This document shows, piece by piece, positions 1-32,863 of a DNA stretch of 32,863 nucleotides. The translations under genes were made by a program, and so were the position numbers. Numbering within the stretch: position 1 is the stretch's first letter; every line of letters begins with the position of its first letter. The notes under the pieces were generated by a model, which saw nothing but the letters and a program-made list of their open reading frames with translations, had not been told where the DNA came from and did no database searches. This DNA comes from Eubacteriaceae bacterium (GTDB lineage: Bacteria; Bacillota; Clostridia; Eubacteriales; Eubacteriaceae), in the NCBI GenBank assembly GCA_012522805.1, contig JAAYJS010000040.1:1-32863 (forward strand). The letters run 5' to 3'.

Positions 1-314
1 AAATCTAACATTTTATTAATTACTGTTCCTTTTCTAATCCAGACAGTTTTTGCATTCCATATTCCATTGTTTAAATGGTAAAAATAAAAATATTTCAATT
101 CTGTTCTTAACCACAGATTTTTAACACGTTCAAAACGAACCCAACGATTCCTTAAAGCAGGATTCTTACTTAATTCTATGGCAGAAGGATGTGGACATTT
201 TCTTATATCCCAACTATTATTAGCCCAAAACCCCTGCATTTCTTCATTCATTACAGCTATTTTTTTGCTAATCTCACTCTGACTAATAATTTTCCTTTTA
301 CTAGAAGCATTCAT
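1..314 (-). CDS. tnpB: Tn554-type transposase B, N-terminal part (cut by window edge)
   Basis: Reading leftwards from an ATG at 314 there is an open frame to the window edge (about 104 codons). It begins [16 protein letters not shown] and contains [16 protein letters not shown], which I recognise as the start of the Tn554 TnpB protein. TnpB is the large second tyrosine recombinase that acts with TnpA and TnpC in transposition of Tn554-family elements. The start codon overlaps the tnpA stop in an ATGA (314-311), so the two are translationally coupled, and AGGAG lies about 8 bases upstream of the start, inside the end of tnpA. The catalytic half, tnpC and any cargo (Tn554 relatives carry resistance genes) lie left of position 1 and cannot be seen. 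Confidence 0.85.
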
Positions 315-1396
315 TTCTTATGCTCCTTTCTCTCAAGGTATTTATTAAACTCATTTTTCATATCCTGATCTGAAAGATGAACATAGGTATTTAACGTTGT
401 CTGAACATGTGCGTGACCTAATCTCTTTTGAACGAACGCAACATCCCATCCTTCCCTAATTAGCTGCGTTGCGTGAGTGTGGCGAAGCATATGTGATGTA
501 AATTCTATTCCAGTCCTTTTAACTATTCTTCTAACTAGATCAAGAACACTTTGGTACTTTAGTGGTTTCCCAAAATAGCCTTCTTTTAAGGAAATAAAAA
601 CATAATCATGCTCCAATTCCTCACTATACTCATATATCAAGTAATCTGTATAAAGTGACATAAGTTCTTTACTCACATGTATTGTTCTTTCCTTCCTTAA
701 TTTAATATAAGCTTCATTAACATTAACATCTCTAGGTGTTAAATGGATTTGATTGTCCCAAGTGACAATATCTTCAAGCCTAAGCGATAACACTTCACCG
801 ATTCTTAAACCACCCTCATACATAAGCATTAAAATTAATTTATCTCTTTTCGTATGACAAGCATCAATAATTTGCTTAACTTCCTTTGATCTCAATGTTC
901 TTATCTGTTTCTTTTTAACCCTTAACTTTAAGACATTCTTTTGGTATCTACCCTTATTAACATGATGTAAAAATCCTTTGAAATTTCTTCCCTTTGCTTG
1001 TTTAAATACATCAATTGATTTAAATTCTCCTAATCTACTTAAATAATCAAGAAAACTCATAACTACATTTAAAATTGTATTCACTGTCGTTTCTTCTCTT
1101 ATGGCTTTTTTTGACTGAAGATCAATTACATTTGATGCTGAAGGATATCTCAACCAACCTACGAAGTCTGCTAACAACTCAAAGTTAATATCATTAAGAA
1201 TAACACCTCTCTGTTCCATGAACTCGTACAGCAACTTTAAATGATAGCAGTATGCCTTAATGGTATTAGGAGACTTACCAGTATTATCTAAGTATTTAAT
1301 AAATTTCATTACTGGTTCTATTAGCTGGTATTCTTTATCTAGTAATAAATACAATGGATACGGCTTATTCTCCACTTCTATCCTTTGAACCTTCAC
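311..1396 (-). CDS. tnpA: Tn554-type transposase A (tyrosine recombinase)
   Basis: This is a 361-residue tyrosine recombinase, the same length as Tn554 TnpA. An N-terminal SAM-like core-binding domain (about 20-140, with [21 protein letters not shown]) precedes the catalytic domain. The catalytic residues are visible: Arg198 in [11 protein letters not shown], His302 and Arg305 in HMLRHTHAT, His328 in RLGHAH, and nucleophile Tyr338 in LNTYVH. It cuts and rejoins DNA at the element ends and target site through a covalent Tyr-DNA link. The start is GTG at 1396: the ATG just upstream (1399) runs straight into a stop, and AGAGGTGGG at 1402-1410 is correctly spaced. It overlaps tnpB by 4 bases. It is more AT-rich than the flanking chromosome, as expected for acquired DNA. 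Nothing suggests it is inactive. Confidence 0.95.
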
Positions 1397-1416
1397 ATGT
1401 TCCCACCTCTTTAAAT

Positions 1417-1507
1417 ACTTTAACTACTACAAATTATAAACCTTGTTAATTTTTATTTAAAGTAAAATATCCCTTTAATATCTCCTCTTAAACTACTTTA
1501 ACTACTA
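1417..1507. repeat. Pair of identical 13-bp direct repeats near the transposon end
   Basis: ACTTTAACTACTA occurs at 1417-1429 and again at 1495-1507, 78 bp apart start to start, both inside the terminal region. Tyrosine recombinases often bind such repeated arm or core sites near element ends, so these are candidate TnpA binding sites. The repeat itself is seen; the role is inferred. Confidence 0.55.
1433..1461 (-). promoter_or_regulatory. Probable tnpA promoter
   Basis: On the minus strand, TTTAAA (plus-strand 1456-1461) and a perfect TATAAT (1433-1438) are separated by 17 bases and lie just upstream of the tnpA ribosome site. The -10 is perfect and the -35 is poor. One of the 13-bp direct repeats (1417-1429) sits right downstream, where bound TnpA could affect expression (inference). 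Confidence 0.5.
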
Positions 1508-1521
1508 TTATTTATTATACT

Positions 1522-1674
1522 ATGGTTAAAGAACAACACCAAGAGAAGGTGATACGAAATACGATAAAAGTATTAGAGCTTTTGGGTGAACACGATGCAA
1601 AGGAGTACGTCCGCATTACCGGAAGGTTGGCGGAGATCATGCCCCAATGCGAGAAACTGCTGTATAAGGTTTAA
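1522..1674 (+). pseudogene. C-terminal remnant of a MarR-family regulator, truncated by the transposon
   Basis: This frame of 50 codons has an apparent ATG at 1522 that probably belongs to the junction. It encodes VLELLGEHDAKEYVRI followed by RLAEIMPQCEKLLYKV. That matches the C-terminal dimerisation helix typical of MarR regulators next to two-gene ABC exporters. The winged-helix DNA-binding domain is missing; directly upstream lies transposon DNA. In intact relatives the MarR protein usually represses the marR-ABC-ABC operon, so its loss may leave the exporter genes unregulated. The next gene starts 56 bases downstream. Assignment to MarR rests on a short stretch and on context. Confidence 0.65.
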
Positions 1675-1730
1675 GCAGAGAGCGATTGAGAACGCCTAAT
1701 CATTTATTTCGTTGACAAGAAGGAGTTTAT

Positions 1731-3491
1731 ATGAAAAAAATCTTGAAATATCTCAAACCGACTGAGTGGTTGATGGTCGGTGTCAGCCTCATCTTCATTG
1801 TGGCTCAGGTGTGGCTTGAATTAAAATTGCCCGGCTATATGTCGGAGATCACCACATTGGTGCAAACCCCGGGATCAGAAATTGCTAAAATATGGCAAGT
1901 AGGTGTTTACATGTTACTCGCCGCCTTGGGTAGTTTAGTTTCTGCAATTTTTGTCGGATATTTTGCTGCGCGAATCGGAGCATCTTTTTCGAAACGTTTG
2001 CGGTCCTTGCTGTTTAATAAAGTAGAGTCTTTTTCCATGGCTGAGATCAGTTGTTTTTCGATTCCCAGTCTAATCACTCGCTCTACCAATGATGTGACTC
2101 AAATACAAGTGTTTACGATTCTCTCTTTGCAAGTTGTAATCAAAGCACCCATTATGGCAGCTTGGGCTTTGACAAAAATTGCCGGAAAAGGTTTTGAATG
2201 GTCGATGGTTACCGGCATTGCAGTGGCAATCGTCTTGACGATGGTATCGTTATTGATGATTTTTGTGATACCGAAATTTAAAATCATGCAGACGTTAACC
2301 GACAATGTCACCCGGGTAGCCAGAGAAAACTTGACGGGCTTGCGAGTTGTGCGCGCCTACAATGCCGAAGAATATCAAGAAAATAAATTTGAGACCACCA
2401 ACCAAGATTTGACCGATGTGCAGATGTTTACCAGTCGTTCCATGGCTGTTATGCGCCCCATGATGGGTACCATTATGACCAGTATTTCATTAGTCATCTA
2501 CTGGATTGGCGCTTATTTAATCGCCGAAGCGGCAAACATGGAAAAACTCGGTATTTTTTCGGATATGGTTGTTTTTTCAAATTATGCCATGCAGGTTATC
2601 ATGTCCTTTATGATGCTGATCATGATCTTTATTTTGTTGCCCAGAGCCTCTGTATCCGCAGATCGTATCAATGAAGTGTTGGATACAAAATTGACAATTC
2701 TTGACGGCAAGGGCACTGAGGGCTTACCCGAAAAAGCCGGAGAAATCAGTTTTGAAAATGTGCATTTTAGATATCCCGGTGGAGAGGACTGTGTACTCCA
2801 AAATATCAACTTTACAGCTAAAAAAGGCGAGACGGTTGCCTTTATCGGATCGACGGGCAGCGGTAAGACGACTTTAATCAACCTCATCCCTCGTTTTTAT
2901 GATGCGACGGAAGGTGTGGTAAAAGTCAACGGTGTCGATGTCAAAGAATATCGATTGGAAGAGCTGTTAAATCAAATCGGCTATGTACCGCAAAGTGCCG
3001 TATTGTTTCAAGGAACGGTTGCATCCAATATTGCCTATGGAGAAAACGGCGATGGTCCCTATACCCCGGAAGATGTTCAAAAAGCCATTGCCATTGCACA
3101 AGCTCAAGATTTTGTCGAAGAGATGGATGGGCAATACGAGGCGACCATTGCCCAAGGCGGTACCAATGTATCCGGCGGCCAAAAACAGCGCTTATCTATC
3201 GCCCGCGCGGTGTGTAGAAAACCGGATTTCTTTATTTTTGACGATTCCTTTTCCGCGCTGGACTATCAAACCGACCGTAATCTGCGAAGAGAGCTTAAAA
3301 ACGAAACGGAGGGGGTAACCACTTTGATTGTTGCCCAAAGAATTGGCACCATTATGGATGCGGATCAAATCATCGTTTTAAATGAAGGCAAGATAGTGGG
3401 GAAAGGAACCCACGAAGAACTTCTGAGCACTTGCAAGGTTTATCAAGAAATTGCGATGTCTCAATTAAGTGAGGAGGAGTTGGCCCTATGA
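1731..3491 (+). CDS. Heterodimeric ABC exporter, subunit 1 (degenerate ATP site)
   Basis: This 586-residue half-transporter has an N-terminal six-helix exporter domain (about 15-310) and a C-terminal ATPase domain (about 340-575). The Walker A is GSTGSGKTT (373-381) and the signature is VSGGQKQR (480-487). The Walker B is IFDDSFSALD, with Asp505 where the catalytic Glu normally sits. That replacement is the mark of the non-hydrolysing subunit in LmrCD/BmrCD/EfrAB-type multidrug exporters. The start is ATG 1731 with AAGGAG upstream. It overlaps the partner gene by 4 bases (ATGA), so the two are co-translated. Substrate cannot be read; drugs or lipids are typical for the family. The MarR remnant directly upstream fits a drug-responsive operon. 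Confidence 0.93.
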   Translation: MKKILKYLKPTEWLMVGVSLIFIVAQVWLELKLPGYMSEITTLVQTPGSEIAKIWQVGVYMLLAALGSLVSAIFVGYFAARIGASFSKRLRSLLFNKVESFSMAEISCFSIPSLITRSTNDVTQIQVFTILSLQVVIKAPIMAAWALTKIAGKGFEWSMVTGIAVAIVLTMVSLLMIFVIPKFKIMQTLTDNVTRVARENLTGLRVVRAYNAEEYQENKFETTNQDLTDVQMFTSRSMAVMRPMMGTIMTSISLVIYWIGAYLIAEAANMEKLGIFSDMVVFSNYAMQVIMSFMMLIMIFILLPRASVSADRINEVLDTKLTILDGKGTEGLPEKAGEISFENVHFRYPGGEDCVLQNINFTAKKGETVAFIGSTGSGKTTLINLIPRFYDATEGVVKVNGVDVKEYRLEELLNQIGYVPQSAVLFQGTVASNIAYGENGDGPYTPEDVQKAIAIAQAQDFVEEMDGQYEATIAQGGTNVSGGQKQRLSIARAVCRKPDFFIFDDSFSALDYQTDRNLRRELKNETEGVTTLIVAQRIGTIMDADQIIVLNEGKIVGKGTHEELLSTCKVYQEIAMSQLSEEELAL

Positions 3492-5338
3492 GCAATCAAA
3501 CACAAAGACCAAGTACATTACCGATGAGGCGCTTTAGAGGCAACAGGCCGCCCATCGGTTCTGAAAAACCGAAAAACTTCTCGAAAACTTGGATGCGACT
3601 ATTGCGCTATAATAGCAGATACATCGTAGCGATTCTCATCGTACTCGTATTGGCGGTATTGGCTGCAACTTTTCAAATAGTCGGTCCCAATCAATTAAAA
3701 GTAATGGTAGATGAAATTGCCAAAGGGCTACCGGCAATGGTGGATGGACAACCGGTGTCCCAAAGCATCGACTTTAAAATCATTACCGATATCGGGCTCT
3801 TGCTGGCGGTTCTTTATACCGCCTCGGGCTTATTGAGTTTTAGTGAAAACTTCATCATGGCGACGGTTACTGCAAAGATTTCCAGAAGAATGCGCAGCGA
3901 TATCTCAAAGAAAATCAACCGTTTACCTTTAAGATATTTTGACCAAACCAGCCATGGCGACGTGTTAAGCCTCATCACCAACGATGTGGATGTCATCGGA
4001 CAAACCCTGAACCAGAGTTTGGATAACTTTGTTCGCGCCATCACGATGTTGGTCGGGACATTGGCTCTGATGCTTTTTAATAGCCGAATCCTAACGGCAG
4101 TAACGGTTATTTCCGTCTCTGTCGGTTTCATTCTGATGCAAATCATCATGAAAAACTCGCAAAAGTATTTTAGTGGACAACAAGAGGGTTTGGGCGAGAT
4201 TAATGGGCACATAGAAGAAATTTATTCAGGTCACAATATCGTCAAAGCCTATAATGGTGGTCAAGATGCGAAAGAGACTTTTGAAAAGATCAATCAAAAA
4301 GTTTGCGAAAGTGCTTGGAAATCACAGTTCATGTCGGGTTTAATGAGACCGATTATGGAATTTTCCGGAAACTTTGGCTATCTGGCAGTCTGTGTTGTTG
4401 GAGCTATTCTTGCCATCAATGGCAGTATATCCTTCGGTGTTATCGTAGCCTTTATGATGTATGTGCGTTATTTTACACAACCCTTAAGCCAATTGGCACA
4501 ATCTTTGCAAGCCATGCAACGAACAGCGGCAGCCAGTGAGCGCGTGTTTGAATTTTTTGATCAGACAGAAATGGATGACGAAGACCATAAAACACAAAAA
4601 CTGTCCAATGTTAAAGGGGACGTCGCATTTAAAAAGGTACATTTTGGATATGAAAAAGACAAACCGATTATTCGCGATTTTTCTGTGGACATCAAAGCCG
4701 GGCAGAAGGTTGCCATCGTAGGACCAACCGGCGCCGGTAAAACGACAATCGTCAACTTACTCATGCGTTTTTATGAAATTGATAGTGGCGAAATTACCAT
4801 CGATCAAATACCAATTCACCAAGTCCCACGAGAAAATGTTCACGAACAATTTGGAATGGTCCTTCAGGATACCTGGATCTTTGAAGGGACGATTAAAGAC
4901 AACATCATCTACAGCAAAAAGGGTGTCACAGACAGCGAAGTCCAAGCCGCATGCCAGGCGGCGGGGCTGGACCACTTTGTTCATACTTTACCTCAGGGCT
5001 ACGATACCGTTTTAGATGACAAAATGATTTTATCCGCCGGGCAAAAGCAATTGTTGACTATTGCCCGCGCCATGATTCAAGATGCTCCCATGCTCATTTT
5101 AGACGAGGCGACCAGCTCGGTGGACACTCGTACGGAGAGACATGTTCAAGCAGCGATGGATCGATTAACCCAAGGGCGAACCTCTTTTGTTATTGCCCAC
5201 AGGTTATCCACCATAGTCAATTCAGACATCATTCTGGTATTGGAAGACGGCGATATTGTTGAAAGCGGGAACCACAGCACCTTGTTGCGTCAAAACGGAC
5301 CCTATGCAAACATGTACAAAAGCCAGTGGGAGAACTGA
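3488..5338 (+). CDS. Heterodimeric ABC exporter, subunit 2 (catalytic ATP site)
   Basis: This is the 616-residue partner of the preceding gene, overlapping it by 4 bases. After an unusual positively charged N-terminal extension of about 30 residues, an exporter membrane domain spans about 45-345 and the ATPase domain about 375-610. The Walker A is GPTGAGKTT (412-420) and the Walker B is LILDEATSSVD, with the canonical catalytic Glu540. Its signature is LSAGQKQ (from 515), deviating from LSGGQ. The pattern is complementary: the intact Glu works with the intact signature of subunit 1, while the altered signature here faces the Asp505 site. This is what heterodimeric exporters show. A strong hairpin follows the stop codon. 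Confidence 0.93.
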   Translation: MSNQTQRPSTLPMRRFRGNRPPIGSEKPKNFSKTWMRLLRYNSRYIVAILIVLVLAVLAATFQIVGPNQLKVMVDEIAKGLPAMVDGQPVSQSIDFKIITDIGLLLAVLYTASGLLSFSENFIMATVTAKISRRMRSDISKKINRLPLRYFDQTSHGDVLSLITNDVDVIGQTLNQSLDNFVRAITMLVGTLALMLFNSRILTAVTVISVSVGFILMQIIMKNSQKYFSGQQEGLGEINGHIEEIYSGHNIVKAYNGGQDAKETFEKINQKVCESAWKSQFMSGLMRPIMEFSGNFGYLAVCVVGAILAINGSISFGVIVAFMMYVRYFTQPLSQLAQSLQAMQRTAAASERVFEFFDQTEMDDEDHKTQKLSNVKGDVAFKKVHFGYEKDKPIIRDFSVDIKAGQKVAIVGPTGAGKTTIVNLLMRFYEIDSGEITIDQIPIHQVPRENVHEQFGMVLQDTWIFEGTIKDNIIYSKKGVTDSEVQAACQAAGLDHFVHTLPQGYDTVLDDKMILSAGQKQLLTIARAMIQDAPMLILDEATSSVDTRTERHVQAAMDRLTQGRTSFVIAHRLSTIVNSDIILVLEDGDIVESGNHSTLLRQNGPYANMYKSQWEN

Positions 5339-5367
5339 GATTTTAGTTTAAAATGATGAAATAACTA

Positions 5368-5397
5368 CGGCGCTTTGGTAAGACTTCCAAAGCGCCG
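5368..5397. terminator. Hairpin terminator between convergent genes
   Basis: An 11-bp perfect stem (CGGCGCTTTGG at 5368-5378 with its complement at 5387-5397) encloses an 8-base loop, 29 bases after the ABC operon stop. The U-tract is weak on the plus strand (CAGTTTCG) and a little better in the minus direction, so it may serve both this operon and the minus-strand gene ending at 5590. Confidence 0.7.
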
Positions 5398-5554
5398 CAG
5401 TTTCGATACAATTATTCGTAGAGTTGAAGCGTTGAACAAACTAGTTCTAAACAATAGGTGAATGACCTTGAATCAAAAAGTAAAAAAAAACAAATGAGAT
5501 GCAGTTGTTGTAGAATTATAGCAACTCAAAAAGTCGCCTTGGATCCCGACCTCT

Positions 5555-5570
5555 TGTCAACCGGTTGACA
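5555..5570. other. Perfect 16-bp palindrome
   Basis: TGTCAACCGGTTGACA is a perfect inverted repeat lying between the ABC operon and the convergent small gene. It looks like a dimeric repressor operator but has no gene start next to it, so it may be a relic or part of a transcription stop. The sequence is certain; the role is unknown. Confidence 0.5.
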
Positions 5571-5589
5571 CTTAATGGACTCGGACCGG

Positions 5590-5805
5590 TTAAAAAATAT
5601 AGTTGGACAGCGTAGTGGATATTTTTCGATATAAGTCGACGGCAGGGCCGTCGATGACCTTAGAGCCACATCGGATATTACAAAATGCACCATGGTCATC
5701 TCTCAGTTCTTCAAGAATTTTCTCTAAATAGCTGATTTTATCCTCGCCGTCCAAGGTCTTTAAAGCTGTGGTGTAGGCTTTTTCGATTTCTTCTAGTGTT
5801 CTCAT
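5590..5805 (-). CDS. Small hypothetical protein (71 aa)
   Basis: I do not recognise this protein. The ATG at 5805 is chosen over an in-frame one 16 codons upstream because AGGAGG (5810-5815) sits directly before it. The 71-residue product begins MRTLEEIEKAYTTALKTLD and is predicted mostly helical, with two cysteines in HGAFCNIRCGSKVIDGPA. It has no signal peptide or membrane segment. It is transcribed towards the ABC operon and away from the TetR gene. The good ribosome site and amphipathic helices support a real, probably cytosolic, protein. Confidence 0.6.
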   Translation of the reverse strand: MRTLEEIEKAYTTALKTLDGEDKISYLEKILEELRDDHGAFCNIRCGSKVIDGPAVDLYRKISTTLSNYIF

Positions 5806-5858
5806 AGATCCTCCTATTATGGAATGGTGTAATAATACAAGACAATTCAACAATTCAT

Positions 5859-6218
5859 TTACTAATCATATCATATGACCATTAAGTTTAGAGTATAACT
5901 TGATAGGAAGAGAGAAGATAGGAAAACATGAAGAAGGACAAGGCTTTGGCTTCGTGTTCAAGAAAATGATAGGAAGGATTTTTGCTTTCGATATAAAAAC
6001 CTTTACCATTATCACAAAAATTGATACACTTAGTAGAAATCACGTTATTTTCAAAAAATCAAATGGAGATCTGCAGAAAAACCCAAGATCTCGTGCATGG
6101 GTTGGCAGTAGGAAGCTACCAACTGTAAGAGTATCGTTTTGTAAAATTAAAGGACAGGTTCTTACTCTAAAATCAAAAGAAGGTGTTTTGAACACTTATA
6201 TAAACTCAGGAGGATAGG
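5859..6218 (+). other. 360-base non-coding leader region upstream of the TetR gene, with possible RNA structure
   Basis: No convincing gene is seen; an open frame at 5900-6217 has no family features. Several complementary segments lie together. GAGATCT (6066-6072) pairs with AGATCTC (6086-6092). The loop segment AACCCA (6080-6085) pairs with TGGGTT (6098-6103), which would give an H-type pseudoknot. GTTGG (6101-6105) pairs with CCAAC (6119-6123) with an inner TAG/CTA stem, competing for the same bases. A small GTGTT/AACAC hairpin lies at 6183-6195. This could be a structured 5' leader, but I do not recognise a known riboswitch and the pairings could be chance. Confidence 0.35.
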
Positions 6219-6806
6219 ATGGAATTAACAAGTCGGCAGTTACAGGCAATTGAAACAAAAAAACGCATTTTTGAAAAAGCGATGGAAATCTTCGAAGAAA
6301 AATCCTTTGATCAGGTAACCATCAGCGACATTTGCCAAGCAGCCGGAGTCTCTACAGGAGCTTTTTATCACTACTTTGATTCGAAGGAGCAATTGCTACT
6401 CGAGCAGTATACTAAGATAGATAAAACTTACGGTGCCACCATCAACAACTTAAAGGGTACAAATGCTATCGAACGCATTTATGAATACATGGATAATTAT
6501 GCCATCAGCGCTGAAGAAGATGGACTGGAAGTGGTTACGGAAGTGTTTAGAGCATTCTTGACTTTGAGAGTGCCGTTTCCTATATCTGTCGATCAAGGCT
6601 TCTTACATGGTTTAAAATTGTTGATTGCTGAAGGAAAAAAAGAACAGCTGATCGATCCAAAAGCCGATGCACTCCAAGTTGCTGAGCAACTGTTAATCGT
6701 AGCGCGAGGTGTTATTTTTAGTTGGTGTCAGGAGAGAGCTGCTTTTTCTCTGAAAGACAAAACAGCTGAATGTATTAAAATTTTTTTGAGCGCCTACATA
6801 ATTTGA
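6219..6806 (+). CDS. TetR-family transcriptional regulator
   Basis: This 195-residue protein has a TetR N-terminal helix-turn-helix. RRIF-type helix 1 (QAIETKKRIFEKAMEIF) is followed by VTISDICQAAGVSTGAFYHY and FDSKEQLL, the classic TetR recognition segment at about 28-55. The rest is the variable ligand-binding and dimer domain. The start ATG 6219 follows CAGGAGG at ideal distance. It ends in a clean terminator, so it is transcribed alone. It precedes the Mo-hydroxylase operon on the same strand and may control it, itself, or the nearby ABC exporter; the ligand is unknown. CATATGAT-like repeats near 6985-7010 are possible binding sites. Confidence 0.92.
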   Translation: MELTSRQLQAIETKKRIFEKAMEIFEEKSFDQVTISDICQAAGVSTGAFYHYFDSKEQLLLEQYTKIDKTYGATINNLKGTNAIERIYEYMDNYAISAEEDGLEVVTEVFRAFLTLRVPFPISVDQGFLHGLKLLIAEGKKEQLIDPKADALQVAEQLLIVARGVIFSWCQERAAFSLKDKTAECIKIFLSAYII

Positions 6807-6838
6807 TCGTACACAATTAAAAAAATAAAGTCTATTAA

Positions 6839-6862
6839 AACCCTTACGGAAAGGGTTTTTTT
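6839..6862 (+). terminator. Intrinsic terminator after the TetR gene
   Basis: A 7-bp stem AACCCTT/AAGGGTT (6839-6845 and 6850-6856) with an ACGG loop is followed by a run of T. It is a textbook Rho-independent stop 33 bases after the TetR stop codon, separating TetR from the Mo-hydroxylase operon. Confidence 0.9.
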
Positions 6863-6968
6863 ATTTTTGCTACCGAGTTGTTTTTAGATAGAATACGCAT
6901 GCCTATTATAGCCTTCAAACCCACGGTTTTTCGAGAAAAACGGCAAAGCGAGTTACACGAACAAAACA

Positions 6969-6996
6969 TTGACAGAAAGTTCACATATGATACCAT
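6969..6996 (+). promoter_or_regulatory. Candidate promoter of the Mo-hydroxylase operon
   Basis: A perfect TTGACA (6969-6974) is followed after 16 bases by TACCAT (6991-6996), 4 of 6 matches to the -10 consensus. It lies about 120 bases upstream of the first structural gene. Repeated CATATGAT/CATATATGAT motifs overlap and follow the -10 and could bind the adjacent TetR regulator (inference). Otherwise the 6863-7117 gap holds nothing recognisable. Confidence 0.5.
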
Positions 6997-7117
6997 TAAC
7001 ATATATGATTCGGTGAATGCAATACACGAAATTAACGCCTATAATTTCAGACGTTCATTGACTTTTCGATTCTTTCAGTCAGCATGTAAAAAGAGTGAAC
7101 TTAGTGAGGAGGTTAAC

Positions 7118-7621
7118 TTGAAAACAGTAGAAAAGAAAGTCGTTACGCTAAATGTAAACGGTAAAACCTACGATTTTTTAGTAGGAGATGGAATACACGA
7201 GGTGAGCGAAGGTGAGACCTTGGCAGTGACACTGCGTGATCGTTTGCATTTAACCGGTTTAAAGATCGGGTGCGATCAAGGAGCTTGCGGTAGCTGTACG
7301 GTAATTATGGACGGGTTGGCAATTGCTTCCTGCATGACATTAACCTTAGACTGCGCAGGTAAATCCATTACAACCATCGAAGGATTAGCAGATTCTGAAA
7401 CCGGCGAATTAAGCGGTCTTCAACAATCATTCGTCGATAATTGTGGATTCCAATGCGGTTTCTGAACAGCCGGTATCATCATGGCGTCGGAAGCACTTTT
7501 AGAAAAGAAACCTAAACCATCGGAAGAAGTGCGCGAAGCTCTTTCCGGAAACTATTGTCGTTGCGGAACCCACTACACGGCTGTAGATGCGGTGATGGCT
7601 TATGTCAACCGAGAGGAGTAA
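7118..7621 (+). pseudogene. Mo-hydroxylase 2Fe-2S subunit with in-frame UGA at a cluster cysteine
   Basis: This frame of 167 codons matches the small electron-transfer subunit of xanthine dehydrogenase/CO dehydrogenase-type molybdenum hydroxylases. The plant-ferredoxin-like cluster uses Cys52, Cys57, Cys60 and Cys72 (GCDQGACGSC). The second, all-helical cluster domain has Cys113 in QCGF, then the UGA codon (7463-7465) at residue 116, then TAGIIMAS, and finally Cys147 and Cys149 in NYCRCGTH. Family members read CGFC(T/S)xG, so the UGA replaces a ligand cysteine. The frame continues to TAA at 7619-7621, 5 bases before the large subunit. The start is TTG 7118 with GAGGAGG upstream. Readings: nonsense mutation (favoured, since the next gene is also interrupted), selenocysteine, or sequencing error. 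Confidence 0.75.
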
Positions 7622-7626
7622 AAACA

Positions 7627-9972
7627 ATGAGTGAAGAGAGAGTAGTACGTAAACCGTACCAAGAAAAAGAACTGAAATATGTAGGTAAAGAGATACCTCG
7701 TCTTTTAGGAAAGGATCTTGTAACCGGTAAAGCGAAATTTACAGGCGATATCAGACTGCCCAACATGGCTTACGGTCGTGTTTTGAGGTCTCCCCATCCC
7801 CATGCGGAAATCGTATCCATCGACTATTCCCGTGCATTGGAATTGCCGGGTGTGGTGACGGTTGTAACGTATAAGGATGTCCCGGAAGATATGTATATCA
7901 CCAATGGCATGTCTCCGGCAAAACACGCCAAACCCCTCGATAAAATTGTACGCTGCATCGGCGATGCCGTTGCACTTGTCGTTGCGGAAACAGAAGAAAT
8001 GGCCGACGAGGCGATGGAATATATCGATGTCGAATATGAACTATTGAAACCGGTACTGACCATCGACGAAGCTCTGGCTGAAGATGCACCGCAAATTTAC
8101 CCACAACTTCCGGGAAATACAGCTCCGCTGACCTTTTTCTTGGTAGATAACATAGATTGGGAAGAAGGCGATGTCGATCAAGCTTTAACAGAAGCGGATT
8201 GTGTCATCGATTTGGACACCAACTTGATGAGTGCACAGAACCCGTTGACAGCAGAGGCACCGACCATTATCGGAGATTGGAACGGCGAGGATATCTTAAC
8301 CCTCTACGCTTCCTGCGCTGCACCTTCCTATACCGCTTTTAACGTCGGCGCTTCCATGAACAAACCCTATGAGCAAATTCACGTTATCGCACCTTGCTGC
8401 GGTGGTAGTTTTGGCTCTAAATTGTTTATGGGTAACGTACACCCCTTGCTGTTTGCCGCTTTAATGTCTAAAAAAGCTGACAGACCGGTTATGTACGCTA
8501 TGACAAAAGAAGAACACTTTGCCGCCAACCAAATTCGTATGAACATGAAGGCAAATGTCAAAATAGGTATCAACAAAGATGCCAGCGTCACCGGTGTTGC
8601 CCTCCGTCAATGGTGTGAAGCCGGAACCGCGGCGACCTCTCAAGAAAATATGATGAGCGTCGGTGGGATCTCCATGTCTATGATGTGTCGTACCACCAAT
8701 ATGCGCTATAAAGGCGATGTCGTCATGACCAATCGTTTGCCCTCCGGTTCTTTCCGAGGCTACGGTTATATGGAAACCACCGCTATCATTGCACGCGCTA
8801 TTTTCAGAGCTTGTCGAGAATTGGATCTTGATCCCTTCGATTATTTCGTAAAGAATGCCTTGACCCATGGTGGTATGTACTATAACTCCTTGGCCATCGG
8901 TCGCGAGTGGCAAAAGAGTGTCTCCCCGGATTGGAAAGACATGGTCATTGCCTCCGGCGAAAAGTTCAGATGGAAAGAGCGTTTTAAAGGCTGGGGCGTT
9001 CCAACCAAAGTGGATGGCGCAAAACGCAGAGGCGTTGGTTGCTGCCTATGCGGTCAATCCGACCTTGGCGGTATGGCCTCCAACACCAACATTATGTTGA
9101 ATTCCCAAGGTGGTGTGATCGTTCAGACATTGATGAACGAACACGGAACCGGGGTCCGGGATGTCTATCGTAAAATTGTAGCAGACGAGTTGGAAATTCC
9201 AATCGTGAATGTTACGATTGCCCATGCCAATACGCAAACATCCCCCAGCGACTTCGGTAGTATGGCTGCCAGAAGTACTTATGCCGGTGGTATGTCTGCG
9301 ATGTATGCTTGCAAAGACTTGAAAAAGAAAATTGCCGAGCAAACAGAAAAAAGATTGGGCATTCCAGCGGAGGATGTCGAATTTAAAGGTGGATTCATCG
9401 TTCGTAAATCCAATCCCTAAGAAAAGCATGTTGTTCCTGAAATTCTTATTTCACCCAACAGTTTAACCGGAACCGGACACTGGGACGGCGTAGAAAACGG
9501 AAACCTTTGCAACATGCAGTACGTTGAAGTTGAAGTCGATACCGAAACCGGCCTTGTCAAACTGGTCGACCAATTGTCGGGCGTCGATGCTGGACGTGTT
9601 GTCAACCCGTTAGGACTTAAAAACCAAATAGAATCTTTCTATCCGGGTATCGATATGGCGTTAATGGAAGAAACCGTTTTTGATCCCTTTGACAACCGAG
9701 TCTTATCTGCAAGTTTAATCGATTATAAAACGCGTACCTTTAATGAAGTATCCCACCACGATATGACCATTTTAGAATCAAATATAGACAAAGAAAACGT
9801 CTTTGCTTTTGGTGCAATGGGTATCGCAGAACCTTGTATGACACCCAGTGGGCCGGCTGTAACGATGGCTATTTATAATGCCATAGGCGTAGAAGTACTG
9901 GAATACCCCTATACACCGCAGAAAATACTGGATGCGATCCGTTCCAAAAAGAAGAGGAGGATAAATAGATGA
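7627..9972 (+). pseudogene. Mo-hydroxylase molybdopterin (large) subunit, interrupted by an in-frame UAA
   Basis: This 781-codon frame corresponds to the molybdopterin-cytosine-dinucleotide-binding catalytic subunit (XdhA/CoxL/HcrA family). The N-terminal a/b hammerhead domain (about 20-130) is followed by the cofactor domains with PCCGGSFGSK, FRGYGYMETT and MAARSTYAGGM. A TAA at 9418-9420 (codon 598) interrupts it, but the same frame continues with clear family sequence (VDTETGLVKLVDQLSGVDAG). It goes on to GIAEP with the expected active-site Glu735 and ends at 9972, overlapping the next gene by ATGA. Termination at the TAA would remove the active-site Glu, so the product would be inactive. 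The family hydroxylates purines, nicotinate or aromatic CoA esters; the substrate here is not readable. Confidence 0.85.
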
Positions 9973-12341
9973 AAAGTTTCAATCTTTTAAAGCCACAATC
10001 TCTCGAAGAAGCTACCAGTCTCCTCGCAGAAGAAAAAACAGTTGCTTTAGCCGGAGGGACCGACCTGTTAGGCGTCCTGAAAGATAAAATTTTACCGGAA
10101 TACCCATTAAATGTTGTCGATTTAAAAACCATCGACGGATTGAATGAAATCCGTCAAGACGATAAAGGCATCAGTATCGGTGCCATGGCAACTTTATCAG
10201 AAATTGCCGAATCCGATATCATCAAAGAAAATGCCCCGGCATTGGTGGATGCAGCAAAATCCGTCGCTCACTTAAATATTCGAAATGTCGGGACTCTAGG
10301 TGGTAACCTATGCCAAGACTCTCGCTGCTGGTACTACCGTTACCCACATCAAATTGGTGGACGGGTAGACTGTGCCAGAAAAACAGGTGACGTCTGCTAC
10401 GCACTGATGGGCGAAAACCGCTACCATTCTATTTTTGGTGGCGCTAAAGTTCATACCTCTGCATGTAACCAGAGTTGTCCTACAGGGACCGATATTCCCG
10501 GTTACTTAGAGAGAGTGCGAGCGGGAGATATCGACGGCGCTGCTAGAATCATCATGAAAGTCAACCCGATGCCCGCCATTACCAGCCGTGTCTGTGCACA
10601 CTTCTGTATGGAAGGCTGTAAACGCCAATCCTATGACGAAAGTGTCAACATCGGCGCCATAGAGCGCTATGTCGGCGATTATATCTTAGAACATGCCGAT
10701 CGTTTTATGAAAGCACCGGAATTTGAAAACGGCAAATCCGTAGCGATTGTTGGTGCAGGGCCGGCAGGCTTAACCGCGGCTTATTACCTACGCGATGCGG
10801 GTTACAAAGTAACCTTCTTTGAAAGAATGGCGAAAGCCGGAGGCTGCTTAACCTATGCCATTCCGCCTTATCGCTTACCGAAAGATATTGTCGATAAATT
10901 CATTCAAGCCTTGGAAAATATGGGTGTTGTCTTCAATCTCAAAACCCATGTTGGCGAAGAAGGCATGCCACTAGAAGAAATTCACAAAAACTATGACAGT
11001 GTCATGTTGGATACCGGCGCTTGGAAAAGACCGCTTATCGGTATTTCCGGCGAAGAAATGACCCGTTTTGGTTTGGACTTCTTAGTCGATGTCAACCACT
11101 TTATTCTAGACCGTCCCGGTGCCAAAGTCATCGTAGTCGGTGGTGGAAACGTCGCGGTGGACGTAGCTGTGACAGCTAAACGTTTAGGTTCTAAAGATGT
11201 CAAATTGGTCGCCCTAGAACCGAGAGATCGGATGCCCGCAGGAACCGAAGAAATCGAGCGTCTCGTCAACGAAGGCATCGAAATCATCAACGGTTGGGGT
11301 CCAAAAGAAATCATTAAAGATGAAAAAGGCGTTTCCGGCATGGTCTTTAAAGCTTGCCCGAAAGTCTTTGACGAAACAGGCAGATTTGCACCGGTTTATG
11401 ATGAAAGTCGTTTAATGACCTTAGATGGCGACGTCGTCTTGATGGCTATCGGCCAAGTTGCGGATTTGGATTTCTTGGAAGGCTCCTTCGAAATCGAAAC
11501 CGAAAGAGGCCGCATCAAAGCCCTCGAAGGCAACCAAACCAGTGTGGAAGGTATTTACGCAGGTGGCGATGTGACCACCGGTCCGGCAACCGTTGTAGAA
11601 GCGGTAGCGGCAGGTAAAAATACCGCTGTCCACATGAACCACTACTTGATGGGTGAGAATAAAAATCTGGAATTGGAAGATTACGACCCTAAGGACAAAA
11701 ATCGCTTGCTCAGCTTTACCGCTGATACCTACGAAAGAGTCGAAGCGATCGAAGCTCCGGAATCCGACGAATTGAACGTTCTGGACGAAGATGTGTTGGA
11801 ATTGGCTAAAGATGCCATCGTCGCCGAAGCTTCCCGTTGTGTCAACTGCGGTTGCTTGGCAGTGAATCCCAGCGATATGGCCAACATGCTTATAGCGATG
11901 GGGGCAAAGCTCAAAACCAATCAAAGAACCGTCAGCGCTGAAGTCTTCTTTACCAGACGTACAAAGATTACCGATCAATTGCGCCCGGCAGAAATCGTCG
12001 AGGAGATCCTCATTCCGAAATTACCGGAAAATACCGTGGCCAGTTACGATAAATTCCGACTGCGTGAAACCATCGACTTTGCAATCGTCGCATTGGCTTC
12101 CGTCTTCACCATGGAAGAAGGGAAAATTAAAAATGCCGACTTGGTATTGGGTGCCGTTGCACCGATTCCGATTCGTTGTAGCGAAGCTGAAGCTTTCTTA
12201 ATGGGTAAAGAACCCACAGAGGAAGTAGCCCGTGAAGCGGCGGAAATCGCTCTTAAAGATGCACTGCAATTACCGCATAACGAATTTAAAATCGTCAATG
12301 CTAAGACTTTAATTCGCAGAGCGGTTGAAGCGTTAGCTTAA
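9969..12341 (+). CDS. Mo-hydroxylase FAD subunit with a nested GltD/NfnB-like oxidoreductase domain
   Basis: This is a 790-residue fusion. Residues 1-158 are the FAD-binding part of a CoxM/HcrB-type subunit (ALAGGTDLLG, RNVGTLGGNLC), with Cys residues in SRCWYY, VDCARK and DVCYAL resembling the 4Fe-4S loop of 4-hydroxybenzoyl-CoA reductase beta. At SIFGG (154-158) a block of about 470 residues intervenes. It has a Fer4-type N-terminus (CNQSCPTGTDIPGYLERV, RVCAHFCMEGC), an FAD-binding GAGPAG (262-267), an NAD(P)-binding GGGNVA (391-396) and a closing RCVNCG. From Cys629 (CLAVNPSDMANML) the FAD-subunit fold resumes to the C-terminus. It probably links the hydroxylase to NAD(P)H or ferredoxin. 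It overlaps the large-subunit stop by 4 bases and is itself intact. Confidence 0.9.
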   Translation: MKSFNLLKPQSLEEATSLLAEEKTVALAGGTDLLGVLKDKILPEYPLNVVDLKTIDGLNEIRQDDKGISIGAMATLSEIAESDIIKENAPALVDAAKSVAHLNIRNVGTLGGNLCQDSRCWYYRYPHQIGGRVDCARKTGDVCYALMGENRYHSIFGGAKVHTSACNQSCPTGTDIPGYLERVRAGDIDGAARIIMKVNPMPAITSRVCAHFCMEGCKRQSYDESVNIGAIERYVGDYILEHADRFMKAPEFENGKSVAIVGAGPAGLTAAYYLRDAGYKVTFFERMAKAGGCLTYAIPPYRLPKDIVDKFIQALENMGVVFNLKTHVGEEGMPLEEIHKNYDSVMLDTGAWKRPLIGISGEEMTRFGLDFLVDVNHFILDRPGAKVIVVGGGNVAVDVAVTAKRLGSKDVKLVALEPRDRMPAGTEEIERLVNEGIEIINGWGPKEIIKDEKGVSGMVFKACPKVFDETGRFAPVYDESRLMTLDGDVVLMAIGQVADLDFLEGSFEIETERGRIKALEGNQTSVEGIYAGGDVTTGPATVVEAVAAGKNTAVHMNHYLMGENKNLELEDYDPKDKNRLLSFTADTYERVEAIEAPESDELNVLDEDVLELAKDAIVAEASRCVNCGCLAVNPSDMANMLIAMGAKLKTNQRTVSAEVFFTRRTKITDQLRPAEIVEEILIPKLPENTVASYDKFRLRETIDFAIVALASVFTMEEGKIKNADLVLGAVAPIPIRCSEAEAFLMGKEPTEEVAREAAEIALKDALQLPHNEFKIVNAKTLIRRAVEALA

Positions 12342-12395
12342 AGATGATCGGAATGCCCGATGAAGGGTAGATTTCGAACATATCTTGAAACTCAA

Positions 12396-12426
12396 CCAAA
12401 GACCCGATAACCATTCGGGTCTTTGG
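12396..12426 (+). terminator. Hairpin terminator after the Mo-hydroxylase operon
   Basis: A 12-bp perfect stem (CCAAAGACCCGA at 12396-12407, complement at 12415-12426) has a 7-base loop, extendable by TCAA/TTGA past a bulged C. The U-tract is poor, but position and stability fit an operon end. The -35 box of the next promoter begins immediately after it. Confidence 0.7.
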
Positions 12427-12427
12427 C

Positions 12428-12456
12428 TTGAATCAGCTAATCCGGTAACGTATAAT
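12428..12456 (+). promoter_or_regulatory. Sigma-70-type promoter for the IscU-like/SpoVA operon
   Basis: TTGAAT (12428-12433), a 17-base spacer and a perfect TATAAT (12451-12456) lie 54 bases before the ATG at 12510. The match to the housekeeping consensus suggests vegetative expression of the downstream genes rather than use of a sporulation sigma factor. Confidence 0.75.
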
Positions 12457-12509
12457 TTTAAATACGGGACACGTGTTGTTCGGAAATCTAAGAGGAATTA
12501 GAGGTACCA

Positions 12510-12899
12510 ATGGATACGACGAAAATTATTGAGTTCGCAGAAAAAGCAGAAAATTATGGTCAGCTGGAAGACTATGTGGCCAGTGGCATAGCGGTTGAAC
12601 CGGACTGTCAAGACGAATTAGAAATACGCATCAACACCAAAAGAGACTTGGTAACAGAAATCAGTTATATGATCACTGAATCCGCCTGTACACCGGCAAA
12701 GGCTTGTGCCAGTCTGGCGACGATGTTAGCAAAGAATAAGCCGGTGCTGGAAGCTTACTTGATCGATGCCGACCGCATCAGCAATGAATTCGGTGGCCTG
12801 ACAAAGGAAAATTACCACTGCGCCCAAATGGCAGAATTAGCTTTAAAACGGGCCATACTGGATTACTCTCGATTCAAAAAGAATCAACAAACGGATTGA
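12510..12899 (+). CDS. IscU/SufU/NifU-N-like Fe-S scaffold protein
   Basis: This 129-residue protein follows the IscU pattern. PDCQDELEIRI corresponds to the CGDxxxL cysteine segment (with Gln in place of Gly). ESACTPAKACASLATMLAKNKP matches the GCxxSxASxSxMTExxxGK segment. ENYHCAQMAELALKRAI matches the final RxxCAxLxxxALxxAI segment. The three ligand-type cysteines of a scaffold are present, though general similarity is modest. It would hold nascent Fe-S clusters in the cytosol. No cysteine desulfurase is nearby. It has its own promoter, lies just after an Fe-S-rich Mo-hydroxylase operon, and is followed 18 bases later by a SpoVA-family gene. It may be a specialised rather than housekeeping scaffold. 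Confidence 0.7.
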   Translation: MDTTKIIEFAEKAENYGQLEDYVASGIAVEPDCQDELEIRINTKRDLVTEISYMITESACTPAKACASLATMLAKNKPVLEAYLIDADRISNEFGGLTKENYHCAQMAELALKRAILDYSRFKKNQQTD

Positions 12900-12917
12900 T
12901 AAGAATAGGATTGATAT

Positions 12918-13319
12918 ATGAATGAAAAACAACCTTCAAAATTGAACACCGCCATCGGTTCCTTCGTTTTCGGTGGCACCGTGGGCCTCATCGGACAAAT
13001 ATTGTTTACGATTTACCGGACACTGGGTATACCGAAAGCATATGAACTTCCCGCTGTTATTTTAACCGTCGCCTTGATGGGTGGCGTGTTGGCGATACTC
13101 GGAATATTCGAAAAATTCGAACAAAAATTTGGAATGGGCGCCATGATGGGTATGCCGGGGCTAGCCGCCGGTATTGCCGAAGGCATAGCCGCTGCACGTA
13201 GCAACGGAGCATCCACAGGCGAAGCAATAAAAGCCGGATTGGCCGGACCCGGAAAAATTTTTGGAGTCGGTATTTTTGTAGCCATCGTTCTGAGCGCCGT
13301 AAAGCTCTTTATGATGTAG
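12918..13319 (+). CDS. SpoVAC/SpoVAE-family membrane protein
   Basis: This 133-residue hydrophobic protein has about four membrane segments. It opens with FVFGGTVGLIGQILF, the FxxGGxxxxxGQ signature of the SpoVAC/SpoVAEb family. It also contains a glycine-rich GAMMGMPGLAAGIAEGI, where SpoVAC proteins have their conserved GAGxxVPITGFA stretch, and ends with an AGPGKIFGVG segment. SpoVA proteins form the dipicolinic acid channel of spores, but homologues also occur outside the classic spoVA operon and in organisms not known to sporulate. The start ATG 12918 lies 18 bases after the IscU-like gene; the next SpoVA-like gene follows after 15 bases. The exact subfamily is uncertain because it diverges from the canonical motifs. 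Confidence 0.72.
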   Translation: MNEKQPSKLNTAIGSFVFGGTVGLIGQILFTIYRTLGIPKAYELPAVILTVALMGGVLAILGIFEKFEQKFGMGAMMGMPGLAAGIAEGIAAARSNGASTGEAIKAGLAGPGKIFGVGIFVAIVLSAVKLFMM

Positions 13320-13334
13320 CAGGAGGAAGATAAA

Positions 13335-13676
13335 ATGACGTATATTATGGCATTCCTCTTTGGAGGATTCATCTGTCTGCTGGGACAACTGGTCTTTGCA
13401 AACACAAACCTCGGTCCCTTAAAAATTTTTATGAAGGCCATATCCTTGGGTGTTATCCTGACTTTTTTTGGTCCTATGGAATGGATTGTCGAAAAGGGTG
13501 GTGCAGGTGTCATCACCAATATTCTAGATGCCGGTGAGGGTTTGTTTTGGTCCTTTTTTCTCATGTTTCAAGGTCATAGCGAGGCCATCATCAGCTTTAC
13601 CATTATGATCGTCCTGGTTTTAACCATTGGCGTGATTTGTGGATTCTTGACCCCGATTAAAAAAGAACAAGTTTAA
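13335..13676 (+). CDS. SpoVAE-like membrane protein
   Basis: This 113-residue protein of three to four membrane segments begins FLFGGFICLLGQLVF, a clear SpoVA-type GG-ICxxGQ motif. It carries GGAGVITNILDAGEGLFWSF in the middle, the equivalent of the family's conserved GAG loop. The start ATG 13335 follows GCAGGAGGAAG at good distance. It is paired with the preceding paralogue, and channel-forming SpoVA proteins likewise work as multi-subunit assemblies, so the two probably form one complex. No other sporulation gene is in the window, and the only promoter seen upstream is vegetative. A terminator follows directly. Confidence 0.72.
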   Translation: MTYIMAFLFGGFICLLGQLVFANTNLGPLKIFMKAISLGVILTFFGPMEWIVEKGGAGVITNILDAGEGLFWSFFLMFQGHSEAIISFTIMIVLVLTIGVICGFLTPIKKEQV

Positions 13677-13709
13677 AATAAATCGAAACGACAAAATAAA
13701 ATTGATTGA

Positions 13710-13737
13710 AACCGTAGTGTAAAGCTACGGTTTTTTT
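13710..13737 (+). terminator. Intrinsic terminator after the SpoVA-like pair
   Basis: An 8-bp stem AACCGTAG/CTACGGTT (13710-13717 and 13725-13732) with a 7-base loop runs directly into seven T. It is a clear Rho-independent stop about 30 bases after the last SpoVA-like gene. Confidence 0.92.
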
Positions 13738-13889
13738 ATCTTGACCAATGCGACGACCCACAAAAAAACAAATTGGTAGATGAACCAAACTTAAGGTTAC
13801 TGTGGTACGATCGACAATATACAATTGTTAAGATGCATCCTATCAAGCGGATGTTGTTGTGTTGAATTGAAAGTTTGAGGATCAATGTT

Positions 13890-15142
13890 ATGAAAGTCTA
13901 TATAGAAAACATAATTGCTAGGGAAGTGTACGATTCCAGGGGAACCCGACGGTAGAAGCAGACGTTTATTTAAGTGACGGCTCCTTTGGTCGCGCCTCGG
14001 TCCCTTCCGGCGCCTCCACTGGAGACAGAGAAGCGGTGGAATTAAGAGACGGCGGCCACAGAGTTCAGGGAAAAGGCGTGGCTAAGGCAGTAGAGAATGT
14101 GAACGGTGAAATCCGAAAAGCTCTACTGGAACGAGATCCCTTTAATCAAAAAGAAATAGATACGGTGATGATCGATTTGGATGGAACCGACAACAAAGCG
14201 CGTTTAGGTGCCAATGCCTTGCTTGCGGTTTCAATGGCCAATGCAAGAGCTGCAGCCCAATCGGTTTCTCTGCCATTGTACCGGTATTTGGGAGGGATTG
14301 ATTTAAGCTTACCGCTGGGCTTTTACAATGTGATCAATGGTGGCCAACATGCCGACTCCGGCATCGATACGCAAGAGTTTATGATTGCTCCCGTGGGAGG
14401 CAAAAGCTTTAGAGACGGTTTTGAAATGATCGTTCAAACCTACCACACACTTAAGAAGAGTCTTAAAAAACAAGGGTTAACCACCGCAGTGGGGGATGAG
14501 GGCGGCTTTGCGCCACAATTGGGAACGACGGAAAAGGCCTTGGAAACATTGGTACAAGCTATCGAAGCAGCGGTTTATCGCCCGGGAGAGGATATTGCCA
14601 TTGCATTGGATCCCGCATCCAGTGAGTTTTACAAAGATGGTCACTATCACTTTGAAGGGAAAACCATGACCTCCGAAGAAATGGTGGCTTACTACGAAAA
14701 AATCACAAAGGATTTTCCGATTATTTCCATAGAAGACGGCATGGCGGAGCACGACTGGGACGGCTTTAAGTTGCTGACCCAACGCATTGGTAAGCGCGTT
14801 CAATTGGTGGGTGACGATATTTTTGTTACCAACCCTAAAATTTTCAAAGAGGGGATCGACCGTGGCATCGGCAATGCCATTTTAATTAAACTGAATCAAA
14901 TCGGAACGGTTTCCGAGGCTGTGGAGGCTATTCAATTGGCTCGTCGTCACAATTATGGCACCATGGTATCCCACCGCAGCGGCGAAACCGGAGATACCTT
15001 TATTGCGGATTTTGTGGTTGCCATGGCAGCGGGGCAAATAAAGACCGGTGCCACTGCCAGAAGCGAGCGGATTGAAAAATACAATCAATTGATGAGGATC
15101 GAAGAAGCGTTAGGCAAAGGAACACCGCTGTTTCGTTTTTAA
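13890..15142 (+). pseudogene. eno: Enolase with a one-base frameshift near the start
   Basis: The ATG at 13890 begins [18 protein letters not shown], the normal enolase start, but a base is missing in the run around 13938-13946 and the frame hits TAG at 13953-13955. One base later the correct frame resumes ([20 protein letters not shown]) and stays open to 15142, giving about 417 residues if repaired. All catalytic and metal ligands appear kept: the His of GGQHAD, Glu of [29 protein letters not shown], the Lys of [15 protein letters not shown] and IKTGA. GGQHAD has Gln where GGEHAD is usual. It catalyses 2-phosphoglycerate to phosphoenolpyruvate. The defect is at a short homopolymer, so a sequence error or a very recent mutation is likely. 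Confidence 0.92.
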
Positions 15143-15214
15143 GTTTGAATATGCCAAACAGCAGAACGTCCCCAACCGGCCGTTTCATCGTAGCAATCTC
15201 ATTTTATGAGGAGA

Positions 15215-15241
15215 AACCTAACAGAGATGTTAGGTTTTTTT
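15215..15241 (+). terminator. Intrinsic terminator after enolase
   Basis: An 8-bp stem AACCTAAC/GTTAGGTT (15215-15222 and 15229-15236) with a 6-base loop is followed by a run of T. It stands about 70 bases after the enolase stop codon and closes a single-gene transcript. Confidence 0.92.
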
Positions 15242-15388
15242 GTGGTGCTGTAAAGAACTCATAGAATATTTATTTAATCTTTATAATGTTTTCATAATTA
15301 TACTTGATTTTTGCTATCTCATTTAAGATGATATGTGTATACTATCGCCTGATGATAAAGAAAACACTGTACAGACATAGGAGAGAAT

Positions 15389-17293
15389 ATGCAAATCTGG
15401 GTAAAGACATTAGAAAAATGGAAATTATTCCATTACGGAGAAGACTTTTCCAACGTATTATTTTTTGAATTAGCATACAAATTGTTGGCTTTTTTTATAG
15501 GTTGGCCGATTGTGTCCATGCTTTTTAACTATGCCGGTCAACAAACCGGATTAAATTTCCTAACGATAGAGACGCTTCAGTTGATGGCTAAAAACCCGAT
15601 AGCTCTCTTAATTTTAGCGACACTCTTGTTATGGCTTGGGATTTTTATTACCATTGAAGTTTCCGGCATCATGACTTTACTCTACTACAATCGATATGGT
15701 TGGGAGTTGAATTTAAAAATCTTTCTACAAGAAATTTACAAAGATATGCGCCGCATTGTACATCCCAAAAACCTACCGATGATTTTGTGGATTGTTACTC
15801 TTTTTCCCCTGATGGGTGCCAATTCTTCGTTTATTGGACGAATCAACATACCCAGTTTTGTTTTATTGGGCATAGGAGAAAAAATGGTTTATATCATCGT
15901 TTTCTTGGTGCTTTTCATTTTTTTGGTCTATTTGTATTACGGTCATATTTTTATTTATGTCGCTTTTTTTTATGAGGATTTGCCCTTTCTTCAAGCCTTC
16001 AAACGCTCAAGAGAAATCATCAAAGGCCAACTTTTGAAAACATTTGCCTTTTTTTTATTGGTTCAAGGTGTTGTCACATTTTTGCGATATGGGGCCTCCG
16101 CCTTGCTTTATGATTTGTTGGCACGAACGGTTACCATCTTCAAACAGGTGGGACCAACCTTGGAGATTTTTGTATCCATCACAAAAACGCTTGCGAGTGC
16201 CTTGCCGGTCTTATCTAATATTATCGGTGTCACCTTGCATTTCTTATTGATGACCTATCTTTACGATCGCTATGCCGCTCAGAAAGGACTCTTCATTCAT
16301 CAGCAAAGTCGTGAGAATGACCTTCCCAGAGACAAATTCAGTTTAAAAAACCTACCATTGTATCGTATCGGCGTAAGTGTATTGCTGATACTTCTATTTG
16401 CATTTTACAGCTTTACAACATTTTTAAATATGGATCCCCAAGGGAATGTTCAATACAAAAGTGCTATGGTAATATCCCATCGTGGAGGCGGTTTTGACGG
16501 GGCGGAAAACACCATACCCTCTATCCGTAAAGCAATTCTTGACGGTGCGGATTATACGGAGATCGATGTGCGTTTGACGAAGGATCAGGTCGTGGTGTTG
16601 TCCCACGATGCAAATGTCAAGCGAACCACGGGTATGGATGCTGAGGTCAATCAACTAACTTTAAGTGAAGTAAAAAAACTGAATGCGGCAGCGTATTTAA
16701 AAAACGGAAAGTTTACCCCTGTTCCTACCCTGGAAGAAGTGCTGGCAGCAACAAAGGACAAAATCAAATTGAATATCGAGATTAAGGCGAAGGACGACGA
16801 GGTGGATGCTTTATCTGAAAAAGTGGTGGAACTCATTAAAAAGCACCGTATAGAAAATCAATGTTTGGTAACATCTATTAATTTGCGTGCCGTTCAAAAG
16901 GTGAAATCCTTGAACTCTAAATTAAAAACCGGTTATATTCTACCGGTTTCTAAGGGAAATATTTTCGATATACCGGATGTGGATGTTTTCTGCCTGGAGG
17001 AAAGCTTTGTCTCATCCTCCTTGGTTGCCCAAGCCCATCTTCGACATAAAGAAATTTATGTATGGACGGTTAACAACGATGTAGCCATGGATCGATTTTA
17101 CCGCTATGGTGTGGACGGTATTATTTCGGATCAACCGTCTTTGGCTATTTTACGGAGAAGTTTTTACAACAGCAAAGCACCCATACATCTTTTTGCCGAG
17201 AAGATGTACGATGTGAACTTGCGAGGTAATTGGAAAATGAATAAAACCGCAGATGGTTTAAAATCTGCGGTGGGGTATCAAGCATCCAAGTGA
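15389..17293 (+). CDS. Membrane-anchored glycerophosphodiester phosphodiesterase
   Basis: This is a 634-residue protein in two parts. Residues 1 to about 345 hold some seven or eight membrane segments typical of the GDPD-associated membrane domain. Residues about 358-600 are a GDPD TIM barrel with the catalytic set His364-Arg365 (SHRGG), Glu373 (ENT), Glu391 and Asp393 (EID) and His406 (SHD). It cleaves glycerophosphodiesters, or possibly polyglycerol-phosphate polymers, at the cell surface into glycerol-3-phosphate and an alcohol. The last barrel helix membrane end is followed by a polar tail of about 40 residues. The start ATG 15389 follows AGGAGAG. A TATACT (15338-15343) upstream may be its -10, but no good -35 is seen. 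Its 3' end overlaps a terminator serving the opposite strand. Confidence 0.93.
   Translation: MQIWVKTLEKWKLFHYGEDFSNVLFFELAYKLLAFFIGWPIVSMLFNYAGQQTGLNFLTIETLQLMAKNPIALLILATLLLWLGIFITIEVSGIMTLLYYNRYGWELNLKIFLQEIYKDMRRIVHPKNLPMILWIVTLFPLMGANSSFIGRINIPSFVLLGIGEKMVYIIVFLVLFIFLVYLYYGHIFIYVAFFYEDLPFLQAFKRSREIIKGQLLKTFAFFLLVQGVVTFLRYGASALLYDLLARTVTIFKQVGPTLEIFVSITKTLASALPVLSNIIGVTLHFLLMTYLYDRYAAQKGLFIHQQSRENDLPRDKFSLKNLPLYRIGVSVLLILLFAFYSFTTFLNMDPQGNVQYKSAMVISHRGGGFDGAENTIPSIRKAILDGADYTEIDVRLTKDQVVVLSHDANVKRTTGMDAEVNQLTLSEVKKLNAAAYLKNGKFTPVPTLEEVLAATKDKIKLNIEIKAKDDEVDALSEKVVELIKKHRIENQCLVTSINLRAVQKVKSLNSKLKTGYILPVSKGNIFDIPDVDVFCLEESFVSSSLVAQAHLRHKEIYVWTVNNDVAMDRFYRYGVDGIISDQPSLAILRRSFYNSKAPIHLFAEKMYDVNLRGNWKMNKTADGLKSAVGYQASK
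17239..17271 (-). terminator. Terminator of the minus-strand acetyltransferase, inside the GDPD coding end
   Basis: A 9-bp perfect stem (17246-17254 with 17263-17271) has an 8-base loop. Read on the minus strand it is followed by TTTTATTCATTTT, a good U-tract; on the plus strand it is followed by GGGG. So it terminates the minus-strand gene ending at 17307 while lying inside the last codons of the opposite gene. Confidence 0.75.
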
Positions 17294-17306
17294 CGGTTAG
17301 ATGCGT

Positions 17307-17579
17307 TTAATGGTCCTTTAAGAGATGTTGATACTGTGGCTTTCTTTTGAAATAGCCGATCCCGTAGGGGCAATGTGCCACGATTTTGACCTTGCTTTTT
17401 TCTGCTTCTTCTACAAAACGCTTAGCTAATTGACCGGCAACGCCTTGCCCCTGAAGGGATGGGTCTACTTGTGTATGTTCCCAGTACCAGATGTTGCCCT
17501 CTTGGCGATAACCTATAAAAGCATGGGGTTTTTCCACATCGCCCACATAAAATTTGTCAGAATTGAATAATATCTCCAT
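17307..17579 (-). CDS. Small GNAT-type acetyltransferase (YjdJ/Acetyltransf_CG family)
   Basis: This 90-residue single-domain protein contains a central WYWEHTQVDPSLQGQGVAGQLAKRFVEEA segment. Its QGxGxA acetyl-CoA loop is followed by KIVAHCPYGIGYFKRKPQY. The VDPSLQGQGVA and HCPY...YF signatures are those of the minimal COG2388/PF14542 acetyltransferases. The substrate is unknown. The start is set at ATG 17579 because GGAGGAC lies directly upstream; the longer frame to 17621 has no ribosome site. It stands alone, convergent with the GDPD gene, and shares that gene's 3' end as its terminator. Confidence 0.88.
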   Translation of the reverse strand: MEILFNSDKFYVGDVEKPHAFIGYRQEGNIWYWEHTQVDPSLQGQGVAGQLAKRFVEEAEKSKVKIVAHCPYGIGYFKRKPQYQHLLKDH

Positions 17580-17685
17580 AATGTCCTCCTTTGATGTGCA
17601 TCCATTATAGAACATCCACAATTAAAATGACTTAACCTGAAGGCAATGTTGGTCCTGCTCTGACTGAGACGTTGCGGATATCCTT

Positions 17686-17885
17686 CTAAACATCGACAAT
17701 TCTCTTTTGACTTCTAACGACCAAGGCTAACCCCAAAAGAGCAGTCGCCATCAGCAATTCAATGCGAATGCCTTGCCAGAAATAGGCAATATCCTTGGCG
17801 GATAGATTGGCTTGGATGATGGTTCGAATAGACTCTGTGTACCAATATTGGGGTAAAACTGTGAAAGTTTTGTGATGCTGTCGCC
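17686..17885 (-). pseudogene. C-terminal fragment of an ABC-2-type permease
   Basis: The minus-strand frame ends KRIVDV with a TAG stop. Going back from there it shows TVLPQYWYTESIRTII and a hydrophobic ELLMATALLGLALVV segment. This is the usual end of ABC-2 permeases: a PxYW loop followed by a last membrane helix. Everything upstream of about 17885 is missing; there the sequence switches to the opposite-strand response regulator remnant. It has no start or ribosome site of its own and is almost certainly dead. Only about 65 residues remain. Confidence 0.65.
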
Positions 17886-17887
17886 CA

Positions 17888-18358
17888 AAAATTCTGAAGG
17901 AACGAATCATCGCAGAAGATGAGTCCGCAAAAGTTTTATTTTTAACCACCTTCAGTGACGACGAATATGTCTACGAAAGTTTAAAAATGGGGGCGATGGG
18001 CTATTTGCTGAAACAAAATTTTAAATCCATTCTACCTGCCATACGAGCTGTATTGGCAGGGCAACATGTTTTTGGAAAAGAGATTGTCGACAAATTGCCG
18101 GATCTATTAAAAAGCAAAACCACCGAGATTAAAAATGCGGATTTAACCGACAGAGAAAAAGAGCTTGTTCGTTTGGTTGCAGAGGGTTACAATAACAAAG
18201 AAATAGCACAGAAACTCTATTTAAGCGATGGGACGGTCCGCAATTATTTAACTGTCCTTTTAGAAAAATTATCCTTGAGAGATCGCACCCAATTGGCTAT
18301 TTACTATTACAAACAGGCAAACGAGAGGTTATCGTGCGAAGAAAAGATAGAGAAATGA
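17888..18358 (+). pseudogene. NarL/LuxR-type response regulator lacking its N-terminal half-receiver
   Basis: The frame opens abruptly at about 17888 with ILKERIIAEDESAKVLFLTTFSDDEYVYESLKMGAMGYLLK, the second half of a receiver domain. It continues through a complete LuxR-type helix-turn-helix (LTDREKELVRLVAEGYNNKEIA, LSDGTVRNYLTVLLEKL). About 60 N-terminal residues, including the phosphoacceptor Asp, are missing because the sequence joins an inverted permease fragment at 17885-17888. The first in-frame ATG (17987) would give a 123-residue protein with mainly the DNA-binding domain, without an obvious ribosome site. It overlaps the downstream flavoprotein gene by 25 bases. Such regulators usually sit beside ABC-2 permease operons, so both remnants may come from one locus. 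Confidence 0.8.
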
Positions 18359-18900
18359 GTAAAGACTTTGGCCTGATGGTCATTGACAAAGCGCAATACG
18401 GAGTGTTGAACCTTCCGGAGGGTGCTTCGGCTTACGGTGTTCCGCTGTCCATCGCAAGAGTCGATGAAACTTTGTACTTTCACTCTGCCAAAGAAGGAAA
18501 AAAATGCGATTTAATGGTTGATGGGCAAGGGGTACATGTCGTTTTTGTAGGCGATGTTCAGGTGCCTTCAGTTTTAGATCCGGATCAAGTCGATGTAAAT
18601 GCTGAAACTCTAACCACAGGCGAGTTTGGTAAAATTTTTAGCAAGACATTTACAACGGAGTTTGAATCCGCTATGGTATTGGGTGTGATTCGGAAAGTAA
18701 CAGAAGATGCTGAAAAAATAAAAGGGCTTCGGGCTATTTCGGAAAAATTCACACCTCAATGGATGTCTTACTTTGACTATGCCGTTGCAAGCGGATTGAA
18801 GGTAACCGCGGTCTATGCGATCGATATCCTAGAGGTCACAGCAAAACGAAAAAAATACGACGCATCAGGCCAAGAAATGAAATGGGGCAGAGAGGTTTAA
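18334..18900 (+). CDS. NimA-like pyridoxamine-phosphate-oxidase-fold flavoprotein
   Basis: This 188-residue protein begins MRRKDREMSKDFGLMVIDKAQYGVLNL and contains AYGVPLSIARVDETLYFHSAKEGKKCDLM. The MRRKDRE opening and YxVPLxxxxxxxxLYFHSAxxGxK pattern are those of the Pyridox_ox_2/NimA-like family, split-barrel flavin proteins. Some members reduce nitroimidazoles; most have unknown substrates. The start is GTG 18334, with GAGAGG 7 bases upstream, inside the end of the response-regulator remnant. With the regulator's N-terminus lost, it is unclear what drives transcription. A large hairpin terminator follows. Confidence 0.87.
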   Translation: MRRKDREMSKDFGLMVIDKAQYGVLNLPEGASAYGVPLSIARVDETLYFHSAKEGKKCDLMVDGQGVHVVFVGDVQVPSVLDPDQVDVNAETLTTGEFGKIFSKTFTTEFESAMVLGVIRKVTEDAEKIKGLRAISEKFTPQWMSYFDYAVASGLKVTAVYAIDILEVTAKRKKYDASGQEMKWGREV

Positions 18901-18990
18901 TAAGTTTGTGTAAAATTTTTTAAACGTTAAAACCATAACGGACTTTTAAAAAGGTTTGAAGCCAAACAGCAAGAAGAATCGAATAGTTTA

Positions 18991-19052
18991 TAAAAAAACC
19001 ACCCTAGGTCTTGGCTTCTGCATCAGAGCTTGTGACTAGGGTGGTATTTATT
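18991..19052. terminator. Long bidirectional hairpin terminator
   Basis: ACCACCCTAG (18998-19007) pairs perfectly with CTAGGGTGGT (19036-19045); the loop can form an inner hairpin (GCT-CTG with CAG-AGC). On the minus strand it ends in seven T (complement of 18991-18997), on the plus strand in TATTTATTTT. It separates the convergent NimA-like gene and the PII-like/DUF1538 operon and can stop both. Confidence 0.85.
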
Positions 19053-19080
19053 TTAATACAGTCAACAACTGGTTTCAGTT

Positions 19081-19755
19081 TTAAGATTCGCGAATACCCC
19101 GTACATGGCTTAAGTCCTGCACGAAGAGAACACCTTTATTGGGTTGATCCAGCTGGTGTTCCTCGAGAATGGCATCGACGACTTTTTCGGTCTCGTTGGC
19201 ATTGATAATGATAATGACCATTTCTTTTTCAGGTTCAATGTCCATATTAAAAAAATTGACACTGCTGGATACGCCGGAACCTCTGGCATTGATAATGGTG
19301 CCGCCTCTTGCACCGTGCTCTTCCGCCGTATTGGTGACAGCTTCACCGAGACCTTTGTCTACAATGGTGATAATGGCTTGGTACATGGTAGTGTTCTCCT
19401 TTTTAGTTTTAGCTTCTTTGACGTGTGTATTGGGGATATCGGGATATTTTCTACTGAAACCCACTAAGGGATAAGCAAAACAAATACCCGTGCCTGCTTT
19501 TTTTAAAGCCATTTTCTCTTCAATTATTTCGACCGCGTGGTCCAAGAGTGTTGTCGGTAAGATGCTGATCACCAGCTCTTTATGGCTTTCCGTCAAACAG
19601 AAAAATTCCAATAGTCCGCGATGGTAACAACCTCTTGCAATTAAGACGGTGCCACCTCTGACACCTTCTTGACGCAGCAATGCGATCACTCTGGAGCCAT
19701 GCCCATGGGGCACGATAGTTGCTAACAGGCTGATATCAGGATAGAGTTTATTCAT
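19081..19755 (-). CDS. Tandem PII-like signalling protein
   Basis: This 224-residue protein has two PII (GlnB-like) ferredoxin-fold domains in a row: residues 5-105 (LLATIVPHGHGSRVIALLRQEG, RGGTVLIARG) and 124-224 (YQAIITIVDKGLGEAVTNTAEEHG, RGGTIINARG). A polar linker of about 20 residues joins them. PII-like proteins sense nucleotides or metabolites and control partner membrane proteins; here the partner is the DUF1538 protein encoded just upstream. Their reading frames overlap by 8 bases (ATGAATAA), so they are coupled. Neither domain shows the uridylylated T-loop Tyr motif of classical GlnB. An internal ATG at 19386 has an excellent ribosome site, so the second domain may also be made alone. 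Confidence 0.82.
   Translation of the reverse strand: MNKLYPDISLLATIVPHGHGSRVIALLRQEGVRGGTVLIARGCYHRGLLEFFCLTESHKELVISILPTTLLDHAVEIIEEKMALKKAGTGICFAYPLVGFSRKYPDIPNTHVKEAKTKKENTTMYQAIITIVDKGLGEAVTNTAEEHGARGGTIINARGSGVSSSVNFFNMDIEPEKEMVIIIINANETEKVVDAILEEHQLDQPNKGVLFVQDLSHVRGIRES
19384..19404 (-). promoter_or_regulatory. Internal ribosome site before the second PII-like domain
   Basis: On the minus strand AAAAAGGAG (plus-strand 19396-19404) stands 9 bases before an in-frame ATG (19384-19386), exactly at the start of the second PII domain. The arrangement suggests either a recent fusion of two formerly separate genes or production of a separate 101-residue PII protein. Confidence 0.6.
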
Positions 19756-21310
19756 AATCGTCTTCTCCTTTTCCTATGCGCGAACGGGTCAGCATAAATT
19801 GATAGAAAATACCCAGTAACATGATACTTAAGATCGGCATCATGGCGACCATGGTGATCATACCGAAACTGTTCAAGATAATGTTGCTCGGATCCGTAGC
19901 ATGGGCAATACCTTGTACAAATGCAAAGATAAAGGTTGCTGTCATGGGACCCGATGCCACACCTCCGGAGTCAAAAGCCATCCCGACAAAGAGCTCCGGT
20001 ACTTTGAAAATGATGATAAAAATAATGACATAACCGGTTATCAGAAAATGGTACAAGTGTACGCCCGGGTATAAAATACGAGATAGAGCGAAAAGAATGG
20101 CTAACCCAACCCCTGTACAAAGTGCAAAATACAACCAAGTTTTTTTCACCGAACCTGCGGTGGTTTCTTCGATTTGTTGTGAGAGTACAAGAACAGCGGG
20201 TTCTGCTAAAATCGTCGTGACGCCCATTAAAAACCCGACCACCAATAAAACAATTTTACTTTGTGTGGTGGCCAATTGAAAGCCGATTAAACGGCCGATT
20301 TCCATAAAGCCGCCGTTGACACCGACTAAAAAAACAATCAACCCGATAAAACTATAAATGATCCCCACAAAGATTTGCCTTCTCGTCCTTTTCGGTAAAC
20401 GCAAATAAAAACCGTTTGCCAAAAGGAAAATAATCACAATAGGCAATAAAGCGAAAGCAACATCCTGCAAGGTGTAAGGTAAAATGTCAATAAAGGGTTG
20501 TACCAAACCACTGCTTACAGCTGGTTCCGCTGTCACTAATGTTTCGCTGTTGGGTAATTGGGGTCTAAAAAGAGCCACTGCGAAAAGCAATCCCATAATA
20601 GCCCCTGAAGAAGCAAGACCCACCAAGCCAAAGCTGTCTGCTTCGGCCTTTAAAGAGTCTCTTTGTCTGATGGCAACCCCGTAGGCTAAGGCAAGCATAA
20701 AAGGTACCGTCAAGGCGCCGGTGGTTGCACCGGAAGCATCAAAAGCCATGGCGACGTATTCTTGGGGGACAAGGGCTACGAGTGCAAAAATCACACAATA
20801 AGCCCCTATAAACACTTTGGTTAAACGCACCTGCTTGACGATTCTTAAAATTCCCACGGATATCATGGCGCCCACACCTAATGATACCACTAAGACAACA
20901 AAATTCTTAGACATCGTCTTCAGGGCAATGTTTTCAACTTGCTGTGCAAGAATGTGTAAATCCGGTTCTGCAATGGAAATAAAAAAGCCCAATACCAAAG
21001 CTAACAATCCGATACCGACAATGGTCGATAAGCGCATCAACAAACGCCCCATATTTTCACCGATGGGTGTAATACCGATATCGATGCCGAACAAAAAGAT
21101 CGTCAACCCGATGATGATCAGCAAACTACCCATGAGAAAACGGACAATGAGCAGGGAATCCAGTCTTAAAAATAAAAAATTTAAAATTAAAACCAGCACC
21201 GTTATAGGAATAACGGAATATAAAACTTCTTTCAGTTTTTCTAATAAAATCGACAACAAACCACCTCCTTCAGTCAATCGGTCGATAAGCTTTGTGTCTT
21301 TAAACTTCAT
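19748..21310 (-). CDS. DUF1538 membrane protein with two repeats
   Basis: This 520-residue polytopic protein of about 12-14 helices consists of two homologous DUF1538 halves. Repeated motifs are GFFISIAEPDLHILAQQVE versus GVTTILAEPAVLVLSQQIE, and YVAMAFDASGATTGALTVPF versus FVGMAFDSGGVASGPMTATF. The internal duplication and conserved acidic/Gly loops in membrane segments suggest a transporter; substrate and mechanism are unknown. It is encoded with a PII-like protein that probably gates it. Start choice is uncertain. ATG 21310 has a poor ribosome site, whereas AAGGAGGTGG (21260-21269) stands directly before two TTG codons (21259 and 21256), giving a protein 17-18 residues shorter that begins just before the first helix. 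Confidence 0.87.
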   Translation of the reverse strand: MKFKDTKLIDRLTEGGGLLSILLEKLKEVLYSVIPITVLVLILNFLFLRLDSLLIVRFLMGSLLIIIGLTIFLFGIDIGITPIGENMGRLLMRLSTIVGIGLLALVLGFFISIAEPDLHILAQQVENIALKTMSKNFVVLVVSLGVGAMISVGILRIVKQVRLTKVFIGAYCVIFALVALVPQEYVAMAFDASGATTGALTVPFMLALAYGVAIRQRDSLKAEADSFGLVGLASSGAIMGLLFAVALFRPQLPNSETLVTAEPAVSSGLVQPFIDILPYTLQDVAFALLPIVIIFLLANGFYLRLPKRTRRQIFVGIIYSFIGLIVFLVGVNGGFMEIGRLIGFQLATTQSKIVLLVVGFLMGVTTILAEPAVLVLSQQIEETTAGSVKKTWLYFALCTGVGLAILFALSRILYPGVHLYHFLITGYVIIFIIIFKVPELFVGMAFDSGGVASGPMTATFIFAFVQGIAHATDPSNIILNSFGMITMVAMMPILSIMLLGIFYQFMLTRSRIGKGEDDYE

Positions 21311-21411
21311 TTTCTAACACCAATCAAAACATCGTATGTTTGGAGTTTGTGCAAGTTTTAGAAATCAAAACGATGGTGCAAAGAAAAGAGCATCAGGTCA
21401 ATACAAAAGAA

Positions 21412-21449
21412 TACCCCTATGGGGATCCTTAAAAGTTCCCATAAGGGTA
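21412..21449. other. Imperfect hairpin in the DUF1538-rpoB divergent region
   Basis: TACCCCTATGGG and CCCATAAGGGTA form a 12-13 bp stem with one mismatch and a short loop. It lies about 100 bases upstream of the DUF1538 gene and 45 bases before the rpoB promoter, with no strong U-tract in either direction. It may be a leader attenuator of the minus-strand operon or an insulating stop; function unknown. Confidence 0.4.
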
Positions 21450-21492
21450 GGTACATTGATCAAAAAGCGATTGATGACGCACAAAAAACCCC

Positions 21493-21521
21493 TTGACGAG
21501 GCAACGCGTATATGATAGTAT
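21493..21521 (+). promoter_or_regulatory. rpoBC promoter
   Basis: TTGACG (21493-21498), a 17-base spacer and TAGTAT (21516-21521), preceded by TGA (extended -10, TGnTAnnnT), lie 225 bases before rpoB. No ribosomal protein gene precedes rpoB on this strand, so this is probably its main promoter, with a leader of about 220 bases. Confidence 0.7.
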
Positions 21522-21581
21522 ATTAAGCTGCATTAGAAGTAATAAATTTGCTATTTTTCTAAAACAAACTTCGGAAATACG

Positions 21582-21604
21582 GGCTTTTCGATCAAAGAAA
21601 AGCC
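21582..21604 (+). other. Stem-loop in the rpoB leader
   Basis: GGCTTTTC (21582-21589) and GAAAAGCC (21597-21604) form an 8-bp perfect stem around a 7-base loop, about 55 bases into the predicted leader RNA. No run of T follows, so it is not a simple terminator; it could serve RNA stability or regulation. The remainder of the leader shows no convincing short gene. Confidence 0.4.
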
Positions 21605-21746
21605 AAATATTATTAGGCTGTATTTACAACATTGATCAAAGATGTTGCACCCGAATGGTTATGGCATTAGTTTAGCATATTTTATCCTAAAAGACAAGAA
21701 AAATAATCAATGCTGAAAAATGTAAAAGAAGGTGGGTTAATCAAAG

Positions 21747-24700
21747 ATGAGAACACATCCGGAGCAATATGGATTAAGGACGAGACAAAGTTACTCAAAA
21801 ATCAAAGAAGCACTTGAGATGCCCAATCTCCTAGAAGTACAATTGGATTCTTACAATTGGTTTCTGGAAATAGGACTACAAGAAGTTTTCAACGATATCG
21901 ATGAGATTACCGACTATACGGGAAACTTGGTACTACAATTCGGAGATTACACTGTAGATGAAACACCTAAATACACCATCGAGGAATGTAAGGATAGAGA
22001 TCAAACCTATTATGTTCCCCTAAGGGTTCGGGCAAGGTTAATCAATAAAGCAAAAAATGAAGTCAAAGAACAAATTGTTTACATGGCGGATTTGCATAAA
22101 ATGACCGATACCGGTACCTTTATCGTTAACGGTGCCGAAAGGGTCATTGTCAGCCAATTGGTACGTTCGCCCGGTGCCTATTACACGCTGACACGCGATA
22201 AATTAGGAAAAAAGTTATACTCGGCGCAGGTCATTCCCAACAGGGGTGCATGGTTGGAATACGAGATGGATTCCAACAGCATTATGTATGTAAAAATTGA
22301 CAGAACCAGAAAACTACCCATTACCGCATTGTTGCGTGCCTTCGGTTTAGGTACGAATGCCGAAATTCGCGAAGCCCTTGGAGAAGACGAGCGTTTGGAA
22401 GAAACCATCAAAAAAGATGCTGCACCGGGTATCAACAGCGTCGAAGATGGTCTGATCGAAATTCACAAGCGTTTAAGGCCCGGTGAACCGCCTACGGTGG
22501 AAAGTGCGAGAACCTTGTTGGATTCCATGTTTTACGACGATCGTCGTTACGATATGGCCCGCGTGGGACGTTATAAATACAATAAAAAATTATCCTTAGC
22601 GACGCGATTGATCGGACAACAGGCGGCAAGGGATATTATCAACCCGGAAACCGGCGAGATACTGGCCGAAGAGGGGCAAGTTTTTAATAAAACAACCGCT
22701 TGGCAGGTGCAAAATGCCGGTATTAACAGCGTTGATGTCGTGGTTTCCTATAACGGAGAAGATAAAATCGTGCGGGTTTTGGGTAACCATTTTGTGGATA
22801 TCCACACCCAGGATATACCCTTCGATATCAGTGACTTGAACATAAGAGAAATGGTTTTCTACCCTGCACTGCAGAAAATATTAAATAAGGATGTTTCCGA
22901 CGAGGAGAAATACGAAGAGTTAAAAAATAAATTAGATACCCTCGTGCCAAAGCATATTCTACAAAGCGATTTATTTGCATCGGTTTCGTATTTCATCGGA
23001 CTGGAGTACGGTATCGGCAGTATAGACGATATCGACCATTTAGGCAACAGGCGTTTGCGCTCCGTCGGCGAATTATTGCAAAATCAATTCCGTATCGGTT
23101 TGTCCCGTATGGAAAGAGTGGTTCGAGAGCGTATGTCCGTACAGGACGATGAAGGCCTAACCCCTCAGAGCTTGATCAACACGCGGCCGATCAACGCCTC
23201 TTTAAAAGAATTTTTCGGTAGCTCCCAATTGTCGCAATTTATGGATCAAAACAACCCCTTGGGCGAATTGACACATAAAAGAAGATTATCGGCACTGGGA
23301 CCCGGCGGCTTAAGTAGAGAGAGGGCCGGTTTTGAGGTTCGAGACGTACACCACAGTCACTATGGCAGAATGTGTCCCATCGAAACTCCAGAAGGCCCCA
23401 ACATCGGTTTAATTGGATCTTTGGCAACCTATGCCCGCGTCAACGAATACGGATTCATCGAAACCCCTTACCTGCGTGTGAACAATGGTATCGTGGAAAA
23501 AGAGTACGACTTTTTATCCGCTGACGAAGAAGGTCAATATGCCATTGCACAGGCCAACGAGTCCTTAGATGAAAACAACCGTTTTGTGAATAAAGACGTT
23601 ACCGGTCGTTCCGGTAGCAACCGCGACTTTGTCACCTTAAGGCCGGAGGAAGTCGACTATATGGACGTTTCTCCAAAACAAGTGGTATCCGTCGCAACAT
23701 CCTTGATTCCTTTCTTGGAAAATGACGATGCGAACCGTGCCTTGATGGGTGCCAACATGCAACGTCAAGCGGTGCCGTTGATTACACCGAAAGCACCTTT
23801 TGTCGGAACCGGTATGGAATACAAAGCTGCCAAGGACTCCGGCGTTTGCGTTATCAACAAAAGGGACGGCGTCGTGGAATATGTAGATGCAAAGACGATT
23901 CGCGTCAGAGCGGACGAAGACAATACGCTGGATACCTACCATCTACACAAGTTTAAACGCTCTAACCAGACCACTTGCATCAATCAAAAACCCTTGGTGG
24001 ACAAAGGACAACGCGTCGCGGCAGATGAAACCATCGCCGACGGCCCTTCAACAGAAATGGGTGAGCTGGCCTTGGGGCGCAACGCCTTGATCGGATTTAT
24101 GACCTGGGAAGGTTATAACTACGAAGATGCGGTGCTCATCAATGAAAATTTATTAAAAGACGATGTTTATACCTCTATTCACATCGAAGAATACGAGTGC
24201 GAAGCCAGAGAGACGAAATTGGGTCCGGAAGAAATTACCAGAGATATCCCCAACGTTTCTGAAGATGCACTTAAAAACTTGGACGAAGAGGGGATTGTCT
24301 ATATCGGTGCGGAAGTAAAATCCGAAGATATTTTGGTCGGTAAAGTGACCCCAAAAGGCGAGACCGATTTATCTGCCGAAGAAAAATTGCTTCGCGCCAT
24401 TTTTGGCGAGAAAGCCAGAGAAATCAGAGACACCTCTCTTAAAGTGCCCCACGGGCAATCCGGTATTGTTGTCGATGTTAAAAAATTCTCCAGAGCGAAT
24501 AAAGATGAGGATTTAAAACCCGGCGTCAATACCATGGTGCGCGTTTATGTTGCGATTAAAAGAAAAATATCCGTCGGGGATAAAATGGCGGGACGCCACG
24601 GTAACAAAGGGGTTGTCTCCAGAATTTTACCCCAAGAGGACATGCCCTTTATGCCGGACGGCACCCCCTTGGATATCGTCTTAAACCCCTTGGGTGTACC

Positions 24701-25439
24701 CTCCCGTATGAATATTGGGCAGGTCTTGGAAGTGCATTTGGGTTTGGCTTTAAAAACCATGGGCTACCATGTGGCCACACCTGTTTTTGACCCGGCTAAC
24801 GAAGAAGACATTATGAATCTTCTAGAAGAAGCGGGTTTGCCTAGAGACGGGAAAGTTCAATTGATTGACGGACGCACCGGCGAACCCTTCGATTCCCGCG
24901 TAACAGTGGGCTATATGTATTATATGAAATTGCACCACTTGGTGGACGATAAAATGCATGCCCGTTCTACCGGTCCTTATTCCCTCGTTACGCAGCAGCC
25001 ACTGGGCGGTAAAGCGCAATTCGGTGGCCAGCGTTTCGGAGAGATGGAGGTTTGGGCCCTAGAAGCCTATGGCGCCGCCCATACCCTTCAAGAAATACTG
25101 ACCATTAAATCCGACGATGTTGTGGGCCGTGTTAAAGCCTACGAATCCATCGTTAAGGGAGAAAACATACAAAAGCCCGGTGTTCCGGAATCCTTTAAAG
25201 TACTCATCAAAGAATTCCAAAGCTTGGCCTTGGACGTTAAAATCATCAACGATGAATCCGAAGTAGAGTTATTGGACAATCACGAACTCGGCGAAGCCGA
25301 ACAAGTGAGCAGCGATATCCTGGACGGCATGGATGCAAAACCGCTGATTGGAACCCTGACGGAAGAAGATTATGAAGACGAAGAAATGATGAGCATCATC
25401 GAAGCCGCCGATTTAGATAATCCGGATATACTGTCATGA
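21747..25439 (+). CDS. rpoB: RNA polymerase beta subunit
   Basis: This 1230-residue beta subunit begins [16 protein letters not shown] and shows all standard landmarks. These include the rifampicin-binding cluster [13 protein letters not shown] followed by [14 protein letters not shown], the [15 protein letters not shown] segment, [17 protein letters not shown], and [13 protein letters not shown] near the active site. Asp500, His510 and Ser515, equivalent to E. coli D516, H526 and S531, are all wild type, so no common rifampicin-resistance change is present. A short acidic C-terminal extension follows the last conserved region. The start ATG 21747 has AAGGTGG about 11 bases upstream. It is unusual that rplJ-rplL do not precede it. 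rpoC follows after 64 bases. Confidence 0.98.
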
Positions 25440-25503
25440 AACAAAGAAATAGAATGAACACAATACAATCAATGATAGATTTGATGTGGAAGGGAGCAAC
25501 CAA

Positions 25504-28500
25504 TTGTTGAGTGAAGAATTTGCATTTAAGTCGTTACAAATTGGATTAGCCTCACCTGAAAGGATTCGGGAATGGTCCAGAGGGGAAGTCAAAAAACCCG
25601 AGACAATTAACTACCGAACCCTTAAGCCGGAAAAAGAAGGCTTATTCTGTGAAAAGATATTTGGACCAACCAAGGACTGGGAATGTAACTGCGGTAAGTA
25701 CAAACGAATACGCCATAAAGGCATCGTCTGCGAAAACTGCGGTGTCGAAGTAACCAAATCCAAAGTGCGACGGGAGCGTATGGGCCATATCGAATTGGCC
25801 GCGCCGGTTACCCACATCTGGTATTTTAAAGGAATTCCCAGCCGTATGGGGTTGGTTTTGGAAATGTCGCCAAGAAACCTTGAAAAAGTCATTTACTTTG
25901 CTTCCTACGTCGTCACCGATCCCGGCGATACACCCTTGGCTTACAAGCAGGTGCTGAACGAAGGGGAATATCGAGAAGCTAGAATGAATTATGGCGATAG
26001 CTTTAAGGCCGGTATGGGCGCCGAAGCCATCCAAGAACTATTAAAAATGGTAGACTTGGACCAAGACGCAGCGGTCATTAAAGAGGAACTGCGGGATTCA
26101 ACCGGACAAAAACGGGTGCGAATTGCCCGTCGCTTGGAAGCCATCGAAGCTTTTAAAAACTCCGACAATCGTCCGGAATGGATGATTTTAGAGTGCATAC
26201 CGGTTATTCCGCCGGAATTGCGTCCGATGGTGCAATTGGACGGTGGACGTTTTGCCACCTCCGACTTAAACGACTTGTACCGTCGTGTGATCAACCGCAA
26301 CAACCGTTTGTTAAAATTACAAGAGTTGGAAGCGCCGGATATCATCGTACAAAACGAAAAAAGAATGCTGCAGGAAGCGGTGGATTCCTTAATCGACAAC
26401 GGCAGAAGGGGCAGACCGGTTACCGGTCCGGGCAACCGTCCTTTTAAATCCTTAAGCGATATGCTCAAGGGTAAGCAGGGGCGTTTCCGTCAGAACCTTT
26501 TGGGTAAACGTGTGGATTACTCCGGGCGTTCCGTTATCGTCGTCGGTCCGGAACTGAAAATGTACCAATGCGGTTTGCCGAAGGAAATGGCCATCGAGTT
26601 GTTTAAACCCTTTGTCATGCAGGAATTAGTCGGCAGACAGATGGCACAAAATATTCGAAGTGCTAAAAAAATGGTAGAAAAACTGGATCCGGCTGTTTGG
26701 GACGTCTTGGAAGAAGTCATCAAAGAACACCCCGTCCTGTTAAACCGTGCACCGACCTTACACCGCCTCGGTATTCAAGCCTTTGAGCCGGTGTTGGTAG
26801 AAGGCCGCGCTATCAAGCTGCACCCATTGGTGTGTACCGCCTACAACGCCGACTTTGACGGTGACCAAATGGCCGTACACGTGCCATTATCCGTCGAGGC
26901 CCAGGCGGAATCGCGTTTCCTGATGTTGGCGTCCAACAATATTTTAAAACCCCAAGACGGTACACCCGTCGTCGTGCCTTCGCAGGACATGATTTTGGGA
27001 ATTTACTACACCACTTTGGAGCAAGAGGGCATTAAAGGCTCTGGGTCTATCTTTAAAGATACCAACGAACTGGAAATGGCCTATTACAACAAAGAGGTTC
27101 ACATCCATGCTCGAGTTTCCGTCAGAATAACCAAAGAGTTTAATGGTGAAGTCGGAAGCAAACGCATAGAAAGCACCGTCGGTCGTTTCCTCATCAACCA
27201 GATCATCCCTCAGGATATCGGTTTTAAGAAAAGGGAATGCCTCGAAGATATGTTCGAGTTGGAAGTAGACGAAGTCATCGGCAAGAAAAAGCTGTCCGCC
27301 ATTGTGGACAAATGCTTTAAAGCCCACGGCCCCACCGTCACTTCCGAAATGTTGGACGAAATCAAAGAGATGGGTTTTAAATATTCAACCCAGGCGGCCA
27401 TCACCATCGGTGTATCCGATATGCAGGTACCCGGTGACAAGGAAGCCATCCTAAGAGAAGCCGACATTGAAATCGAAAAAAATCAAGAACAATTTGCCGG
27501 CGGGTTGTTGAGCGAAGAAGAACGCTATCAAAACGTCGTATCGATTTGGAACAACGCAACAGATCGTGTGACCAACTCGTTATTAAACCATTTGGATACC
27601 ACCAATCCGATCAACATGATGGCAGACTCCGGAGCGAGGGGATCTAAAAACCAAATTCGCCAGTTGGCGGGTATGCGTGGTTTGATGACCAACCCAACCG
27701 GACGTGTTATCGAGCTGCCCATACGGTCCAACTTTAGAGAGGGCTTAAACGTCCTTGAGTTTTTCTCATCAACTCACGGTGCCAGAAAAGGGTTGGCGGA
27801 CACTGCATTGCGTACCGCCGATTCCGGTTACTTAACCAGACGTTTGGTGGACGTCAGCCAAGAGGTCATTATTCGAGAAGACGATTGCGGTACCCAAGAG
27901 GGCTACACCGTGACGGCCATTACCGAAGGTGGCGAGGTCATCGAAACCTTATCCGAAAGAATTGCCGGCCGTTATGCCTTCGAAGATATTATACATCCGG
28001 AAACCGGAGAAGTTTTAGTAGAGAAAGATACGGTCATCACCTCCCAAATGGCAGAAACCGTCGAAAGTGCTGGCGTTGAATCAGCCGTTATCCGTGTGAT
28101 GTTCAATTGTAAATCCAAACACGGTGTTTGTAAAAAATGTTACGGCGTCGACTTGACAACTTGGCGACCCGTAGAAATCGGCGAAGCGGTGGGTACCATC
28201 GCAGCCCAATCCATTGGAGAACCCGGAACCCAGCTGACCATGCGTACCTTCCACACCGGTGGTGTCGCATCAGCAGACGATATCACACAGGGTTTGCCCC
28301 GTGTCGAAGAGCTGTTTGAAGCCAGAAAACCCAAAGGTCAAGCAATTGTATCGGAATTGGCCGGTACAGTCGAATTGTTGGAAGGCAAAAAACACGAAGC
28401 GATCATCACAGGGGAAGAGGGCAAGACAAAAACCTACTTAATTCCCTACGGATCTCGTGTTAAAGTCATCGATGGCGACACGGTAAAAGCCGGACAACCT

Positions 28501-29256
28501 TTAACGGAAGGCTCTATCAATCCCAACGATATCCTTCGTATTAAAGGCGTTGCCGCTGTTCAACAATACCTTCTATCGGAAGTTCAGAAAGTGTATCGCT
28601 TACAGGGAGTACACATCAGCGACAAACATATCGAATTGATCATTCGCCAAATGCTTGGCAAGATCAAAATAGAAAACCCGGGGGATACCCACTTGGTAGC
28701 AGGCCAATTGACCGACATCTTTGAATTTGAAGCGGCCAATCGCCAAGCGGAAGAAGCGGGCTTAGAGACGGCTACCGGTAGTCGTGAGCTCTTGGGTATT
28801 ACCAAGGCATCTTTGGCTACGGATTCTTTTCTCTCTGCAGCTTCTTTCCAAGAAACCACCAGAGTGCTCACAGAAGCCGCCATTAAAGGCAAAGTCGATC
28901 CACTCATGGGGTTGAAGGAGAATGTCATCATCGGGCAACTCATCCCTGCAGGAACCGGCCTCAAAGAATACGATCAAATATCCTTTACCTACGAACGGGA
29001 AGAGGAGCCGGAAGAAGTTAGAACCGTGCAAGCCGACGGACAGGACATCATGGACACCATTAGCGATTATAAAGAACAAGTCACCAAAGAAGGCGACTTG
29101 GTTGATCATTTAGATATCGTGATGGACGACGATATGATCGTCGCAACCGATACGTTAAAGAGTCAGGAAGACCTGCTTGTCAATGATGAAGTCTTAGAAA
29201 ATGCATTCTCGATGTTCGATACAGATTTCTATTTTGACGAAAATAACGAAGAATAA
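25504..29256 (+). CDS. rpoC: RNA polymerase beta' subunit
   Basis: This is a beta' subunit of about 1250 residues. The first zinc site is Cys61, Cys63, Cys76 and Cys79 ([19 protein letters not shown]). The catalytic Mg-binding NADFDGDQM places Asp450, Asp452 and Asp454. The bridge-helix/trigger-loop region contains [21 protein letters not shown], and the second zinc site DDCG with [11 protein letters not shown]. The start is set at TTG 25504, 8 bases after AAGGGAG; the TTG at 25507 is equally possible. The longer GTG start at 25486 would place the ribosome site inside the gene. It ends in an acidic tail of the kind common in Firmicutes. It is transcribed with rpoB, and a strong new promoter begins 4 bases after its stop. 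Confidence 0.97.
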
Positions 29257-29259
29257 GAC

Positions 29260-29288
29260 TTGACATTATCAGAGGAAAAATTTATACT
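29260..29288 (+). promoter_or_regulatory. Consensus promoter of the str operon
   Basis: A perfect TTGACA (29260-29265), exactly 17 bases, and TATACT (29283-29288, 5 of 6) begin directly after the rpoC stop. It should drive the L7Ae-like gene, rpsL, rpsG, fusA and tuf independently of rpoBC. The predicted start of transcription is near 29295. Confidence 0.85.
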
Positions 29289-29296
29289 TGTAAGGT

Positions 29297-29329
29297 ATGC
29301 TCCCATTCATATTTTTTGTATGGGAGCAT
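29297..29329 (+). other. Hairpin at the predicted 5' end of the str mRNA
   Basis: ATGCTCCCAT (29297-29306) and ATGGGAGCAT (29320-29329) form a perfect 10-bp stem with a 13-base, U-rich loop. It begins within a few bases of the predicted transcription start. It lacks a following U-tract, so it is a poor terminator for rpoC read-through; a 5' stabilising or regulatory structure is more likely. Confidence 0.6.
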
Positions 29330-29359
29330 TATTAAGAAACTTGAAAGATTTTAAATGGT

Positions 29360-29623
29360 TTGGAGGTGGCGAAGATAAAATCACAAAATTTGGTCATAGG
29401 AACCAAACAAACCATGAAAGCCGTCGTTTCCGGCAAAGCGGAAAAAGTCATCCTGGCGATGGACGCCGATGCACATATTCGCGAAGAAATCTTATCGCTT
29501 TGCAAAACCCATGGGGTCAAGACAGAAGCCTACAAAAGTAAAAAAGCTTTGGGCATTCTCGGTGGCATCAACAGACATGCCGCAGCAATAGCTATTTTAA
29601 AGGAAACGAAAACATCAGATTAA
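29360..29623 (+). CDS. L7Ae-family ribosomal protein (YbxF/RplGB-like)
   Basis: This protein of about 80-87 residues contains LVIGTKQTMKAVVSGKAEKV, ILAMDADAHIREEI and VKTEAYKSKKALGILGGI. That is the L7Ae/L30e fold and the typical GTKQT RNA-binding motif of Firmicute YbxF proteins, which bind kink-turn RNA. It occupies the standard place between rpoC and rpsL. The start is uncertain: TTG 29360 and GTG 29366 are in frame, but the only good ribosome site, GGAGGTG (29362-29368), overlaps them. That site would best serve an ATA codon at 29375. It is co-transcribed with the downstream ribosomal genes from the promoter after rpoC. Confidence 0.88.
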   Translation: MEVAKIKSQNLVIGTKQTMKAVVSGKAEKVILAMDADAHIREEILSLCKTHGVKTEAYKSKKALGILGGINRHAAAIAILKETKTSD

Positions 29624-29668
29624 ACACTTAAAAGGTTTAATAAATATTAAAAGGAGGTGCAGAACTGA

Positions 29669-30043
29669 ATGCCTACCATTAATCAGCTTGTAAAACAAGG
29701 AAGACAGCGTTTAACAGAAAAAACTAAAACGCCGGCGTTAAAGCAAAATCCTCAAAAAAGAGGTGTTTGCACAGCTGTTAGGACATCCACACCGAAAAAG
29801 CCGAACTCCGCTTTAAGAAAAATTGCCAGAGTTAAGCTTGTAAACGGAATGGAAGTAACGGCGTATATTCCCGGAGAAGGACACAACCTACAAGAGCACA
29901 GTATCGTTCTCATTAAAGGCGGAAGAGTCAAAGACTTACCCGGTGTACGTTACAAAATTATTCGTGGTGCCCTGGATACAGCAGGAGTCGATAATCGTAA
30001 GCAAGCTCGATCCAAATATGGGGCTAAAAAGCCCAGAAAGTAG
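29669..30043 (+). CDS. rpsL: Ribosomal protein S12
   Basis: This 124-residue S12 has [23 protein letters not shown] in the decoding loop and [20 protein letters not shown]. Lys43 and Lys88, whose substitution gives streptomycin resistance, are both wild type, as is Asp89, the residue methylthiolated in some bacteria. The protein belongs to the small subunit's decoding centre. The start ATG 29669 is preceded by AAAGGAGGTGC. The gene follows the L7Ae-like gene by 45 bases and precedes rpsG by 89, in the standard str order. Confidence 0.98.
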
Positions 30044-30132
30044 TGCATCATACTGCATATGTATAGACGCACGACGACAAGAAATTGGATGTCGAGTACC
30101 GATGAACATCAATTGTTAAGGAGGGAAGCAAA

Positions 30133-30603
30133 GTGCCAAGAAAAGGACCAGTACCTAAAAGAGAAGTATTACCGGATCCTAAATTCTCCAGCGTGGTTGT
30201 AACAAAATTAATCAACTACATCATGCTGGATGGAAAAAAAGGAGTTGCTCAAAGAATCGTTTACGATGCATTCGACAAAGTAAATGAAAAAACGGGCAAA
30301 GAACCCATGGAAGCTTTTAACGAAGCGTTGGCCAACATTACACCGGTCTTGGAAGTAAAAGCAAGAAGAGTCGGTGGTGCAACGTATCAAGTACCCATGG
30401 AAATTAAAGAAAATAGAAAACAAGCACTGGCATTGAGATGGTTGACGAATTACGCGCGCAGACGCTCGGAAAAAAACATGGTCGACCGCTTAGCCGGCGA
30501 AATCATGGATGCGATGAACCATTCTGGCGGTGCTGTTAAAAAGAGAGAAGAAGTACATGCGACAGCCGAAGCTAATAAAGCTTTTGCACATTATCGCTGG
30601 TAA
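30133..30603 (+). CDS. rpsG: Ribosomal protein S7
   Basis: This 156-residue S7 begins with [15 protein letters not shown]. It has the conserved [20 protein letters not shown], the [17 protein letters not shown] loop and [11 protein letters not shown] near its middle, and ends in NKAFAHYRW. It nucleates assembly of the 30S head by binding 16S rRNA and contacts E-site tRNA. The start is GTG 30133 with AAGGAGGGA about 7 bases upstream; no ATG is in place. It is full length and ordinary for the family. Confidence 0.98.
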
Positions 30604-30638
30604 GAATTATTGTATAAAACATATGAGAGGATTAAACT

Positions 30639-32708
30639 GTGCCAAGAGAATATAGTTTACAAAACACAAGAAATATCGGAATAATGGCACATATCGATGC
30701 AGGCAAAACGACAACGACAGAAAGAATCCTGTTTTATTCCGGAAAAATCCATAAAATTGGCGAAACCCACGATGGTGGCGCACAAATGGACTGGATGGAA
30801 CAAGAACAAGAACGTGGTATCACGATTACTTCTGCAGCGACAACCTGCTTCTGGAAAGGCAATCGTATCAACATCATCGACACCCCGGGTCACGTCGACT
30901 TTACCGTCGAAGTAGAAAGATCTTTAAGAGTCCTTGATGGATCGGTAGCCGTTTTCTGTGCTAAAGGCGGAGTAGAACCTCAATCGGAGGCGGTATGGCG
31001 CCAAGCCGACCAGTATAACGTACCTCGAATGGCGTACATCAATAAGATGGACATCACCGGGGCGGATTTCTACCATACGGTAGAGATGATCAGAGAAAGA
31101 CTGGGCGCAAATCCGGTATGTATCCAATTACCCATTGGTAAAGAGAGCGACTTTGTAGGCATCATCGACCTTGTGACGATGAAAGCGGAAATCTACAAAG
31201 ACGAAATGGGCGAAATTTATGAAGAGACGGACATTCCGGAAAACATGATGGAATTAGCGGAAGAGTATAGAGAAAAACTACTCGAGGCCCTCTCCGAAAT
31301 AGATGAAGACTTCATGGAAAAGTTCTTGGAAGGCGAAGACATCACCGTCGAAGAAATTAAAACGGTTCTTCGAAAAGGAACTGTCGGAGTCGATTTCATC
31401 CCCGTTGTTTGCGGATCGTCCTACAAAAACAAAGGTGTTCAACTGTTATTGGACGCTGTTGTGGATTACATGCCATCACCCTTGGATGTACCGGCCATTA
31501 TAGGCTTCGACCCCGATACGGATGAAGAAGTTGAACGTCAACCAAGCGACGACGAACCTTTTTCAGCATTAGCATTTAAGATTATGACCGACCCCTTTGT
31601 CGGAAAATTGGCTTTTATCAGAGTCTATTCCGGTAAAGCGAGTTCCGGTTCATACGTCTACAACTCTACAAAGAAAAAAAGAGAGCGTTTAGGACGTATC
31701 TTACAAATGCATGCCAATCACCGTGAGGAAATCACCGAAGTATACTCCGGAGACATCGTAGCGGCGGTAGGCTTAAAAGATACGGGAACTGGCGACACCC
31801 TAAGCGACATGGACAACCATGTTGTCTTAGAATCCATGGTCTTCCCGGAACCGGTTATCGATGTTGCCATCGAACCCAAGACCAAAGCCGGTCAAGAAAA
31901 AATGGCAACCGCCTTACAAAAACTATCTGAAGAAGACCCGACCTTTAAAACACATACCAACGAAGAAACCGGCCAAACCATTATTTCCGGAATGGGCGAA
32001 CTTCATTTGGATATCATCATCGATCGTCTTCTAAGAGAATTTAAAGTAGAAGCCAATATAGGACAACCCCAGGTATCTTATAGAGAAACCATTCAGGAAG
32101 CAACCGACGCAGAAGGAAAATTTGCTCGCCAATCCGGTGGACGTGGACAATACGGACATTGTATTATCACCATGGAACCGGCGGAAAAAGGTGAAGGTTT
32201 TGTATTTGAAAACAAAATTGTCGGCGGTGCGATTCCTAAAGAATATATCGGTTCGGTCGAGCAAGGTATGGAGGAATCCATGGCCAGCGGTATCCTAGCA
32301 GGTTACCCTGTCATCGATGTAAAAGTCACCTTAACCGACGGGTCCTACCACGAGGTAGACTCCTCAGAAATGGCCTTTAAAATTGCCGGATCCATGGCTT
32401 TTAAAAACGCCATGAGAAAAGCAAAACCGGTTATCTTGGAACCTGTTTTCAAGCTGGAAGTCGTCGTACCGGAAGAATATATGGGCGATGTTATCGGAGA
32501 CATTAACTCCCGACGCGGTCGTATTGAAGGTATGGAAATGCGTTCCGGTGCACAAGTAATTTCGGGCTTTGCGCCCCTATCCGAGATGTTTGGCTATGCC
32601 ACATCTTTGAGATCCAACACCCAAGGACGCGGAACCTACACCATGCAATTTTCCCACTATGAACCGGTCCCCAAAAGTATTGAAGAAGAAATTATCGAAG
32701 GCAAGTAA
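30639..32708 (+). CDS. fusA: Elongation factor G
   Basis: This 689-residue translational GTPase drives ribosomal translocation. The G domain shows AHIDAGKTT (17-25), the switch II DTPGHVD from residue 81 and NKMD from residue 135. Domains II-V follow, with [15 protein letters not shown], the [13 protein letters not shown] segment and the C-terminal [11 protein letters not shown]. The start is GTG 30639 with GAGAGGA upstream, 35 bases after rpsG. A region of about residues 160-250 is rich in Glu, as in normal EF-G inserts. No changes typical of tetracycline-protection proteins are seen; its place in the str operon fits true EF-G. Confidence 0.97.
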
Positions 32709-32749
32709 TTGCCCTAATAGATAAAGACGAAAATCTAAAGGAGAAAGAA

Positions 32750-32863
32750 ATGGCAAAAAGTAAATTTGAAAGATCTAAACCCCATGTTAATATCGGAACC
32801 ATTGGACACGTAGACCACGGCAAAACTACCTTGACAGCGGCAATCACCTCAGTACTCAACAAA
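32750..32863 (+). CDS. tuf: Elongation factor Tu, N-terminal part (cut by window edge)
   Basis: The first 38 codons begin [20 protein letters not shown], with the GHVDHGKT P-loop at residues 19-26, which identify EF-Tu, the GTPase that delivers aminoacyl-tRNA. The start ATG 32750 follows AAAGGAGAA, 41 bases after fusA, completing the rpsL-rpsG-fusA-tuf order. The rest lies beyond the window. Confidence 0.97.

Follow-up and report, generated by a model that had tools for sequence, protein, structure and literature searches.

Domain order and boundaries of the FAD subunit

The stretch of DNA analysed here (the window, 32,863 nucleotides) raises the question of whether the 790-residue product of one of its genes is one electron-transfer enzyme spliced inside another and, if so, with which partner such a protein would exchange electrons. 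The protein was confirmed to be a CoxM/HcrB-type FAD subunit with a complete GltD/NfnB-like flavoprotein nested inside. Its parts are as follows:

9969..12341, + strand: nested FAD subunit gene (790 aa, intact ORF)
9969..10442, + strand: CoxM/HcrB-type domain, N-terminal half, residues 1-158 (FAD_binding_5; Cys 120, 135, 143)
10443..11852, + strand: GltD/NfnB-like module with circular permutation, inserted as residues 159-628
10455..10694, + strand: insert, Fer4_20 portion at residues 163-242 (with Cys 166, 170, 209, 213, 217 and Glu 232)
10737..11615, + strand: insert, flavoprotein portion with two Rossmann folds at residues 257-549 (GAGPAG for FAD, GGGNVA for NAD, Glu417)
11736..11852, + strand: relocated cluster segment, residues 590-628 (ends EASRC624VNC627G; homologous to the canonical NfnB/GltD N-terminus)
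11853..12341, + strand: CoxM/HcrB-type domain, C-terminal half, residues 629-790 (starts at the invariant Cys629; CO_deh_flav_C; includes the stop codon)

Pfam searches of the nested subunit placed FAD_binding_5 at residues 3-118 (E 2.4e-35), Fer4_20 at residues 163-242 (E 8e-22), Pyr_redox_2 at residues 257-549 (E 1.3e-38), and CO_deh_flav_C at residues 693-786 (E 3e-15). This domain search, which had been proposed in the first-pass annotation, hence returned the nested order, with the central part not being a terminal fusion. Once the insert was removed, the flanks gave one continuous match to the CoxM-type chain 5y6q_B (residues 4-318, E 2.9e-39). Nineteen uninserted homologues displayed the empty site (..HAIMGG-KR-CFAVCPSD..), at which nested homologues read ..HSIFGG-[~470 aa, ending RCVNCG]-CLAVNPSD... 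An end-to-end fusion was ruled out by these empty-site homologues and by the flanks matching a CoxM chain in one stretch, and the uninserted homologues also proved the previously assigned boundaries, SIFGG (residue 158) and CLAVNPSD (from residue 629), to be correct.

Structure prediction, likewise suggested beforehand, yielded two AlphaFold2 (AF2) models of the nested subunit (pLDDT 82.5 and 86.1, pTM 0.82 and 0.85), in which residues 1-158 and 629-790 formed one CoxM-like fold. Across model residues 1..790, this single CoxM fold was matched to 1rm6_B (Z 31.8, 294/323 aligned) and to 5y6q_B (Z 33.4, 310/330 aligned), and a single GltD fold was found over model residues 157..562 (NfnB 5jfc_L, Z 39.4, rmsd 1.8). 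The loop near residues 122-141 was predicted with low quality. Pfam order, AF2 models, and empty-site homologues thus agreed on a true nested insertion, and the proposed homology of the insert to GltD/NfnB was borne out by its Pfam domains and the structural match of the models.

Circular permutation and iron-sulfur ligands

In canonical NfnB/GltD, one [4Fe-4S] cluster receives two ligands from the N-terminal EAxRCxNC segment. The insert lacks the canonical N-terminal EAxRCxxC ahead of its CxxxCP; the equivalent segment is C-terminal, so that the stretch opening canonical NfnB/GltD closes this insert (profile-profile E 1.6e-11). The Fer4-type N-terminus described earlier therefore stood as far as the Fer4_20 domain is concerned, but its usual N-terminal CxxC is found at the C-terminus of the insert. 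Opening with CxxxCP and closing with RCxxCGC, the insert has the permuted layout of the StnC/NfnABC type and is a circularly permuted GltD/NfnB-like module. No description of the nested architecture or of a GltD circular permutation was found in the part of the open-access literature that was covered, and an earlier one may exist.

Eleven cysteines and Glu232 were invariant among nested proteins, as many ligands as three [4Fe-4S] clusters require. C120, C135, C143, and C629 were aligned as invariant in nested and uninserted CoxM-type proteins alike, and the insertion point falls between the third and the fourth of them (C120, C135, C143 | C629). The earlier placement of the insertion within the [4Fe-4S] loop was upheld by the homologue comparison. 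From its invariance, C629 is a predicted ligand of the CoxM cluster, which would thus be bound by three cysteines ahead of the insert and one after it, although the fourth Cys of Thauera HcrB (4-hydroxybenzoyl-CoA reductase, 4-HBCR) lies elsewhere. The ligand pairing inside the insert is provisionally that of NfnB, from which it was taken.

The last cysteine of the module, C627, is two residues away from the hydroxylase's own C629, and the motif RC624-V-N-C627-G-C629 would link the insert's cluster to the CoxM cluster. Given the C-terminal placement of EAxRCxNC, both module ends should meet at the module's own cluster, which would let the module fit inside the loop; circular permutation apparently enabled the insertion in this way. 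The protein is a clean natural case in which the cysteine set of a metal cluster is where one electron-transfer enzyme was spliced into another. RCxNCGC may serve as a searchable signature of the nested subunit; in a regular-expression check, the exact RCxNC pattern was missing in two nested members.

Partner genes and distribution

Two partner subunits are encoded with the nested subunit:

7118..7621, + strand: coxS-like [2Fe-2S] subunit gene, partner of the nested subunit (TTG start likely)
7627..9972, + strand: coxL-like gene for the Mo subunit (orthologue L007 at 74% identity)

Apart from one stop each, both genes are otherwise intact. The coxS gene is broken by an in-frame TGA at 7463-7465, a position that holds the Cys of QCG(F/Y)C-T in 36 of the relatives' CoxS checked, and coxL is broken by an in-frame TAA at 9418-9420. 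Selenocysteine was ruled out at the former since neither SelA nor a tRNA-Sec above the cut-off was found in the genome, and at the latter since the codon is TAA. These stops and the missing selenocysteine genes, together with another nested operon in the same genome whose coxS is intact, would fit a decaying pseudogene operon that leaves the nested subunit here without a working partner. We regard such decay as rather unlikely: the nested ORF itself is intact, as are both partner genes outside the stops, with coxL retaining the identity to L007 given above, and consensus errors are plausible on this contig because the only enolase of full length in the genome, which lies 1.6 kb downstream, has a 1-base frameshift too. 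Synthesis of the Mo cofactor is plausible because MoaC is present in the genome.

The survey of genomes sharing the nested order, another step put forward in the first-pass annotation, covered 41 nested members from Bacillota, Synergistota, deltaproteobacterial, and Chloroflexota genomes, all with one uniform junction. Consensus errors on the contig might raise the suspicion that the nested order is itself an artefact of assembly or gene calling, yet order and junction are common to all 41 homologues, several of which lie on long contigs or come from named isolates, and the same genome has a second nested copy; we consider an artefact practically out of the question. An assembly chimera was ruled out by the identical junction in independent assemblies. 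The nested proteins form a conserved subfamily, and their trees fit a single main insertion. The operon is conserved as well: CoxS and CoxL were the only recurring neighbours in 26 nested loci, while a few loci had regulators (PucR, TetR, LysR, IclR) or MobA-like genes beside them. The partner Mo subunits were diverse, which suggests a portable adaptor. A plasmid search returned one GltD-only match and no nested form. The first-pass annotation had not mentioned that the insert is circularly permuted, that the cysteine set is split, that the subfamily is widely distributed, or that both partner genes in this assembly contain in-frame stops.

Nucleotide choice and electron flow

In this protein, beta2 of the second Rossmann fold ends in Glu417, an NADH-type residue, and is not followed by the NADPH-type Arg pair. 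Among 25 nested proteins, this position was Glu in 22 and the NADPH-type Arg in three. Glu417 would make NAD(H) rather than NAD(P)H the preferred nucleotide here, and the nucleotide of the nested subunit looks NADH-type. Of the wiring to "NAD(P)H or ferredoxin" suggested previously, the pyridine nucleotide was retained and narrowed to NAD(H).

The protein is probably the electron-exchange subunit of a three-subunit Mo hydroxylase (CoxS, CoxL, FAD subunit), in which the permuted GltD/NfnB-like flavoprotein, seated within the [4Fe-4S] loop of the CoxM/HcrB-type subunit, would act as an NAD(H) wire with no need for bifurcation. The most likely arrangement is a built-in chain of NAD(H), FAD, three [4Fe-4S] clusters, FAD, two [2Fe-2S] clusters, and Mo. 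Electrons would pass reversibly from NAD(H) via the insert FAD and the two insert clusters to the CoxM cluster, and from there via the CoxM FAD and two [2Fe-2S] clusters to the Mo cofactor, with NAD(H) replacing a separate carrier such as ferredoxin.

For the direction of flow, oxidative hydroxylation with NAD+ as acceptor is slightly preferred. The insert may instead be a reductive input through which NADH drives reductive dehydroxylation or a similar reaction at the Mo site, in the direction of 4-HBCR, a reading we hold possible but doubtful. The CoxL orthologue is nearest to 4-HBCR alpha among solved chains, uninserted relatives share the same four-Cys loop, and an Nfn-like protein has been implicated in the supply of another aromatic reductase (PMC9973337). 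Against this, scores for the 4-HBCR equivalog models were far under their cut-offs, and the PucR-type regulators that neighbour some loci point to substrates of the purine type. NADH is moreover a weak donor for 4-HBCR-like reductions.

Bifurcation, which had been raised as speculative, was not supported. A bifurcating or confurcating insert FAD, working between NAD(P)H, ferredoxin, and the hydroxylase like NfnB in NfnAB, would accord with the homology to NfnB, the invariant Arg corresponding to that of the IPxYRLPK motif (R302), and the Glu at a cluster-ligand position (E232). However, no conserved fourth gene (NfnA, ferredoxin, HydB) recurred in the 26 nested loci, the CoxM side is a linear chain without a second branch, and the Arg is also conserved in StnC, whose FAD is reported to be non-bifurcating (PMC10482914). 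StnC and NfnABC are the nearest relatives of the insert with solved structures and have the same permuted layout as it does. We thus judge bifurcation here to be very improbable. The same holds for the wider proposal that a permuted NAD(H) module of single origin, spliced through the [4Fe-4S] ligand set, spread as an interchangeable adaptor to Mo hydroxylases in several phyla and bifurcates or confurcates (NAD(P)H, ferredoxin, Mo substrate) in some.

As a linear NAD(H) wire, the enzyme probably exchanges electrons with NADH itself, without needing a separate carrier protein. The prediction is that gut bacteria, acetogens, and anaerobic deltaproteobacteria contain a class of Mo hydroxylases that would do without ferredoxin or a separate reductase and whose nucleotide choice should be readable from one residue. 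The architecture would also suggest, as a principle for design, how flavin modules can be wired into Fe-S chains.

Comparison with known systems

HcrB (1rm6_B) and the PaoB-type/aldehyde-oxidase medium subunits (5g5g_B, 5y6q_B) have the same CoxM fold, extended Cys-rich loop, and FAD domain and are also partnered with CoxS and CoxL, but lack the insert. Neither part reached the curated cut-offs of TIGR03195 and TIGR03194 for 4-hydroxybenzoyl-CoA reductase (HcrABC): the nested subunit scored 135 bits against the NCBIfam HcrB model (cut-off 404.55) and the CoxL part 258 bits against the 4-HBCR model (cut-off 994.55).

NfnB/NfnL and GltD (5jfc_L, 4ylf_B, 6s6s) share the Fer4_20 and two-Rossmann FAD/NAD(P) module (Z 35-39), whereas the insert is permuted, carries the NADH-type Glu417, and lies inside another protein. 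The same type of GltD module occurs in YgfK (TIGR03315, YgfK/YgfM/XdhD group) and PRK12771 proteins, where it is separate and not nested; the nested subunit scored below the curated cut-off for both models. In E. coli, the gene for YgfK lies next to that of a Mo-hydroxylase.

AadN of Rhodopseudomonas palustris, an Nfn-like flavoprotein with an implicated role in supplying an anaerobic aromatic reductase with electrons (PMC9973337), differs in being a fusion of both Nfn subunits that serves benzoyl-CoA reductase, not a Mo hydroxylase. StnC (8oh5_C) and the NfnABC large subunit (9bov_A, 9n5u_A) match the insert through its end, with RCxxCGC located there (residues 165-630 of the nested subunit for StnC and 9bov_A), and in StnC the GltD module leads into further clusters, forming a linear wire for electrons from NADPH (PMC10482914). 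Their host protein, however, is NuoG/FdhF-like instead of a Mo-hydroxylase FAD subunit, and StnC, which is linked to NADPH, operates together with the bifurcating core StnAB.

Nested architecture of the FAD subunit

Downstream of genes for a CoxS-like 2Fe-2S subunit and a CoxL-like Mo subunit in the same orientation, a stop-free frame (9969–12341) encodes 790 residues, to which Pfam assigned the following domains in nested order:

residues 3–118, FAD_binding_5
residues 163–242, Fer4_20
residues 257–549, Pyr_redox_2
residues 693–786, CO_deh_flav_C

Scanning of genome contigs for homologues yielded 45 loci. Twenty-odd of these encode full-length nested proteins (40–58% identity), and 19 others encode homologues of about 325 residues in which both flanks align without the insert; at the junction, uninserted HAIMGG-KR-CFAVCPSD aligns with nested HSIFGG-[insert]-CLAVNPSD. 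When joined without the insert, the flanks gave a single continuous match to the CoxM-type chain 5y6q_B (4–318, E 2.9e-39) and also matched HcrB (1rm6_B, E 1.6e-30). Two AF2 models were computed (pLDDT 82.5 and 86.1; pTM 0.82 and 0.85). Residues 1–790 superposed on 1rm6_B (Z 31.8, rmsd 2.7, 294/323 aligned) and 5y6q_B (Z 33.4, 310/330 aligned), and residues 157–562 on NfnB 5jfc_L (Z 39.4, rmsd 1.8, 393 aligned); the insert reached Z 43–46 against NfnABC and StnC structures. The flank match and the superpositions thus indicate two domains, one within the other. Both the nested insertion and the GltD/NfnB homology of the insert, as proposed in the first-pass annotation, were borne out, and the nested order is confirmed, conserved and structurally striking. 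No description of it was found in the literature searched, of which coverage was partial.

Two further features of the window are:

311–1396, minus strand, phage-type integrase at the left end, adjoining two ABC half-transporter genes
12918–13676, two tandem SpoVAC/SpoVAEB-like genes

Both the window's genome and that of a relative (G001) have corrinoid-protein and URO-D-type methyltransferase genes adjoining nested copies, at loci L052 (11006–13805, minus strand) and L063 (813–8049); these genes could hint at methoxy-aromatic substrates.

Proposed cluster ligands and electron route

Eleven cysteines (C120, C135, C143, C166, C170, C209, C213, C217, C624, C627, C629) and E232 are invariant in 25 nested proteins, together the number of ligands that three [4Fe-4S] clusters require. 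Since C120, C135, C143 and C629 are invariant also in uninserted forms, the insertion separates the fourth cysteine of the CoxM-type cluster from the first three, i.e., it lies at the cysteine-rich [4Fe-4S] loop originally suggested. From its invariance, we infer that C629 would be a cluster ligand; 5y6q_B has an aligned cysteine, and in Thauera HcrB the last loop cysteine aligns earlier. E232 aligns opposite a lysine of StnC; at the FAD-proximal cluster, a glutamate ligand is reported for NfnB and a lysine for StnC (PMC10482914).

Electrons would pass from NAD(H) via the insert FAD and two insert clusters to the CoxM cluster, and onwards via the CoxM FAD and the CoxS clusters to Mo, in either direction. 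A rule for nucleotide choice is known for two-Rossmann flavoproteins, by which Glu417 makes NAD(H) the probable nucleotide. Position 417 is Glu in 22/25 nested proteins and an NADPH-type Arg in 3/25; in the nested proteins of L022, L024 and L025, YRRT (NADPH-type) replaces CLE after beta2, and nucleotide choice seems to have switched. Of the suggested wiring to NAD(P)H or ferredoxin, the pyridine nucleotide was retained and narrowed, and ferredoxin was not. The insert FAD had also been considered a possible bifurcating site; this was not upheld, as no NfnA- or HydB-like partner gene recurs across 26 nested loci and the corresponding FAD of StnC, which has a module of the same kind, is reported as non-bifurcating (PMC10482914).

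Distribution and history

At E ≤ 1e-100, a threshold not reached by GltD-only proteins among the relatives, matches were found in 3/391 genomes sampled from the window's class, 5/188 from the phylum of a Synergistaceae contig (L007), and 11/395 from that of a deltaproteobacterial genome (L029), one of the 11 being shortened by a stop. Chloroflexota contigs also carry nested forms, and the window's own genome holds a second copy (46% identical). The nested label required 2 changes on the flank-only tree (shuffled mean 14.7) and 3 after removal of loop columns. In the insert tree, 41 nested modules formed one side of a branch (SH-aLRT 99) with five distant rows excluded; 2 changes were needed with these kept. 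This fits a single main insertion, with a few secondary gains or losses possible. The CoxL partner tree required 7 changes, and on a matched set of loci, for which 2 suffice on the flank tree, well-supported branches force at least 4 of these; this discordance, given limited backbone support, is suggestive of exchange of the nested subunit among differing Mo subunits.

In-frame stops in coxS and coxL

In the window, coxS contains an in-frame TGA (7463–7465) at the relatives' cluster cysteine position and coxL an in-frame TAA (9418–9420), either of which a single substitution would turn into a likely sense codon. Selenocysteine at the TGA is unlikely, since SelA was not found in the window's genome and the tRNA-Sec search there gave none above cut-off. 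True decay of the operon is possible; the enolase gene about 1.6 kb downstream (13891–15142), the genome's only full-length enolase, has a 1-base frameshift near 13950 that is probably a consensus error, which points to consensus errors on the contig. A second operon is divided between contigs C33 and C45; its coxS is intact and its coxL is present at least at the start. MoaC is present in the genome.

Circular permutation of the inserted module

In canonical NfnB/GltD proteins of relatives, EAxRCLNC (or a close variant) stands directly before CxxxCP and none occurs at the C-terminal end, whereas nested inserts, StnC-like and other large GltD-type proteins lack the N-terminal segment and have a C-terminal copy, mostly 86–95 residues past the GGD motif. 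The nested C-terminal profile (25 sequences) matched the canonical N-terminal profile (24) over 39 columns (probability 97.4, E 1.6e-11). A module so permuted should begin and finish at one cluster, which would account for its fit inside a loop; the layout places C627 two residues from C629. In L056–L061 and L028, proteins of about 920–970 residues carry a permuted GltD module with an NADH-type CLE motif in their C-terminal half. As StnC and NfnABC have the permuted layout in common with the insert, the permutation probably predates the insertion.

Follow-up and report, generated by a model that had tools for sequence, protein, structure and literature searches.

A tandem PII-like gene with a conserved, putative second translation start beside a UmpAB-type transporter gene

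The type III secretion protein Spa33 is reported to occur as a full-length product (Spa33-FL), equivalent to two proteins fused, and a C-terminal product (Spa33-C), which together form a 1:2 complex (PMC4832279). A similar internal-translation logic is described for HrcQ (SctQ) (PMC8553256), and for Salmonella and E. coli there are catalogues of N-terminal proteoform pairs that arise from alternative starts (PMC11005335). We analysed a 32,863 nt stretch of DNA from a Eubacteriaceae bacterium (assembly GCA_012522805.1, contig JAAYJS010000040.1), hereafter the window, which carries a gene for two PII-like domains (D1 and D2) with a putative second start between them. Among the systems described, Spa33 appears closest to this gene in logic: Spa33/SctQ likewise has an internal in-frame start that gives a full-length protein and a free C-terminal domain. 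However, its fold and function are unrelated, the window domains being PII-like and standing beside a transporter, and the ratio of chains, 1:2 for Spa33, is 1:1 in what we propose here from sequence alone (1:2 when D1 and D2 domains are counted). In the Rpn genes-within-genes (RpnL/RpnS) the short protein blocks a toxic long one, and these have neither a tandem PII nor a transporter.

PII proteins are known as homotrimers, three PII domains making one ring. GlnK and SbtB are homotrimers from one-domain genes, and in the GlnK-AmtB and SbtB-SbtA systems the small PII trimer docks on a transporter and regulates it; the window gene differs from these in its tandem, asymmetric domains and in being a gene within a gene. 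Two entries that we take to be structures of this kind, 2ns1 and 7egl, were among the matches of a structure search with the window model. The top match, with others tied within 1 Z, was PotN, a PII-like protein of Lentilactobacillus hilgardii (7o4x; Z 10.9, rmsd 3.4 over 92 aligned residues in the D1 region), which differs in having a single domain and is 22% identical to the window protein. We found no report in the open-licence literature of a tandem PII with an internal start, or of a PII protein made in this way. For the transporter, UmpAB of Halomonas zhaodongensis, a DUF1538 pair, has been described as an Na+(Li+,K+)/H+ antiporter of two components (PMC5484666); the neighbour of the PII gene in the window, a protein of 520 aa, is of this kind, with the pair in one chain.

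The window gene and its putative internal ribosome site

The tandem gene (19081–19755, minus strand) encodes 224 aa, for which AlphaFold2 gave a model with pLDDT 85.3 and pTM 0.82. D1 covers about residues 1–98 (19462–19755, minus strand) and was delimited by profile and structure search; a linker of residues about 99–123 (19387–19461, minus strand), disordered or of low confidence in the model (pLDDT under 50 at residues 101–104 and 110–120), carries the internal ribosome site; and D2 (19081–19386, minus strand) is the proposed free PII-like protein of 101 aa. Against PF00543 (cut-off 25 bits) the whole protein scored 57.3 bits and D2 alone 42 bits, while D1 alone fell under the cut-off at 19.7 bits. 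Judged by these profile scores, D2 is a clear member of the family and D1 a diverged one; the two align with 33% identity over 88 residues. The PII fold (ferredoxin-like) was recovered for D1, whose matches in the structure search (VIA) were mostly PII or PII-like chains. Because D1 matches fill the match list, this search barely probed D2, whose order of strands and helices in the AlphaFold2 model resembles that of D1. Of the PDB sequences, 9p1x matched the family profile best (E 1.9e-7), also over the D1 region. In its own genome (assembly 97.8% complete) the tandem gene is the sole PII match. D2 has Ile opposite the canonical ATP-site Lys in the profile alignment, the window reading NKGVLF; we take that lysine to be the Lys of the GDGK motif, and its replacement suggests that the window protein and GlnB/GlnK may bind different ligands.

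The first-pass annotation of this DNA had pointed to a strong ribosome site ahead of the second PII domain, and the site was confirmed on the minus strand. The SD-like stretch AAAAAGGAG (19396–19404, read from 19404 to 19396) stands 9 nt upstream of an in-frame ATG (19384–19386, minus strand), the proposed internal start, whose position is conserved in relatives; this ATG at 19386 opens the second domain and, counted with it, a frame of 101 aa up to the stop. Strength was borne out as well: pairing with the anti-SD came to −9.3 kcal/mol, matching the start of the full-length protein, whose own SD-like site, AAAAGGAG (19765–19772, minus strand; dG −9.6 kcal/mol), lies within the 3′ end of umpAB. 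The anti-SD used was the usual bacterial sequence as generally known, which may not be the host's own; a 16S 3′ end was looked for in the assembly and not found. As background we took part of the source genome, namely 20 stretches (of 47 contigs) and the window, together 386 kb with 253 long ORFs. Among its 2,060 internal in-frame ATGs, 47 were equally strong in SD pairing and three, the window site included, had AAGGAG 5–11 nt before the ATG. The site at ATG 19386 is beyond chance within its own genome.

Conservation of the start among fused genes

Loci were collected from 61 relatives, 67 genomes of the order, 398 genomes of the phylum and the orders and classes around the exception genomes, together with 80 named genome contigs retained from 408 matches. 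Identical proteins were counted once, and the counts exclude ORFs shorter than 190 aa, control stretches L026–L045 and a 10-base locus (L344). Several loci are one place fetched twice, and because a gene truncated at a contig end may occupy a row of its own, cluster counts are given as well. Within this set some UmpAB-PII regions (L075, L081, L089, L090 and L091; also L087 and L097) are 98–99.8% identical in DNA over 1.4–2.9 kb under very different organism names, through lateral transfer or contaminated assemblies.

The linker holds an in-frame ATG, GTG or TTG with an SD-like site in 180 of the 186 distinct fused tandem-PII genes (157 ATG, 19 GTG and 4 TTG), or in 81 of 86 clusters at 60% identity and 32 of 35 at 50%; start and SD are thus both kept in homologues, as in a gene within a gene of the Spa33/SctQ kind. 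Pairing reaches −8 kcal/mol at 177 of the sites, while three (L070, L111 and L135) have ATG at the start of D2 despite values of only −7.0 to −7.9, and six genes have no site. Equal windows elsewhere reached the threshold about 11% of the time, both in the same genes (103/930) and in the ump genes (527/4,844). In the first 118 fused genes the start falls exactly at the first residue of D2 in 108 (99 ATG, 8 GTG and 1 TTG) and 1–4 codons upstream of it in eight; it lies 12 and 21 codons upstream in the last two (L013 and L020), whose linkers are longer. A dG of −8 or stronger was found at 113 of 116 sites in these 118 genes, against 45 of their 496 other internal in-frame ATGs.

The first-pass annotation had named absence of the motif from fused homologues among the findings that would overturn its reading of two products from one gene; the motif was kept in those 180 genes, which supports that reading. 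We infer from the comparison that the short D2 protein is produced. One gene is very probably translated from two starts, the first giving D1-D2 (224 aa) and the internal one a free D2 (101 aa), and the comparison shows that selection has maintained the internal start. In every one of these genomes the short protein would be missed by an annotation that takes the longest ORF.

The transporter operon and the third PII domain

The PII gene is the second of a pair whose first gene (19748–21310, minus strand) was identified by profiles as encoding a fused UmpA-UmpB-type membrane protein of 520 aa. PF07556 matches it with 399 bits over two stretches, that is, two DUF1538 domains. It differs from the described UmpAB in scoring below the NCBIfam equivalog cut-offs, with 169 bits for UmpA (cut-off 490) and 130 for UmpB (cut-off 500), so antiport activity is not established for the window protein; PDB sequences gave no match to it at E up to 10. 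The start of the tandem PII gene overlaps the stop of umpAB by 8 nt, ump genes lie directly upstream of 178 of the 186 fused PII genes, and in-frame UmpAB-D2 fusions (L247 and L248) link a PII domain to the transporter. An apparent umpB-D1-D2 fusion (L189) was set aside, as it holds a masked stretch read as X. As judged by gene order, the partner operon is conserved, and the adjacent transporter is the likely partner of the PII domains. The terms 'P-II', 'PII' and 'nitrogen regulat' are absent from the main text of the UmpAB paper (PMC5484666). In the open-licence literature we found no regulator of DUF1538 transporters, and the only text found to name PII together with DUF1538 does so in passing, in a listing (PMC7221264). 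An asymmetric PII complex formed from a conserved two-product gene would be a candidate regulator of these transporters.

Five of the six fused genes without the internal start encode a third PII domain in some other way. One (L250) has a separate D2 gene downstream of it; two (L249 and L327) are single D1-D2-D2 chains of 361 and 365 residues; and two (L247 and L248) adjoin, upstream, the UmpA-UmpB-D2 in-frame fusion. The sixth (L329), an orphan D2-D2 gene that lacks umpAB, most resembles the final two domains of L327. The D1s of L247–L250 are nearest each other among the few compared, as are the extra D2s of L250 and L247, so that as few as one or two losses may underlie the five cases; for this reason the association of missing start with third domain (Fisher p = 4e-7) is overstated, the lineages perhaps not being independent events, and it is also too good because four of the 180 start-bearing rows have another same-strand PII gene nearby. 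These are L338, beside a separate umpA-D2 set; the two L343 rows, which are two complete neighbouring operons; and one row of L111, where there are two tandem D1-D2 genes, the other of which falls under the −8 line (among the three at −7.0 to −7.9). The pattern in the start-less genes is suggestive. The D1-D2-D2 chain of L249 gave an AlphaFold2 model with pLDDT 81.2 and pTM 0.82 over 341 residues, the high pTM suggesting that its domains are packed in a defined way, and in a structure search with this three-domain model each third matched PII chains separately (Z 6.3–6.7).

Because these genes supply a third domain otherwise, we infer a ring of three domains. One D1-D2 chain would fill two places, the internal start would supply the third, and the resulting D1:D2:D2 ring would dock on the neighbouring UmpAB-type cation/proton antiporter and gate it in response to a small ligand. 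From sequence, a mixed 1:2 ring of this kind seems to us evenly balanced between true and false, and PII control of the transport is presumed; the account as a whole, from two starts through the ring to docking and gating, is one we slightly favour. If such a mixed ring exists, a ribosome site would encode the stoichiometry of an asymmetric PII heterotrimer. Tentatively, and with a confidence that falls just short of half, we extend the reading: a fixed ring of one D1 and two D2 may be obligatory for a large set of Firmicutes UmpAB-type transporters, the count of three being reached by translating one gene twice and, where the start is lost, by a third domain as separate gene, D1-D2-D2 chain or transporter fusion.

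The two products might instead assemble apart: D1-D2 would form a dumbbell of two trimers, one of D1 and one of D2, while free D2 would form the trimer pictured by the first-pass annotation and act as a separate regulator. The conserved internal start fits this too, and the operon forms found (umpA > umpB > PII; umpA > umpB > PII > PII; umpAB > D1 > D2; umpAB > D1-D2) include ancestral-looking operons with a single PII, which make a D2-type homotrimer plausible. Taken alone, separate assembly leaves unexplained why a third domain should occur in-chain (D1-D2-D2) or tethered to UmpAB, and we regard it as unlikely, if a serious contender. A free D2-like PII gene of 101 aa was seen without umpAB within the 14 kb read (L022/L251, G041:C8), in a genome with, besides, a D1-D2 fusion (L012) and an ump set that has one PII (L025). 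D2-D2-type fusions, perhaps separate fusion events, stand behind separate umpA and umpB, or umpB, in L220–L224, L257, L261, L263 and L264; L222 among them scores as D1-D2, and L220–L224 have internal starts 4–7 codons before the second domain.

Readings without internal initiation

SD-like sites within genes have been proposed to make ribosomes pause, and here such a stretch might delay translation long enough for D1 to fold ahead of D2 synthesis, with no initiation at all. A pause needs no start codon, yet here a start codon persists even when the amino acid changes: at the start column every one of the eight Val is written GTG and the single Leu TTG, a choice to which local codon use gives an expected product of 8e-6 (with some of the genes being relatives of one another). 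We consider this reading very unlikely.

The site might otherwise be a relic of two coupled genes that fused, with no present use. The comparison of split and fused relatives proposed by the first-pass annotation found both forms, besides single-PII operons. Where the two PII genes are split, the downstream start frequently shares bases with the stop before it (5 of the 16 pairs listed read ATGA). L192 has an in-frame ATG immediately after TAA, one stop loss from the fused state. The annotation's further suggestion, a recent fusion of coupled genes, is thus upheld as to origin, since split relatives overlap in this way, and fails as to recency, since fused genes span 35 clusters at 50% identity, 32 of them with the internal start. 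A tree of the last PII domain (153 rows, 100 columns) was poorly resolved, with 12 changes between fused and separate, at least three of them forced by well supported branches. Against a relic stand the keeping of the start across that depth of divergence and the SD, which shifts together with the start where the start moves by 1–21 codons. The sister fusion in the same operons is the most telling comparison. Split UmpA and UmpB forms have strong starts, and the fused UmpA-UmpB junction has start and SD in only 10 of 211 distinct proteins (22-codon window), or in 22 of 211 over a wider junction (median 41 codons), not above background. That junction lost its start; therefore fusion alone does not preserve one, and the PII start is no relic, a reading that we reject as highly implausible. 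The pair of junctions, PII keeping its start and UmpA-UmpB not, makes a clean test case for fusion that keeps subunit stoichiometry.

It is scarcely credible that the purine-rich site merely follows from conservation of a charged (E/K/R/G-rich) linker peptide, a reading largely refuted by observations already made and rejected here by synonymous recoding and by reading frame: recoding the same peptide does average near −8.7 kcal/mol, but the real SD pairs more strongly in 160 of the 180 genes (by cluster, 72 of 81 at 60% identity and 31 of 32 at 50%), SDs lie in all three frames (122, 40 and 16 genes, with 2 lacking a match), and the window linker, KKENTT, is unlike the commoner RGV/KGV linkers and still keeps its SD.

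Elsewhere in the window, a TGA (7463–7465, within 7460–7470) interrupts what we take to be the [2Fe-2S] subunit of a molybdenum-hydroxylase-type enzyme (GFQCGF-stop-TAGI), with the frame open beyond it, at a position presumably held by a cluster Cys in relatives; it may be nonsense, a sequencing error or recoding. What is likely to be this enzyme's large subunit is divided by an in-frame TAA at 9418–9420 (parts 7555–9420 and 9514–9972), the frame again continuing. The 790-aa ORF at 9969–12341 looks by eye like an FAD-binding subunit with an inserted glutamate-synthase-like domain. An enolase-like gene changes frame near 13,940 (within 13880–14040), its first residues lying in another frame, through a frameshift or an assembly error.
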